Shown: positions 1 to 64,000 of the stretch, piece after piece
How the letters are laid out: each line of letters begins with the position of its first letter
Numbering within the stretch: the first letter of the stretch is position 1
From: Histomonas meleagridis
Taxonomy: Eukaryota > Parabasalia > Tritrichomonadida > Dientamoebidae
Direction of reading: 5' to 3'
DNA: 64,000 nucleotides
Assembly: GCA_020186115.1 (NCBI GenBank)
Contig: WSYJ01000147.1
Location: 1 to 64,000, forward strand
Translations under genes and position numbers: made by a program
Notes under the pieces: model-generated
The model's input: only the letters and a program-made list of their open reading frames with translations
Told to the model about the DNA's origin: nothing
Database searches by the model: none

Positions 1-623
1 TGTAGCACGAAGCTCACATAGCGCTGTGTGTGTGTGTGTAAATTATAATTTTCCTTAGATATATTTATATATTTAAGGCTTATACATGATAAAAATGCAT
101 TGCTTCCAATCGATAACATATTATCTCCAATATAAACTGTTTCTAATTTAGAGCAACCAGAAAATGCACTATTTTGGATGACATTCATTGAATTTGGTAA
201 TAAAATAGTTTGTAAATATGAACATCCAACGATAGTTCTATCAATCGTTCTAAGAGAATTTCCAAAATTAATAGATGTTAATTTGACGCAACCATAAAAA
301 GCAAAAGTATCACTTAAAGTAACATTATTTACTACGCTAATAGTCTCTAATTCGACACATTGGTAAAAAGAACGAGTTCCTACTGTTTCAACATAGCCTA
401 AAATTTCGACAGTATTTAATTTTGGCCATTCAGAAAATGAATTAGATGGAATTGTTGTAACATTTCCACCAATGAAAACATGAATTGATTTATTTCTAAA
501 TTGAGAATCAAATTCATTCGGATTAGTGATTTCAAGTGTTCCTGAAAAAGCCTCATATGAAGTAATAAAAAGAGATACTATTTGAAAATGTCTAATGCTT
601 TGACATAATAACAAGGAAACCAT
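1..623 (-). CDS. BspA-like TpLRR surface protein, partial (runs off left edge)
   Basis: The minus-strand frame is open from an ATG at 623 to base 1 with no stop, so the 3' part lies outside the window. An in-frame TGA lies just upstream of the ATG. About 207 residues are visible. After a weakly hydrophobic N-terminus they form Treponema-type leucine-rich repeats with the recurring pattern SFYQCVELETI, AFYGCVKLTSI, AFSGCSKLETVYIG. This is the BspA-like family, expanded in trichomonads and usually placed at the cell surface in adhesion. No transmembrane segment is seen; in this family it would be at the missing C-terminus. The family call is secure; a specific function is not claimed. Confidence 0.85.
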   Translation of the reverse strand, partial: MVSLLLCQSIRHFQIVSLFITSYEAFSGTLEITNPNEFDSQFRNKSIHVFIGGNVTTIPSNSFSEWPKLNTVEILGYVETVGTRSFYQCVELETISVVNNVTLSDTFAFYGCVKLTSINFGNSLRTIDRTIVGCSYLQTILLPNSMNVIQNSAFSGCSKLETVYIGDNMLSIGSNAFLSCISLKYINISKENYNLHTHTQRYVSFVL

Positions 624-634
624 CACTTTAATAA

Positions 635-636
<2 letters not shown>

Positions 637-687
<51 letters not shown>
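637..687. repeat. (TA)n microsatellite
   Basis: Uninterrupted TA dinucleotide tract just upstream of the BspA-like start. The rest of 624-1227 shows no supportable gene: the only longer frame there lacks an ATG and resembles nothing. A short GT tract also lies at about 25-39, inside the BspA-like frame. Confidence 0.95.
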
Positions 688-690
<3 letters not shown>

Positions 691-1227
691 TTTACATTAA
701 TTGTACATTGATTAATTTGTCTGCCAACAATCGTTACTACTGTGTAAATATTATTTATTATTGATTTAATCTCTCCAAGTTGTATACATTATTCTGTTAT
801 TGAAAATTAACCATATATGTATATATATACATTTAGTGGAAATAATAACCGGACCTATTGATAACTTTAATATTAAAATTTGTACAGTCATTAAATGAAT
901 ATATTGGTGCAAAAAAAAGTAGTTCCTATTCCCATCATTAGTCCTAAGAGTAACTGTTTCATATTCATACAAAAACATTTTAAAAATATGCAATATTAAA
1001 ACCGAACATATGTTCAATTGAGTTTGATGCAATATTAAACTTTAATGAAGTCGAATCACTCAATTCGATTTCTATGCTTTTTTTCAGAGGTTTATTTCCA
1101 CAATTATTGATTACTTTTTGAATCTATTTTGATCCCGTCGAATATAAAGGTTTGAAAAATTTCCTCCTACATCATTGAAAACTCCAATCGTTTTTTGGCG
1201 GACAAATAACCGCCATAAATTTTGTTT

Positions 1228-1234
1228 AACGGTT
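1228..1234 (+). promoter_or_regulatory. AACGGTT promoter motif
   Basis: The sequence TTTAACGGTTACACCAA ends directly at the TBC gene ATG (1242), with seven bases between motif and start. The same heptamer or its reverse complement lies close to several other starts in this window. It resembles the Myb-type core-promoter sites described in Trichomonas. Function is inferred from position and recurrence. Confidence 0.5.
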
Positions 1235-1241
1235 ACACCAA

Positions 1242-2207
1242 ATGGATGGAAATCAAAAAATAGATCGATTTGGTTGGTACTCAAGCAATTCTGATCAATA
1301 TGTAATTCCAGATGAACCAGAAAAGGAATATACACGTGAGATAAAATGGATTCAAATGATTTCAAATTGGGAATTATGGATTAAAAATAATCAAAGCGTT
1401 ATCTCCCGTAGAATCAAGAAAGGGATTCCAGATGCTGTTCGAAGTAAAGTCTGGGAATTATTAACAGAGGCAAATATTACAAAGCAAAAATTCCAAAATT
1501 CATATGAACATTACTTAAAGCTCCCACCACGTGAAGATTACGAAAGAATAGAAAGGGATCTCAATCGTACGTTTCCACAGATATCATTTTTTTCAAAACC
1601 AGATTTTATTCAAGCACTTCAAAATAATTTGCGAGCATATTGTCAATTTTCACCAGATGTAGGTTATTCCCAAGGCATGGCATTTCTCGATGCCATGTTT
1701 TTAATGTATTTTGATGAAGAAACATCCTTTTGGGCCTTCAATAATGTCATGATTGGAAAACGAACCAATCATATCGGCTTTTTCCAAAAAGGAGCTCCTC
1801 GTTTAATTGCTTCCACCCACATCTTTGAAGACCTTGTTCGTGAAGACTTTCCCTCAGTTATGTCAAATTTTGAAAATCGCAATATCAAATTCCACTTTTT
1901 CTGCACGAAATGGTTTCTTCCAGCTTTTTTATCCATGGAGTGGCCATCTGAAATGCAGCTCCGCATCTACGACATGTTTCTTTACTACGGACTTCGTTTT
2001 CTTTTGTCTTTTGGACTTGTGATAATAAAAGTCCACAAAAGCGAACTAAAGAAAATGTCGATGGAGGAGCTTCTCCCGTTGCTTCAAAACCCGGACAAGT
2101 CGGAGAAGATGGCGGACTGGCCGTCGATATTCTCTAAGCAACTTCCGAAGGTATTTATACCGAAGAAAAGATACAAAAAATTCTTGAAAAAATATAAAAT
2201 TCAATGA
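1242..2207 (+). CDS. TBC-domain Rab GTPase-activating protein
   Basis: 321 residues, starting at an ATG seven bases after a promoter motif. The protein is little more than a TBC domain: the N-terminal RKGIP-type motif is at about residues 58-63 (RIKKGIPDAVRSKVW), the arginine-finger motif IERDLNRTFP puts Arg at 109, and the glutamine-finger motif GYSQGM puts Gln at 144. Both catalytic fingers of the dual-finger mechanism are therefore present, so an active GAP for a Rab-type GTPase in membrane traffic is likely. The lysine-rich C-terminal tail may aid membrane or partner binding. The Rab substrate cannot be read from sequence. Confidence 0.93.
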   Translation: MDGNQKIDRFGWYSSNSDQYVIPDEPEKEYTREIKWIQMISNWELWIKNNQSVISRRIKKGIPDAVRSKVWELLTEANITKQKFQNSYEHYLKLPPREDYERIERDLNRTFPQISFFSKPDFIQALQNNLRAYCQFSPDVGYSQGMAFLDAMFLMYFDEETSFWAFNNVMIGKRTNHIGFFQKGAPRLIASTHIFEDLVREDFPSVMSNFENRNIKFHFFCTKWFLPAFLSMEWPSEMQLRIYDMFLYYGLRFLLSFGLVIIKVHKSELKKMSMEELLPLLQNPDKSEKMADWPSIFSKQLPKVFIPKKRYKKFLKKYKIQ

Positions 2208-2400
2208 AAATGTAAAAAAAAAAGAAAAATTTGTTTGAATAAAACTGTGTATAAGCGAATTTTTAATGATCATTAAAAGTATTATAGGTAATGTTCTTTA
2301 TGTTGTTGATTCATACATAAGAAGATAAATTTCGTTTGCGTTACAGTGCTTTATGACTTATGCGAAGTTTATTTATTAATAAAAATTAGATAACAACTCG

Positions 2401-2466
<66 letters not shown>

Positions 2467-2550
2467 GGAGTGAAAAATTGTCTACCTTGATATCAAGGAT
2501 GTCTTTCATAGAAGCTTTTTTCAACCTATAAAAAAAGCATGTATATACTA

Positions 2551-2593
<43 letters not shown>

Positions 2594-3089
2594 TAAATAT
2601 GAAATAATAACTTTGTATTTCACTCACAATGACTTTTTAAAGAGTCTTTTGTTTAAAACATATGTTTTAAACAACTTCCAATTTGATTCTATTTATAAAA
2701 GTTAAAATCTCCTTCATTTTAGGCAAAAAATGCCTTCTAGTGCAAGGATCATTATATATTTCCCCAAGCAATTCTTCGTAGTTGTATGAAAGTAGACAGT
2801 TTTTCACGGTGTCTTTATATATAAGTTCGAATTCATATGAATTAACATTAAAAATGTTCATCGAATTTTTTCAAAATACTGCACAAAAAACAAGATGGTT
2901 CTTTTTTGCTTCCTTTTAATTATTAGAAGGAATTTCTGAAAATTGATCAGATATATAACTCAAAATACACAAGTCGAAATTGAATAAAAAGATATGCCTA
3001 AACCCATCATTCAAATTTATCGACTTATTATATGCTTCAAGCAAAAATTAATAATTAAAAAATCAAAAGCAATTTTTCAAAATAAAAGT
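2208..3089. other. Intergenic region with two (TA)n tracts
   Basis: Two long TA microsatellites lie at 2403-2463 and 2552-2590. A 64-residue minus-strand frame with an ATG at 2861 (2667-2861) is possible but resembles nothing; I give it low weight as a gene. Confidence 0.8.
2667..2861 (-). CDS. Possible small hypothetical protein
   Basis: A 64-residue frame with an ATG start and fairly balanced composition (acidic, Tyr/Leu-rich) in an otherwise empty region flanked by TA repeats. No family is recognised and no AACGGTT or CCTTTT element sits at its start. It may be chance. Confidence 0.2.
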   Translation of the reverse strand: MNIFNVNSYEFELIYKDTVKNCLLSYNYEELLGEIYNDPCTRRHFLPKMKEILTFINRIKLEVV

Positions 3090-3683
3090 TTAATGCTTTC
3101 CACAAGCGATAGCTCCAGCACAAATCAATACAATTAATGGCAAAATAACAAATGGTATAAAGATTGGTGCATGGAAACAATAGAACACAATCCGATATGT
3201 TTTTGTTCTTTTGCATTCATTAGTCAAATATTCATCTAAAGCAGGTAAAAGCTGAGTTGAATTGGTTATACCATTTTTTCGCCTGAAAGAAAGTGAAGGA
3301 AAATAATTATAATAATATATTGCATTGTTTTTTTGAACAAAAGTGGCACCATTACAAGATGTTAAATCAGCAAGCAGTATTGTCGTGAGAACAAAATGAA
3401 CAACGCCAGCAATAAAGAACACCACATAAAATCCAATTGCAGCTCCCATAACCCCGCATGCAAGAAATAAAACAACAGTTACATTCGTAACAATGCATAT
3501 TGTGTCTGTTGCAATAATACCTTTGCTATATTTACTATTATCATTTGTAATCAATTTATAATAATCATCTCGTTTTATTTCCTGAGTTTCAACATAATAT
3601 TGTCCTAAGTATCCGACCATAGTTATGATCGTAAGAATCGCTCCTGGGATTGCATAGCATTGCGCGTCGCTAGAAGACCCCAT
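3090..3683 (-). CDS. Four-transmembrane (tetraspanin-like) protein
   Basis: 197 residues from an ATG at 3683. Four hydrophobic segments are visible: about residues 10-30 (AIPGAILTIITMVGYLG), 60-78 (TICIVTNVTVVLFLACGVMG), 80-104 (AIGFYVVFFIAGVVHFVLTT) and 168-194 near the C-terminus. A polar loop of about 60 residues separates the third and fourth. The layout matches the tetraspanin-type proteins common in trichomonads, but the diagnostic CCG motif of true tetraspanins is not seen, so the family is uncertain. An AACCGTT element 24 bases upstream (3708-3714) is a likely promoter site. Confidence 0.7.
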   Translation of the reverse strand: MGSSSDAQCYAIPGAILTIITMVGYLGQYYVETQEIKRDDYYKLITNDNSKYSKGIIATDTICIVTNVTVVLFLACGVMGAAIGFYVVFFIAGVVHFVLTTILLADLTSCNGATFVQKNNAIYYYNYFPSLSFRRKNGITNSTQLLPALDEYLTNECKRTKTYRIVFYCFHAPIFIPFVILPLIVLICAGAIACGKH

Positions 3684-3707
3684 TTTTCCTGGGAATTCAA
3701 TAGATAT

Positions 3708-3714
3708 AACCGTT
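3708..3714 (-). promoter_or_regulatory. AACGGTT promoter motif (minus strand)
   Basis: AACCGTT on the plus strand, i.e. AACGGTT in the direction of the four-TM gene, 24 bases before its ATG. Supported by recurrence at other starts in this window. Confidence 0.45.
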
Positions 3715-3980
3715 ACGCCATGGCGTGATTGAAAATTTCTATCGAAAAGGGTTAATTCAGTTCAAATATTGGAACACCCTTTTGACGAAACTTTTTGTAT
3801 AGCTTTGTAAACAATTCAATTAGCGTTTTTCCCCGCTTTAACGTATTAAAGGAACTCCCAATTTTTGAAAGAATTTGATCATATCGGTTTTTTGTTTGCT
3901 TTTTGATCGTCAGGGAAAAACGATAATTTCATGAAGAAGTTCTTCAGCAAATATTTATTATAAAATTAATTTATTATTTT

Positions 3981-6518
3981 CTATTTTTTATTTTGCATTG
4001 CTTCATTTACAGCGTTCATTACTTTTTCAACAATTTCTTTGTTTGTTATTAATATGTCTAATTCTCTTTCAAGAGAATTTGGAATACATTCAATTGCATT
4101 ACTTTCGACTAAAGCCTCAACAATTGGAATATTTTCAATTTTATCAAATGTCCCATTTTCATTAGCGAAATTAAAAATTATTGATGCAAGTAATTTTCCA
4201 TTTTCGTCATCATTTCTTTCATTACTAGTCAACACATAAGCGCACAAAGCCAACAAATTATCTTTCTTTTTGATTAAGTTTTCTATCAATTCATCTGTAC
4301 TCAAAACCCTATCGTCTTCTTCATCGTCGCAAGACACTTTTTGTAACTCAAACAATTTGAACTTTTTGTCAATTTCTTTTTGTAATTCATTTTCATCGAT
4401 AACATAACAACAAATCAAAGCTATTGAGCAAAAAGTCGAAGCCTGATCAAGTGTAAATGAGTTATTTTCGATTCCTTCCAATACGGCATTCCATAACAAA
4501 GAAATTGCTCTCTTAATTTCAACAGGTTCATCTGATATAGCGTTAAAAGCTTGAATTAACAAATCGTATTTATCACTAATGAAATCCGAAACTATTTTAT
4601 GAGTTTTTTGCGAAGAACCAATTTCAATAATATCAGCAACATAATTCTCATTATATAAACATAACAATATATTTATGATATAATCATCTCCATTCATATC
4701 ATAATATTCATCGACTTTCTTATAATCGTTTGTAATATGTATATACTTCGCTAACACTTCATAGATATTATATTTAACTCCAATAACTTCGCATTCATTT
4801 GGTAAATATTCGACAAGTTTTAATATGTTTTGGATATGTTCTTCATTTACTTTAAGTTTTAATGATATTTCACATACTTTTAAGTATTGTTCATGTGGAA
4901 TCTTATCGGGGTGTTGTAATGATGTGTCAATGATTTCATTAAGTTCGGGTAATATTAATACTTTCGATGGATATAAATATTGATTCGAATCATAATGTTC
5001 AAAACAAATTTGGATTAATGTAATTATTATTTCAAGAGATGAAAAGTTTTCATGCTCAAAATCTAATTTAACATTAAATAAAAATGAGTTAAGATCATTC
5101 TCAGTATTAAACTCAAAGATTTCGCTTTTGTCTTCAAATTGTTTCTTGAGTTCTCTAAGACATAAATAATTATATGCATTAATTTCAAAGTTATCGATAA
5201 GTTCGGGTGAATATAATGTATACATTTGAACAAGAAGTAAATGATCATTAAGTGAATCTTCAGTAAAACTCATTAATAAATCATGGTCAAATATTGAAAA
5301 TGATTCATCTGTAGGATTGGATTCACTTAATATTAAAAATGATTTATTACTCTTAAGTTTCTTGAAATAATGAAACGCTTTAGAAATAAGTCGAATTTGT
5401 TCTGGTAATAAATGTAACATTTCTTGTGGTGAGAGGACGTTAAGTTCATAATAACCGCTTTTGGCACAGCAAACCGAAACAGACCTCTGTGAAAAAGTGG
5501 AGGCTGTCATGATGTAGTCATCAAATGAATTAGATACATTAAGACAAAGAGATTGGACCTTTTCAGTAAAGACAAATACAAGCATTGTATACTTTTCACA
5601 AATACAACAGGTGTCTGAATCAACTCCAACTAAAAAGAGATTTGGTGAATCTGATGTGACTTTTCGTGTGGAAGTAACTGTAGGAGAAGTAATAACATCA
5701 GAAATACGAAGTAAAATTAAAAGAGATGAATCTGCTTTTGTAAGAATATAAGTTGTCGTTTGATAAGTGGAAATTGAAATTGGTGAGCCAGATGGAATTG
5801 AAACAGAGTTAACATATTCAAGTGTTTCAAGTGAAAAAACAGAAAGGCGATTCTTGGATACAGAATAAATGTAGTTTTGATCAGAAATGAAAATTTTGGA
5901 ATCTGATAATCGAGGTTGACGAAATGGATTCACATATAAAAGAGGATTAAACTTTTGAACTTCAAGCTCTTGAGAAGATATTTTAAGAAAAGTAGTGCTA
6001 TTATTTTCTGAGATTATTGCAAAAGTGTCATCTGAAATTGAACCCATGCATCTTATTGGTGATTCATTGGGAATATTAAATGCTTCAGGTTCTTCACAAT
6101 TTGGAACTAAAAAAAGAGAGCCATTTGTAACTTCAAATAAAAGGGAGATATTGGAATTTGAAGTTGAAAATGCTGCTTTTCCATTTGGAACAAAGCCAAT
6201 ATTTGGTAGGGCATATAAGCTTTCTTTGAGTGGGAACCAAAACTGTATTCCTGTTGAGGAAAATAAAGCAAAAATTAATGAATTTTCATCATAACCTTTA
6301 AACGATAAAGCCCACGTAATTTCAGTGGTGCTTCTTGACATTTGTGATGCCATATTTAATGCATTTGGAAATTGAATTTGATTCACAATTGTGCAAATAG
6401 AATCTTTTTGATTAAAATGAAGAGAATAAAGTGAACCTGTTTTTTGTGATCTTCCACCTACTTTTATTTCGTCATTAGGAAGAAATGAATAAGGATCTGT
6501 GCTCTTCGAAATGAACAT
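3981..6518 (-). CDS. Beta-propeller plus alpha-solenoid protein, nucleoporin-like
   Basis: 845 residues from an ATG at 6518. The N-terminal ~340 residues are strand-rich with repeated short blocks ending in aromatic or Ser/Thr-rich strands, as in a divergent propeller. The remaining ~500 are helical, acidic and repetitive (for example LLVQMYTLYSPELIDNF, then helix after helix to the C-terminus). This two-part layout is that of scaffold nucleoporins (Nup133/Nup155/Nup120 type) and some vesicle-coat subunits. No single motif decides between them, so the call is architectural. It is divergently arranged with the USP gene, sharing a gap of 382 bases. Confidence 0.5.
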   Translation of the reverse strand: MFISKSTDPYSFLPNDEIKVGGRSQKTGSLYSLHFNQKDSICTIVNQIQFPNALNMASQMSRSTTEITWALSFKGYDENSLIFALFSSTGIQFWFPLKESLYALPNIGFVPNGKAAFSTSNSNISLLFEVTNGSLFLVPNCEEPEAFNIPNESPIRCMGSISDDTFAIISENNSTTFLKISSQELEVQKFNPLLYVNPFRQPRLSDSKIFISDQNYIYSVSKNRLSVFSLETLEYVNSVSIPSGSPISISTYQTTTYILTKADSSLLILLRISDVITSPTVTSTRKVTSDSPNLFLVGVDSDTCCICEKYTMLVFVFTEKVQSLCLNVSNSFDDYIMTASTFSQRSVSVCCAKSGYYELNVLSPQEMLHLLPEQIRLISKAFHYFKKLKSNKSFLILSESNPTDESFSIFDHDLLMSFTEDSLNDHLLLVQMYTLYSPELIDNFEINAYNYLCLRELKKQFEDKSEIFEFNTENDLNSFLFNVKLDFEHENFSSLEIIITLIQICFEHYDSNQYLYPSKVLILPELNEIIDTSLQHPDKIPHEQYLKVCEISLKLKVNEEHIQNILKLVEYLPNECEVIGVKYNIYEVLAKYIHITNDYKKVDEYYDMNGDDYIINILLCLYNENYVADIIEIGSSQKTHKIVSDFISDKYDLLIQAFNAISDEPVEIKRAISLLWNAVLEGIENNSFTLDQASTFCSIALICCYVIDENELQKEIDKKFKLFELQKVSCDDEEDDRVLSTDELIENLIKKKDNLLALCAYVLTSNERNDDENGKLLASIIFNFANENGTFDKIENIPIVEALVESNAIECIPNSLERELDILITNKEIVEKVMNAVNEAMQNKK

Positions 6519-6900
6519 GGAAGAACCTATGAAATGTTATGTGAAAATGCCTCCAAATAAACGTCTTCGTGCAAAGTTAGAACTTCAAAACCTTCTTATT
6601 GTAACAAAATAAATTTATATTTACATAATAAATAAAATATCATAAAAATGATATTAAAATTAAATGAGTTCAGTTATTTTACTAGGTATATATGACAAAA
6701 AAAAATTAATGCAATTCCAATTTTATTTATTATAATATTAAACAATTTGGTTTCATTTTTATTTGAAAACGTCTTCAATTTTGATTTCTTATAAAATTTT
6801 GAGTTCAAATCTATTTAATCATGAAAAAAAGCAGATCAAATAGGGTGATGAAGGAAGTAAAATACTCAAAAAGTGCCTAAACCTACAACCAGCCAGTATT
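6519..6900. promoter_or_regulatory. Divergent intergenic region between solenoid and USP genes
   Basis: The starts at 6518 (minus) and 6901 (plus) face away from each other, so this stretch must hold both promoters. It is AT-rich and I see no AACGGTT or CCTTTT element next to either ATG. Confidence 0.6.
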
Positions 6901-9900
6901 ATGGCTGAAATCAAATTTCCAAACGAAGAGGATTTCAGCCATGAACAAAATGATGAGCTGGTTGTAAAAATAAAGGACTTAAGATCACGAGTTTTGGATT
7001 CCTTATTAAAAATACCTTTTTCAGATTATAGCAAATCTATGATTTTATTCTTAGAAAAGAAGTTACCAAACATTTGGAAGACAATAATACAAATAGAACG
7101 TCCTCCTAGATCCATTATGAATGAAATACAATCAATTTGCCAGCTTATCACCAAATTAGCTATTCATACAAATTTAAATCCATATTTAATTGAAGGTTTT
7201 ATTAAAACTTATGGGCCTGGATTTTCAGGCAACGAATTCCTTGAAATTGTTAATGTTTCTGATTCAGAAAAAGAAGAATTATTAAAATTCGATGATAATG
7301 AACAAATACTTAGGCAAAAAAAATTTCCTGGAACTTCAGCTATCAGATCTCTTACACAGAACATAATAAAATCCGGTATATTTACAAAAGCGGATGATAT
7401 GTTTATATCACATGAATTAACCACACAGCAACTTATCAAGCTTAATTCCCTTTTTGACACCATTGCTTTTGTTTTAAATCCCAAATATGTATCCATAATT
7501 TTTCCGAGATTAGTTGATTATACATTAACTTCATTAAAGAAAGGATATTCTCCAGAACTTGATCCACTCTGTACTTTTATTTCTTCTCATGGGATTTTTC
7601 TTAATACAGATCAAATTAATCAATCAATAAAATATTTTTGTATTGCACTTAATCATCCTCAATCAACCCAAGAATCGCAAATAACAATAATATCATCATT
7701 TTCTCGACTTTTGCCTTTTATTAATACCATTGAAGATGAGAATTTACTTAAAACAGCGTTAATGAAACAAGCATCAATACAAACCCAAAGTGAACCGTTA
7801 AATCGGCTTTCAAATTCTATCGTTACTTTAACATCAAAATTGCACTTTTCGAATAAAGATTTGATTTCAATTTTCACAGAAACGAATTTTTCAAGCAGTC
7901 AAAAAATTGAATGCGTTACAAAGGCCATTGAATCTATTGATCAACCATTAGATCTCGATGAATTAGCTAATGTCATATTACAACGTCAAGACGTTTCACT
8001 ACGCTTTTATTTTGATTTAATTACACGTGTAAAAGATCCTCAAATTTCACATCAACTTCTTGACACGGTATTAAATTTTACAGGAGATTCAAGTAATTTA
8101 AGTTGTTTAAATGGAGCAAAAGATAGTGAACAATTAACTAATTATGTCCATGAAATCCTTCAAGGGGATGATTTAATGAAAATATATTGTTTAGGGAAAA
8201 TCTTTTATTCTATTCCATATTTGAACACAACTAATGAGTATTTAATGCGTATAATTGAGTTATCTAAAGAACATAATGAGTTAATTCAAGAACTTTTAGA
8301 GTTTTCTAATATTCTTGATAATTTTGATTCGATGCCTATTATTATGATGTTATTTGAATGTATATTACAACAAGATCCTCAAGATGATTATGTTAATCAA
8401 CTTTATTTTATATTATCTGAATGGATCGAAAAGAAGTCTGTGATACCATCTGAACAAATATTAACAAAATTACTAGAAATCGATTATAAAAATTGTTCTA
8501 ATTCATTACCATTATTTCTTAATACTTTTTTATTAAGATGTGATGATTCATTATATAAACATATTTGTAATGTGTTATTTAAAATATTGAGTGATACAAT
8601 ACCTAAAAAACATTCGAATTGGTTTGTTAACACGATATTTTATTATATTCATGATAATACTCAAATGATGAAAAAGTTTGAAACTGAATTAATTAATTAT
8701 TTAAAAGATTCTGATAAAATTGATAATCTGATTTATATATTATATAATGCCGCAATATATGAAGCAGATTTTTATAATATTAAGTCGACTTTTGGTTATA
8801 TACAAAATTTTAAATTAATAATAAACGAAGTAAAATCCGAAAATTTTAAACTTTCATTTCATCCATTTCATTCTACACGACGTTTATATTATGCTATCTC
8901 TAAACATTTAGGCCGTAAACTCAACACTTTTAATATAGTAGTAACAGAAGGTACACAAGAAAAGTTATTACAATATTATATGCCATTACCATCGATATTA
9001 TTTAATCCCATCAAAGTAATTACTTTAAATATTAATGAATTGGAAGAACCTCCGCCACATTCAGAAGAAGAAGAAATATTTCCGACGTTTTTAACATTAA
9101 TATCTAAGAAAGTTTCAATTTTATTCCATTATTTAACAGATATAAATGAAACAACAGAAATATTATTTATGATTTTAACATTGTTTCAACCAATTAAACT
9201 TAATGCACAATATCCATTACAAAATATATTAATTGGAAATTGTACATCTGTTTTAGAGTATGGAGATTCGATTCGTATATTTCCATTTGCTATGTTTTCA
9301 TATGCATTTACTAACATTAAAAGTCAACCAATTTCAGAAGAAATATTTAAAGATATAATTAATATAATATCAAATCGAAGTTATGATGTAATTAGTTTAT
9401 TAATAACTATTTCAACGTTTAAAACATTATTTTCAACATATGAATTCGATAAAGAAATGATATTTAATTGTTTATTCCAAAACACAAATGAAATATTCCG
9501 TAATTCAATCATTCCATATATCTCTAAAACGAATGTTAATATTAATTCATTTATATCATTAATTGAATTAACAACTAAAAAAGAATTTCGAGCACGAACA
9601 AAACAATTTTATATTGCAATTAAATCACTTAATATTACAAACACAGAAATCTTTATACCATTTTATAAAGATTTACAACAATTTGAGTTTTCACATTATA
9701 ATGATATTGATGAAACATTTATTGGTTTAATATCATTAATCCCTAAAACAGAAGAAACAATTAGCTTAACGATAAATCGATTATTTTCACCACCAACATG
9801 TGATAACTTAACAGTACCTTTCATACATACTGAAGAAAGTTGGAATGCTGCATTACAATTTTTATTAACGCCAATAACAATCAAATATTTAAATCCATAT

Positions 9901-12642
9901 TTCTTAACTCTTAATTTCCCCGAAACTTTAGTATCACATGATTTCTCTAATGATTTTACTTATCAAGGAAGAAATGGTATAAAGAATTTAGGTGCGACAT
10001 GTTATATTAATTCGATAATCCAAATGTTTAATGGGTTAAAATTATTTTCATTAAAAATGATCTCATTAGAAACAAATGAAATTACTCCATTCATACATCA
10101 ATTAAGAGATTTATTAGCTAAACTTCGATTTATTCGAGGCAAAAGTTTATCAATTAAAGAATTTTCTCAAACAATACCAAAGTTTAATTGTAAAGTTCAA
10201 GAAGATGTTGAAGAATTCTTTAATATGATTTTAAACAAATTAAATGATGATTTACCTTCTAATAAAAATATTACTGATCATTTACGTGGACAATTTACAG
10301 TATCAATTCATAAAGATGAAAATTATATTGTCTCAACACATACTGAAGATTTCTTTTATTTATCATTACAAACACAATATAACTTAAAACTAAAAGAATC
10401 ATTTCCCGAATATTTTAAAGAAGAAAGAATTGATTATAAAATAGAAGAAACTGGTGAAAATATATCCGCTTTTAGAAGAACTAGAATTTCACATTGGCCT
10501 GATTATTTAGTAATACAATTACAAAGATGGGAATATCCATTAATAACTATGGAACGTCAAAAGTTAATAAATGAATTTCAATTCCCTTTACAACTCAAAA
10601 CCGAAGAACTTCAGAAATTTTCAAACGCCGATACGGACATATTTGACTATACTTTAGCAGGAGTTATCGTCCACCAAGGTAATGCTGAACAAGGTCATTA
10701 TTTTACTATAGTACAAGGAGATGATGATGAATGGTATTTATGTAATGATAAATCGATTGAATATTTCGATGTTAATGATATCCCTATATGGTCATTTGGT
10801 GGGACATCAGAGAATTTATCAAAATGGTCACCTGACGAAATATCGACAGGATATTTATTGTTTTATAAAAAGATTGAGATTGAAGATATTAAACCGAATA
10901 TACCTAAAGATTTAGAAGAATATTTAAACAAAGAAAATCAAAAGAATTGGCCGAATATTATATTTTGTTCAACATCATTTATAACATTTGTACAAAATTT
11001 ATTAACTAATATTAATCCTAAAACTAATGAATTATTAGAATTTAGTTATAATGTATTATTTAAAATAATAATACAAAATAATGATATATTACATCAATGG
11101 GTTAAATTCTTTAAAGAAAAGATATTAAACACACAAAACTTATGTAAGAATTTCTTAAATTATATCATAAATACAATTGATAAAGATTTAATATCAATTT
11201 TAATGTTATCCGAAAAGATATGTAATGAAATCACTGATTTAATCACAAATTGTTTTATATATTTAAATTCTCCAATTCAACCATTGATAATTTTATTAAA
11301 TAAAATCTTAAAACGTCATCCACAAGAAACATTAGGTAATAATGTATTATCATTTTCATATAGTATAATAAACACAGTATTATCTACACCAAACATTAAC
11401 TTTAATGATGAAGATGATTTATTATATATAATATTAGAGTTCTTATCGATACCTACACGTGATAACTTAATACTTTCGAGTAAACAATACATTATAACAT
11501 TTGATAAATTGATGAACATATTAATAAATATAACAAATAATATAAAATCAGCAAATAAAATTACAAGATCAGTATTCGATATAAATCGACTAAATAATTA
11601 TAATGCTATAGCACGTAAATCGGAATCATTTAAGAAATTAGTTGCTTTAGTAACATCATTAAACATTTCAATTTTCCAAGATTTAACAAATGCTACAAAT
11701 GCAACGAAAAGTTTATTAACAAATATAAAGTTCATTAATACAGTTCCGAAAGAGAATGATGAAAATCTTCAAGATAAAGGTTTAATAGTTTTATATAATT
11801 CGATAGAAAAACTTTTATTTAATGACTCAAAAGAGATACGAAATAAAACTTATATTATAATGTTAGAAATATTAAATAGTGCAATAATCGATAAAAATAT
11901 TTACACTAAGAAATCATATTTTAATAATATTAATAATAATGAAGTTAATACTATTTATATGTACATCGCAAGTTTAATATTACATATGAATGAATTAATC
12001 GAAAATGGTTCCGAAGATAATTGTTATGAATATATATCATTATTAAAAAGAGCTGCAAAGATATCATCGAAATCGATTTTCCCGATTTTCATTGAAATCC
12101 AAAAATCGATTCGAATCATTAAAAACGAAAATTTGTTATATGAATTAATTGATATCTTTTATAATTGTATTAATGTCCTTCATCAAAACATTGAAATTGA
12201 TGAAGAAACTGCAACAAAAATTTTGGAATCAAATTATATATCGAAAAATAACTTAAAAATTATTTTTGTTTTAAAGGATTTCGCTTCAAATACAAAACTT
12301 GTTGCGAATTCCGTCGAATATTTACTGTGTAATGATTTTTGTGTTTCTGAAAATTATTATAATTTCATCGATCTGATTAGAAATGGTTTAATTGTTCCTT
12401 TCGTTAATATCCCCGATAGAGCTTCTTGTTTGGATTCTTTAGCTCTCGCTTTGGTTTTATGGAATCAATGGGAGGACAAAAGAAACGAATTAAAAGTCTT
12501 CATGTTAAGCGCGTTGGAATTGGCAAAGCCTTTTTGTATATATAAGGAAAATGAAAACGTGAAAAAATGCGTGAGTTTGTTGTCGGAAATTTGTAACCAA
12601 GAATTGCAAGTTAAAATAAATGAAATATCTGAAAAACAATAA
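6901..12642 (+). CDS. Large USP-family ubiquitin carboxyl-terminal hydrolase (USP9X/USP34-like)
   Basis: 1,913 residues. A long helical N-terminal half precedes a peptidase C19 domain at about residues 1022-1320. The Cys box is GIKNLGATCYINS with catalytic Cys1034; the QEDVEEF motif follows; the His box is HQGNAEQGHYFTIV with catalytic His1266, then WYLCNDKSIE and the closing YLLFYKK. The usual Asn of GNTCYMN is Ala here (GATCYIN) but the nucleophile and His are intact, so activity is likely. A helical C-terminal ~590 residues follows. Size and the central catalytic domain resemble USP9X/USP34/USP24, which trim ubiquitin from many substrates; orthology to one of them is inference. Confidence 0.92.
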   Translation: MAEIKFPNEEDFSHEQNDELVVKIKDLRSRVLDSLLKIPFSDYSKSMILFLEKKLPNIWKTIIQIERPPRSIMNEIQSICQLITKLAIHTNLNPYLIEGFIKTYGPGFSGNEFLEIVNVSDSEKEELLKFDDNEQILRQKKFPGTSAIRSLTQNIIKSGIFTKADDMFISHELTTQQLIKLNSLFDTIAFVLNPKYVSIIFPRLVDYTLTSLKKGYSPELDPLCTFISSHGIFLNTDQINQSIKYFCIALNHPQSTQESQITIISSFSRLLPFINTIEDENLLKTALMKQASIQTQSEPLNRLSNSIVTLTSKLHFSNKDLISIFTETNFSSSQKIECVTKAIESIDQPLDLDELANVILQRQDVSLRFYFDLITRVKDPQISHQLLDTVLNFTGDSSNLSCLNGAKDSEQLTNYVHEILQGDDLMKIYCLGKIFYSIPYLNTTNEYLMRIIELSKEHNELIQELLEFSNILDNFDSMPIIMMLFECILQQDPQDDYVNQLYFILSEWIEKKSVIPSEQILTKLLEIDYKNCSNSLPLFLNTFLLRCDDSLYKHICNVLFKILSDTIPKKHSNWFVNTIFYYIHDNTQMMKKFETELINYLKDSDKIDNLIYILYNAAIYEADFYNIKSTFGYIQNFKLIINEVKSENFKLSFHPFHSTRRLYYAISKHLGRKLNTFNIVVTEGTQEKLLQYYMPLPSILFNPIKVITLNINELEEPPPHSEEEEIFPTFLTLISKKVSILFHYLTDINETTEILFMILTLFQPIKLNAQYPLQNILIGNCTSVLEYGDSIRIFPFAMFSYAFTNIKSQPISEEIFKDIINIISNRSYDVISLLITISTFKTLFSTYEFDKEMIFNCLFQNTNEIFRNSIIPYISKTNVNINSFISLIELTTKKEFRARTKQFYIAIKSLNITNTEIFIPFYKDLQQFEFSHYNDIDETFIGLISLIPKTEETISLTINRLFSPPTCDNLTVPFIHTEESWNAALQFLLTPITIKYLNPYFLTLNFPETLVSHDFSNDFTYQGRNGIKNLGATCYINSIIQMFNGLKLFSLKMISLETNEITPFIHQLRDLLAKLRFIRGKSLSIKEFSQTIPKFNCKVQEDVEEFFNMILNKLNDDLPSNKNITDHLRGQFTVSIHKDENYIVSTHTEDFFYLSLQTQYNLKLKESFPEYFKEERIDYKIEETGENISAFRRTRISHWPDYLVIQLQRWEYPLITMERQKLINEFQFPLQLKTEELQKFSNADTDIFDYTLAGVIVHQGNAEQGHYFTIVQGDDDEWYLCNDKSIEYFDVNDIPIWSFGGTSENLSKWSPDEISTGYLLFYKKIEIEDIKPNIPKDLEEYLNKENQKNWPNIIFCSTSFITFVQNLLTNINPKTNELLEFSYNVLFKIIIQNNDILHQWVKFFKEKILNTQNLCKNFLNYIINTIDKDLISILMLSEKICNEITDLITNCFIYLNSPIQPLIILLNKILKRHPQETLGNNVLSFSYSIINTVLSTPNINFNDEDDLLYIILEFLSIPTRDNLILSSKQYIITFDKLMNILINITNNIKSANKITRSVFDINRLNNYNAIARKSESFKKLVALVTSLNISIFQDLTNATNATKSLLTNIKFINTVPKENDENLQDKGLIVLYNSIEKLLFNDSKEIRNKTYIIMLEILNSAIIDKNIYTKKSYFNNINNNEVNTIYMYIASLILHMNELIENGSEDNCYEYISLLKRAAKISSKSIFPIFIEIQKSIRIIKNENLLYELIDIFYNCINVLHQNIEIDEETATKILESNYISKNNLKIIFVLKDFASNTKLVANSVEYLLCNDFCVSENYYNFIDLIRNGLIVPFVNIPDRASCLDSLALALVLWNQWEDKRNELKVFMLSALELAKPFCIYKENENVKKCVSLLSEICNQELQVKINEISEKQ

Positions 12643-13779
12643 AAAATTTATTTAAATAAATTTGTTTTATGATTATATTTATTGAAATGATTTAATTATT
12701 CAAAATATTTGGATGTTATTATATGTTATATTCATTTATGAAGTTCAGGTAGTAGATAATTTTTGTCCATTCTTCGAAGTTTATGAGTCATAATTAGTCA
12801 TTCATCCGATGTAGAGATTAAAAGATTTTTTTCATGAAAATTCTTTTTATTACTTTCAATAATTTATTGATGGTATATACATGTGATATTTTTGATATTT
12901 GCTGAAATTTATTCCTATTTTGTTTTGAAATAATTTTTATTTGATAAGTAATTTTTGGATGGATTTGTTGTATGACCATGTACATAGAACTTAAATTTTC
13001 AAGAAATTATATAAAATAAGTTTTAAAATATCAAAACCGTCAAAAATTGAATGCGATATCAGTTATCTCGAAAAATAGATTATCTTGAAAATAATGAATG
13101 ATTTAAAAACATGAGGTGAGCGGGTCGTTATTTGATACTTCCCCAAATGGCATCGGCTTGCATTTCTTGGCTCGTACAAACAAAACTTTAGATATTATAA
13201 TATTTTTATACCATTGAACAAAAACTGTTTGTTGATAAAAAAAGGTTATTTTTATTTTTATAAATCGGGTTAATCGAAAATTTTCGATTTTTAGAATCAT
13301 ATCGTTTTTATGGAAAATATTATTAAATCAATTCAAAATGTTCATCATGTTTTCTCAAATATTTGTTTATCATTAATTTATTGCATGGAACAATAATTTT
13401 GCATTGGAAACCTTTCAACGGTTTTTTAAACTATTCAAAAACCTTAAAATTACTGCGCACTTTCATTGAATTTCCGGTTTACGGGGTGCCCTTTGCTTTC
13501 AAAATTTTGTTCGTAAAACAAAAGGCACTTTTTATATGACCGTTTGGTTTCAAAAACAGAAATTTTTGCAATCGTTTTTTTTTCAGAACTTTCTGAAAAA
13601 ATTGTATGTATTGATGAACTTTTACAAACACAAATCCCTATACGATATACTATAAAACATAGAAATTTAAGAGGGTTACCAAAATTATTCGGCCAAGCGC
13701 GGAGGAACAACATTCGCTATTGAAAATTTTGAGTCAGTTTATCTGAATAACCTGAACTCTCTCCATAACAAAAAATAAT
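12643..13779. other. Intergenic region, no supportable gene
   Basis: AT-rich. An AACGGTT heptamer lies at 13417-13423 and an ACCGTTTGG near 13536, far from any start. An 87-residue minus-strand frame with ATG at 13713 (13450-13713) has no recognisable features and is not called. Confidence 0.7.
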
Positions 13780-14217
13780 ATGGAGGAAAATCGCCAACCT
13801 AAAAACCTAATCCCCAAAGAGAGGGCCACAAGGCCACAAAAAAGTATCCCTGGTAACTCGCAGCCATTTCAAGAAAACATTAAATTGAAAAAAACAAAAA
13901 GGTTCAGCTCTGATATTCATACAACCAGTCCCAACATGTCTATAAAGCAAGTAAGAATAACAGTACCAAAGATTCCAAAAGGAAGAAGGATGACAGTAAG
14001 TAGTTTGGATTTTCCCACAAAACGCAATAGCCGACCTTCTAGCATAGGTCAACAAGAATCAAAACAGTTTATAAACAAGGCTAGAAAGTTTTTTGATGCA
14101 CAAAATAAACCTGCTGCACAAAATACAGAGAAGGAAGAAGAATATACAGATATCATTGAAACACCCCCAAAGTTCCAGGTATGTATGTCAAATGGGCAAA
14201 AGATAATGCTGAGGTAA
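13780..14217 (+). CDS. Small basic, disordered hypothetical protein
   Basis: 145 residues beginning MEENRQPKN. Composition is rich in Lys, Arg, Pro, Ser and Gln with no hydrophobic core, so most of it is probably unstructured. Basic clusters such as KKTKRF and PKGRRMTVSS could be nuclear-localisation or kinase-target sites (RRMTVSS resembles a basophilic phosphosite). No family is recognised. It stands alone between two long noncoding stretches. Confidence 0.5.
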   Translation: MEENRQPKNLIPKERATRPQKSIPGNSQPFQENIKLKKTKRFSSDIHTTSPNMSIKQVRITVPKIPKGRRMTVSSLDFPTKRNSRPSSIGQQESKQFINKARKFFDAQNKPAAQNTEKEEEYTDIIETPPKFQVCMSNGQKIMLR

Positions 14218-15301
14218 CCCTATATTTTCACAAAAAGAAATATTTGCGTTCTCATATAAATAAATACTTTGTAGCTTTCCAATACATTTTATATGAAATA
14301 TGATATTGATTGTTATACTATAAGATAAAAGTCGTGTTTTTGTTCAATTTCATTTAGTTTTTGTAACATTCTCTGCATTATTTGAAAATTCATTTGTTAT
14401 TTTAAATTTTAGTGGTGGCTCATGTTTTTGGAAATGTGTGCTTTATAAAAATGACGAAAAAAAATTTAAAACTATGTCTGCATTAAAATGATTTTGATAT
14501 TTAAAAGATCATACATATTTGAAAGTAAGTATAAGTTAATAGTAGCTGATGGTAAATAAATATTTACATTAAATTTTAGAACAAATGATTTGATCCTCAA
14601 TGTATCTTTTTTATAACCTCATATAATTTATTTAAATTAAAACATGTCAAAAAAAAAACATTAGCAAAGACTTGACCTTAGCTTTGTAGAGATGAAATTG
14701 CAAAAATGTGAGTAACATGTTGGCATTGCCATAATATTCTTTTCATATATAGAAAAATCATTCTAAACAACAAATAATGATAATTTTTTCTTTGTATTAG
14801 TAATAAAAAATTTCATTATTTTTTGGGTTAAACCATAAATTCGTTTTTGCATATTGAAATCTTGAATAGAATTTGACAAAAACAAACCTTATTTTAAGGA
14901 AATTTTTACACATTTATATGTATTTCAATGACAAAATTTTATTGATTTGATTAAAAAATATAAAATAGTAATTTTTACACAGTTCTATGTTTTTTGCACT
15001 TTTTGAATATAAAAACGATGATTTTTCACTCGTTAACTCTATCGTCTTGAATAATTTTTTAAATTACGAAAAGATTCCTTCAGGAGAAAAATTAAAAATC
15101 TTCATCAATTAAAGATTTATGATGCATCATAGGGATATATCCCTATCTTTATGAATAAGAATTAATTACAGTTTTATCCACTTGAAACCTCAATTATGTG
15201 TATTATTTATGAGAACATATTTCGCATCAATAAAAAAAGAAATTAAAACCCGCACTTTTAGCAATTGAATGTAGTTGCTAGAGAATTATCATATGCACTT
15301 G
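14218..15301. other. Intergenic region, nothing recognised
   Basis: About 1.1 kb of AT-rich sequence with poly-A and poly-T runs. No frame above background and no motif seen. Confidence 0.7.
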
Positions 15302-15880
15302 CTAAACCATGCACATGCTTTGAGATAAATCAGAAAAGTCCATTAATGATGGAAAACGTTGTTGTTCTAATGGAGAGTCAAAAAACGAAAACCAATCTTC
15401 ATCGTGGCTATCAAACATGTTTTCGTTAGCTTTGACTGGGTTATTTGGAATGACTGATTGAGTTGGAGATTCGGATTCAGACGTTTCAATGGATTCAATT
15501 AACACGCTACTTACCTTACTCCAATTCTCGCAAAACCAGCATATTAAACAATCACGTGAACGTTTTGCCAATCGATCAACTTGAACATTGATTCTCGGAG
15601 ATATCCTAAGTGCCGCATCAAGAAGTTGTTTCTTTTGAGGTGGGGCTCCAAAAATCAATTCCAAGTTATGGAGAATTTGAGGCATCAATGCTTGATTGAT
15701 TTTCACACGATTTGCTGTCATTACTTGATCTTTTTGCGTCTGTTTTGTGAGTTCTTTATGTTTTCCTACTCTTGGTATTGTGATTAATTGCCTTTGGTCT
15801 GTGTTTAACATTTGCACAATTTTATTTTGAAGACGTTTTTGAACCCACAGAAACAATTGACTTTTTGTGATCAGTTTCAA
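15302..15880 (-). CDS. Hypothetical protein without an in-frame ATG at its natural start
   Basis: The open frame begins at a TTG (15880) preceded by an in-frame TAA; the first ATG is codon 24 (15811), giving 169 residues. The region before that ATG (SQLFLWVQKRLQNKIVQ) reads like a helix continuous with the protein, so the true start may be missing or on another exon. A conserved-looking segment DRLAKRSRDCLICWFCENW sits near residues 100-120 of the open frame, followed by a Ser/Glu-rich acidic tail. The WFCxNW helix after a basic stretch recalls homeodomain recognition helices, but this is only a visual resemblance. A GACCGTTTA element is at 15933-15941. Confidence 0.5.
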   Translation of the reverse strand: MKLITKSQLFLWVQKRLQNKIVQMLNTDQRQLITIPRVGKHKELTKQTQKDQVMTANRVKINQALMPQILHNLELIFGAPPQKKQLLDAALRISPRINVQVDRLAKRSRDCLICWFCENWSKVSSVLIESIETSESESPTQSVIPNNPVKANENMFDSHDEDWFSFFDSPLEQQRFPSLMDFSDLSQSMCMV

Positions 15881-16133
15881 TGAACTTTGTTATGATACAA
15901 ATTTTGTGTGGAAATTTTCAAAATCTTACGTTTAAACGGTCGCAATGAAGATTTCGTTGTCATAATGCTTTATATGTTTCATTATTCATTATTTATTTCA
16001 TATCTTTTGAAGAATGTAATGACGAGAAAAAGATACATTAATAAAAATGAATAAATATTGAAAATTAATTCAGAAAATCATATTTGTGAAAAATAAAACA
16101 AAAGAATAAAATAGCGGTTGATCTTTAGAAAAT

Positions 16134-16289
16134 TTATCTGAATTGTAATTGTCGTAATGTAAAGTTTTGATAGGGACGATCAAAAGTAACTGTAAAATAA
16201 TTTTTAGCTTTTTCTGCCAACGCCTCCCGCTTCAATGGCTTTTTGCTTTTTTTTTTTTGTTGAGGAATTTCTGAAAGTTTTTCAATCAT
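16134..16289 (-). CDS. Possible 51-residue lysine-rich protein
   Basis: Starting at the ATG at 16289 the frame encodes MIEKLSEIPQQKKKSKKPLK and continues to FTLRQLQFR. The basic first half suggests nucleic-acid or ribosome binding, but no family is recognised. The frame is open 31 codons further upstream without another ATG. It lies in the otherwise gene-free 15881-17195 interval. Confidence 0.3.
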   Translation of the reverse strand: MIEKLSEIPQQKKKSKKPLKREALAEKAKNYFTVTFDRPYQNFTLRQLQFR

Positions 16290-16870
16290 TATTGAGAAAT
16301 AGAAAATGAAGGCGCTATATTTTACCAGTGCAATTAATGATTTTTTGTGACTTTCAGAACAAATTATGAAATATGTATTCAAAAAAATTGGTTCATCGAA
16401 TTAACTTATAGGCTAGTATTGCTGATCTAGTTTTATATATTTTTTGAATTCCATATTAATATCTCATTCTTTTACTTTATTTAAAGTTTACAAAATTCAA
16501 TATCAAAACACTTCTCATTATTTTTTAAAATTAAAAAAATGCTCATGCATGTCCTAAAAGTAAAAATGCAAAAATAAAAAAAATCAGAAGAAATAAAATA
16601 TCGAAGAAAATTATTAAATAAAGTTTATGAAATTTTTGAAACTTTTTATAATTATAAATTGGATTAAATATGTTTTTCAAAGTTCAAATAATAAAGATTT
16701 CATATAAACAATGAAATTTTTCGTGTTTTTAATCATTTTCTATAACTTTCGTGTTTTTAACCAATATTAAGAAGACACATGTTCTATCTAATTCGAAATT
16801 TCGAATTTTTTTTCAAAATTTCGAAATTATTGTTAAAATATAACTAAACTTATATATGAGCTTCATTATA

Positions 16871-16873
<3 letters not shown>

Positions 16874-16916
<43 letters not shown>
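16874..16916. repeat. (TA)n microsatellite
   Basis: Uninterrupted TA tract about 280 bases before the solenoid gene start. The rest of 16383-17183 is AT-rich with poly-A/T runs and no gene. Confidence 0.95.
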
Positions 16917-16918
<2 letters not shown>

Positions 16919-17183
16919 TTATAAATGAAATTACCTGATTTTTAACGAAAAATTTTATTGATTTCTTCTGAAGGTGCAAAAATAAACGGCTTTTTCTTGC
17001 TTCGATAAGTATTTTTTATCATTGATGAACAATAAAAAATGAAGAAGCTCAAATGATAACAATTTCTAATTTATCACATAAGCGAAATGTTGAATCTCTT
17101 ATTGTGAGTCATTCAATAAGATAGCTAAATCGAATTGAGGAAAATGTAAATAAAATAGTGATGTTGAGAAAAGTGACGGCTTT

Positions 17184-17190
17184 AACGGTT
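17184..17190 (+). promoter_or_regulatory. AACGGTT promoter motif
   Basis: TTTAACGGTT followed by five bases and then the ATG at 17196. This is the same arrangement as at the TBC gene. Confidence 0.5.
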
Positions 17191-17195
17191 CTAAA

Positions 17196-20100
17196 ATGGA
17201 AAAAATTCATGCACGTGCAATCACAAATGAAGGACAAACATATCCCTCTGCCTACTTTTCATTAAGACACAATGATTTCATGGTTGCAAATATTTTAATT
17301 TCAGCTCAATCAAATAATTCAGAATTTTTCAAGATCATGAATGACATTTATAAAATCGAAAACCCCGAGTTATTCACAGAATGGGGTTTATATTGTTTTA
17401 TTGCACGCTACTTATCAAATGACAATCATTTTGAAAAAGAAAATGATATTTTTTCATATTTATTAAATAGCATAGATGATCCACTAATAGACCAAATCAA
17501 ACCATATATTTTAAATCCATCTAAGTGTTCCAAAATCACGGCAGAAGAAAAACGTAATTTTGGATTTTATCTTCTTTCCTTTCGTGAAACAAATCCAGCG
17601 CTTTTTACAATTTTTAAGCCGCAACTACAGCCATTACTTGATGCGATCACTCCTACCAACTTAATTACATATGTAGGACTTCCATCATTATCATTTTTTT
17701 CAATTGCACCCAAAGACAAAATCATATTTCCAAATTTAAACTTTATTGAGCTCCGAGAAGTAATGACGGAAACGATTAATACAGAAATACTCGAGACATT
17801 TCAAATTGATTTTGTCAGTCAAAATCTTTTCCCAAAAGATTACCAATCTGTACCTGCCTCTGAGTTATTATCTCTCATCAACACTTCGATATTAACATCG
17901 ACACATTTTTTTGACGTTGTATCTAAATGTATTCTTCAATGTTTAACTGATTTTGCATTAGATAAACTTCCATATGTATCACGTGTCTGTAACTTAATAC
18001 CATTTTTAATAGTTGCATATCAGCCAATTATATATAAATCGTTTGATAAGTTCCAAAGGTTAATAATGGCCGAATTACCAAAGACATTTGCACAACCAGT
18101 ACAAATACGTATGCAAAATGATTATAAAATATTACGAAACATAAAATTAATAACAAAAAAAGATATTAAAATCGATGATTTATATGAACATTCATTTTTA
18201 TATTATTTCCAAACCAATTTATTAAACAAAGAAATGTTAAATTATATTAATAGTAAATATTTTGTTTATAATGATGAAGAAATACAAAAAGATTCGGATT
18301 TCCTTTATTCATATTTTGTATTATTACATTCGATTGAATTATTAATTGATCAAAATATAACAACAAAAAGTTTTGAAGCGCAAAAAGAAATTATTAAAAA
18401 ATATATATTTTTAATCAAGAATGAAAATCTTCAAGTTTCATTATACTTAGATATCTTTTCATTAATATTTTTACAACGAAATAATAATTATCTTTGTAAA
18501 CCATTTTTAGCTAAATTAATTTTACAGTTCCTTCATTCAATAGGTAATCATATACATATTAATTTAGCTATAAAAGCTATAAATTCGAAAGCAAACGCCG
18601 AAAATATTTCGGAATATTTCGGTGTTAATCGTATAAATTTATTAAAACTTTTATCCGAACGAAAGTTTGAAGAAGCAAATGTATTATCTAAAGCCCAATC
18701 TAATTATCGGAAAGATTATGTTCTCATCAAATCAATTAATTCATTAATTAATAATAACAGTATATTACTTGAATGTAAAAAATATTCGAATCAACTTAAC
18801 ATTGAAATTGGATTTTCCACTAATTTTTGGAGGGATTCATTAACATATATAAAAGATTTTTATCCAGAATTTAATGAATTAATAACAAAACGTTTAAATG
18901 AATCGAATAAATATATATTAAATCCATTACAAAATGAAGTTAATGAAGAAAATGACTTATTAACAAATTTATTTGATATTAATCCAATTGATTTCTTAGA
19001 ATCGAGACAAAACATTCCGAAACTTAATGAATTCATTAATCAAATTCGTACATTTTATGAATGTTCAAATCATACGACAATTGAATTTAATATCCAAAAC
19101 ATTATTTCATATTACATTCAAGAGAATAATTTCCATCAAACAAAAACATTAATTGAACAATTTAACATAAACTTATTCGAATATGTCCTTAATCATTTAT
19201 CATCATTTAATATTAACATCGATTTCATTAATGAATTCCAATCTAAATATCCATTAGAATGTCAAATACTTTCTATCACACATCTCAAGAAAGAAGAAGT
19301 AAATAAATTAAACTTTAATCCTAAGATCAAAAAATTTAATGAAATTAATTTAAATAATGAACCTAATGAAGATGTATTGTTCTTAACTGCTGTTACATCA
19401 CTCGATAATCCAGCAATATCAATTGACTTTTATGATGACGTAATATATCGAATTGATCATAAAAAGTTTTGCGAAGTTTTAGTGGAGAAAATTGATCATA
19501 TTCAAGAAGAAATCGCATTTTATTTGCTCGACATAGTTGGATATACTATAAGTGATGAAAACAAAGAAAAAATTAAGAAAACTCTTTTCTTAAAAGAAGT
19601 TTATAAGTTAACAAAAACAAAAGAAAGTATTCCAATAGTGAAATCTCTTATCGAATTAGAAAGAATCGATTTGCTTACTCAATATATTACATATTTCGAT
19701 ACAAAACAACTTTTATTATATGCATCGAAATTACTCTCGAATAAGAAATTGTTATTAAAGGATTTATTGATTAATTTCACTGATTATATAGACGTTTTAT
19801 ATAAGGAAAATGAAGAATTAACTCCAATTTTACTTGAAATTTGTCCAAAAAATAAGAAAAAATTGTTTTCTGCTTATGTACATTTACCATTAAATATTCG
19901 GAAATTATCAAATATTAATGACCATTATACCCTAATTAACGCATTCTTGTCGGACGTTGATAGTATTTGTTTAATAGATGAAGAACAAAGTTATTTGTTC
20001 AATGAAAACGATTTCGTTCAATTCCTTGAAATTATTTCAAAGAAACTTTCAATCAAGAAGTTTATCGTACATTCAAAAGAACTTTTGAGGCATATTCAAA

Positions 20101-21821
20101 ATTATCAAAAAGCTCAGACTGTAATCGAGTCAAAAATTGAGAGCTATATTCAATCAATTGAAATCAATTCAAATGAAATTGAATTCAAACATTACAACAA
20201 AATGAATTTAATTAACAATTATATTGGTACATATAAAGTTTCTTCAAATTTATCAGCAAAAATTAAATGTTTTTTAAATTTGATTTCTTATTTCACATTT
20301 AGTTTTTTACATATCCCATATAATTTTCATTCTGATTTAAATTTGTTATTAAAAATTTGTTATTTACTCGATATTAATTCTGTTGCTGAAGAATTGATAT
20401 CATTGTTTAATATTAATTCCATTGATTATGTCTTAAATCGTGCATATATTCCAATGTTATTACATTTACAAAGTGATGTGAGTGAAATATTATATAAATA
20501 TGAAAACACTCATCAGGGTAATGTGGTAGATATAGCAAAGCTTAATTTATATGATGGTTTATATCATCAAAAATGTGAATATATTGGATATAATGAAAAT
20601 GACGCATGCTCATTAAATTCACCATTTTTAGTCCCTTTTTCACATTTCTCATTGTTTAGTCCAGAAGTTATTAACATTATGATTCAAACTGGTGTTGAAT
20701 CACTTGCATCTGGTGGCCAACCTTGTAATTTAGCTATATATCAAACCTTAAAATTCTTTTGCAAGAAGAAGAAAGTGAATTTGCCTGTCGAACAAGAGAA
20801 GAATTTGGCCTTTTTCGCAAGGAGATATAGCACTGGCAAATCAAAGATTATATTTTCAATGCACTTAGGTGATTTTCAGAACATTTTGCCGTTAATTTTG
20901 GTAATTGAGAACCCTAAGGAACGGTTGGAGACGTTTATTTCAGCGGTTTATACAACGGCTATTTCATCAAATACTTATGGAATAATTGAAGAGAAATTTA
21001 AAGAATTCGACCCTGAATTAAAACAAACAAAGCATTTATGGGATGGGCTATTGGAATATATTGGAAATAAAAGAGTTCCAAATTTCGCAGCACATTTCCA
21101 TGAATTTCTCGGATTGTTTTCTTACGTTATAACTGATTACAAAGAATTGTTTAAGGAAATGAGGGCATTGGATTCAAATTGTTGTTTCGTACTTAATCAA
21201 ATTATTTTCTTCATTGATAAAGAATTGGAAAATAATCACGACTTAACACAGGTAGAAACATTACAAGCTGAAAAGAGAATCGTTAAGTTGCAGCTTAAAA
21301 TTATCAATTATTTCATGGAAATGAGAATTGGAGTTCTCCCTCAAAGCATTGATTTGATGAATAATGAAAGCGCTCCTGTGTACGCTGGTAGTCTTATCCT
21401 TCAGTATTGCCAAAATGACATCAAACGTCGAGATAAATTTATTAATAAGATATGTGACTTGTTTAATGTCACAAAATCTTCAATGATTGGTCACTTATGT
21501 TACATATTAAAGGACCAAAACATTGTTTTCTTACAAGGATTCATAAGAGAAAAGAAAAAAGATACAGAAAATTATAATATATACTTTTCAAAACTCCTCC
21601 AAAACTTGTCACAGTCGCATAATTGGGTTCACATACCAATGATGATTAATGAGTTTGTTGATTCAGATTATGAAAAAGTTCAATATTATCTTGAATATAA
21701 TTATAGCGCTGAAGCATTAGCTGTAGCTTCAAACACTAAAGATGAAAGAGTGAAAGAATTTAAACCATTGATTTCATATAAAGGATCAATTCTTGGCGAT
21801 GCTTTAGTAAAAGGCCGTTAA
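17196..21821 (+). CDS. Large alpha-solenoid protein with spastizin (ZFYVE26)-like C-terminus
   Basis: 1,541 residues, ATG five bases after a promoter motif. The whole protein is helical, with no zinc finger, transmembrane segment or catalytic motif. The last ~250 residues follow the order of landmarks I recall from the ZFYVE26 C-terminus: LWDGLLEYI, then TLQAEKRIVKLQLKIINYF, a LINK to ILQYCQND, and near the end DYEKVQYYLEYNYSAEALAVA, matching the DNNKVRAYLICCKLRSAYL region. Human spastizin works with spatacsin and AP-5 in lysosome reformation. If this is a homologue it has lost the FYVE domain. Without a profile search this is a tentative assignment; a generic solenoid scaffold is the alternative. 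Confidence 0.4.
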   Translation: MEKIHARAITNEGQTYPSAYFSLRHNDFMVANILISAQSNNSEFFKIMNDIYKIENPELFTEWGLYCFIARYLSNDNHFEKENDIFSYLLNSIDDPLIDQIKPYILNPSKCSKITAEEKRNFGFYLLSFRETNPALFTIFKPQLQPLLDAITPTNLITYVGLPSLSFFSIAPKDKIIFPNLNFIELREVMTETINTEILETFQIDFVSQNLFPKDYQSVPASELLSLINTSILTSTHFFDVVSKCILQCLTDFALDKLPYVSRVCNLIPFLIVAYQPIIYKSFDKFQRLIMAELPKTFAQPVQIRMQNDYKILRNIKLITKKDIKIDDLYEHSFLYYFQTNLLNKEMLNYINSKYFVYNDEEIQKDSDFLYSYFVLLHSIELLIDQNITTKSFEAQKEIIKKYIFLIKNENLQVSLYLDIFSLIFLQRNNNYLCKPFLAKLILQFLHSIGNHIHINLAIKAINSKANAENISEYFGVNRINLLKLLSERKFEEANVLSKAQSNYRKDYVLIKSINSLINNNSILLECKKYSNQLNIEIGFSTNFWRDSLTYIKDFYPEFNELITKRLNESNKYILNPLQNEVNEENDLLTNLFDINPIDFLESRQNIPKLNEFINQIRTFYECSNHTTIEFNIQNIISYYIQENNFHQTKTLIEQFNINLFEYVLNHLSSFNINIDFINEFQSKYPLECQILSITHLKKEEVNKLNFNPKIKKFNEINLNNEPNEDVLFLTAVTSLDNPAISIDFYDDVIYRIDHKKFCEVLVEKIDHIQEEIAFYLLDIVGYTISDENKEKIKKTLFLKEVYKLTKTKESIPIVKSLIELERIDLLTQYITYFDTKQLLLYASKLLSNKKLLLKDLLINFTDYIDVLYKENEELTPILLEICPKNKKKLFSAYVHLPLNIRKLSNINDHYTLINAFLSDVDSICLIDEEQSYLFNENDFVQFLEIISKKLSIKKFIVHSKELLRHIQNYQKAQTVIESKIESYIQSIEINSNEIEFKHYNKMNLINNYIGTYKVSSNLSAKIKCFLNLISYFTFSFLHIPYNFHSDLNLLLKICYLLDINSVAEELISLFNINSIDYVLNRAYIPMLLHLQSDVSEILYKYENTHQGNVVDIAKLNLYDGLYHQKCEYIGYNENDACSLNSPFLVPFSHFSLFSPEVINIMIQTGVESLASGGQPCNLAIYQTLKFFCKKKKVNLPVEQEKNLAFFARRYSTGKSKIIFSMHLGDFQNILPLILVIENPKERLETFISAVYTTAISSNTYGIIEEKFKEFDPELKQTKHLWDGLLEYIGNKRVPNFAAHFHEFLGLFSYVITDYKELFKEMRALDSNCCFVLNQIIFFIDKELENNHDLTQVETLQAEKRIVKLQLKIINYFMEMRIGVLPQSIDLMNNESAPVYAGSLILQYCQNDIKRRDKFINKICDLFNVTKSSMIGHLCYILKDQNIVFLQGFIREKKKDTENYNIYFSKLLQNLSQSHNWVHIPMMINEFVDSDYEKVQYYLEYNYSAEALAVASNTKDERVKEFKPLISYKGSILGDALVKGR

Positions 21822-22097
21822 CGACGGGGTGGTCTATTAACCGTTGCCGATGGCGCCGATTGTTTTTAACAGAAACTTTAGTGAATGTTTTCTATTCAGT
21901 TCTTCATTGTCATAAACATTGTCTATGCTATTGTTATGTTTTTAAACCGGATTTTAATTAAAAGATTTGCAATCAAAATAAATTATTTTGACATTTAAAT
22001 ACAAATGATTATAATTTTTTCAAGCAATTATTAGTAAGAAAAACAAAGTATTACATCTGCAGTGTGAATTTTTGGATAGCAAAATATCATTTTTTTT
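21822..22097. promoter_or_regulatory. Intergenic region with paired CCGTTAACG / AACCGTT elements
   Basis: A GC-richer patch at about 21812-21855 holds CCGTTAACG overlapping the stop of the solenoid gene and TTAACCGTTGCCG at 21837-21849. They lie about 250 bases before the GTPase start, farther than at other genes, so the target is unclear. Confidence 0.35.
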
Positions 22098-22685
22098 ATG
22101 GCGGAATCTGACTATTCAATTATTGTTTTTGGGGAATATGGCGTAGGCAAAGCTTCAATCATAAAACAGTTGACTCTCGGATCTTTTTGTTGTCCTAGCT
22201 TTCATGAAATTGAAGTAAATACTTCTCTAAAAGTTGATGATATAATCACATCGATAAAAATTATTAGAGCTCATTATAATTTGGATTTCATGCAATTGTG
22301 GTACCAAATAATAAAAATGAGTGATGGCTTTATTGTAGTTTACTCAATAGATTGCCGCAAGTCTTTCGAAATTGCTGAACAATGGTGTGTTGACATTATC
22401 AAAGAAAGTAAACAAAGCAACCCACCAATTGTTGTTTGTGGAAATAAATGTGATATAAAAGATAATCGAGCTATCAGTCAATCCGAAGGAGAAGAACTTG
22501 CATCAAGATTTGGAGCAAAATTCTTTGAAATCTCTGCAAAAGATAATATCAATATCAATGAAGCATTTTCTTCCCTCGTCAGAATTATGAAAAATATTCC
22601 AAACAAAAAATCACACAACAAAAAAGAGGAAGCTGAAGGAGCTACTAAAGGTAAAAAGCAAAATGAAATTTGCATGACATTTTAA
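22098..22685 (+). CDS. Degenerate Ras/Rab-like small GTPase with CaaX box
   Basis: 195 residues, ATG start. Recognisable GTPase parts: P-loop GEYGVGKA at residues 12-19, GNKCDI (G4, base recognition) and FEISAKD (G5). The residue after the P-loop lysine, normally Ser/Thr that binds magnesium, is Ala19, and the switch-II DxxGQ motif is absent (the segment reads LDFMQLWYQ). Nucleotide hydrolysis is therefore unlikely, while base contacts remain. The C-terminus CMTF is a prenylation CaaX box after a Lys-rich region, so the protein should be membrane-anchored. It looks like a pseudo-GTPase or one locked in a state; trichomonads have many divergent Rab paralogues. Confidence 0.8.
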   Translation: MAESDYSIIVFGEYGVGKASIIKQLTLGSFCCPSFHEIEVNTSLKVDDIITSIKIIRAHYNLDFMQLWYQIIKMSDGFIVVYSIDCRKSFEIAEQWCVDIIKESKQSNPPIVVCGNKCDIKDNRAISQSEGEELASRFGAKFFEISAKDNININEAFSSLVRIMKNIPNKKSHNKKEEAEGATKGKKQNEICMTF

Positions 22686-23040
22686 TATTTTTCAAATGAT
22701 TATGTTGATTAATATTTTAAAATTAGGAAAATTGTATTCTTTAAGATTTAGTTCAATACTTAAAATAAAATATTTGTTGTAACCTAAATAATTTGTTGCT
22801 TCTTTTAGAAATTTTATTCTTATCCGTTTTTTTTTACAATTCAACTCCCTAAAAAGAATTATGTCTTTGTAAGTTTTAAAGATTAATAGTCGAAAGAGTT
22901 TCTCATATAGAAAAACAGAAATGAAATTCCTACATATATTTAATCTTCTTTTATGCTTACTTTTCTGAAACAATTTCCATCGGCAGTTTTAATCGTTGAG
23001 TGAACGTTTAACCAAATTTTCATTAATTCCGAAAATTACA
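22686..23040. other. Intergenic region
   Basis: AT-rich. GAACGTTTAACC at about 23002-23013 sits some 28 bases before the next ATG and may serve as its promoter element. Nothing else recognised. Confidence 0.5.
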
Positions 23041-23841
23041 ATGTTTTTTATTGCGTGTTTTATTTCCTTTTGTATTTTAACAGAAGACGGGAAACAAAGC
23101 ACTGAATATAATGTTGAAGGTACCACCCTTGATAAAAATAATGAACTAAATAGATTTAACGAAGATTTACAAACAATGGATCCTAATGTAAAAGAGAAAG
23201 TTCTGAAAAAACTTAACAAAAACTTTTTAGCAAACATTTTACAAAAGGGTAAAATAAATGATCGAAAATTTCTTGATCTACAAGGCTCAAAAGTTGCCGA
23301 GTTCTTTGACCAAGGCGATCCTGAATATGAAGCACCTAATCAGTTAATTCAAAAAACGCAAACTCACATGCCATCTAGAATTGCCAAGATATCAATACTT
23401 TCTGTTAACCCTACAACTCTCCAATCTAGTGGGAATGAAGAGGTTATTATTCAGACAAATCATTCACGACTCACACTTATTTTTTGCAAATTTAATGAAA
23501 AGATTATTTTTGGAAAATCTCTTGGAAATGGGACAATTCTTTGTAAGACACCACCTCTCAAACCAGGCGAAGTTGCTCTAAGTGTTTCACAAGATCAATC
23601 TAAGTGGAGCAAAGAAGTTATTTTATCTGTCTTAAATGATGAAAACAGATTTATGACTTTAATAATTATTTTGTTTGTAGTTGTGATAGTTTCTGTGTTC
23701 GGATTATTGTTTGCTAAGTTGGTATGTTGGAGTGAAGGAGGATCAAAGAAAAGAACAAGAAAAAGGGGAAAACAGCCTAAAAAGCTTTCGAAAAAGAGCA
23801 AAGAAAAACTTCGTAGAAGAAAAATACAAAGTGAAATATGA
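23041..23841 (+). CDS. Secreted/type I membrane protein with one IPT/TIG domain
   Basis: The open frame extends upstream only through a TTG; the ATG at 23041 was chosen because it places a signal peptide (MFFIACFISFCILT) exactly at the N-terminus. 266 residues follow: a charged ectodomain, one IPT/TIG immunoglobulin-like domain at about residues 112-198 (ISILSVNPTTLQSSG ... ILCKTPPLKPGEVALSVS ... KWS), a transmembrane helix at about 204-226 (MTLIIILFVVVIVSVFGLLF) and a strongly basic cytoplasmic tail. TIG domains occur in plexins and similar receptors. A cell-surface binding role is inferred; the ligand is unknown. Confidence 0.8.
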   Translation: MFFIACFISFCILTEDGKQSTEYNVEGTTLDKNNELNRFNEDLQTMDPNVKEKVLKKLNKNFLANILQKGKINDRKFLDLQGSKVAEFFDQGDPEYEAPNQLIQKTQTHMPSRIAKISILSVNPTTLQSSGNEEVIIQTNHSRLTLIFCKFNEKIIFGKSLGNGTILCKTPPLKPGEVALSVSQDQSKWSKEVILSVLNDENRFMTLIIILFVVVIVSVFGLLFAKLVCWSEGGSKKRTRKRGKQPKKLSKKSKEKLRRRKIQSEI

Positions 23842-23988
23842 TTATGTAAAATTTAACAAACTTATTTTTGTTTTTTTATATGTTAATAACAACAAAAGAA
23901 GTTAAAAACAATTTTTTTTTGTGCAAAATGCATTGGCGACCGTTTACTTGATAAATTTTTTCGCATAACATTTCAGTGTTTTTGTGTC

Positions 23989-26900
23989 TTGAACTTCCAC
24001 CCAACTGTTACACCATTATTCCAAGACTGGCTCCACTCAATAGATAATATTTTCCAATGCCCTGAAGATTATCCACCAAAAGGAATTCAATTTCCAAATC
24101 CCACACAAACTCAAAATTGTCTTTTAACATTTTCATTAAACACTATCAATCAAGAACAAGATGGTACTATTTGCTTTTGGAAAGAAATTTCAGACACATC
24201 AGCAGATTTAAGGAAAACAATAACAAATATGGCACATAAATATTATACAGATTTATTTCCTCACATACACCTACGCACATTATTATCACCTTCACAAGGA
24301 TGGCTCACACTATTTTTTGATCAAGCAAAAATCCGTACACGAGGGAATCGTGCTTGTATTCATTATTTTTCAAACGGTGATGCACAAAAATCCGATATTG
24401 AAGAATTCGAACGTATTTTTAGTAATATCGATACTCTCAATTGCACAGCCTTTATCTTTGATTTTGATAATTGTGATGAATTGTATGATCTATTTCAAAA
24501 TCTTCCACCCGAAACAGATACTTTTGCTTTTTTTGCTTGTTCTAAAGGTCAAAAGCTTGTGCGAACACCCGATTTACCAAATGATCTTTTTACTTCTTGT
24601 ATGATAACAACGCCAAGGACTGTTCTTCTTTGGCATTCTTGGCATTATTATTGCTTTAAGAACGGACCCCTTAAGCCACTGTCTCCTCTCTTCGTAGAGG
24701 AAGAAGAACTTGATTCTGAAGAAGCGAAACAAATCTTTTCACATGTCAAAACCGTCATCAACAGCACCGTTGAATCGATTGCGATCCAAGTTCTTGATCA
24801 TGAGACTTTCCTACGCTTTTTTCGTACAGACCAAGTGATTTGTCAACTAACAATCAACTTTATAATGGCTTGTAGAGTTCTTTCTTTTTTTAATATAACT
24901 CCAGTTTCATTTCCAAGTATTCCAAACTCAATAATACAACATAAACTTTGGCAAACTCTCGAATTAAGACTTGACGCAGAACTTTATCAACTACAACAAC
25001 AAGAAATTCCAAATAATATTTCATATACTCATTTCATGGAACAAATTTTACTTACTATAAGAACTGCAATTGACATTGTATCACCTGAGAATCCATTTGT
25101 TCCACAAATATCTTATTTTCCATCAATATTATCTCCGGAATTTCCACAACAAATTGTCTCTGAGGCATGTTCCATTTTAGCATTATATCTTGATATATCA
25201 ACCGAAGCAATTCGGATGGTGCTTTGTTTTCCAATCATAAAACCATTATTTCGAATCTTAATAGAAAAACCATTTAATGATTTTGATTATAATCCATTAT
25301 TTTTTTGTTTATGCAAATTAATGGCATATATCAAAACCTCTAAAGATATTCATGTTGAAAATATCCAGTTATTTTTCGATACAAATATTTTTCCTTTACT
25401 TTCATCACAAAATTCAAAGCTCGTTGTCACTTTTTGCGTTTTATTCCTAAACGGCTCCACGGCGCACGTTAACGAATTTGTTAAATCTAATTGGCGACCG
25501 TTTGTTCTAACATTACTTAAAGACAAAGATAAAGACACAAGAATATGGGCATTATTATTGATATCAATACTTTCACAAAACATAAAATCTGATTTTGAGT
25601 CCGATAATATTTTTCAAGAGATATGTCAATTAATTAATTATAATTTACCTGAAGAACGTTTAGTATCTATATATTGTTTAACGCAATTTTTAGTAGATTA
25701 TGAATCTACTTCATTACAAGAGAACATTCTTAATCTTATCTATAACCAAAAAGAAGACTATTGTTATTTAATACGCTTACAAATCATTTCCACAATTTCG
25801 TATTACTTCCATAAACATTTTGAGTTATTCTTCACGCCGACGACCGAAGTCAGTCAACAACTTCATAAACTAATTGTATTATATCTTAATGATTCACATC
25901 CACTTGTTATCAATCGCATGGAAAAACTTATTGAGGCAATATCCACTTATGAACTTGACGCCATCATTCAGCCTACGTATGTCATCGAGTTCTATTATTC
26001 ATTACTACTTAAGTCGATCAAACATATATTAATTGAAGCGATTGATTTACCATATTCATTAACTATAAAAACTAATGAAACTAAAGAAAGAAATAATGAA
26101 ATTAAACACATGAATAATAATAACAATAATAATAATAACAATAACTTAAAGTTAACATCGATTTATACACATTCATATGATATTACATCGAATTTCATTA
26201 CATTGCCAATGAATTCCGAATTTATCTTCGGAGATTCGATGGGTTATATTAACATTAACAATTGGAACAATAACAAAATTTTATTACAATATAAAACAGA
26301 ACAAAAACTTCCAATTAATTATATTAAATATATAAATAACTTTTCATATCCATTAATATTTACAACTAATTTCAACAATGTTTTATCAAGTTATTCAATT
26401 AATAATAATTATGAATTAAAGTTAATGTGTTCATTTGATTTACCAAAAACAAAAAATAATTTAAAATTCGATGTCGAACAAAATTATGGAAATTTATTGT
26501 TTTATGAACCGTTAAATTCAAATTTAATGTTATTCGATTTAAGATCAATGAAATTATTACAAGAAATTGAACTCGACGGAACGTTAATTCATTCGGCTTA
26601 TTGTATTAATTATAGTAATTCATTGATCGGAATTTGTACTGAAAATTTCTATTTGTTGGATTTGAGAACTAAAGAAAAAGTGATTTCCAAAACTTTACGT
26701 GATAAACCTTTCGATTTTAGGGTGGTCGATCCGTTGGAGCCATCGTTCCATATTTGTATGGAAAATGGAAAAATTAATACTTTCGATATTAGAAGTATAG
26801 AGGTGGCAAGAAAGAAATTCGTCCCATCGTTCCAAAATAAAGTCGATATAATGGCTTTCGACTCACATCATAATAAATGTAATTGCGTCATCGGTCATAA

Positions 26901-27078
26901 TTCGGGGTTCGCTTGTATCGACTTGTTAAACCAAAAACAAATGAACTTCCCAAACGTAATGAAAAGTAAACAAAGTATTAACGCTGTGGAACAATGTCTG
27001 TTCCATTCGTCGGCTTTGTCATTAAATGTATTGAATGGAAAAAGAGAAATAATTCTTCTCGAGGAACACGAAATTTAG
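23989..27078 (+). CDS. Raptor, scaffold subunit of TOR complex 1
   Basis: About 1,029 residues. The raptor N-terminal conserved (caspase-like) domain spans roughly residues 40-240: the segment LPNDLFTSCMITTPRT matches the raptor LPADLFTSCLTTP block, and further on LRFFRTDQVICQLTINFI ... FFNITPVSFPSIP matches LFRQDLLVASLFRNFL ... NCTPVSSPRLP. Helical HEAT-type repeats follow (to ~690), then an Asn-rich linker and a WD40 propeller to the end. The His-Cys pair of caspases is not kept, as expected for raptor. The frame opens at a TTG with no ATG upstream to the nearest stop; the next Met is residue 82, inside the conserved domain, so the start is unresolved. ACCGTTT lies at 23939-23945. Confidence 0.88.
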   Translation: MNFHPTVTPLFQDWLHSIDNIFQCPEDYPPKGIQFPNPTQTQNCLLTFSLNTINQEQDGTICFWKEISDTSADLRKTITNMAHKYYTDLFPHIHLRTLLSPSQGWLTLFFDQAKIRTRGNRACIHYFSNGDAQKSDIEEFERIFSNIDTLNCTAFIFDFDNCDELYDLFQNLPPETDTFAFFACSKGQKLVRTPDLPNDLFTSCMITTPRTVLLWHSWHYYCFKNGPLKPLSPLFVEEEELDSEEAKQIFSHVKTVINSTVESIAIQVLDHETFLRFFRTDQVICQLTINFIMACRVLSFFNITPVSFPSIPNSIIQHKLWQTLELRLDAELYQLQQQEIPNNISYTHFMEQILLTIRTAIDIVSPENPFVPQISYFPSILSPEFPQQIVSEACSILALYLDISTEAIRMVLCFPIIKPLFRILIEKPFNDFDYNPLFFCLCKLMAYIKTSKDIHVENIQLFFDTNIFPLLSSQNSKLVVTFCVLFLNGSTAHVNEFVKSNWRPFVLTLLKDKDKDTRIWALLLISILSQNIKSDFESDNIFQEICQLINYNLPEERLVSIYCLTQFLVDYESTSLQENILNLIYNQKEDYCYLIRLQIISTISYYFHKHFELFFTPTTEVSQQLHKLIVLYLNDSHPLVINRMEKLIEAISTYELDAIIQPTYVIEFYYSLLLKSIKHILIEAIDLPYSLTIKTNETKERNNEIKHMNNNNNNNNNNNLKLTSIYTHSYDITSNFITLPMNSEFIFGDSMGYININNWNNNKILLQYKTEQKLPINYIKYINNFSYPLIFTTNFNNVLSSYSINNNYELKLMCSFDLPKTKNNLKFDVEQNYGNLLFYEPLNSNLMLFDLRSMKLLQEIELDGTLIHSAYCINYSNSLIGICTENFYLLDLRTKEKVISKTLRDKPFDFRVVDPLEPSFHICMENGKINTFDIRSIEVARKKFVPSFQNKVDIMAFDSHHNKCNCVIGHNSGFACIDLLNQKQMNFPNVMKSKQSINAVEQCLFHSSALSLNVLNGKREIILLEEHEI
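26113..26145 (+). repeat. AAT/AAC trinucleotide tract encoding poly-Asn
   Basis: Eleven consecutive Asn codons inside raptor, between the HEAT region and the WD40 propeller. It marks a flexible linker and a site of likely length variation. Confidence 0.9.
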
Positions 27079-27556
27079 TTTTAGTAAATGTTTATATTAG
27101 CGAAATAATGTGTCAAATTGATTTTGTATTATATGCAAAATATTTGTTCTTGTGGAAATATTTTTACTAAATTATTAGATCACGCCAAACATTCAATTTA
27201 AATCTTCAAGTAAATATAATATAGTTACATAAAATCAGACTTGCATTGCGATTACATCTTCTAAATATTGAATTGAATAACCACAAAAAATATGAATCGT
27301 TTTTGCAATTTGTGCTTGGAAACTTCGATTTTAAAATATATATAATTCTATATTAAAAATAAACTTACATTTTTTCATTCTTTGGGAATGTGAATTTATA
27401 TATCATACTTCGAACAAACACTTTTGAGTTTTTTAAATATTTACCACATCTGGCAAAAATCCACCATAAAAGAAACTCTGAATAAAATAAATGAACCAAA
27501 ACTATCGGCAAAGGTTCGTTTGGTCCAAATTTTAATACTAACAAAAAATAAAAAAA

Positions 27557-27699
27557 GCAAAGAGTTGAACTCTTTGCAATTTAAGAAAATTTGTTCGGGG
27601 GAGCGAGCAAAACTCACCACCCAAGATTAAAGGCAAAGCTTTGTGAAGTGCAGTTGCACTTTAACCTCCCATAACCTCCCTGCTGACGAGGCTACAGCA
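27557..27699. other. Cluster of short perfect inverted repeats in a GC-richer patch
   Basis: Within about 140 bases there are: a 10-bp-arm hairpin at 27557-27577 (GCAAAGAGTT, one base, then its complement), the palindrome CAAAGCTTTG at 27634-27643, AAGTGCA-GT-TGCACTT at 27646-27661, and TGCTG/CAGCA around a nine-base loop at 27681-27699. The surroundings (27079-27899) hold no convincing gene. It could be a structured RNA gene or a regulatory site; nothing identifies a class. Confidence 0.3.
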
Positions 27700-27899
27700 A
27701 ACCAGATAAGTGATCCAAAGCTTTCTGAAATTTAACTTTGTTGACATTATTAATTTTTACTGCACAAAAATAAAAAAGTGCGAAAACTGAAAATTGCACA
27801 GAAAAGTGAAACTTGAACATTGAAAAAAAATTAAAACAAATTCGACGAAATACAAATTGTTTAACATAAAAAAAATAGTTTTAGGTCTAACATATTCCT

Positions 27900-29243
27900 C
27901 TAATTTTCATTTAGATGATAAACATTTGAAATTGATGTAATAAAATTTTGCAACATTTCATTTGTTTGAGCTAATTCTGTTATTTCACCTATTAGTTCAA
28001 TCGGAATAATATCATCTCTGTTATTATCACATATGAAATTTGATATTCTCATGAAAGTTTTTTCCATCATTTGATATTCTTTTGAGTTTTGGTTATCCAA
28101 GTCATCCACAAAATTACTCATTTTATATATCAACAATGGAATCATTATATGTTCCAATTGATCAGTATTTGCATAATGAATCATAGCACATGACAATTTC
28201 AAAAATTTCATTAAAACAACAAATGAAAACTCATCAACTTTTTGGATTAATTCATTAAACAAATCTAACTGAAGAATATAATCAATTGCTAATTCTTTTG
28301 TTTGTTTCACATAACAAAAAATCATAATACATAAATATTTATATGTTTTCATTGTTAGAAATGGTATTTTAGGTTTTACAATTTCTAAAATTTTTGTTTC
28401 CCTTACAAAAAAATTGATATCATTACAACATGCACAAACACATTTAGAAAAATGTATTGCAATTTGCATAAGTTTTTGCGCTTCATTAACATGAGCAAAT
28501 AATTGTGTAATGTTTTGATTTTGCATTAAAATCGAAACAATAGAAATTTGATCAGCACAAAAACAAATTAAAAGTTTAAAACAAAGAAGTTGAAAATGTA
28601 TATCAAGAGAAGGAAGTATATAAATTAAGTTATTAAAAAAAGGTATCATTTGGATTAATAGTATTTTGTAACTGCAAAGTGAAAAACATAAATCAAAAAA
28701 TGAATCGCAAAGATTTGATGAATGTAAATATGTAATTAAAAAATTGTTAAAATTTTGATATTCTCGTGGAGTTGTATTAAAAAGACGAAGGAATTCATTG
28801 ACATACGAAATATGGATCTTAATTATTAAAGAAACAGATTCAATTGCATCTGGATTTGGAAAAAATTTATATAGAGTTTGAATCGTGCCTTTAGGAAATT
28901 GTGGCTCAAAGTCATCTGGAATCTTTTTTAGGCTAATATTTATTAGGGTAATATATAGAATTATGATATCATCTGGGGTTGTTGGATCATTTATTATATC
29001 AATTATCATTTGAAGATGTTCAGGCGTATAATCCATTGAGCAGCTAATTAGAATCTCAAAACAATTTTGAATTGCTTTCGTATCATTTGAATTGATGAAA
29101 ATATTATTTAAAGATTGAATTAGTTCTGGAGGAGCGCTTGTGCAAAAACTATCAAAAACATTGTTTTCATTACATGACCGCCCTTTTATTAATGAATTTT
29201 TTCTCAATAAATCCAACTTTTGAGCTTTACCATCTCCTTTCAT
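27900..29243 (-). CDS. Helical-repeat (armadillo-like) protein, unknown function
   Basis: 447 residues from an ATG at 29243, with AACCGTT three to ten bases upstream (29247-29253). After a basic N-terminus the protein is entirely helical and rich in Ile, Leu and Phe, with repeated amphipathic helices as in armadillo/HEAT-type folds. Cysteines are frequent (for example KCVCACCNDINFF). No domain is specific enough to name. Trichomonads encode many such orphan solenoids. Confidence 0.6.
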   Translation of the reverse strand: MKGDGKAQKLDLLRKNSLIKGRSCNENNVFDSFCTSAPPELIQSLNNIFINSNDTKAIQNCFEILISCSMDYTPEHLQMIIDIINDPTTPDDIIILYITLINISLKKIPDDFEPQFPKGTIQTLYKFFPNPDAIESVSLIIKIHISYVNEFLRLFNTTPREYQNFNNFLITYLHSSNLCDSFFDLCFSLCSYKILLIQMIPFFNNLIYILPSLDIHFQLLCFKLLICFCADQISIVSILMQNQNITQLFAHVNEAQKLMQIAIHFSKCVCACCNDINFFVRETKILEIVKPKIPFLTMKTYKYLCIMIFCYVKQTKELAIDYILQLDLFNELIQKVDEFSFVVLMKFLKLSCAMIHYANTDQLEHIMIPLLIYKMSNFVDDLDNQNSKEYQMMEKTFMRISNFICDNNRDDIIPIELIGEITELAQTNEMLQNFITSISNVYHLNEN

Positions 29244-29246
29244 TGA

Positions 29247-29253
29247 AACCGTT
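29247..29253 (-). promoter_or_regulatory. AACGGTT promoter motif (minus strand)
   Basis: Reads TTAACGGTTTCA then ATG in the direction of the helical-repeat gene, only three bases between motif and start. Confidence 0.5.
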
Positions 29254-29376
29254 AATTAAACCTGAATAAGAAATGCCACATTCGATCGTTTTTGCCTCAA
29301 TATTGAAGGAAGCTGCTCATTTTACAGAGTTTATTTGGTCGGATTTTAGAGGCGGACGTTAGAGGTTTATTTTTAG

Positions 29377-29739
29377 TTAAACATGTGTATTTGGTTGAAG
29401 ATAGACATTTCCCATGCCACTTGTTCTATTCGGTCTTTGAGCCCTTTGCTCTTCTTTGACTCGTGATTCTTCTTCAAAAATCACTCTAAGAAGTTGCCCA
29501 TATCTTTCTTTGGATTCTTCAAGCTCTTTGATTCTTGCTTTGCATTCTGCAATCTGTGCTTCGAGTTCTCGCTTTCTTTCTTCGATTATTTCTAAAGCTG
29601 GCTGTTCTGGAGGGAATGGTGATCCATGACGAATAAAGTTATCTCTGTGCATCATAATTCCTTCAAGCATTTGCCTGAAATCATTGTCACTCATTACAGG
29701 ATGTTGAACCTTGAATATGATTGGCTTTTTGCTCTTCAT
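29377..29739 (-). CDS. Coiled-coil protein, unknown function
   Basis: The open frame begins at TTG 29784; the first ATG is at 29739, giving 120 residues (MKSKKPIIFKVQHP). Residues ~50-95 form one long charged coiled coil (EIIEERKRELEAQIAE, then CKARIKELEESKERYG). A Pro-rich segment precedes it and a polar tail follows. No family recognised. An AAACGGCC element lies just upstream of the TTG, leaving open that the frame starts earlier at a non-ATG codon. Confidence 0.55.
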   Translation of the reverse strand: MKSKKPIIFKVQHPVMSDNDFRQMLEGIMMHRDNFIRHGSPFPPEQPALEIIEERKRELEAQIAECKARIKELEESKERYGQLLRVIFEEESRVKEEQRAQRPNRTSGMGNVYLQPNTHV

Positions 29740-29784
29740 TTTTTGATCTTTTTCAAATGCACTTTTAAATTCGAAAAGTGTCAA

Positions 29785-30166
29785 ATGGCCGTTTATTAAT
29801 AACGTAATTTTTCATGTCTTTATAAGCTGTTATAATTTCTGTTTAAATAAGCTATATGATATATTTTTTACATGACTCAGGACATTGTCTGCCATGGTGA
29901 TAAATTGTTTTTATTTTCTTCAAAAATTAAAATGAAAGTTTTTATTTCATCTTAGTTCTTTCAATACACCAGTGTTACTATTTCTGTGACATTTGGGGTG
30001 CTCCACGGCTACAGCAACTGCTCTCACCGGAACACTGCTCATTTTTTTCCTTTTTGGTGTTCAAAATTTGTTCATCAGTAAATTTTCTCGTTCTTCTATA
30101 TTCTTATTTTATCTCAATGTCACTTTCCTGTAAAATTGTATACTTTACTTAACTCAATATTTTAAC
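29785..30166. other. Intergenic region
   Basis: AT-rich except 29996-30045, which is GC-richer and shares the 11-mer GGCTACAGCAA with the inverted-repeat cluster near 27690. No gene seen. Confidence 0.5.
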
Positions 30167-32053
30167 GTGTTTGGTATCACAAGTCATATTACCATCGATA
30201 ATAAAATTTCAAAAAATATTCAGTTATTGCAGCTTATAGAGCAAACAATATTTAATTTAAATAATAATAATATTTCAGCATCTGTTGAATCTTTATCAAA
30301 TAATTATTCAAAAGAATTTCCTTATTCATTTAGTTTTATTATTTATTCAATTATATACTCATGTTTTACATCAAAGGGTTTTTATAAAATATATTTTGAG
30401 TTTTTAGAAAAACTTGAAACTATAGAAATGAAGAATTTCAATAACACAAATAACAAAATAACAGAAATTTTTGCAAATTGGTTTTTTCTTCGTAAGCAAG
30501 AAGCGAATTACCTTCTTGAAAAGATTGAAAGGCAAAAGAACATTATATTTTGTGCATCTTCTGAAAAGTGATGAAATAAATAAATATTTTTTTGATAAAT
30601 GGAATGTTAAATTAATTGATTATGCAGCATTTTCCGGATCGATTAAATGTTTCAGATGTTTGTTAATGAATGGTGCCAATGTAGAAAACACAGGTAAATA
30701 TGCAGTTGCAGGTAGAAATGAAGAAATCATTCATTTATGTGAACGAAATCATTCAATATTTGAAGATGTATCTGAGACAGCAATTGAATTCCATCAAAAT
30801 GATGTATTTAAATATATTTATGAGAATAAATTAAAAAAAATTGATGATATGCAGAAGTTAGGAGAAAAATGTATAATGTTTTATAATTTTGAAATTTTAT
30901 CATTTCTGAGAGAAAATAGTTTGAAAATCGATAAGAACCTTATCATTAATTCAATTGAGAGCGGAAATATTTTTGTTCTGCAATATTTTTACCAAATAAA
31001 TCCTATTCAAGCACGCAACATTCACACAAATGAAATTGTTGCAATCAAAACAATTAAACTGAAGCATCTCAATAGAACCGAAAAATCAAAAGCCCTCAAA
31101 GAAGCTCAGCTTCTTTCCAAACTCCACCATCCAAATATTGTTTCCTATAAAGAATCATGGACAAAAAACGAGAAACTTTATATTGTCATGGAGTACATTG
31201 AAGGTGGTGATTTAGGCAAAGTCATCAAAAAACGCCATGGAACTCTTTTTCGTGAATCAGAAGTTCTCCATTATTTTGTCCAACTTGTTTCCGTCATTGA
31301 TTATATTCATTCCAATCATATTCTTCATCGTGATCTTAAACCCGACAACATTTTTGTAACCAAGACCAACATGATCAAACTTGGAGATTTTGGGGTAGCT
31401 CGATCACTTGACAATACATTTGACATGGCCAATACAGTCATTGGGACACCATATTACTTATCCCCAGAGATCTGGGAAGGCAAGCCATATGATTCTCATT
31501 CTGATATTTATAGTTTGGGTGTTATTCTTTATGAACTATGCGCACTTAAAAAACCATATGAAGCGCCTAATGCATTAGCGCTTTGTTCCATTGTAACTAA
31601 AGGGGGAACACGAGGACATCCCTGAACATATATTCTGATGACCTTAAAAACCTTGTTAACCGAATGTTATCACTTGATCCACATCAACGTCCAACAGCAC
31701 GCGAAATAAAACAAATGAAAATAATTACAAAAGGCGCAATTAACATTATCAACAAGAACCAAACAATAATATCGAAGCAAATTAATTCGCCAAAGCGAAA
31801 AAGATTATTGAACTTAAACTTAATGAATAATACAAATGCTAATGAACAAGAAAATATTCCATTTAATGACTTCATCGACGAAGATGATGAAAACGAAGAA
31901 GAAGAAATGGTAATCGAAGACGACTTCATTGAAGATGACTTCATTAAGGAAGAAGAGGAGGAAGAAGAGGAAATGGACGAGGAGCAGCTGTTCTTGTTGC
32001 AGGAAACGTCAAACGCTTTGAGGCAGTCAATCATTATCAGTCCAATGAAATAG
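30167..32053 (+). pseudogene. Chimeric pseudogene: ankyrin-family N-terminus fused to a NEK-type kinase
   Basis: The first part (30167 to ~31000) matches the N-terminal domain of the two ankyrin-family genes at 43831-45180 and 53414-54544 (LIDYAAFSGSIKCF, GKYAVAGRNEEIIHLCE, FHQNDVFKYI). It has no ATG, breaks frame near 30545-30571 and lacks about 90 residues present in the relatives. At about 31005 it switches to a NEK-like kinase starting inside the N-lobe: VAIK lysine, HRDLKPDN, DFG and GTPYYLSPE are present, but the glycine loop is missing. Near 31603 a run of five G shifts frame to an early stop, and a second shift in the CATATATTC stretch restores the frame for MLSLDPHQRPTAREI and a long acidic tail (31664-32053). 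It is a recombination product, non-functional as it stands. Confidence 0.85.
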
Positions 32054-32227
32054 AATTTTTGTTTGGTATTTTATGTGTAAATAGATTTGGAATATATGGA
32101 ATAAAATTAAAAGTAATATTTTGATATGTAATTTCTGTTTAATTCGATGTCAATAAAAATAAAATTTAATTTCTTTTTTACTTATTTTCATAGGATCAGC
32201 ATATTGAAAAAAGTTCATCACTAATGA

Positions 32228-32452
32228 AACCGTTTAAATCTCAGGTGTTTGAACAAGTATAAGAGTTCTTTAAGGGATTTAAGACAAGAAGAAATTGATA
32301 AAGTCACACACAATTTGAAATATGATGATGTAGTCGAACGACATTTAATTAATAATGATGCAGTCTTGTTTAATCAACATTTGGATAAAGCGACAGTTAT
32401 TCGCTTTTGTATTTTTTTAAAAAAAACGATCACCGTCACCGGTGACGGGTAA
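32228..32452 (+). pseudogene. Gene remnant with promoter motif but no ATG
   Basis: AACCGTT at 32228-32234 is followed at 32249 by an open frame of 67 codons beginning with TTG (content RQEEIDKVTHNLKYDDVVER). The coding-like composition and promoter motif suggest the 5' end of a decayed gene. Its family is not recognised. It ends at the GC palindrome at 32433-32448. Confidence 0.35.
32433..32448. repeat. 16-bp perfect GC-rich palindrome
   Basis: CCGTCACCGGTGACGG is its own reverse complement. A second inverted pair, TTCACCG (32512-32518) and CGGTGAA (32533-32539), lies 35 bases before the SnoaL-like ATG. Both contain CACCG/CGGTG and stand out in AT-rich DNA; they may be related protein-binding sites. 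Confidence 0.5.
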
Positions 32453-32566
32453 AGTTCTGTAAATGAAATATTGAATAGTTTATGATGGAATGGTGAATTG
32501 ATTGGATGATGTTCACCGAGAATATACATTTCCGGTGAAAAGTTTCTTTAGATAATCATTTTTATA

Positions 32567-32995
32567 ATGTCAGAAGCACAAAAGATACAAAGTGCACCAA
32601 ATATGGAAGAAGCAATCCGTGATCGTCTTGTAAATGGATTCAAGAACTGGAATGGTGGGTATGATGGTTGGTTAGAATGGTGTAATACATTATATGAACC
32701 AGATGCGCATTATAATGTATATGGCCACCGATTAACATTACAACAATATAAAAATGATGATGGGACAACTTTTCCAACATTACACTATGGAACTGGGTGA
32801 ATTCGATAATATGATTATTAAGGATGATTGGGCAGCAATTCGCTCCTGTGTTAAGGTAAATAATCTTGATATAATGAAGAAATCTTACAACACACTATGG
32901 AATTTGTTAACTTTAAGCAGAATCCAGAACCTATAGGTGTACGTGTTGTTGAAGGCTGGGCTCTTTCCGACAGTCCTCTTTCTGCTAAACACTAA
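32567..32995 (+). pseudogene. SnoaL-like (NTF2-fold) protein, broken by two frameshifts
   Basis: An ATG at 32567 opens a frame (EEAIRDRLVNGFKNWN, then WCNTLYEPDAHYNVYGHRLT) that shifts at about 32755 within AAAAATGATGATGGG, continues as MMGQLFQHYTMELGEFDN and shifts again near 32875, after which the third frame reads QHTMEFVNFKQNPEPIG and ends at a natural stop at 32993-32995. The order of blocks is that of a small SnoaL-like/NTF2-fold protein. Two shifts make it a pseudogene unless the assembly has errors in these runs. Confidence 0.75.
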
Positions 32996-33136
32996 AATAA
33001 AAACCCTATTTAACAAGATTTTTGACCGTTTATTATTAAACGTTTTTGTGATTTCAATACTTTAAATGGTCGAATATTTAAATTGAATCATTAAATGCTC
33101 AACCAAAATATGCCTTCATAAGATCATTTTTTTATT

Positions 33137-35080
33137 ATGTCAGCTATAGGTATTGATTTAGGTACAACATACAGTTGTGTCGGTGTTTTCAGACATAATC
33201 GTGTTGATATTATAGCAAATGATATGGGTAATCGTACAACACCGTCTTATGTTGCATTTACAGAAGATGAAAGACTTGTTGGTGATGCTGCGAAGAACCA
33301 AGCAGCCATGAATCCAACAAACACAGTATTTGATGCCAAGCGTATGATTGGCCGTAAGTTTAGTGATCCAGTTGTTCAAAAAGATATGCAACATTGGCCA
33401 TTCAAAGTTGTTCGCGGTGAAGCAGATCGTCCAAGAATTCAAGTCCAATGGAAAGGTGAAACAAAACAATTTTATCCAGAAGAAATCTCAGCTATGGTGT
33501 TAGGTAAAATGAAAGAAATTGCAGAAAGTCAACTTACAGACAAAGTCAAAGATGCAGTTATTACAGTTCCAGCATATTTCAATGATGGTCAACGTCAAGC
33601 CACAAAAGATGCCGGTGTCATAGCCGGATTAAATGTATTACGTATTATTAATGAGCCAACAGCCGCCGCAATTGCATTTGGTCTTAACGAAAAATCCGAT
33701 AAAGAGCGTCATGTTCTTATTTTCGATCTTGGCGGCGGTACATTTGATGTTTCATTACTTGATATCGATGGCGGCATGTTCGAAGTGCGTGCCACAGCAG
33801 GCGATACACATCTTGGCGGCGAAGACTTTGATAATCGTATGGTTAATTACTTTGCAGATCGATTCCAGAAGAAGTTCAAATGCGATTTAAGACAATCGCC
33901 ACGTGCACTCCGTACATTACGCACAGCATGCGAACGAGCTAAGCGAACATTATCCACAGCCACATCCGCATCAATTGTTTGTGATTCATTATATGAAGGC
34001 CACGACTTCATGGATAACATTTCACGTGCAATGTTCGAGAACTTAAATGACGAATTATTCAGATCGACGATGACACCAGTTGCACAAGTATTAAGGGATG
34101 CAAATATGTCGAAGTCAGATGTCACTGATATAGTTTTAGTCGGAGGTTCATCACGTATTCCACGTGTCCAACAATTGCTACAAGACTTCTTCAATGGCAA
34201 GCAGCCATGCCGTGGCGTTGATCCGGATGAAGCAGTTGCATATGGCGCAGCAGTCCAAGCAGCAATTATCAAAGGCGATACATCAGATACAGTGAAAGAT
34301 ATTTTGTTGTTAGATGTTGCACCACTTTCATTAGGTATCGAAACAGCTGGCGGAATGATGACAGTGCTCATTCCACGTAACACAACAATTCCAGCGAAGA
34401 AGTCAAATGTCTTCACGACATTCTCAGATAATCAGCCCGCAGTAACAATCAAAGTTTATGAAGGAGAACGTTCGCGAACATGCGACAACAACTTACTCGG
34501 TACATTCGATTTAACAGGCATTCCGCCAGCACCACGCGGCGTACCACAGATTGAAGTTACATTCGATGTTAACGCGGATGGTATTATGAACGTTTCAGCA
34601 CAAGATAAGTCGACAGGTAACGTGAAGAAGATTACGATTAAGAATGAGAAAGGACGTCTTTCACAAGCAGATATCGACAAAATGGTTGCAGACGCAGAGA
34701 AGTACAAAGCACAAGATGAAGAAGTACGAAAGAAAGTCGAAGCGAAGAACGCACTCGAAGGATACTGCTTCGGCGTACGCAACTCATTAAATCAAGAACA
34801 ATTCGCTAACGCATTGTCACAATCAGATAAGGACACAATCAACAGAGAAATCAACGACACGCTCGCATGGATCGAGTCTAACCAAGACGCAGACGTCACT
34901 ACAATCGAAGCAAAGCAGAAGGAGCTCGAAGGCAAACTAATGCCAATTATGCAAGCGGCTTATCAACATGCAGCAGGCGGCGCACAAGGCGGAATGCCAG
35001 GCGCGAACATGCAAGGAGGAAGTGGACCATCAGCAAATAGTGGACATTCATCAGGACCACGTGTTGAAGAAGTCGATTAA
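33137..35080 (+). CDS. HSP70: Cytosolic heat-shock protein 70
   Basis: 647 residues from ATG. Signature motifs: [12 protein letters not shown] (phosphate 1), [14 protein letters not shown] (phosphate 2), [13 protein letters not shown] (adenosine), then a substrate-binding domain, a Gly-rich tail and the terminal EEVD that marks the cytosolic form and binds TPR co-chaperones. Residue spacing is full length with no gaps. Codon use is more C-ending than in neighbours, as in highly expressed genes. GACCGTTTA lies at 33024-33032, about 100 bases upstream. It folds new and stress-damaged proteins. Confidence 0.98.
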
Positions 35081-35799
35081 ATGAATGAATAAAATGTAAT
35101 ACAATGAATAATTTTATATATTTATTTTATTAAATATTCATTTTAAATTTTAACATTGCAATTGTTTTGGAATGAAAATGTTATTAATAATTTGGAATTG
35201 AAAAATTATCTCTGGTGTTTGTTTTTGGCTATATAAATAAAAAAAATTGTCACATAATTTTAATTATATATCAAATAAAAGATTTTAAAAAAAATATTAT
35301 GCATTTATAGTTAAAATATTTCTCTTAGATTTCATTAAGATATAAATTATAAATTTCTGTGTATGTGTCGTGATGACACTGTCGTCTAAAATCTATACTA
35401 AAATGGATGCTATTAGTATTAGCTAGTAATATTAACGTGTAAAATATCATCTATTGGAATGTAATTCTTTCAGATCTTAAATATAAATAGGTATCTTTGC
35501 TCATATGCATTTGTAAATTATATTTTATATTGATGGAGATAATAGAAAGCTTTTATTATGATAATAAAAAATTAATTACATAATTCTATAAAATCAGAAG
35601 GATTAAATTATATTATTTTCTTTAATGGCACCAAAATATCCAATACTCCTTTATCTCCTGAGATCTAAATTAGCCCATTTTCTATTTCCATTCGAATGGA
35701 AGATCTTTTTCTTGAAGCACATTCAAGAATGAATATGATTTGCCTTTCATTTTCAGAAAGTTGATTTAGGCATTTCATTTATATTTGAATTCAACTTTT
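35081..35799. other. Intergenic region, nothing recognised
   Basis: AT-rich sequence downstream of HSP70 with no frame or motif worth reporting. Confidence 0.7.
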
Positions 35800-36720
35800 A
35801 TTATCACCATATAAAGCCAATTTTAACAAATCAAGTAACCATTAAATAAGTATTTTTGACATTTCTTGTGTTTCTGATAATAAAGAACTTTTCAAATACT
35901 TAATCAATGAGAAAATTATTGGATGTTTTGAAAAAGAAAAACATTTTATATTTTTATTAAATGTTTATATCAATGATTTAATATTTGATAATAATATTTG
36001 TTTTCTGATAATATTTGAAAGCTGTTTAAATTATTTGAAACGCCGCTTATATTTGCATCTCTGAAAAATCATATAGATATTGTTAGATTTCTTATTAAAC
36101 AATAAGGGACTGATATTAATGCAAAAATAATTTATTTGCGTTAGTTATAATTTATTATATTTAATTAAGGTATTAAAAAAATATTTGGAATTTATTAAAA
36201 ATATTTAATACGGCTCTTGACATGGCATTTTTATGCGATAATACCCAAATTGTTAAGTTACTTCTTAAACAAGAATGAATTAATATTAATTCTTAAGATA
36301 TTTTAATATCTTATTCATTATTTATTTTAACTATTTTTTGTTTTGAAAAAATATTTGGAATTTATATAAAATATTTAACACACCACTTATTGTTGCCTGT
36401 AAATCTTTTAATGTAAAAGCTGTTAAATTACTTCTTGAGCAAAAAGGAATTGATATTAATGAGTATCTCAAGATATTAATTTTAAATATTTTATATTTCA
36501 AAATAATATTTGGAAATTCATTTGCTTTCAATGTTCAAGATATTTATTTATTTTGTTTAAAGCTTATTTTAATAATTTTATATTCTAAATTAATATTTGG
36601 AAACTTTTAAAATTTTTTGATACGGCACTCGTATATGCAGCGAAATGTGGCTTTGAAGAAATAGTAAAATTTCTTCTTGACCATGAAATAAACGATGAAG
36701 CTATTGCTAAAAAGGTTGAA
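35800..36720 (+). pseudogene. Relic of an ankyrin-family gene with 170-bp units
   Basis: Plus-strand relic. Around 35880 it reads SDNKELFKYLINEKIIG, like the N-terminal region of the family, then four decayed ankyrin units: TPLIFASLKNHIDIVRFLIKQ-stop, TALDMAFLCDNTQIVKLLLKQE-stop, TPLIVACKSFNVKAVKLLLE and TALVYAAKCGFEEIVKFLLD. The GATATTAAT landmarks at 36112, 36282 and 36452 are exactly 170 apart, with AATATTTGGAA spacers between. Stops inside ankyrin segments show that it is dead. Confidence 0.8.
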
Positions 36721-37016
36721 TTATTTTATTTATTATTCATTTTAATAAATTCAAATTTGTTCATTCAACGTTTAATCATTTGTTTACAAAATTACTTGTG
36801 CTTGATACTACGCTAACAGGAATATGTAATGATAATGGTGCTAATGATTGTTCTCGTTTTATGAATCACATATAGTATTAATACATTAATTAGCTGCTTC
36901 ACGTGTTTTTGTTCCAACAATTTCTGGTAAGAAAACTATTCAACATTTCATCATAATTTTCTGTATTTGTAATAATATTAAATTAATTTAATAACTAAAA
37001 TTTATTTCCTTAAAAA

Positions 37017-37066
37017 GACCGTTAAAGTGTAACGGTTTGTATTCATTACCAACGGTTACGACGGTT
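37017..37066 (+). promoter_or_regulatory. Cluster of four AACGGTT-type elements upstream of ubiquitin-L40
   Basis: GACCGTTA at 37017-37024, AACGGTT at 37031-37037, AACGGTT at 37051-37057 and ACGGTTA at 37061-37067, all within 70 bases of the ATG. It is the densest cluster of this motif in the window, fitting a highly expressed gene. Confidence 0.55.
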
Positions 37067-37084
37067 ATGGTCTTCCCTTTTCTC

Positions 37085-37486
37085 ATGCAGATCTTCGTCA
37101 AGACACTCACCGGAAAGCATATTACTCTTGAAGTTGAACCAACTGATCGTATTGAAGATGTTAAATCCAAGATCCAAGATAAGGAAGGTATTCCACCAGA
37201 TCAACAACGTTTAATTTTTGCAGGTAAGCAATTAGAAGATGGCAACACACTTCAAGATTATTCCATTCAGAAGGATTCCACACTCCACCTTGTTCTCCGT
37301 CTTCGTGGAGGTGGTGGTAAGGATAGCTACGAACCATCACTTCGTCTTCTTGCAGAAAAGACAAATGTTCAACGTAGAATTTGCCGTAAGTGCTATGCTC
37401 GTCTTTCAGCACGTGCTGAACAATGCCGCCATAAGCGTTGTGGCCATTGCAAGAAGATCCGCGCTAAGAAGGCAGGAAAGGATTAA
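37085..37486 (+). CDS. Ubiquitin-60S ribosomal protein L40 (eL40) fusion
   Basis: The ATG at 37085 ([11 protein letters not shown]) gives a 133-residue protein: ubiquitin 1-76 ending LRLRGG, then a 57-residue eL40 with its zinc-binding cysteines (CRKCYARL ... [12 protein letters not shown]). An ATG at 37067 in the same frame would add six residues and is less likely because ubiquitin must start at MQIF. All seven ubiquitin lysines (6, 11, 27, 29, 33, 48, 63) are kept; His12 and several loop residues differ from animal ubiquitin. Cleavage after GG releases both parts. CCCTTTTCTC immediately precedes the ATG. Confidence 0.97.
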
Positions 37487-37543
37487 ATACTAAAATTCAT
37501 TTGAGAGCAATTTTTTCTGTCTTTTTGTTTTTATTCAATTTTT

Positions 37544-38425
37544 ATGGCATTCCACTTTATTCACAAATTTCCCCTTCCAATGGAGGACTTAAGGAAAAAA
37601 ATTGCATCATTTAAAACAGATTATAATGATTTTTTGGTCGAATTAACAAGTGTAACAACAGACCTTAGAATTGGAAGCTCACCATCACCAAAAAAAATTA
37701 CTGAAATTTTGAAAAAAGCAAATGAATATATTGAAACAATTGATAATTTAATAGGTTTGTCAATGCAATATGCTTCTACAGATTCTGACTTACAAAGTTC
37801 ATTCATTGAATTAATGGTAAGTTACCGACCAAGATTAGAATGCGAGATGAATCAATTACAATTTGCAAAAGAACATCCTTCTGCTCCAAACGAAGACCTT
37901 TATAATCACGAATTTGATGTATTGACTAATGGTCATGGAGATGAGATTTTAAGAGAAATTTCTCGCGAAACAGAAAAAATTAAACGACTTAAAAATGGAG
38001 AATCTAATGAACTGTTTGATATACAAGAAAAAATGATGCAACAAGAAAAACAAATTCCAATCAATTTGAATTTGACTGTTGATCAACAGATACCAATTCA
38101 AAGCGTAGAACAACCTCATCAACCCGAACCAACCGGTTTTCTTGATACTGATGAAGAAGAGGAAGAAGCAGAAGATTCAAAACCAAATTATAAGGATGAT
38201 TATGAATTTCCAATTATTCTGGAAGAAGAATTTCTTGTTTCTCTCAAAGAAAAAGCGAAAAATCCGTCAAGCAAAAGCGAAGAATCTTCTGATTCTGATG
38301 TACAAAAAGAAAAACTTCAGAGGGATTTATTAAATTCTTTTTTGGGAATTAATGAAGAAGAGGAAGAAGAAGAAGAAGAAAAAGAAAAAGATAAAACAAC
38401 AGAAAGCGAAAGTAAAGAAAATTAA
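37544..38425 (+). CDS. Acidic coiled protein, unknown function
   Basis: 293 residues from the ATG at 37544. The first half is helical (DLRKKIASFKTDYNDFLVEL and onward), the second half is disordered with Asp/Glu runs (TDEEEEEAED; a nine-Glu run near the end) and Ser-rich KSEESSDSD, likely casein-kinase-2 sites. Such acidic tails occur in histone- or ribosome-assembly proteins, but no domain supports a name. An alternative ATG at codon 13 exists. Confidence 0.6.
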   Translation: MAFHFIHKFPLPMEDLRKKIASFKTDYNDFLVELTSVTTDLRIGSSPSPKKITEILKKANEYIETIDNLIGLSMQYASTDSDLQSSFIELMVSYRPRLECEMNQLQFAKEHPSAPNEDLYNHEFDVLTNGHGDEILREISRETEKIKRLKNGESNELFDIQEKMMQQEKQIPINLNLTVDQQIPIQSVEQPHQPEPTGFLDTDEEEEEAEDSKPNYKDDYEFPIILEEEFLVSLKEKAKNPSSKSEESSDSDVQKEKLQRDLLNSFLGINEEEEEEEEEKEKDKTTESESKEN

Positions 38426-38728
38426 CTACTGTAATTAATTATGGTTCTAATTGAATCTCAACTTTTTTTAATTTTCTTTTTATTGCTTTTTATTCAATTT
38501 ACTTCAAAAACATGAACACAAAATGACATGAAAATTTATATTTTCTATTGTGATTTTGAATGTTCGATGAAGGAACAACTATATATCCAAACATTAGTTG
38601 GTTAACTCAAACTTAGGTAGTGTTTCGTTTTTAAATAGAAGAAGATTTAGTCGAATTTGATTTCAAATCGATTATGATTTACAAAAAAAGAAATACTTTA
38701 AAAGGGAAGTTTATGTTAACCATGAAAT
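38426..38728. other. Convergent intergenic gap
   Basis: Lies between the acidic-protein stop and the eL29 stop; AT-rich, nothing recognised. Confidence 0.6.
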
Positions 38729-38905
38729 TTACTCTTTGTCTTCCTTCTTCTTGTTTAATCCTGCTTTAGCACGCTTGACATTGCGGAGGAATTTGCTATT
38801 CATTCCCTTAGTGAACCAAAGTTGAACATTCCTGGCCTTCTTGATTCCATTGCGATGCCATTGGTGGCTTCTGTTATGTGCTGATGTATTGCTTCTCTTG
38901 GCCAT
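38729..38905 (-). CDS. 60S ribosomal protein L29 (eL29)
   Basis: A 58-residue frame from ATG 38905: MAKRSNTSAHNRSHQWHRNG then IKKARNVQLWFTKGMNSKFL and a Lys-rich end. The block HNRSHQWHRNGIKK and the KFLRNVKRAK segment are the eL29 signature (family: HNQSRKWHRNGIKKP ... KFLRNMRFAK). Length is normal for protists and yeast. The upstream sequence in its direction holds GGCGGTTAAA and CCTTTTTTAAC directly before the ATG, the same CCTTTT context as ubiquitin-L40 and NAC-alpha. Confidence 0.95.
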   Translation of the reverse strand: MAKRSNTSAHNRSHQWHRNGIKKARNVQLWFTKGMNSKFLRNVKRAKAGLNKKKEDKE

Positions 38906-39339
38906 GTTAAAAAAGGACGGCCAATTTTAACCGCCAATAAAACAGTTATCAATTCAATTAATATGTTAGAGTTCTATCGTCCACGTCGAGCAAAAAGTGA
39001 CGTTCTGCTTGTGAAGAAGCAAATAAGTTTTATAAATATATGTATTTAGAGAGAACCATCTCAGAATTTTTTTTTTTGATCAAATAACATTATCTTTCGA
39101 AAAAATTGATATTGCAGAAAATAGTTATATTAAATATTCATATGCATATGGAAAAAAGTGGAAAAAAATAATAAATTTTTATACGATTCTATAAGAGAAA
39201 GGCATCCAAAGGTCCAAGACCAATATTGTAAACGCCAATAACAAATCAATGAAATATGATAATATATCAATTCTAAATTCTTCAATATATTTATTTTTGT
39301 GGTGAAGATCAGCCAACATTTGAAATAAAGTGTTTTTTT
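38906..39339. other. Intergenic region
   Basis: Apart from the eL29 promoter (38906-38945), AT-rich sequence without recognisable content. Confidence 0.6.
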
Positions 39340-39640
39340 AGAAAGTTACAGCAGATAATGTTGAATGCATCATCTATTAATTCATCTTCAAAAGCTTATA
39401 CAGAAATCATTAAGTTGCTTCTTGCACAAGGAATTGATATTATTGCTAAAGACACTTATTTGTTTTGTTTAGAATATATTTAATAATATTATATTTCAAA
39501 TAATATTTGGAAATTGTTTAAAATTATTTAAAACAATACTTATATGTGCAAATAGTCATGCAGAAATAGTTAAATTACTTTTTGAACAAATAGGGATTTT
39601 TATTTGTTTTATTTCATATTAATTTTTAAAATTTCATGTT
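39340..39640 (+). pseudogene. Relic of ankyrin units
   Basis: Two decayed ankyrin units in plus orientation: ASSINSSSKAYTEIIKLLLA then GIDIIAKDTYLF, the AATATTTGGAAATT spacer, and a second, shorter unit TILICANSHAEIVKLLFEQ. No start, no flanking N-terminal domain. Confidence 0.7.
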
Positions 39641-39760
39641 TTAAAGTGGTATTTGGAAATGATGCGCCAATAAAGTACGTTAAGAGCAGTTATTTGACAG
39701 ATTTTGAGTGCAACCAAAAAATAAACGTCAATTGAATTTTTCATGTAAAGTTATTAAAAC

Positions 39761-40609
39761 ATGGCGGGTTGTTCAAATTGTTCCCGCGCTGGTTATTACA
39801 TCAAAATGGGTCTTCCTGTACAGCGTTTCCTGAAATTTCCTGCACGAAAAGAAGAAAGGCCATCAGGAAAGTCTGATTTAAGTTTGCTTTGGGAAAGGTC
39901 TCTTGCACCTTCACCAATATCATCACCAATCCCAAAAATTTCAGGAACTTCTAGAGCAGTATCAAATGATATTTTTGCTCTACTGGCAGCAACAAAAAGA
40001 GAAGATACCCCAAGAAAGAAATTGTTTTGTCCACAAACATTAATTGTTCCACCAACGCCAAAGAAAATGCCAGCTCCTGTTTTAGAATTACTTTACAAAA
40101 GTGTCTCTATAATGACAAATAGAAGGTTTGATGTTCCAGAAAAAATTTCTCAAAAAATAACATATTCATTTTTTGGCGGTGAATACCAAGAAGCTGCATG
40201 GAATAACTTCAAAACAATTTTGAATTATGCTGAGTGTTCAGTAGTTTCGACACCTACCATGATTTTTTTATTTTGTGATGGAGTTGTAAAAGGAAAAGCA
40301 ATAACAGGAACTGCTCTTAAAAGATTAGAAAGTGCTTCTGACAATCTCCCACTAATTCCTATGGAAGCTGCGATTAGTATTATTGATGATATTTTTTTGA
40401 AAGAAAGATTGAATCTTTTTTCAACAAAAGAATTCCATTATAGTACTGTCATGCCGGTATCTATATCTTACTCTGAGTACCACACATCAAATGGTAAGAA
40501 ATTTAGGACGATTGTTACAGGTCATATTTTCCCATTTGAAATCGATATTATAAATGAAGAGAAAAATAATTATGAATCTTTCACAATCCAATCATCTGCG
40601 TTTCAATAA
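39761..40609 (+). CDS. Hypothetical protein with CSNCSRAGYYIK N-terminus
   Basis: 282 residues from ATG. The N-terminal ~110 residues are Ser/Pro/Lys-rich and probably disordered (SLAPSPISSPIPKISGTSR, proline-directed phosphosites). The rest (from ~115) looks folded, with alternating strands and helices (KITYSFFGGEYQEAAWNNF ... FHYSTVMPVSISYSEYH). No family is recognised. It sits between ankyrin and enolase relics and has its own clean start. Confidence 0.6.
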   Translation: MAGCSNCSRAGYYIKMGLPVQRFLKFPARKEERPSGKSDLSLLWERSLAPSPISSPIPKISGTSRAVSNDIFALLAATKREDTPRKKLFCPQTLIVPPTPKKMPAPVLELLYKSVSIMTNRRFDVPEKISQKITYSFFGGEYQEAAWNNFKTILNYAECSVVSTPTMIFLFCDGVVKGKAITGTALKRLESASDNLPLIPMEAAISIIDDIFLKERLNLFSTKEFHYSTVMPVSISYSEYHTSNGKKFRTIVTGHIFPFEIDIINEEKNNYESFTIQSSAFQ

Positions 40610-40879
40610 ATTGTTTTCGACTGTATAGTATTCATTTGATTCAAAACTGTTGTATGAGTTTTTTAAGCTTATAAACCTCCAAAGATAAAGCTAAATGATG
40701 TATGAAATATGTTAAAATGAAATATATTTAATGTTTAAAAAAAATCCATCTTTAAACGAAAAAAAAAATTATGATTTCTATATAATCTAAGTTTTCATGA
40801 AGAGTTAAATTTTTAATAATGATATCATAATATTTAATAATGGTTTTTGGTATTTTCTAACAAACTTCAGTTGATCAAC
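40610..40879. other. Intergenic region
   Basis: AT-rich, nothing recognised. Confidence 0.5.
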
Positions 40880-41010
40880 CTATATATTGTGAAGAACATA
40901 TTGAGAAATACACATATCTTTAGAAACGCAACATTTCCTTTAAATAAAGATAAATATTTTAGTTGTTGAGAAATTTTATGTTTGAAAAAGTTTGAGATGG
41001 TCATTTAATG
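40880..41010 (+). pseudogene. Second enolase 3'-end relic
   Basis: Matches the C-terminal codons and 3' flank of the larger enolase relic: GTGAAGAACATATTGAGAAA aligns with the block at about 41710-41735, and AGAAATTTTATGTTTGA with the flank near 41809. It shows that at least two decayed copies lay in tandem. Confidence 0.6.
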
Positions 41011-41189
41011 TATTTACTCGTTTGAAATTGCGCTTTTGTTAATGCTTTTGTGTAAAATATCTCATAGGAATTTGAAATCAATGTTATAATATGTGCAGTA
41101 CGAACATTATAAAAGCATTTGATCTCAATGGGTTTTTATTATAAAAATATATACACATAAAACTTTTACGTACATAAATGCAGAACACA

Positions 41190-41787
41190 AATTTTTGGCA
41201 CAGAAAATGGACACCTCCACAAAGAACCTCAGCGATGAAGGAGGCTTCACGCCATGTCTTGCGATCAAAGACGCCATCTAAGGATATCCGCAGCGTCTGA
41301 GTTCTCTGACGAAGAAACTAAACTCTGCGAAGTGGAGATAGTTGTCAAGAAGTCGGCGACGAAATGATCTAATATTGGGCTAACCTCATAGCGAAGCACC
41401 CATGCATTGTCTCAATCGAAGATGGTCTTCAAGAAAATGACTATATACATTGGAAAGAACTCAACGCAACACTCGTCAAAAAGGTGCAACTCGTCGGCGA
41501 TGACCTATACACATCAAACCCAAAGACAATCGAAGGAAAATATTGCAACGCGTTGTTACTTAAGGTAAACCAAATCTGTACTATCTCAGATGTTATGTAT
41601 GCGGCGAAGCTCATGAAATTGACGCCGGACAAAACATAGTATTAAATCATAAATCGCTGATATTGCCGTATTGGTGTACAACAAATTAATACCGGATCTA
41701 CAGCATGTGGAGAATGTATTGAGAAGTACAAATATCTTCTTCAAATTCTACGAATATCTTAAGGAACACGATATTCTCGAGGAATAA
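41190..41787 (+). pseudogene. Enolase pseudogene (C-terminal half)
   Basis: Blocks of the glycolytic enzyme enolase in changing frames: NLSDEGGFTPCLAIKDAI, then after stops AKHPCIVSIEDGLQEND, LVGDDLYTSNPKTIEG, ALLLKVNQICTISDV, and near the end NTGSTACGECIEKYKYLLQI. These match the enolase GDEGGF, SIEDP, DDL-TNP, LLLKVNQIG and TGAPCRSER regions. Several stops and frame changes make it dead. Its GC content is well above the surroundings, as expected of a once highly expressed, codon-biased gene. Confidence 0.9.
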
Positions 41788-41871
41788 AGATAAACGTTTT
41801 GATTGATGAGAAATTTTATGTTTATGTAATATTTGAGTTGGCAAATGAAAGCATTTATTAGATACAGTGCT

Positions 41872-43830
41872 TTATTTAATGTCTTTGCGTTTGTTTTGAG
41901 TTGATAAATCAAGTGCTGATTTAAATAATTTAAATAATTTCCAAATATTATTTTGAAATATCAAATTATTAAAATAAATTTTAAATAAAACAAATAAATA
42001 TCTTTAGCATTAATATCAATTCCTTCTTGCTTAAGAAGTAATTTAAATATTTTTGTATGACCTTTTTCAGATGCCCACATAAGTGCTGTTTTAGATATTT
42101 TATATAATTTCCAAATATTATTTTGAAATATCAAATTATTAAAATAAATATCAAATAAAACAAATAAATATCTTTAGCATTAATATCAATTCCTTCTTGC
42201 TTAAGAAGTAATTTAAATATTTTTGTATGACCTTTTTCAGATGCCCAGGTAAGTGCTGTTACAAATAATTTAAATAATTTCCATATATTATTTTGAAATA
42301 TAAAATTATTTAAATAAATATCAAATAAAACAAATAAATATTTTTAGCATTAATATCAATTCCTTTTTGTTCAAGAAGTAATTTAACTATTTCTATATGA
42401 CCATTTGAAGATGCAGATATAAGTGATGTATTAAATAATTTAAATGATTTCCAAATATTATTTTGAAATATAAAATTATTTAAATAAATATCAAATAAAA
42501 CAAATAAATATTTTTAGCATTAATGTCAATTCCTTCTTGTTCAAGAAGTAATTTAACTGTTTCTGTATGACCATTTATAGATGCCCACATAAGTGCTGTC
42601 ATAAAAAATTTAAATAATTTCCAAATATTATTTTGAAATATTAAATTATTAAAATAAATATTAAATAAAACAAATAAATATTTTTAGCATTAATATCAAT
42701 TCCTTCTTGTTCAAGAAGTAATTTAACGATTTCGATGTTACCAATTTCAGATGCCCACATAAGTGCTGTTTCAATTATTTTTAATATTTTCCAAATATTA
42801 TTTTGCATTTTCAAATTATTTATATAAAAATAAAACAAAGCAAATAAATATTTCCATAATTAATATCAATTCCTTCTTGTTCAAGAAGTAATTTAACTAT
42901 TTCTTCATGACTATCATTAATTGCACCCATAAGTGCTGTTTTACTATATATTTTAAAGAATTTCCAAAATTTATTTTGAATGTTCAAACTATTAAAATAA
43001 GTTTCAAATAAGACAAATAAATTTTTTCGTTGATATCAATTCCTTCTTGTTCAAGAAGTAATTTAACTATTTCTGTATCACCATATGAAGATGCATAAAT
43101 AAGTGCTGTATTAAATAATTTAAACAATTTCCAAATATTATTTTGATATATCAAATTATTGAAATAAATATTAAATAAAACAAATAAATATTTTTAGCAT
43201 TAATATCAATTCCTTTTTGTTCAAGAAGTAATTTAACTATTTCTATATGACCATTTGAAGATGCACAAATAAGTGCTGTATTAAATAATTTAAATAATTT
43301 TCAAATATTATTTTGAAATATTAAATTATTAAAATAAATATTAAATAAAACAAACAAATATCTTTAGCATTAATATCAATTCCTTCTTGTTCAAGAAGTA
43401 AATTAACTATTTCTATATGACCTTTTGAAGTTGCTTTCATAAGTGCTGTATTAAATAATTTATATAATTTCCAAATATTATTTCGAAATATTATATTGTT
43501 AAAAATTATATTAAATTAAACAAACAAATATCTTTAGCATTAATATCAATTCCTTCTTGTTCAAGAAGTAATTTAACGATTTCTATATGACCTTTTTCAG
43601 ATGCTAACGTAAGTGCTGTAGTAAATATTTTAAATAATTTCCAAATATTATTTTGAAATATCAAATTATTTAAATAAATATCAAATAAAACAAATAAATG
43701 GTTTTAGCATTGATGTCTATTCCTTTTTGTTCAAGTAGTAATTTAACTATTTCTATATATCCAAAACCAGATGCATTTATAAGTGATGTATAAAATAATT
43801 GAAATAATTTCCAAATATTACATTGAAATA
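41872..43830 (-). repeat. Array of 11 ankyrin units with spacers, 170-bp period (array A)
   Basis: Directly downstream of the ankyrin-family frame at 43831-45180. The landmark TAATATCAAT (or close variant) recurs at 43881, 43711, 43541, 43371, 43201, 43031, 42861, 42691, 42521, 42351, 42181 and 42011: eleven intervals, all 170. Each unit codes an ankyrin repeat such as TALMWASEIGNIEIVKLLLE followed by QEGIDINAK, with no stop or frameshift in any of eleven full units. Between units lies an AT-rich spacer with a stop and a frame change. A last partial unit reads KSALDLSTQNKRKDIK and stops at 41872-41874, a plausible C-terminus. Confidence 0.9.
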
Positions 43831-45180
43831 TCAAAATGTTAGAATAAATCTCAAATTATTGAAATGAATATCATTTCCATTAATATCAATTCCTTTTTGC
43901 TTTAAAATATATTTGACAAGTTCAATGTTTCCTGAATATGAAGAATATGATAAAATATTTTTTGGGATCTTATAATTTAATTGAAAATATTCCACTAAAA
44001 AGATGTTACCGATCCTTGCTGATTCATTAATAATATCATCGTCAATTTTCATTCCATTTTCAAGTAAGAATGAAAAGATTTCATAGTTATGATATAAAAT
44101 ACAAAATTTTCCTAATTTTTCTAAGCTGTACGTTACTTCTAAATTATCCTCATATAACTTATACGCATTAAAGCCTACAGCTTTACTATCATCACTGTCA
44201 TCACTTGAATCATTATTACTAGTAGAGCTTTGAAACTGATCATTTTCTTCTAGTTTTTCTAATTTCTTTTCAAAAATATATTTAAAGATATCATTTTGAT
44301 GAAATTTTATCGCTGTTTCATATGCACCTTTAAATGATGCATGATTTTGTTCACATAAATGAATGATTTCTGCATTTCCACTTGCAATTGCATATTTACC
44401 TGTATAATAAACATCTGCATCATTCATAAGTAAATATTTAAAACATTTAATTGAACCAAAAAATGCTGCATAATCAATTAATGAAACATTCCATAGATTA
44501 ATAAAATCACATCTTTCATAAATTGATTGCTTAATAAGTTGATTAAACCTAAAATCATTTTGTGATGAAATTTTTTGAAGTTTTTCAACATCATCATTCC
44601 GGATTATTTCTGCAATTCCAAATGTATTATCTCCTTCTTTTATGAATTGTTTATGAAGTTCCCAATCATTCTTTGATAGTTTATCATAATTTTCTTGGAT
44701 TTGCTCGAAATAATTATCTTTTTCTAATTCATTAATTTCTTCTTCAGACATATATTGTATAAAATATGGTTCGTTTATATCTTTGGTAATTTTTGATTCA
44801 ATGAAATTATTTTCAATGAAATACTCAAGAATATAAAATGTTTCTTGATCATATTTGTGTTCATCCAAAAGAAAACTTGTAAGTGCTTCTAAAATTTTAG
44901 GTTTGTTGTTATTCTCTTCATATTGTTCAATTTTTTTTATAAAATCAAAATAAATTTCATAATAATTTACTCGCATACTAAAACGTATATATATCATTTG
45001 ACTAATAACAAGGTTAAATGAGTAAAAATGGTTTCCATCAAATTTAGTGATTAAAGAATTAAACGATTGAATAATATTGTCTTCATTCAAGTTGAAAATT
45101 ATTTGTTTAATGAATACAAGGAATTCCCATTTGTTGTGAATTATTTGTTTCGTCTTTTTTTCTTCCCTTTGGTTGCTCAT
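43831..45180 (-). CDS. Ankyrin-family protein (DUF3447-like N-terminal domain), gene A
   Basis: The frame opens at a TTG (45225), but the first ATG is 45180 (MSNQREEKKTKQ), giving 449 residues. The N-terminal ~200 residues are a helical domain shared with the gene at 53414-54544 and the chimera at 30167. The core LIDYAAFFGSIKCFKYLL, GKYAIASGNAEIIHLCE and KFHQNDIFKYIFEKKL is the DUF3447/ankyrin-type block very common in trichomonads. The first ankyrin repeat (SYSGNIELVKYILKQ) runs into a spacer and stops. Eleven more intact units follow downstream (array A), so the true protein may be far longer. Role: unknown, protein binding expected. Confidence 0.8.
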   Translation of the reverse strand: MSNQREEKKTKQIIHNKWEFLVFIKQIIFNLNEDNIIQSFNSLITKFDGNHFYSFNLVISQMIYIRFSMRVNYYEIYFDFIKKIEQYEENNNKPKILEALTSFLLDEHKYDQETFYILEYFIENNFIESKITKDINEPYFIQYMSEEEINELEKDNYFEQIQENYDKLSKNDWELHKQFIKEGDNTFGIAEIIRNDDVEKLQKISSQNDFRFNQLIKQSIYERCDFINLWNVSLIDYAAFFGSIKCFKYLLMNDADVYYTGKYAIASGNAEIIHLCEQNHASFKGAYETAIKFHQNDIFKYIFEKKLEKLEENDQFQSSTSNNDSSDDSDDSKAVGFNAYKLYEDNLEVTYSLEKLGKFCILYHNYEIFSFLLENGMKIDDDIINESARIGNIFLVEYFQLNYKIPKNILSYSSYSGNIELVKYILKQKGIDINGNDIHFNNLRFILTF

Positions 45181-45611
45181 TTTGGATTTTTTGGTTTTAT
45201 AATGTTTGATTTCAAACCATTTCAATTTTCAAAATAAACCATTAAAACTCGAATGAATTTTTTGGGAAATTCTATACTTTATGAAAAGTGATGTGTTGGC
45301 GAACGTTATGCGATCTTTAAAAAACATTTTAACAATATGTAATTCTCTTTAGAGGAATTATTACTAGTAAAAAATTGAATTTTTACAGTAAGTAACTCAT
45401 TAAAGGAGTTTTAATGCTGTTCTTTAAAAGAAATTTCAATTATGATATCGGATCTGAGTGAGAAATGAAACAATTATTAAAATTGTGGTGTTTTTGAAAA
45501 ATAGAGAAAGATAACATCAAATATTCCACTCATAAAGAGACAAAATCAATGTAACAAGTTTTCATTGAAATAAATTGATTTAGATATTATGAAGTAAATT
45601 TGTGGCTTTAT
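45181..45611. other. Divergent-to-convergent intergenic region
   Basis: Upstream of ankyrin gene A and downstream of NAC-alpha. AACCATT at about 45236 is one base off the promoter heptamer. Otherwise AT-rich with no gene. Confidence 0.5.
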
Positions 45612-46178
45612 TTATAAGGCCAAGTTCATAACGGCCGTGACCAGATCGCCATCAGCATCACGGAGAGCTTGGACAGCACGAGCACGTGAAACATTGGATT
45701 GTTGCATGATAGTATTGATATCTTCTTCCTTGAGTCCTGTAGCATCAACTTCGCCTTCTTGGTCGTCTTCAACAACTGTAGTAGTTGGTTCTTTTGGAAT
45801 GGCTTCTTGAGCAGCAGCAGCAGAATTTTTGAGTTGTTCGACAGCCCTTGCACCTGGGTCTTGCATTTGTGGTTCTCCAAAAACAATATATACATCATCA
45901 ATAAAGTAAACATCTGGTGATGCAAAAGTCCACATGATTTGTGCACCTTTCCTCATCATAACTGTGGAAACCTTTTCGAGTGGTTTGAGGTTATGCTTAA
46001 GGAGAGCTTCCTTCATCTTCTTTTCTGCACGAGATACTTTGCGTGGAGCAGCAACTGGTTCTTCAGTCTTGGTTTCTTCAGTCTTTTCTTCATCCTTGAC
46101 TTCTTCAACCTTGTCTTCAGGTTTGACTTCTTCAACTTTTGTTTCAGCTGGAGCAGCAGCAGCTTCTTTTTCAGCCAT
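45612..46178 (-). CDS. Nascent polypeptide-associated complex, alpha subunit
   Basis: 188 residues from ATG 46178. An acidic/Ala-Glu-rich N-terminal tail (1-45) precedes the NAC domain (about 50-110: KVSRAEKKMKEALLKH ... VSTVMMRKG ... SPDVYFIDDVYIVFGEP) and a UBA domain at the C-terminus (LKEEDINTIMQQSNVSRARA to the end). NAC-alpha pairs with NAC-beta (BTF3) on the ribosome to shield new chains and control signal-recognition-particle access. Upstream in its direction CCTTTTGTG lies just before the ATG, as at eL29 and ubiquitin-L40. Confidence 0.95.
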   Translation of the reverse strand: MAEKEAAAAPAETKVEEVKPEDKVEEVKDEEKTEETKTEEPVAAPRKVSRAEKKMKEALLKHNLKPLEKVSTVMMRKGAQIMWTFASPDVYFIDDVYIVFGEPQMQDPGARAVEQLKNSAAAAQEAIPKEPTTTVVEDDQEGEVDATGLKEEDINTIMQQSNVSRARAVQALRDADGDLVTAVMNLAL

Positions 46179-46716
46179 GTGTTAACACAAAAGGCTGGCC
46201 ATCGCCCTCAAAATTACCCTTAGGAGGGCAATTTATGCATGGAAATACCACATGAAAATTACCATAAGCACGATCAAAACTGCTTTAAAAATATTGATTG
46301 GTTTATAGAAAAGTTGTATTGTTTCATTCTTCCAGTTGAAACAAGTGATTTTTTAAATATTCCTTAATTTTGTAAACCAAGCTTCCAAGCTTTGCTGTTC
46401 TAATAAATTATAATGGTTTGAGATTTAATCTCATAGAAACAATTTGAAATTTTAAAGTATACTTTTCTTCTGGTTTAATTTAATGATTTAGATTCCAAAC
46501 AAAAGCTAGGAATTTTTTGTTGTCAACAAGTAAATAAAATTTGACGATTTTAAAAAATTCCAGAAACTGAAGGGTTCCTAAAAAGGAATCTTTCGAAATA
46601 TCAAAAGTGACCACTTTTTGGTTAAATTTTTCTTAAACGAACGTTCTCATTTAACCATTTTTTCGATTCAAAAGCATATGCCATTCAAAATTGAATGAAC
46701 GATTGGCCAATCAGAG
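46179..46716. promoter_or_regulatory. Divergent intergenic region of NAC-alpha and the kinase
   Basis: Carries the NAC-alpha CCTTTT element (46185-46195, minus strand) and, at 46640-46650, a GAACGTTC palindrome 70 bases before the kinase. No gene seen. Confidence 0.5.
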
Positions 46717-47832
46717 ATGAAGAAAAGAAATTCAATATTTTCCGATCCTTTTATTCATCTAATGGATTCACTTAGTTCTGAAGATGAAGAAAAGCGCCCC
46801 TTAAAACAAATAAATCAGTTTTTAATTCTCCAAAAAATTGGTGAAGGATCTTTCTCCAAAGTTTATTTGGGTAAAGATATGCAAACAGAAAAACTCTATG
46901 CATTAAAAAGATTTAAATTAAAGGAACTCCAACGAGTTGAAGCAGGAATTTCACAGTTGGAAAGAGAAATATCTGCAATGCGAAAAATAAAACATCCAAA
47001 CATTATAAAGCTCCACTTAGCTCTTCATGTTGAGTCAATAGATGTAGTTTACTTGGTTTTGGATTACGCAGATTGTGGATCTCTCCAAAATGTTATCGAA
47101 ACAAATTCTTTAAGTATCGATGAAATTAAGCATATTTTTAACCAAGTTCTTTCGGCTGTTTTATGTTTACATTCAAATGGTATCGTTCATCAAGATATAA
47201 AACCATCAAATATATTGATATGTAGTAATGGAAATGTTTTCTTAGCTGACTTCGGGTTAGGGCATAGCTTTAGGAGTACCGCTATGGTTGTAGGCTCTCC
47301 TGGTTATCAGGCTCCAGAAGCATTATATGATTCAGATTGGTATCAAGAAGAGTTGGACCCTGCAAAAGAGGACATCTGGTCATTAGGCGTTTCAATTTTT
47401 CAAACTCTTTTTCATTGCCTTCCATTTACGGGGAGTAATGTTTTTGAGATAATCCAAAATATCAAAAATAAACCATTGGTCATTCCAGATGGCACAGATC
47501 CTTTTATAGTTACTATTCTGAAAGGAATGCTTTGTGTGAACCCTGCCGAAAGAATGTCGATTGAAGAAGTTCGAAATTCAGATTTTTTTAAACATTCAAA
47601 AAAAATCGAAAAATTTCACTTCCAGGCAAACAATACACTAGAAGATTCATCAAAGCGTCCTATACAACATTTTGATGCTATTGTATGTGATGATAATTAT
47701 TCTTTTGCAAGATGCAGTTTGACACCATCTGGCCTTCTTGAATCGCTTGGAATCACTCCACATTCGGGGTTTGAAGAATCACCATCTCCTAATATTTTAT
47801 TAGATATTTCACAAAAGATCCACCAAAAATAA
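46717..47832 (+). CDS. LKB1/CaMKK-like serine/threonine protein kinase
   Basis: 371 residues. Kinase domain about 35-293: glycine loop IGEGSFSKVY (41-50), Lys64, Glu in LEREISAM, catalytic HQDIKPSN with Asp160, DFG with Asp178, APE at 199-201. HQD instead of HRD makes it a non-RD kinase, as in LKB1 (HKD). The C-lobe segment PFTGSNVFEIIQNI ... ILKGMLCVNPAERMSI follows LKB1 (PFEGDNIYKLFENI ... LLKGMLEYEPAKRFSI). LKB1/CaMKK activate AMPK-type energy-sensing kinases. Exact orthology is inferred. The tail (~295-371) is Ser/Pro-rich. The ATG follows TCAGAG, an initiator-like sequence. Confidence 0.8.
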   Translation: MKKRNSIFSDPFIHLMDSLSSEDEEKRPLKQINQFLILQKIGEGSFSKVYLGKDMQTEKLYALKRFKLKELQRVEAGISQLEREISAMRKIKHPNIIKLHLALHVESIDVVYLVLDYADCGSLQNVIETNSLSIDEIKHIFNQVLSAVLCLHSNGIVHQDIKPSNILICSNGNVFLADFGLGHSFRSTAMVVGSPGYQAPEALYDSDWYQEELDPAKEDIWSLGVSIFQTLFHCLPFTGSNVFEIIQNIKNKPLVIPDGTDPFIVTILKGMLCVNPAERMSIEEVRNSDFFKHSKKIEKFHFQANNTLEDSSKRPIQHFDAIVCDDNYSFARCSLTPSGLLESLGITPHSGFEESPSPNILLDISQKIHQK

Positions 47833-47947
47833 ATCTTGTTTTCATGAATAAACGGTTTCTTAACGTACATTATTGTTTAAAAGAACGTTTAATAAGGGCA
47901 CCCCAACTCAAATTGACTATATTTGTTTGACCAAATAAATTACCAAA

Positions 47948-50140
47948 ATGATATTTTTTATTTTTGCATTTTTATCCAAATCTTCTTTCATTGCTTTTGA
48001 TATAGGAACAGAAACAATCAAAGCAGCTGTAATGCGCTCCGGGAGAAGTATTGAAATTGTTTTAAATGAACAATCAAAACGAAAAACTCCAGCACTTGTT
48101 TCATTAGAATCAAATCACAAGATATCATCAGAAAATGTAAGAAACATAAGTATACGTATCGGTGTTTCTGCATCTTCTGTATTAAATAGAAATAGCAGTT
48201 CTGTTATTCGCAATTTTCCAGATATACTTGGTAAAAGCTTAACGCCAGAACTCCAAGAACATCTTAATAAGAGGTTATTAGATTTTAAAATGGATGACAC
48301 TAAAATTAATGGAATTGAACCTCATATCGCATTAGCACTAATTCTTTCTCAATATGTAAAATATGCACAACACCAACTTCAAGAACATATAGATGATGCC
48401 ATCATAGCTGTTCCATCTTTTTTCACTAATGTTCAAAGATCAAGAATCTCATTATCAGCCAAACTTGCTGGTTTAAATCTTATTAAAATAATTGACCAGC
48501 GGCATGCATTAGCGCTTGTTTATGCCATCGAAAAAACGAGCTTTTTTACTCGCGAGCCACGGAATGTTGCCATTATAGACTTTGGACATGGTTCTCTCAA
48601 TGTTAATGGATATAAGTTCAGCTCCAAAGTCATTGCACATAAAGGCCACAATCCAAAGCCAGTCCCTAAAATCGAAGACATTAATTACGACTGGGACGAT
48701 ACTATCGGCGGCATCAACTTTGATGTCAAAATCTCTCGTTACTTATCAGAGGTTTACTCCGTCCCGATGACGTCACAACTGCTTCAAGATTCTCAGCGAC
48801 TGAAACATGCGCTTACACTTAATGATAAAGCGAACATAAGCATGGATTCAATAGGGAAACGAATCATTTTCACACGCGCACAATTTAATGAAATATGTCG
48901 TCCATTATTTGAGCATATTAAGAATTTCTTATTAGCAGTTAATCAAAGCTACGATTCAATTGAGCTAGTAGGAGGAGCATCGCGTATTCCTTTCTTTAAT
49001 GATATAGTTTCAAGTGTATTCGGTAATATATCACATTCTTTAAATGCTGATGAATCAATAGTTGTTGGAACAGCATATTCTGCAGCTATGTCATCCGGTT
49101 CATTTAAGTTAATGGATATTAATTATAACCCAACAAGTTCACATTCCGCAAATTTAACAACTGCAACAAAAACTTTTCGATTGTTTTCGAAAGGTTCTTC
49201 ACTTTCTAAGTTGAAAACAGCTAGAATTGATACAGATAATGTTTCTAAAGTATTGCTTTCTTATGATTCAAAGATACCAATTGGTTGTAACCCAATAATT
49301 GGTGAATGGGAAATAATGGAAAAGGATTTTCCAAATGTTTCACGGATTGCGCTTTCATTTGGCTTTAATGCAAAATCAAAAATCATTTTGTCAAAAAGTA
49401 TTCTCCACATCAAAAACGTTTTTGATGGAGAAATCAGTCAAAAACAGTTAAAAGTGCAAAGAACGTTAAAACCGTTACAAATTGATAGTAACGAAAAAGA
49501 ATTTGAAAGAAAATTGGTTAACGCTATTGAATCCAACGAAAAAAGAATTGAAAAAATTGCCAAAGCACGAAACAACTTGGAATCGATCGTTTTTGAATTG
49601 AAAAATTCAATAAATAACGATCAGATATGGCAAAAAGTGACATCGGAATCAGAAAAATTGAATTTGACAGAGACCGTTAAGAAATCGGAAGAATTCCTTG
49701 AAACTCATCATGACTTCGAAAATGAAACAATATTAAACTTAAAGGCGAAAGAAATCGAAGAAGAAATTAAACCAATAAGATTCAGAGTCCAAGAAAGTCG
49801 AACAAGAGAAACATCATGTCAAGAACTCCAAAAATTACTTGATGAAATGCAAGATGCCGTGCTTAAGAAGTGGCCAAAGATGAACTTGCACGTTCCAAGG
49901 CAACAAAAGAAAGCTATTTTGAATCATGTGAAATTGACAAAAGATTGGCTAAACAGAAAAATGGAAGAACAGAACGAACTTGACCCATGGGACGAACCTG
50001 CTTTGAAAACTGGCGATATAACAATAAGAATCAAAAAACTTGGAGAAGCATTTCGAAATCTTGAAGATGCAGTAAAGAATAGAAAGGCAAAGGGAAGCAG
50101 CGGTAACTCAGATGAAAACGAATACGGAGCTGATCTTTGA
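47948..50140 (+). CDS. ER-lumenal HSP70-family chaperone, GRP170/HYOU1-like
   Basis: 730 residues. A short signal peptide (MIFFIFAFLSKSSFIAF) leads straight into the HSP70 phosphate-1 motif (FDIGTETIKAAVM). Later IDFGHGSLNV (phosphate 2) and ELVGGASRIPFF (adenosine) complete an ATPase of about 380 residues, followed by a divergent beta domain and a long charged helical C-terminus. The altered DxGT and DxGGGT motifs and the long helical tail fit the HSP110/GRP170 branch, which acts as nucleotide-exchange factor for BiP and helps import and folding. The C-terminus ENEYGADL is not a classical KDEL. AACGGTT lies at 47851-47857. Confidence 0.85.
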   Translation: MIFFIFAFLSKSSFIAFDIGTETIKAAVMRSGRSIEIVLNEQSKRKTPALVSLESNHKISSENVRNISIRIGVSASSVLNRNSSSVIRNFPDILGKSLTPELQEHLNKRLLDFKMDDTKINGIEPHIALALILSQYVKYAQHQLQEHIDDAIIAVPSFFTNVQRSRISLSAKLAGLNLIKIIDQRHALALVYAIEKTSFFTREPRNVAIIDFGHGSLNVNGYKFSSKVIAHKGHNPKPVPKIEDINYDWDDTIGGINFDVKISRYLSEVYSVPMTSQLLQDSQRLKHALTLNDKANISMDSIGKRIIFTRAQFNEICRPLFEHIKNFLLAVNQSYDSIELVGGASRIPFFNDIVSSVFGNISHSLNADESIVVGTAYSAAMSSGSFKLMDINYNPTSSHSANLTTATKTFRLFSKGSSLSKLKTARIDTDNVSKVLLSYDSKIPIGCNPIIGEWEIMEKDFPNVSRIALSFGFNAKSKIILSKSILHIKNVFDGEISQKQLKVQRTLKPLQIDSNEKEFERKLVNAIESNEKRIEKIAKARNNLESIVFELKNSINNDQIWQKVTSESEKLNLTETVKKSEEFLETHHDFENETILNLKAKEIEEEIKPIRFRVQESRTRETSCQELQKLLDEMQDAVLKKWPKMNLHVPRQQKKAILNHVKLTKDWLNRKMEEQNELDPWDEPALKTGDITIRIKKLGEAFRNLEDAVKNRKAKGSSGNSDENEYGADL

Positions 50141-50903
50141 TTGTGGTTTTCAAAGATTATTCTGATAATAATTTCCAAAGCCTAAAATAGAACTGTCGTT
50201 TGACACCAAATAGAATAAAATTATCTTGTTGTTCTCATTATTTTAATCCTTAAAAAATATATGGTAAAGATTAATAATAACATTTAATTAATATTCTTAT
50301 ATCTATATAAGACAAAAACTTTGTAAATCTCTATTTAGATATAAAAACGACAATAAAAATATTGGGTGGATGCGACCAAATTTTTCTTTCATTTTTCAAG
50401 TAAAATTGTAAGCTTTCATACATCCAGCTGACCATGGTCTATATTATCATTGAATAGAACTCTATACTAAAAAAAAGCTTTTTATTGATGAACGCTCATC
50501 ATTTTAGGAAAACAACAAGAAAAATGTGATAAGCTTTTACATATTCAAAAATGCGTTAATTATATACAATAAATTAAAGTTATTTTCATAATAATTTACT
50601 TTTTGTTCAAACTTAATTTATCACAGATAAAAGCAGAACTACTCAAGACGCACACTTATTTGAAATTGAAATATCTTTCTTTTGATTTTTGAAAAAATAT
50701 TGCATTTTTACCATAATATCTCCAAATTTCCAATATTATCTTTAATATAATTTATCATTTACTTTTAGTGTTTATGATTTGGATAAATTGGATTTATTCT
50801 AATAATCATATAATAGAAGAAACATAAAATTTTCTAAATAACAAAAATGTTTGTATTTATTTAATTAATAAACAAATTATAATTGTTCTTAAAATATGTT
50901 TAT
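50141..50903. other. Convergent intergenic region, nothing recognised
   Basis: About 760 AT-rich bases between two converging genes; poly-A/T runs only. Confidence 0.7.
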
Positions 50904-52131
50904 TTATATCTGACTGATAAATTTTTCTTCTTTGAAATCGTCTGCAAATGGATCTTCTTCAATATTTGAGTTATTAATACCAACCGAAAAGGTATTATCT
51001 ATTTCATTAATTTTATCGTTATTTTCATCTGAAATATTCATTTCTTCTTCATTTTGTTTCCGCTTCTTATTTTGATATTTAATCATAAATATTATGATTA
51101 TCATTATAAATACAATAATTATTACAATTACAATAACAATTATAATGATAATTAATGTATTATTATCATTAGTGTTTATTATTACATCTTCGATATAAGA
51201 AATATAAAAGAAATTAGAATAATAAGTAAAATATTCTGGATAATATATTATAATTGTATAATTATAATATATAAAATCGACATAAATATATTTAGTTTCA
51301 GATTCAATGAAAGTAACTGAATAAGATTTTAAGAAAGTATAATAATAAATTGATAAAGTTTTTATAAACGATAAAGAATAAGTTAAAGTATAAGTGTTAA
51401 CGAAAGTAAAATTCATCGAAAATGTATTAACATAAGTATTTGAATCAAAATTATTTTTTGATTTCGTAAATGTATTCGATTTGATAAACGTATTACTAAT
51501 TGTGAATGTATTTAATTTGGTAAATGTATTTGAGTCAGTGGATGTGCGTGTTGGCGGGAGACATTCGTCAAGTGTTGTTCCCTTAGTAATTTCCATATTT
51601 CCAAATGTTTCATTTTGATATGTTTCTATCGTCATAACTCTTGTTGCTTTTATATTAACATATGCATTATTTTGTATTTCTGGTGAAATTTCTCCATTAA
51701 AATGAATACATTGAAGTGATGTACAATTAACAAATGCACATGAATTAATATATTGAACATTTTCACCAATAAAAATTCTTTCTAAATTATTACAACTTGC
51801 AAAAGAATAATTCATAATAGAAATGACTGAATTAGGAATTGTAAATGTTTTACTTTTCATATTCGGATAACTAATAATTTGTGTAATTTCTTTATTATAT
51901 AAAACGCCATCGTTTTCATAATTCGAATATCCAATGTTTTCTTCTGAAACATTAATAAATTGAAGTTTCGTACTTTCTAAAAATGGATTTCCAATCGAAT
52001 AAACTGAACTTGGTATATAAATATTCACAAGGTTTTTACATCCTTTGAATGCATCTGAGCCAATATTTCGTACGCCTTCATATAATGTTATCGTTTCCTG
52101 GGTTCTAGAACTATATGAATTAATTGAAGAT
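50904..52131 (-). pseudogene. BspA-like TpLRR membrane protein lacking its 5' end
   Basis: An open frame from a stop at about 52131 to 50904 encodes TpLRR repeats (GVRNIGSDAFKGCKNLVNIY, SFASCNNLERIFIG, AFVNCTSLQCIHFNG), then a Ser/Thr/Asn-rich stalk with repeats of the SNTFTKS type, a hydrophobic transmembrane helix (TLIIIIIVIVIVIIIVFIM) and a cytoplasmic tail containing EEDPFADDF. There is no suitable ATG: the repeats are already in progress at the upstream stop. The N-terminal half is missing, with the break close to the 3' end of ankyrin gene B. The C-terminal half is a textbook trichomonad BspA surface protein; function as such is unlikely. Confidence 0.75.
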
Positions 52132-52236
52132 TAACTTTCTTTTTTTAACCTTGGATTTGCTTATAATCTTTTTTAATTAATTATTTATTCAATAATACCA
52201 AGTTTTTTATAAATAGCTTTCATGCATTTTTTTTTA

Positions 52237-53413
52237 TTATCTTTTTCTTCTTGATTTATTATTACTAATGTACTTCGGGGATACTTGTCTTCTTATTAAA
52301 CCAACTATTTCTCTATAACCATTTCTAGACGCAAACATAAGTGCTGTCCAAAATAATTTAAATAATTTCCAAATATTATTTTGAAATAAAAAATTATTAA
52401 AATAAATATCAAATAAAACAAATAAATAGTTTTAGCATTAATGTCAATTCCTTTTTGTTCAAGAAGGAATTTAACTGTTTCTGTATGACCATTTCTAGAT
52501 GCACAAATAAGTGCTGTATTAAATATTTTTTATCATTTCCAAATATTATATTTAAATCTTAAATTATTTAAATAAATATCAAATAAAACAAATAAATATC
52601 TTTAGCATTAATATCAATTCCTTCTTGTTCAAGAAGTATTTTAACTATTTCTATATGACCATTTTCAGATGCAAAAATAAGTGATATTTGAAATAATTTA
52701 AATTATTTCCAAATATTATTTTGATATATCAAATTATTGAAATAAATATTAAATAAAACAAATAAATATTTTTAGCATTAATATCAATTCCTTCTTGTTC
52801 AAGAAGTAATTTAACGATTTCGATGTTACCAATTTCAGATGCAAAAATAAGTGCTGTTTTATTATATATTTTAAATAATTTCCAAATATTATTTTGAAAT
52901 ATAAAATTATTAAAATATATATTATATAAATCAAATAAATACTTTTAATATTTATATCAATTCCTTCTTGTTCAAGAAGTAGTTTAACTATTTCTATATG
53001 ACCAATTAAAGATGCTCTAATAAGTGCTGTGTTAAATAATTGAAATAATTTCCAAATATTTTTTAAAAATCCAAAATTATTAAAATAAATAATATCTTGA
53101 GCATTAATATCAATTCCTTCTTGTTCAAGAAGTAATTTAACTATTTCTGTATGTCCATTTTCAGATGCAAAAATAAGTGCTGTTTTAAATAATTTAAATT
53201 ATTTTCAAATATTATTTTGAAAAATTGATATTAAATAAAACAAATAAATATCTTTAGTATTAATATCAATTCCATCTTGCCCAAGAAGTAAATTAACTAT
53301 TTCTATATTACCATTTTCAGATGCTTTCATAAGTTCCTTATTAAATGATTTAAATAATTTCCAAATATAATTTTGAAATATCAAATTATTTTAATAAAAC
53401 TCAAACAAATTCT
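52237..53413 (-). repeat. Array of ankyrin units with spacers of variable length (array B)
   Basis: Downstream of the frame at 53414-54544. Landmarks lie at about 53429, 53262, 53105, 52952, 52779, 52609 and 52439, giving intervals 167, 157, 153, 173, 170, 170. Six full ankyrin units (for example TALIFASENGHTEIVKLLLE and TALIRASLIGHIEIVKLLLE) have no stop or frame change. A last unit TALMFASRNGYREIVGLIRR ends in a basic tail and a stop at 52237-52239. All length differences fall in the spacers. Confidence 0.88.
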
Positions 53414-54544
53414 TCAAACATTTTGTTTTAAGTCAATATATTTATGTTTTATAAGGTAATTAAACAGTTCTTTATTACCAGAAAAACTTGAAATCTCTGA
53501 AAAATTTATTTGTTTTGATATTTTATCTTGAAAATATTGGAAAACAAATAAATTCCCATTAATGATTGATGCAATAAGAATCAATTGATCAGCTTGCATT
53601 CCTTCTTCTTCTAAAAATGAAAGAATATTATAATTGTCATACAAAACACATTTCTTCCCTAAAAATTGTAAATTATTATTAATATCCTTATGATTTTCAT
53701 CCAAATAATAAAATATATCATTTTGATGTAATTCAATTGCTGCTTCATATGCACCTTTAAAAGATGAATGATTTTGCTCACATAAATGAACTATTTCAAT
53801 ATTTCCACCTGCAACTGCATATTTACCTGTATTTAATACATTTGAATTATTCATAAGTAAATATTTAAAACATTTAATTGATCCAAAAAATGCTGCATAA
53901 TCAATTAATGTAACATTACTTTGGTTAATAAATGAACATCTTTCATAAAGTGATGGTTCAATTGTTTGATTAAAATCAAAATTTGTTTGTGATGATATCT
54001 CTTGAAGTTTTTCTATTTCATCATTTCGTATTATTTTTGCAATTGTATTCGGATTAACTCCTTCTTTAATTAATTGCTTATGGAGTTCAATATTATTCTC
54101 TTTAAGTTCTTCTGTTTGCTTGTTAATATTTTCTTTTTCTGGGAAATAATGCATAAAATATGAATTCTTTTTAGTTTGGATAATTTTTGGTTCAATTAAT
54201 TCATCTTCAATCATTTTTTCTAGAAGATAATTTGATTCTTGACTATCAGTTGATAATAATATTTGTGTGAAGATGTTGATGATATTATAACTTGACTTTG
54301 CTTCAATTGTTTGTAAATACTTGAAACATAATTTTTCATAGCCACGTGATACAAAATATGAATAAATAATTCGACAAATGATATGTAGAAAAGAATATTG
54401 AAATTCTAAACAAATGTAATTTAATGAAGATTCAACTAATTGATCAATATTATATTCATTTAAATCAAATATAATTTTTTCTAAATCTTGTAATATTTGA
54501 AGATTTCCTTTGTAAGTTGTTGTGTGACTTTGACTTCCCCCCAT
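53414..54544 (-). CDS. Ankyrin-family protein (DUF3447-like N-terminal domain), gene B
   Basis: 376 residues from ATG 54544 (MGGSQSHTTTYKG). Same layout as gene A: helical N-terminal domain (LEKIIFDLNEYNIDQLVESS), linker, LIDYAAFFGSIKCFKYLLMN, GKYAVAGGNIEIVHLCEQNH, ELHQNDIFYYLDEN, then one ankyrin repeat (EISSFSGNKELFNYLIK) that meets a stop. Six to seven intact ankyrin units follow (array B). AACGGTG lies about 50 bases upstream. Binding partner unknown. Confidence 0.8.
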   Translation of the reverse strand: MGGSQSHTTTYKGNLQILQDLEKIIFDLNEYNIDQLVESSLNYICLEFQYSFLHIICRIIYSYFVSRGYEKLCFKYLQTIEAKSSYNIINIFTQILLSTDSQESNYLLEKMIEDELIEPKIIQTKKNSYFMHYFPEKENINKQTEELKENNIELHKQLIKEGVNPNTIAKIIRNDEIEKLQEISSQTNFDFNQTIEPSLYERCSFINQSNVTLIDYAAFFGSIKCFKYLLMNNSNVLNTGKYAVAGGNIEIVHLCEQNHSSFKGAYEAAIELHQNDIFYYLDENHKDINNNLQFLGKKCVLYDNYNILSFLEEEGMQADQLILIASIINGNLFVFQYFQDKISKQINFSEISSFSGNKELFNYLIKHKYIDLKQNV

Positions 54545-55639
54545 ACGGAGAAAAACTTAGAAATTTGGAATAATGTTTTAGGGTACCCCAAATTAACGGT
54601 GTTCAAATTGAATTGTGCACAATAACAAAAAGTTAATTCAATTCAAATTTCAGAATAAATTTTTTCATAAGTTTACATCAAATTTGCTCTGAAACGCCAA
54701 CTTGAAGTGAGATAAGTTAGCTTATAATTTTTTCAATTTAAAATCAATTCGATGTCAATTATCATTTTTTTTTAAGTTTTGCCAAAAAATTACAAGGTAA
54801 ATTAAATCGAAAATGCTTCTTTCCTAATTGATATAAAAATGAATTCTCAATTATGATGAATAAAACATTTTCTGATTTACGAATGTATCCAGGATTTTCT
54901 CGTTTTTTGATGATATACAATGCTAATTTGCTTCATAGCAAAAGTTCTTAAGAACATTAACCAAACTATAAAAAGATGAATGTGCATTATTGCTAATTGA
55001 TGTGACTATATCAAAATATTTTCTGAATGTGTAGTCACAATAACACCTGAAGGAATTTTAATTTTGAACAATTTCAAATGCATAATGAGCAATCATAAAA
55101 TGATTTTGTCAGAATCATTCGAATTCAAATGAATGTCTATTGATAATATTTGTTACTTCAGAGACGAAATCTCAGTGATTTCGTTACTTAATGTTTACTT
55201 ATACAATAAAAATGAAAAAATAAAATCAATTTTTCTTTTTGCGTAAGAAAATATCTAATCAATTTAACTATTGATTAAATAGTGATAACTGTATGAAATA
55301 AAGCATATTCACAACTATCAGCTTCCATTAAGATATCTGGATCATTTTATTATCAATCTTACATGTTCGATTAAATACTAAAGAAGTTCTGTCGAATATA
55401 ATTCATAATTACTTCATTCATGTCAATACATAACATCTCATAAAAACGTTAAACAAAGATATCATATCGATAAAATTTTATTGCAGGAGTAAAAGGTCTT
55501 CGAAAATAATTTTTATAATCTTTAACACTATCCATAAAATCATCACAAAATAATTTGATTTCCTCAAGCAATAGCAAAATTTCCCTGATATCCCGAAAAT
55601 TCACCTTCTTTAGATATTGATTATAATCGAATAGATCCA
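54545..55639. other. Intergenic region, nothing recognised
   Basis: About 1.1 kb AT-rich sequence. A 63-codon minus-strand frame (55449-55640) lacks an ATG and is not called. Confidence 0.6.
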
Positions 55640-55860
55640 AAAAATACTGTACAATTAATTAATGAAACATTCCGTTGAATAATAAATCAATATATTTCAT
55701 AAATTGATGGTTTAATTGTTTGATTACATTTAAAATTAGTTTGTGCTAATATTTTAATTTCGAATTATAATTGCGCTTTCATTTGGATTAACTCTTTCGT
55801 TAATTATTTTCTTATGAAGTTCAAAATTTGCTCAGATCCTAATGGTGATGTATGTTTTTC
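55640..55860 (-). pseudogene. Relic of the ankyrin-family N-terminal region
   Basis: Aligns base by base with the part of genes A and B just upstream of LIDYAAFFGS (for example AATTAATGAAACATTCC at 55656 against 44477). It carries stops and lacks both ends. Confidence 0.7.
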
Positions 55861-56221
55861 TATAAAGTCAATAGAGCTATAATTTAGTGATTTTGTTTTC
55901 TGTCATAAGATAAACACACGAATCATTTTATATTACTCACAATCAAAATTGAAATTCGGTAAAAAAAATTATCTGTAAATTTAAAAACGCGTAATAAAGA
56001 TTATAGAAAGTCTTAAAGAAATTACAATTTCATATGAACAATATAAAATCTTATTGAAAGTTGGTATCAACCTAAAACGGCTTTTCATCATTCACAACTC
56101 TTTGAAGATTTTATTTATAACAGATAAACCTTCTGATCAAATCTAAAATTTAAACAGTTATTTTTTAACAATTTTGTCTCAAAATATTGAATACATTTGA
56201 GCGCGATCTCAAGCATAAAAC

Positions 56222-59200
56222 ATGAAAAGATTTTGCCGTCTTTCGATGCCTCTTGATTCAATTAAGAATATATCTTCTATATATTTTCAAGATGATTTTT
56301 GTTTTAGTTTTGGAGACAAAAAAGTATACTGTAATAAATTTATTGCTGATTTGATTTCACCAGAAGTTGAAAGCATTCATCGTTCTGATCAAACAGTCAA
56401 TAACTTCGAAGTTGACTATGAAGGTAGTGATGGTGATATGCAACTTCTTTTATCAATGTTCACTAAAAATCATGCTGATATTCCCTCAGACAAAGTAAAT
56501 GACATATTTGATCTTTGTCTTGCATTAGGGAATGCAACACTGGCGAGGCAATTACGTGGATTTATGAAAGATAATACAAAAGAAAACGAAGTATCAAAAT
56601 CAGATTTATTTATTATAACAGTTCAAACATTATTAGAGCGGACATTTAAATTTGAAGTTTCACCAACTGACACCGTTCGTACCTTAAAAGAAAAGCTTCA
56701 TGAACGGGAAGGATTTCCAATTGATTCCCAACGACTTTTATTTAAAGGCCGCGAAATCGATAACTGTTATACATTTGACGAATGCCAAATCAAAGCGAAT
56801 TCGTTGGTCAACTTATTTTTCCGTAATTCATCACCAACCCATTCGAATGGGCAAATTCAAATATCCATAAAATCATTAAAAGGACAAATCATAAAGATGA
56901 AAGTTATAATGGATGATACAGTTAGTAAATTAAAAGAACAAATTTCATCGATAGATGGAGTACCGATTGAAAACCAAAAACTTTTTTATCGTGACACTGA
57001 ATTAGATAACACTAAAACCTTAAAATTCTATAGAATCAGACGAAATGCGGAAGTTCAATTTCAATTTTCATATAATGGAACTCCGAAACAAATAATATTT
57101 ACTAATCCATTTGATATAAACATAAATTCAACATATGATAACAAAACAAATACATATAAAATGAATGTTAAATCTAATGATACGATTCAACACTTAAAAC
57201 AACAAATATGTAAAACAACAAATATTTCGACTGAACTACAAGAACTTATATTTTATGAATTTCATTTAGATGACACTAAAATAATCGGTGACTATGGTAT
57301 TGAACCTGAGTCAACGATTATTTTAAACAAAGCAAAAGGAATTAAAGTTATAGTTGTATTTTTATCTGGAAAAAATGAATATGAAGTTACATTAAGAGAT
57401 AAAGTCCGAAGTTTAAAGGAAAAAGTATCTAAGAAAACACAAATTCCAATCGAAAAACTTCGCCTTATTTATAATGGGGATATAATGATTGATGGAGAAG
57501 CATTAAAATTTTATCAAATTCAAAATGGTTCAATTATTCAAGCGTCACAAAAAGTTGATAAATCATTAAATAAAGACATTATTAAAATAAAAATTAAAAC
57601 ATCAGATGATGAACATTATGATTTAGAAGTATCAAAAAATGATACAATACAAAGTTTAAAGGAAAAAATTAATAAAATAGCAAAAATTCCATTTGAATTT
57701 CAACGACTTCTTTATAAGCAATGTCAATTAGAAGATAAAAACAAAATAAATGATTATGATATTTCACCTAATTCTGTTGTTATTGTATATAATGATAATA
57801 AACAACAAGTTACATTAACAAATGGAAAACCATTTATAATCGAAATTAAAACTATCGAAGGAGAAGTTTATGAATTTGAAGTTACAGCAAATGATACAAT
57901 ACAAAGTTTAAAAGAACAAATAAAACAAAAAACAGATTTTCCAATTGAAGCACAACGTCTTATATATGATGAAAAAGAATTAGAAGATTCAGATAGACTT
58001 AAAGATTATTATATACTATCGTATTCAACAATTTATCTATTAATTCCACTTGAAATGATGAAAATGAAAACATTTAAAATAAATGTTAAAACGTTAACTC
58101 CTTCTTCAATTAAAGAAACATATGAATTTGAAGTTACATTTGATGAAACAATACAAAGTCTTAAAGAAAAAATATGCCAAAGAACAGAAATTTCAATAGA
58201 AAGACAACGACTAATTTATATATTAAAAGAATTAGAAAATTCACATACACTTATTGATTATCATATTTTCCCTAATTCTGAATTAATATTAGACGTATTA
58301 AAGATAAATAATAATTATAATCCAACCGAAAAACAAGATAAACCAATTCATTTGTATCTTAAAACACTTCAAGGAAGTTTTTATGAAAAGACTGTTCAAC
58401 CAAATGATACAATACAAAGCTTGAAAATTAAAATGAATCAAACAAACAAATATTTCATTAATAATGGAATAGCTATGAATAATACAGATACATTTAAAGA
58501 TTATCATTTAAGTGATATGATATTTATATTAGATGATCCAAATGAAGATATCCCAATTAAAATAGATTATGCACACAAGAAGAAATTTGTGATTAACGTT
58601 AAAATCGTAGATACAGTTTTAAATTTAAAGCAAAAAATTTCACAAATTGAACATATTCCTGTTGAACAACAATGTTTATTCATGAATGATTTAATTTTGA
58701 AAGATTCTCGATTTCTTTGCAATTTTATTCAAGCTGAAACAGAAATATTTTTAATTCAACAAAAAGAATATTTATTATTATCACATTCAACAAATACAAA
58801 TTCATTTCCTATATATATAAAAACATTATGTGGATGTATTTTACCATTTGAAGTATCATCAAATGATACTGTCGAAGACTTAAAACAAAAAATTTCTTTA
58901 TGTACTTCAATTCCATCTGATCAAATGCGAGTTATTTATGCAGGTAAATCTTTAGGAGATTATGAAACTTTTGGTGATTGTAATGTTACAAATGGCTCAT
59001 TAATTCATTTTGTGACAAGACTTAGAGGTGGTAAACCAGTAATTTATATATATCCTAAAGAGAAAATGGATGTAAATGTTAAAGTTAACATCAAAGGTGA
59101 CTTTACTTGTACATATCCAAAGTATAATAATGAAACAGGTTGGAATGTGAACGTGAATGAAAATGGTATTATGACTAACAAAGATAATCCAAACTCTATC

Positions 59201-59608
59201 GAATATGATAGTTTGTTCTGGGAATGTTTGTTTGATGATAATGAATTTAAGTTTGATGAAGGTTTTGTTGTGTCAAAAGATGACGCGGAAATGTTTTTGG
59301 AAGAGAAGTTATATTATTTGGGACTGAGGGGTAAAGAATTAATTAGTTTCATTCAGTTTTGGCTGCCGCAAATACAAAGAAGTGATTACACAATGGTTAA
59401 GTTCTTAAGTGAAGAATATGAAAACGTGGCACAACTCGAAGTGACGCCGAAGCCGGACTGCGTAATTAGAGTGTTCATGATAATGAAAAACTTAAGGAAT
59501 AATAATAAAGTAGTGGAATTACCGGTGCAGAACTTGGAGAAGTTACATAAAGAACGTAATGGATATTCAGTGATCGAATGGGGCGGCTCAATACTGTACG
59601 ATGTTTAG
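56222..59608 (+). CDS. Protein with ten tandem ubiquitin-like domains and a C-terminal extension
   Basis: 1,128 residues from ATG. Residues 1-115 resemble the BTB-like N-terminal domain seen in trichomonad proteins (DDFCFSFGDKKVYCNKFIAD). Ten ubiquitin-like units follow at about 129-201, 211-282, 299-369, 373-442, 452-524, 537-608, 616-692, 707-772, 776-846 and 862-937, each with the DTIQSLKEKI, IP-xx-Q-RLIY and L-x-DY-I pattern. Only the last ends in RLRGG (933-937), and it is followed by KPVIYIYPKEK and a ~190-residue folded domain, a combination also known from other eukaryotes. Cleavage after GG would release the C-terminal domain. Individual units have diverged strongly from ubiquitin. 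A ubiquitin-scaffold role is inferred. Confidence 0.88.
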   Translation: MKRFCRLSMPLDSIKNISSIYFQDDFCFSFGDKKVYCNKFIADLISPEVESIHRSDQTVNNFEVDYEGSDGDMQLLLSMFTKNHADIPSDKVNDIFDLCLALGNATLARQLRGFMKDNTKENEVSKSDLFIITVQTLLERTFKFEVSPTDTVRTLKEKLHEREGFPIDSQRLLFKGREIDNCYTFDECQIKANSLVNLFFRNSSPTHSNGQIQISIKSLKGQIIKMKVIMDDTVSKLKEQISSIDGVPIENQKLFYRDTELDNTKTLKFYRIRRNAEVQFQFSYNGTPKQIIFTNPFDININSTYDNKTNTYKMNVKSNDTIQHLKQQICKTTNISTELQELIFYEFHLDDTKIIGDYGIEPESTIILNKAKGIKVIVVFLSGKNEYEVTLRDKVRSLKEKVSKKTQIPIEKLRLIYNGDIMIDGEALKFYQIQNGSIIQASQKVDKSLNKDIIKIKIKTSDDEHYDLEVSKNDTIQSLKEKINKIAKIPFEFQRLLYKQCQLEDKNKINDYDISPNSVVIVYNDNKQQVTLTNGKPFIIEIKTIEGEVYEFEVTANDTIQSLKEQIKQKTDFPIEAQRLIYDEKELEDSDRLKDYYILSYSTIYLLIPLEMMKMKTFKINVKTLTPSSIKETYEFEVTFDETIQSLKEKICQRTEISIERQRLIYILKELENSHTLIDYHIFPNSELILDVLKINNNYNPTEKQDKPIHLYLKTLQGSFYEKTVQPNDTIQSLKIKMNQTNKYFINNGIAMNNTDTFKDYHLSDMIFILDDPNEDIPIKIDYAHKKKFVINVKIVDTVLNLKQKISQIEHIPVEQQCLFMNDLILKDSRFLCNFIQAETEIFLIQQKEYLLLSHSTNTNSFPIYIKTLCGCILPFEVSSNDTVEDLKQKISLCTSIPSDQMRVIYAGKSLGDYETFGDCNVTNGSLIHFVTRLRGGKPVIYIYPKEKMDVNVKVNIKGDFTCTYPKYNNETGWNVNVNENGIMTNKDNPNSIEYDSLFWECLFDDNEFKFDEGFVVSKDDAEMFLEEKLYYLGLRGKELISFIQFWLPQIQRSDYTMVKFLSEEYENVAQLEVTPKPDCVIRVFMIMKNLRNNNKVVELPVQNLEKLHKERNGYSVIEWGGSILYDV

Positions 59609-60014
59609 ATCAGGTTTCTTTCTGTTCTCTCCGATTTGTAAAAAGAGAATTTAACGGATTTAGTGGCATTTGAGTTGATTTTGATCGTATTTTTTTCTTC
59701 TTGTAAATTTAAATATGACAAATTTGTCACTTCATTTGATATCAAAAATAACCGTAATAATAGGTTATTGAATGGTTGTAAAATAACATTTTGAAAGGCA
59801 CAAACCGTCGTCATAAAATGAGTATTTTTGAACCAAAATATCCGAATTTATTACAGGATGGTGAGTACCTTATGTGTAATTTGGAGGGGTTCAACTGGAG
59901 AGGCTGAAGGCCTTCTACCACAACTCCTCTATTATTTTCGCACAGAAGACGGCTCATTGCAATGATTAAATTGGAGCATATCGTAGCGGTTTTTTGAATG
60001 CTTCTCAACCCAAA
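59609..60014. other. Intergenic region with a small split reading frame
   Basis: AACCGTC at about 59804 is followed by ATG 59818 and 29 codons (MSIFEPKYPNLLQDG and onward) to a TGA; in another frame the sequence stays open further to about 59980. See the findings for a possible 26-base intron. AGCGGTT at 59984-59990 probably belongs to the C2 gene. Confidence 0.4.
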
Positions 60015-61598
60015 ATGATTGATGTTTATGTTTCTTCAGCATGTAACCTTCCAAGCGCTGATTCAAATGGATTCTCTGATCCGTACGTAGAGCTGTGGTC
60101 AGATGAAACTTGGGCTTCCCAGTACCTTGGAAAAATGTATTACGGTAAAAATAAATATCAAAGCAAGACCTTAGATCCTGTTTGGGATGCAGAATTTTCC
60201 AAACCCTTTCAAATCCCCTTTGTTTTATCCAGCTATTTAGGATTTAAAATTTATGATCATGATACATTTACATTTGATGATTATCTTGGTTATGCCAAAA
60301 TTAAACTTACACCCGAATCCTGCAATAAAGTTCTCACTTTACCAGTAGAAACTTCTCACGCTACTAAAGGCCCACCATCACTTACCATCAAATATTGTCC
60401 TCCAACCACTAACTTCCCTACAGATCCAAATTACAAGAAATACCAAAACATTTATTCATATATTACGTACACGCCAACAGATCCAAGTTATTCTTCTATT
60501 TTTCTTGATGCATATATTATCGAATTTTCAACCTCTCTTTTATGTTATCCACTTACATTTCATCTTAGCTTCTATAAGACGTCCAAGCTTGCCCATGAAC
60601 CACATCTTGGTCCAAGTGGTTTAACCGATGTCTTTCGATTTAATATCAAGAAATTCGACATATGTGTTTACAGTGACAAATGTCTTATATTTTTTGTTGT
60701 TACCGCCAAAGATTATTCAGGCGAAGTTACACTTAATTATCTCGGCGCTCCAAAAGAGCATCGAAATTTTCATGGAAACAAGAAACTCAAAAATCCGGAG
60801 AAATATAAAATCATAAACACATCTACAATTCATGTAAATGCAAATGAGCTCCAAGTTTTCCCACTCGCTTTAGGTTATACCAAAAAGAATTTAACATTTG
60901 AAGAAATCCAATTTCAGCCAGCACAAACTATTCAACAACTTCTTTCTCAAGTTTGTTCATATTATTCATCGAATAAAAGATGTTCATTACGATTAGAAAT
61001 GACGCCCAATATTCCAATCACATTATCAACCGCATGTCGAATGCATCAAATCGAAATGCCGAAAAGGATTTGCATCAGTACATCGCCGTGGGCATCCACT
61101 GCCTGTTACTGTAAAGTATATACATATAAACAAAGTGAATGCAAATTTGTCGCAATCGAAAAATTTTGGGCACGACATACGAAAAATGAAAACGAATCAA
61201 TTGTATTAGCAGGAAGTTATAAGGAAAGATCAAGAAAACTTTTGATTGATTTGGAAAGATTACCAAACGAAGCGCAGCTGATTCCGATATATGCAACATC
61301 GTTTTCAACGATTGATGATGACGGAAATATAACTATATACGAGTTGGCAAACATTCGCGGCGTGTCGATAAGAATATTGGACGAAAAAGATGGATACGAA
61401 TTGTTGGATTGTATACCGCCGAAAAAAACTTCGGTCTTGATATTGGCCGTGCTAATGAGAAACAAGTTCGGAATGTGGAACTTGTACAGCTGTATGAAGC
61501 CCGCTTTTTTGGACCCCGATTTCTGTGACGGCTTTATCGATGAATTCGTAAATGACCAGAAACTGATTTCTTGTTTAATGGAAATGGATGAAATATAA
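60015..61598 (+). CDS. C2-domain protein
   Basis: The frame is open from a TTG at 59994; the ATG at 60015 was chosen because it starts exactly at the C2 fold (MIDVYVSSACNLPSADSNGF). 527 residues. The C2 domain covers about 1-115 with calcium-site aspartates in SADSNGFSDPYVELW and in YDHDTFTFDDYLGYA. The remaining ~400 residues are a mixed alpha/beta region with no named domain. A calcium-dependent membrane-binding protein is likely. AGCGGTT lies 24 bases upstream of the ATG. Confidence 0.82.
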   Translation: MIDVYVSSACNLPSADSNGFSDPYVELWSDETWASQYLGKMYYGKNKYQSKTLDPVWDAEFSKPFQIPFVLSSYLGFKIYDHDTFTFDDYLGYAKIKLTPESCNKVLTLPVETSHATKGPPSLTIKYCPPTTNFPTDPNYKKYQNIYSYITYTPTDPSYSSIFLDAYIIEFSTSLLCYPLTFHLSFYKTSKLAHEPHLGPSGLTDVFRFNIKKFDICVYSDKCLIFFVVTAKDYSGEVTLNYLGAPKEHRNFHGNKKLKNPEKYKIINTSTIHVNANELQVFPLALGYTKKNLTFEEIQFQPAQTIQQLLSQVCSYYSSNKRCSLRLEMTPNIPITLSTACRMHQIEMPKRICISTSPWASTACYCKVYTYKQSECKFVAIEKFWARHTKNENESIVLAGSYKERSRKLLIDLERLPNEAQLIPIYATSFSTIDDDGNITIYELANIRGVSIRILDEKDGYELLDCIPPKKTSVLILAVLMRNKFGMWNLYSCMKPAFLDPDFCDGFIDEFVNDQKLISCLMEMDEI

Positions 61599-62049
61599 AT
61601 AAAAAAATTGTCACTTTTGATCAAAAGTGATATTAAATTTGGGATTACTAAATGAGATAAATTTTGTTTTGCTTGTGTGTGTTTTATTTTTTTGGAAATG
61701 AATCCTTTTTGAGTCTAATAGTTCAAATAAATCTTTTATTAATGCTTGTTAAAATATTAGACACACTTAATATTGAAAGCAGCATCATGATTTGGAAACA
61801 GCTAGAAATTAATAACTTTGGTGGTAAACAATATTCTTTACATGAAATAGAAATATGTTAAATCATTATGTAAGACATAATAATGTGAATCTAGTAGACC
61901 TACAAATCGTTTAAAGATAATTATTAATGGATTGATTAAGGCGCGGCGGTTAACCGTTTTCATTCAAAATTTTCTGGCAAACGATGATTGAATGAAGTGA
62001 TTTGAATAGCATTCAATTGATAACCGCTTATTGCACCCTGTTCACAAAA
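61599..62049. promoter_or_regulatory. Intergenic region with GGTTAACC palindrome before the serpin
   Basis: GCGGTTAACCGTT at 61948-61959 is two promoter heptamers back to back, and ATAACCGC follows near 62021-62028, close to the serpin ATG (62050). No gene in the rest. Confidence 0.5.
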
Positions 62050-63165
62050 ATGTTTTTTTGGAGAAGTTCAAACATACCTTATACAGAACCTATTGAGAAA
62101 CTTTCACTCAACATGCTCAATCTTTTAAGTAATGACTCAGAAAATACTGTAGTCTCTCCTTATTCTGCATTTGCAACTTTGATAATGGTTTCATCCATTT
62201 TCTCGGAACCTACTCGTAAGCAAATTCTTCACTCGCTTAATATGTCGGAAAGACATAGTGTTAATAATTTACTTACATCTCTTAAAAATTTGATGGAAAC
62301 AATTGAACAAAAATCATCAGGAAGTATTGTAGAAGGTGCTAACTCGCTTTGGCCCAACAAAAAACAAGATGTTGACATGAAAGTTTATGAACCATTGGTC
62401 AAATTTCTTAAAATCAATGTGACACCAGTTGAATTCCCACAACCTGGTTGTGACATCATCAATAGTTACGTTGCCAATCATACGCATGATCTTATCCAAA
62501 ATATCATTACCACTGAAAATGTACCCGAATCTACCGAAAATGTAATTGTTAATGCAATTTACTTTAATGCCAAATGGAAACAACCATTCGATGATAAAAG
62601 TACTAGTGATGAACAATTCACTCTTTTTGACGGTTCTAATGTCACCACGAAATTAATGTACAAAAGAGACAAATTTGAATATGGAGAAGATTCGGAAGCG
62701 AAAGTGTTATCCATACCTTATGTCAATGACTTTTCGATGGTTGTTATTCTTCCAAATAATAATAACATTGATTCTTTCCGTGCATTAAAGCAATCTCTTC
62801 TTAACGGTAAATATCAGGAATACATTAAATTGTTGGAAACACAAAATGTTACTGTTAAGTTCCCAAAGTTTGAACACAGATGGGGAACTCAATCATTACG
62901 TAATATGTTGGAGCAAATTGGAATTAGAAATATCTTCGACTCAAAGCTTGAAGAGAAATACGTCGATGATGTATTGCAACAAGTCGTAATTATTGTTGAT
63001 GAAGAAAAAACTGAAGCTGCTGCTGTGACTGTCACTACTTTGAAACCAGCAACGTACTTAATCCCTATGAACCCAAAGACTTTCTATTGCGATCATCCAT
63101 TCTTCTATTTCTTAAGGCATAAGGATGGCACAATCTTATTCGCTGGTGAATATGTTCACCCATAA
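62050..63165 (+). CDS. Serpin (serine protease inhibitor family)
   Basis: The frame extends to a TTG at 62002, but the first ATG is 62050 (MFFWRSSNIPY), giving 371 residues, the usual size of a serpin core. Signature blocks: NTVVSPYSAFATLIMV, VNAIYFNAKWKQPFD, VLSIPYVNDFSMVVILP, and the C-terminal DHPFFYFL. The reactive-loop hinge DEEKTEAAAVT (317-327) has the small residues of inhibitory serpins. Counting P14 as Thr321 puts P1 at Ala334, suggesting an elastase-like target. No signal peptide is evident, so an intracellular role or non-classical export is possible. Confidence 0.93.
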   Translation: MFFWRSSNIPYTEPIEKLSLNMLNLLSNDSENTVVSPYSAFATLIMVSSIFSEPTRKQILHSLNMSERHSVNNLLTSLKNLMETIEQKSSGSIVEGANSLWPNKKQDVDMKVYEPLVKFLKINVTPVEFPQPGCDIINSYVANHTHDLIQNIITTENVPESTENVIVNAIYFNAKWKQPFDDKSTSDEQFTLFDGSNVTTKLMYKRDKFEYGEDSEAKVLSIPYVNDFSMVVILPNNNNIDSFRALKQSLLNGKYQEYIKLLETQNVTVKFPKFEHRWGTQSLRNMLEQIGIRNIFDSKLEEKYVDDVLQQVVIIVDEEKTEAAAVTVTTLKPATYLIPMNPKTFYCDHPFFYFLRHKDGTILFAGEYVHP

Positions 63166-63609
63166 ATAAAAAGATAATGAACATTAAAATACGATCGTTT
63201 TTCTTTAAATTCCATTATAACAATTAACTTTATAATTATATATTATAGGTTTTACATTAGACGGAAGTCCTTTTTGTTTCACTCTGTATCAACAGCCACT
63301 AATTACTTTAACATTTTTCTAAAGTTAAAATACAACATTTTTCATTCTTCTTCTAAATATAACAGCTCAAAATTATATATGGAATGTTTTGTATGACTTG
63401 TTCCTCATTTGCATCACCAACTAAATTAAACCCAATTTGCAAAAAGAATCAAATGTTCGCCAACAGATAATTTCGCGATGTTTTATACTGTTTCAAATTC
63501 TATTAACGATAATCGATTTTCAGAACAATAATACTCTGAATTCCCTATCGGCGTTCACTGATTTTTGATGTTATAAAATATATTTTTTACTAAACAATAT
63601 AAAATGGCA
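63166..63609. other. Intergenic region
   Basis: Between converging genes; AT-rich, nothing recognised. Confidence 0.6.
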
Positions 63610-64000
63610 TCACTCATTGCAGAACGCGTATTGCGCCGACTCCTCAATGAACTTAAACATCACTTCGTCTCCTTTCAGTGTCACTTTGACTTGATTTCCA
63701 TCAAATTCAGCATCGACAATGTAAACTCTTCCTCCATAAAATGCGAAAGCCAAACACATTTCTCCATCTCTTTTAGCCACTACACAAATTTTCCTTTTCT
63801 TTAATTCCTTTTCTGCTGCGAAACCCGAATTATTCATTTTAAATGTATAAACATATTCACAATCTTTCCAAATCTTCAAATAATCTTTTCTTTTCATTTC
63901 GATATCCACAGTAATTTGATGGAAGTCGATAAAATCGGAGAAATAGACAATTCCCAATGAAGTTCTTAAAGCGAAATCCAAATAAACAGCACTTGTATTT
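63610..64000 (-). CDS. Hypothetical protein, partial (runs off right edge)
   Basis: The minus-strand frame is open from base 64000 to a stop at 63610, so the N-terminus lies outside. The visible ~129 residues are strand-rich (SLGIVYFSDFIDFHQITVDI ... KICVVAKRDGEMCLAFAFYG ... GNQVKVTLKGDEVMFKFIEE). No family recognised. The pattern of alternating strands suggests a beta-sandwich. Confidence 0.6.
   Translation of the reverse strand, partial: NTSAVYLDFALRTSLGIVYFSDFIDFHQITVDIEMKRKDYLKIWKDCEYVYTFKMNNSGFAAEKELKKRKICVVAKRDGEMCLAFAFYGGRVYIVDAEFDGNQVKVTLKGDEVMFKFIEESAQYAFCNE

What the first reader, a model, noticed from the sequence alone, without database searches (positions are those of the whole stretch)
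41872..43880. Ankyrin units at an exact 170-bp period continue for 2 kb beyond the apparent stop of gene A
Twelve landmarks (43881 down to 42011) are all spaced 170. 170 is 99 (a 33-residue ankyrin repeat) plus 71. Each spacer brings a stop and a +2 frame change, yet all eleven full ankyrin segments are intact, their differences lie mostly in the variable helix (WASEIGN, WASINGH, CASSNGH) while LLLEQ-GIDINAK is kept, and the array ends in a sensible C-terminus with a stop. This is what a multi-intron gene would look like, in a lineage thought to have very few introns. The alternative is a silent repeat array kept uniform by unequal crossing-over or gene conversion, like a satellite whose monomer happens to contain a coding unit, or a cassette reservoir for recombination into the expressed gene.
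Basis: partly seen in the sequence, partly recalled or inferred. Interest (0 to 1): 0.9.

Follow-up and report, generated by a model that had tools for sequence, protein, structure and literature searches.

The report
17-nucleotide interruptions between single ankyrin codons
In what appears to be the poultry parasite Histomonas, ankyrin-repeat genes are interrupted over and over by 17-letter stretches with only one codon between them, which seem to be left out of the protein by a means not yet known.

Summary
The genome matches Histomonas meleagridis (contig length). Every 170 bases hold 34 codons and four non-coding elements of 17 nt separated by single codons: N-A-K-D[17]x[17]x[17]G[17]x-T-A-L, the canonical ankyrin hairpin D-x-x-G-x-T. 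In 325 spacers the single codons at columns 107, 127 and 167 are hypervariable yet never a stop (0 seen, 51.9 expected); other columns lie near expectation. Elements hold in-phase stops in 315 of 325 spacers. In conserved unit codons nonsense changes are 8 against 66.1 expected, synonymous ones at the spacer rate. I collected 594 units in 56 clusters; 30 of 30 first-block loci returned are followed by units. Other ankyrin genes carry the same elements; the span is 17 in 98 of 115 genome pattern hits. None of 1300 elements is GT...AG. Best explanation: a new, length-defined class of micro-introns; translational bypassing is the main rival. Satellite, pseudogene and single 71-nt intron readings fail. 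No transcript data were available here.

The parts
43870..45180 (-). First coding block of gene A (ATG at 45180; DUF3447 and ankyrin domains), up to the D codon before the first 17-nt element
   Evidence: Pfam DUF3447 4.7e-7, Ank_2 2e-8; element coordinates
43793..43869 (-). Spacer 1: four 17-nt elements 43869-43853, 43849-43833, 43829-43813, 43809-43793 with one codon between each
   Evidence: parse, 7 residues between N and T
43700..43792 (-). Ankyrin coding block 1 (x codon, T-S-L ... K-T)
43623..43699 (-). Spacer 2: four 17-nt elements
43530..43622 (-). Ankyrin coding block 2
43453..43529 (-). Spacer 3: four 17-nt elements (the script's best parse put two codons in one gap and none in the next; the regular 17+3 reading is also free of stops)
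43360..43452 (-). Ankyrin coding block 3
   Evidence: Pfam Ank 9.1e-8
43283..43359 (-). Spacer 4: four 17-nt elements
43190..43282 (-). Ankyrin coding block 4
   Evidence: Pfam Ank 3.1e-9
43113..43189 (-). Spacer 5: four 17-nt elements
43023..43112 (-). Ankyrin coding block 5, one codon shorter at its end
   Evidence: the hairpin still has 7 residues because the next block starts one codon earlier
42946..43022 (-). Spacer 6: four 17-nt elements
42850..42945 (-). Ankyrin coding block 6, one codon longer at its start
42773..42849 (-). Spacer 7: four 17-nt elements
42680..42772 (-). Ankyrin coding block 7
   Evidence: Pfam Ank 6.1e-9
42603..42679 (-). Spacer 8: four 17-nt elements
42510..42602 (-). 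Ankyrin coding block 8
   Evidence: Pfam Ank 2.9e-9
42433..42509 (-). Spacer 9: four 17-nt elements
42340..42432 (-). Ankyrin coding block 9
42263..42339 (-). Spacer 10: four 17-nt elements
42170..42262 (-). Ankyrin coding block 10
   Evidence: Pfam Ank 2.5e-7
42093..42169 (-). Spacer 11: four 17-nt elements
42000..42092 (-). Ankyrin coding block 11
   Evidence: Pfam Ank 1.9e-8
41923..41999 (-). Spacer 12: four 17-nt elements
41872..41922 (-). Terminal coding block with C-terminus and stop codon
   Evidence: sequence
53414..54544 (-). First coding block of a second gene of the same family (gene B; open frame as listed, its last bases reach into the first element)
   Evidence: Pfam DUF3447 8e-8
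52237..53419 (-). Array of gene B: ankyrin blocks with spacers of 3 or 4 elements, ending in a terminal block with a stop
   Evidence: 3 of 7 hairpins parse to 7 residues, 2 to 8, 2 were not parsed sensibly by the script
36041..36720 (+). Third, decayed cluster of the same kind (stops in at least one unit; one 17-nt element at 36360-36376)

Best explanation
Ankyrin genes of this genome carry intervening elements of 17 nt (about RTTT-N10-TTT, no GT-AG) at codon boundaries of the ankyrin hairpin D|x|x|G|x-T. In the array family four elements lie in each repeat, so three codons stand alone as 3-nt coding pieces. Shown by sequence: the pieces are selected as one reading frame, the elements are not translated, and their length is kept. 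Inferred: the elements are cut out of the RNA before translation as length-defined micro-introns, giving contiguous 34-residue ankyrin repeats with a varied surface. Which machine cuts them is not known.
For: Register: 0 stops at columns 107, 127, 167 against 5.1, 18.7 and 28.1 expected in 325 spacers; with duplicates within arrays removed (264 left) 0 against 45.2, and 0 of 2000 column permutations give zero. The same codons have the most variable columns (mean 1.21 bits against 0.35 in elements). Selection: in conserved unit codons synonymous 372/370.8, missense 753/1314.7, nonsense 8/66.1; at A/T sites only, nonsense 3/38.1. Spacer lengths: 382 of 409 can be written as whole elements and 2-6 codons. 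Residues between N and T: 7 in 12 of 12 hairpins of gene A, the number I count in uninterrupted hairpins of the C55 gene. Elements in the ankyrin genes at C55, C50, C74 and C99 (segmented by eye). Genome patterns: span 17 in 98 of 115 hits although 9-37 was allowed, 0 stops in 93 distinct resume codons against 9.2 expected. 30 of the 30 first-block loci returned have units within 1.5 kb downstream on the same strand. Prp8 (2.8e-72) and a U6-like RNA (43.7 bits, gathering score 44) are present, so a spliceosome probably exists.
Against: No transcript or peptide was seen. 0 of 1300 elements are GT...AG, and I know of no machine that removes 17-nt introns around 3-nt exons. 27 of 409 spacers (155, 169, 171, 172) do not fit the grammar, 12 of the 22 at 171 being in one array, C72; some of the 382 fit only formally (164, 190, 227 are parsed with adjacent elements, and one 'element' of 227 is duplicated unit sequence). 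In gene B only 3 of 7 hairpins parse to 7 residues. One place each in C74 and C55 needs 18 nt, and one each in C74 and C99 could not be segmented cleanly (by eye). 14 of 466 units were called frameshifted (one falsely) and 5 carry a stop. Two scans of the window outside the ankyrin arrays found no convincing element in other genes, odd for a general splicing class.
Confidence: 0.7

Rival explanations
1. Translational bypassing: the ribosome hops over each 17-nt element, as in T4 gene 60 or the inserts of Magnusiomyces mitochondria.
For: Explains the absence of splice signals and inserts between single codons; mitochondrial bypassing occurs in several cases without perfectly matched codons (PMC5009743, passages).
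Against: Take-off codons are hypervariable at two of four places while the triplet before the resume codon is TTT in 272 to 307 of 325, so the peptidyl-tRNA could rarely re-pair; gene A would need 48 hops.
Confidence: 0.2
2. Reservoir of silent cassettes recombined into expressed contiguous ankyrin genes (VLR-like assembly or gene conversion).
For: Many similar arrays; variation concentrated at a few codons.
Against: Nonsense depletion over units of all clusters together; arrays are collinear, first block, units, terminal unit with stop; the C55 gene mixes hairpins with 0, 1 and 3 elements.
Confidence: 0.05
3. Satellite or pseudogene array kept uniform by unequal crossing-over.
For: Uniform period and similar units.
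Against: Unit codons and the single spacer codons avoid stops while spacer bases drift at the synonymous rate.
Confidence: 0.02
4. One ordinary or non-canonical intron of about 68-74 nt per repeat.
For: Removing 71 nt also keeps the frame of the units; my own analysis up to one search used this model.
Against: It leaves the stop-free hypervariable codons at columns 107 and 127, the 17- and 20-nt length steps and the lone 17-nt elements in other genes unexplained.
Confidence: 0.02

Closest known systems
Non-conventional introns of euglenids and diplonemids
   Same: No GT-AG, removal route unknown (PMC12621601, passages)
   Different: Those are described as pairing their ends, with medians of 91 and 37 nt in two species; here a length of 17 nt, both ends U-rich, seen only in ankyrin hairpins so far
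Tiny spliceosomal introns of Stentor (15-16 nt, recalled; PMC9505925 seen as abstract and passages)
   Same: Nearly fixed, extremely short length
   Different: Stentor introns are GT-AG (recalled); here 0 of 1300 elements are GT...AG, and coding pieces of 3 nt stand between them
Trichomonas spliceosomal introns type A and B (PMC12316389, passages)
   Same: Short introns in the same phylum, type B 23-28 nt
   Different: [quoted passage not shown] the motif ACTAACACACAG is not enriched in this genome (3 hits, control 2)
Inserts of Magnusiomyces mitochondrial genes (PMC5009743, passages)
   Same: Blocks of nucleotides that break the frame at many places and are left out of the protein
   Different: Mitochondrial, skipped during translation; here presumably nuclear, near-fixed length, hypervariable flanking codons

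Membership tests
Ankyrin repeat | Match to the Pfam Ank profile | tested here: met
   8 of 8 units tested, E 6.2e-6 to 2.9e-9
Ankyrin repeat | Hairpin D-x-x-G-x-T between repeats | tested here: met
   Only if the 17-nt elements are left out: G in 285 of 325 at column 147, D in 189 and N in 89 at column 87
Spliceosomal intron | GT...AG ends | tested here: not met
   0 of 1300 elements, 27 begin GT, 0 end AG; of 409 whole spacers 42 lack GT, 284 lack AG, 30 lack both
Trichomonas intron | GTATGT with fused ACTAACACACAG motif | tested here: not met
   0 combined hits in the genome for gaps of 8-38
Euglenozoan non-conventional intron | Structure bringing the ends together | tested here: inconclusive
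   Tested only on whole spacers of about 71 nt: folding z -0.02, end-to-end pairing 4.16 against 4.85 shuffled, but 9+9-nt end pairing 0.088 against 0.043 shuffled; consensus fold weaker than the mean of column shuffles. Single elements were not folded.
[quoted passage not shown]
   Take-off codons D, x, x, G; landing triplet TTT in 272-307 of 325
Translational bypassing | Insert kept in mature mRNA | not testable with these tools
   No transcript data on hand
Stentor-type tiny intron | Strictly kept length | tested here: met
   Span 17 in 98 of 115 pattern hits

The most novel reading that the evidence does not exclude
A nuclear genome uses a previously unknown, ruler-like excision of 17-nt RNA elements that need almost no sequence signal, works between consecutive single codons dozens of times per message, and has been recruited to ankyrin proteins so that each variable surface codon sits in its own 20-nt module and can be swapped by recombination without touching the frame.
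Probability: 0.35. Interest if true: 0.98.

Novelty: categorically new. Interest (0 to 1): 0.94.

Why it matters
If true it adds a kind of interrupted gene in which coding pieces are single codons and the intervening sequences are shorter than the trichomonad introns reported in PMC12316389 and lack GT-AG. It makes testable how a cell can define 17-nt pieces, would overturn the reported picture of at most one intron per gene in Histomonas (PMC8529796, passages), and suggests that a large, diversified ankyrin family is missed because gene finders do not expect such a structure.

Tried and rejected
Tried and rejected: one 68-77-nt intron per repeat (superseded). GT-AG splicing inside the spacer. 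Programmed frameshifting or read-through of the spacer: in class-2 spacers 159 of 346 are open in the upstream frame and 258 of 346 in the downstream frame, so neither is kept open, and spacer stops lie near the neutral rate. TAA or TGA reassigned: CAA to TAA is seen once in the unit codon but stops occur at the CAA-like spacer codon in 38 units of 17 arrays. RNA structure of whole spacers. Relatives' DNA in viral and prokaryote contigs (none confirmed). U1 by Rfam (no match, and no control genome rang, so no inference). 17-nt elements outside ankyrin genes in the window: two motif hits lie in frame with a longer open frame, by my arithmetic, and an unbiased scan shows no excess at 17.

Full report
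Setting. The window is bases 1-64000 of contig C83 of a 43,276,120-bp assembly whose contig C120 has 3,384,422 bases. PMC8529796 (passages read) reports for virulent Histomonas meleagridis 43,414,808 bp and a largest contig of exactly 3,384,422, with 573 predicted introns and at most one per gene. The organism is inferred from that match.

Observation. Tandem Repeats Finder finds the 170-bp array at 41911-43899 without indels. Twelve units start at 43789, 43619 ... 41919. The upstream open frame has DUF3447 and ankyrin domains. The last unit ends in its own C-terminus and stop. A second array with its own first block lies at 54544-52237, a third, decayed cluster at about 36.0-36.7 kb, and a two-hit cluster at 39.4-39.5 kb that I did not study.

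A genome-wide family. Array A as DNA query gave 90 matches, with 40 of 1779 first-look candidates scored; the first block as protein query gave 179 matches, with 94 of 6768 candidates scored. These are lower bounds. In the 60 loci returned plus the window I found 594 distinct units in 56 clusters on 36 contigs, a few clusters being single hits. The 30 first-block loci that were returned (of 94 scored) all carry units within 1.5 kb downstream of the match on the same strand. Relatives among public proteins share the first block (46 hits; 20 sequences read); 7 of those 20 (P0001, P0005, P0007-P0010, P0016) end right after K-D-I, K-G-I, Q-D-I or K-D-V, where the first element would begin; I could not see whether a stop or a contig end follows.

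Units are coding. Of 466 units, 14 were called frameshifted (7 in one array, C72; one call is false) and 5 contain a stop, two of them looking like genuine terminal units. Counting each change once per cluster and using spacer rates as the neutral scale, synonymous changes in conserved codons are 372 against 370.8 expected, missense 753 against 1314.7, nonsense 8 against 66.1; in six variable codons missense is 2.1 times the neutral rate (the apparent nonsense excess in those six codons comes from scoring single changes against a consensus codon). Restricted to A/T sites nonsense is 3 against 38.1. Spacers read in the next unit's frame show nonsense at 0.75 to 1.0 of expectation. Two wrong-frame controls inside units give nonsense ratios of 0.43 and 0.70, higher than 0.12 but below 1, as these bases are also held by the true frame.

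The spacer. I first treated it as one intron and found no constant GT or AG, no clear structure, and a codon directly before T-A-L that is never a stop in 487 units. Other ankyrin genes of the genome then gave the key: in C55 a 17-nt insert stands at GAT[17]ATG-ACA-CCA and another at GGA[17]AAT-ACA-CCT; C50 has GAT-AAT[17]GAA-GGT[17]TTG-ACT-CCA, C99 has GAA[17]GAT[17]AGA-TCC-CCA, C74 has AAA[17]TGT-TTT-CGT-GGA[17]TGT-ACA (segmentation by eye). In each of these, leaving the elements out gives seven residues between the position of the conserved N and T, as in uninterrupted hairpins of the C55 gene. One place each in C74 and C55 needs 18 nt, and one each in C74 and C99 I could not segment cleanly.

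Test of the grammar on the array family. It predicts codons at columns 107, 127, 147 and 167 of the 170-bp unit. In 325 spacers from 45 arrays stops there number 0, 0, 0, 0 against 5.1, 18.7, 0.0, 28.1 expected from base frequencies. With identical spacers per array removed (264 left) it is 0 against 45.2, the other columns with 3 or more expected stops lie at 0.26 to 1.14 of expectation, and 0 of 2000 column permutations give zero. Helix codons of the unit behave alike (0 against 62.0 and 64.8). Column 147 is G in 285 of 325. Elements read in phase contain a stop in 315 of 325 spacers. Length classes of 382 of 409 adjacent pairs can be written as whole elements and codons, for example 153 (one element fewer), 150 (element and codon fewer, a different one in each of three arrays), 173 (one codon more); 27 pairs at 155, 169, 171 and 172 cannot. 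Many lengths can be written as 17a+3b, and 164, 190 and 227 fit only formally, so this is support rather than proof. In gene A 12 of 12 hairpins have seven residues, including one that lost a codon before the spacer and gained one after it; in gene B 3 of 7 have seven, 2 have eight, and 2 were not parsed sensibly.

Genome-wide length. Patterns GGTATTT or GGAATTT, a gap of 2-30, then TTTNNNACNCCNYT gave 21 and 94 hits against 7 and 4 for the backward controls. The span between Gly codon and resume codon is 17 in 98 of 115, 37 (= 17+3+17) in 6, other lengths in 11; 93 distinct 17-nt cases have 0 stops in the resume codon against 9.2 expected. The pattern fixed the element's first four and last three bases, so these hits test length and codon, not the end motif.

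Mechanism. That the elements are left out of the protein rests on selection and I hold it about 0.93 likely (my estimate). How is inferred. Both element ends are U-rich (1199 of 1300 begin with A or G and end TT; 27 begin GT; 0 are GT...AG). A spliceosome is likely present: Prp8 domain 2.8e-72, a U6-like RNA at 43.7 bits, just under the gathering score of 44; U1 was not found, but nothing rang in controls. Bypassing is disfavoured because varied codons precede elements while TTT precedes resume codons in 272 to 307 of 325. The window outside ankyrin arrays showed no convincing element in other genes by two open-frame scans, which have limited power.

Function. The variable residues are the codon before T, four or more in the first helix, and the two x codons inside the spacer. 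Several correspond to the positions varied in designed ankyrin proteins (recalled, no call), so a diversified binding surface is likely. What the proteins bind is unknown.

Literature. The listings showed, by title and start of abstract, no description of 17-nt intervening elements or of these arrays; only open-licence PMC papers are held.

Noticed in passing
30167-31625 (+): A DUF3447-kinase gene related to the first block seems split by a frameshift, with no 17-nt element that I could see
   Followed up: partly
36041-36720 (+): Decayed third ankyrin cluster with stops in units
   Followed up: partly
39368-39534 (+): Two further weak unit matches
   Followed up: no
G000 C72:128048-137364 (L003, L006, L008, L013, L014): Longest cluster seen (40 units) carries many 1-nt insertions in units and spacers; decayed array or read errors
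   Followed up: no
L070 (G000 C79:14900-15600): Another ankyrin array with a 147-bp period and in-frame stops in the spacers
   Followed up: partly
L065 (G000 C40:976600-978900): Long ankyrin gene with a 766-codon open frame, so uninterrupted ankyrin genes coexist with interrupted ones
   Followed up: partly
56222-59608 (+): Large polyubiquitin-like gene, nine ubiquitin stretches
   Followed up: no
P0013 (public relative): First block followed in frame by one terminal ankyrin unit
   Followed up: no
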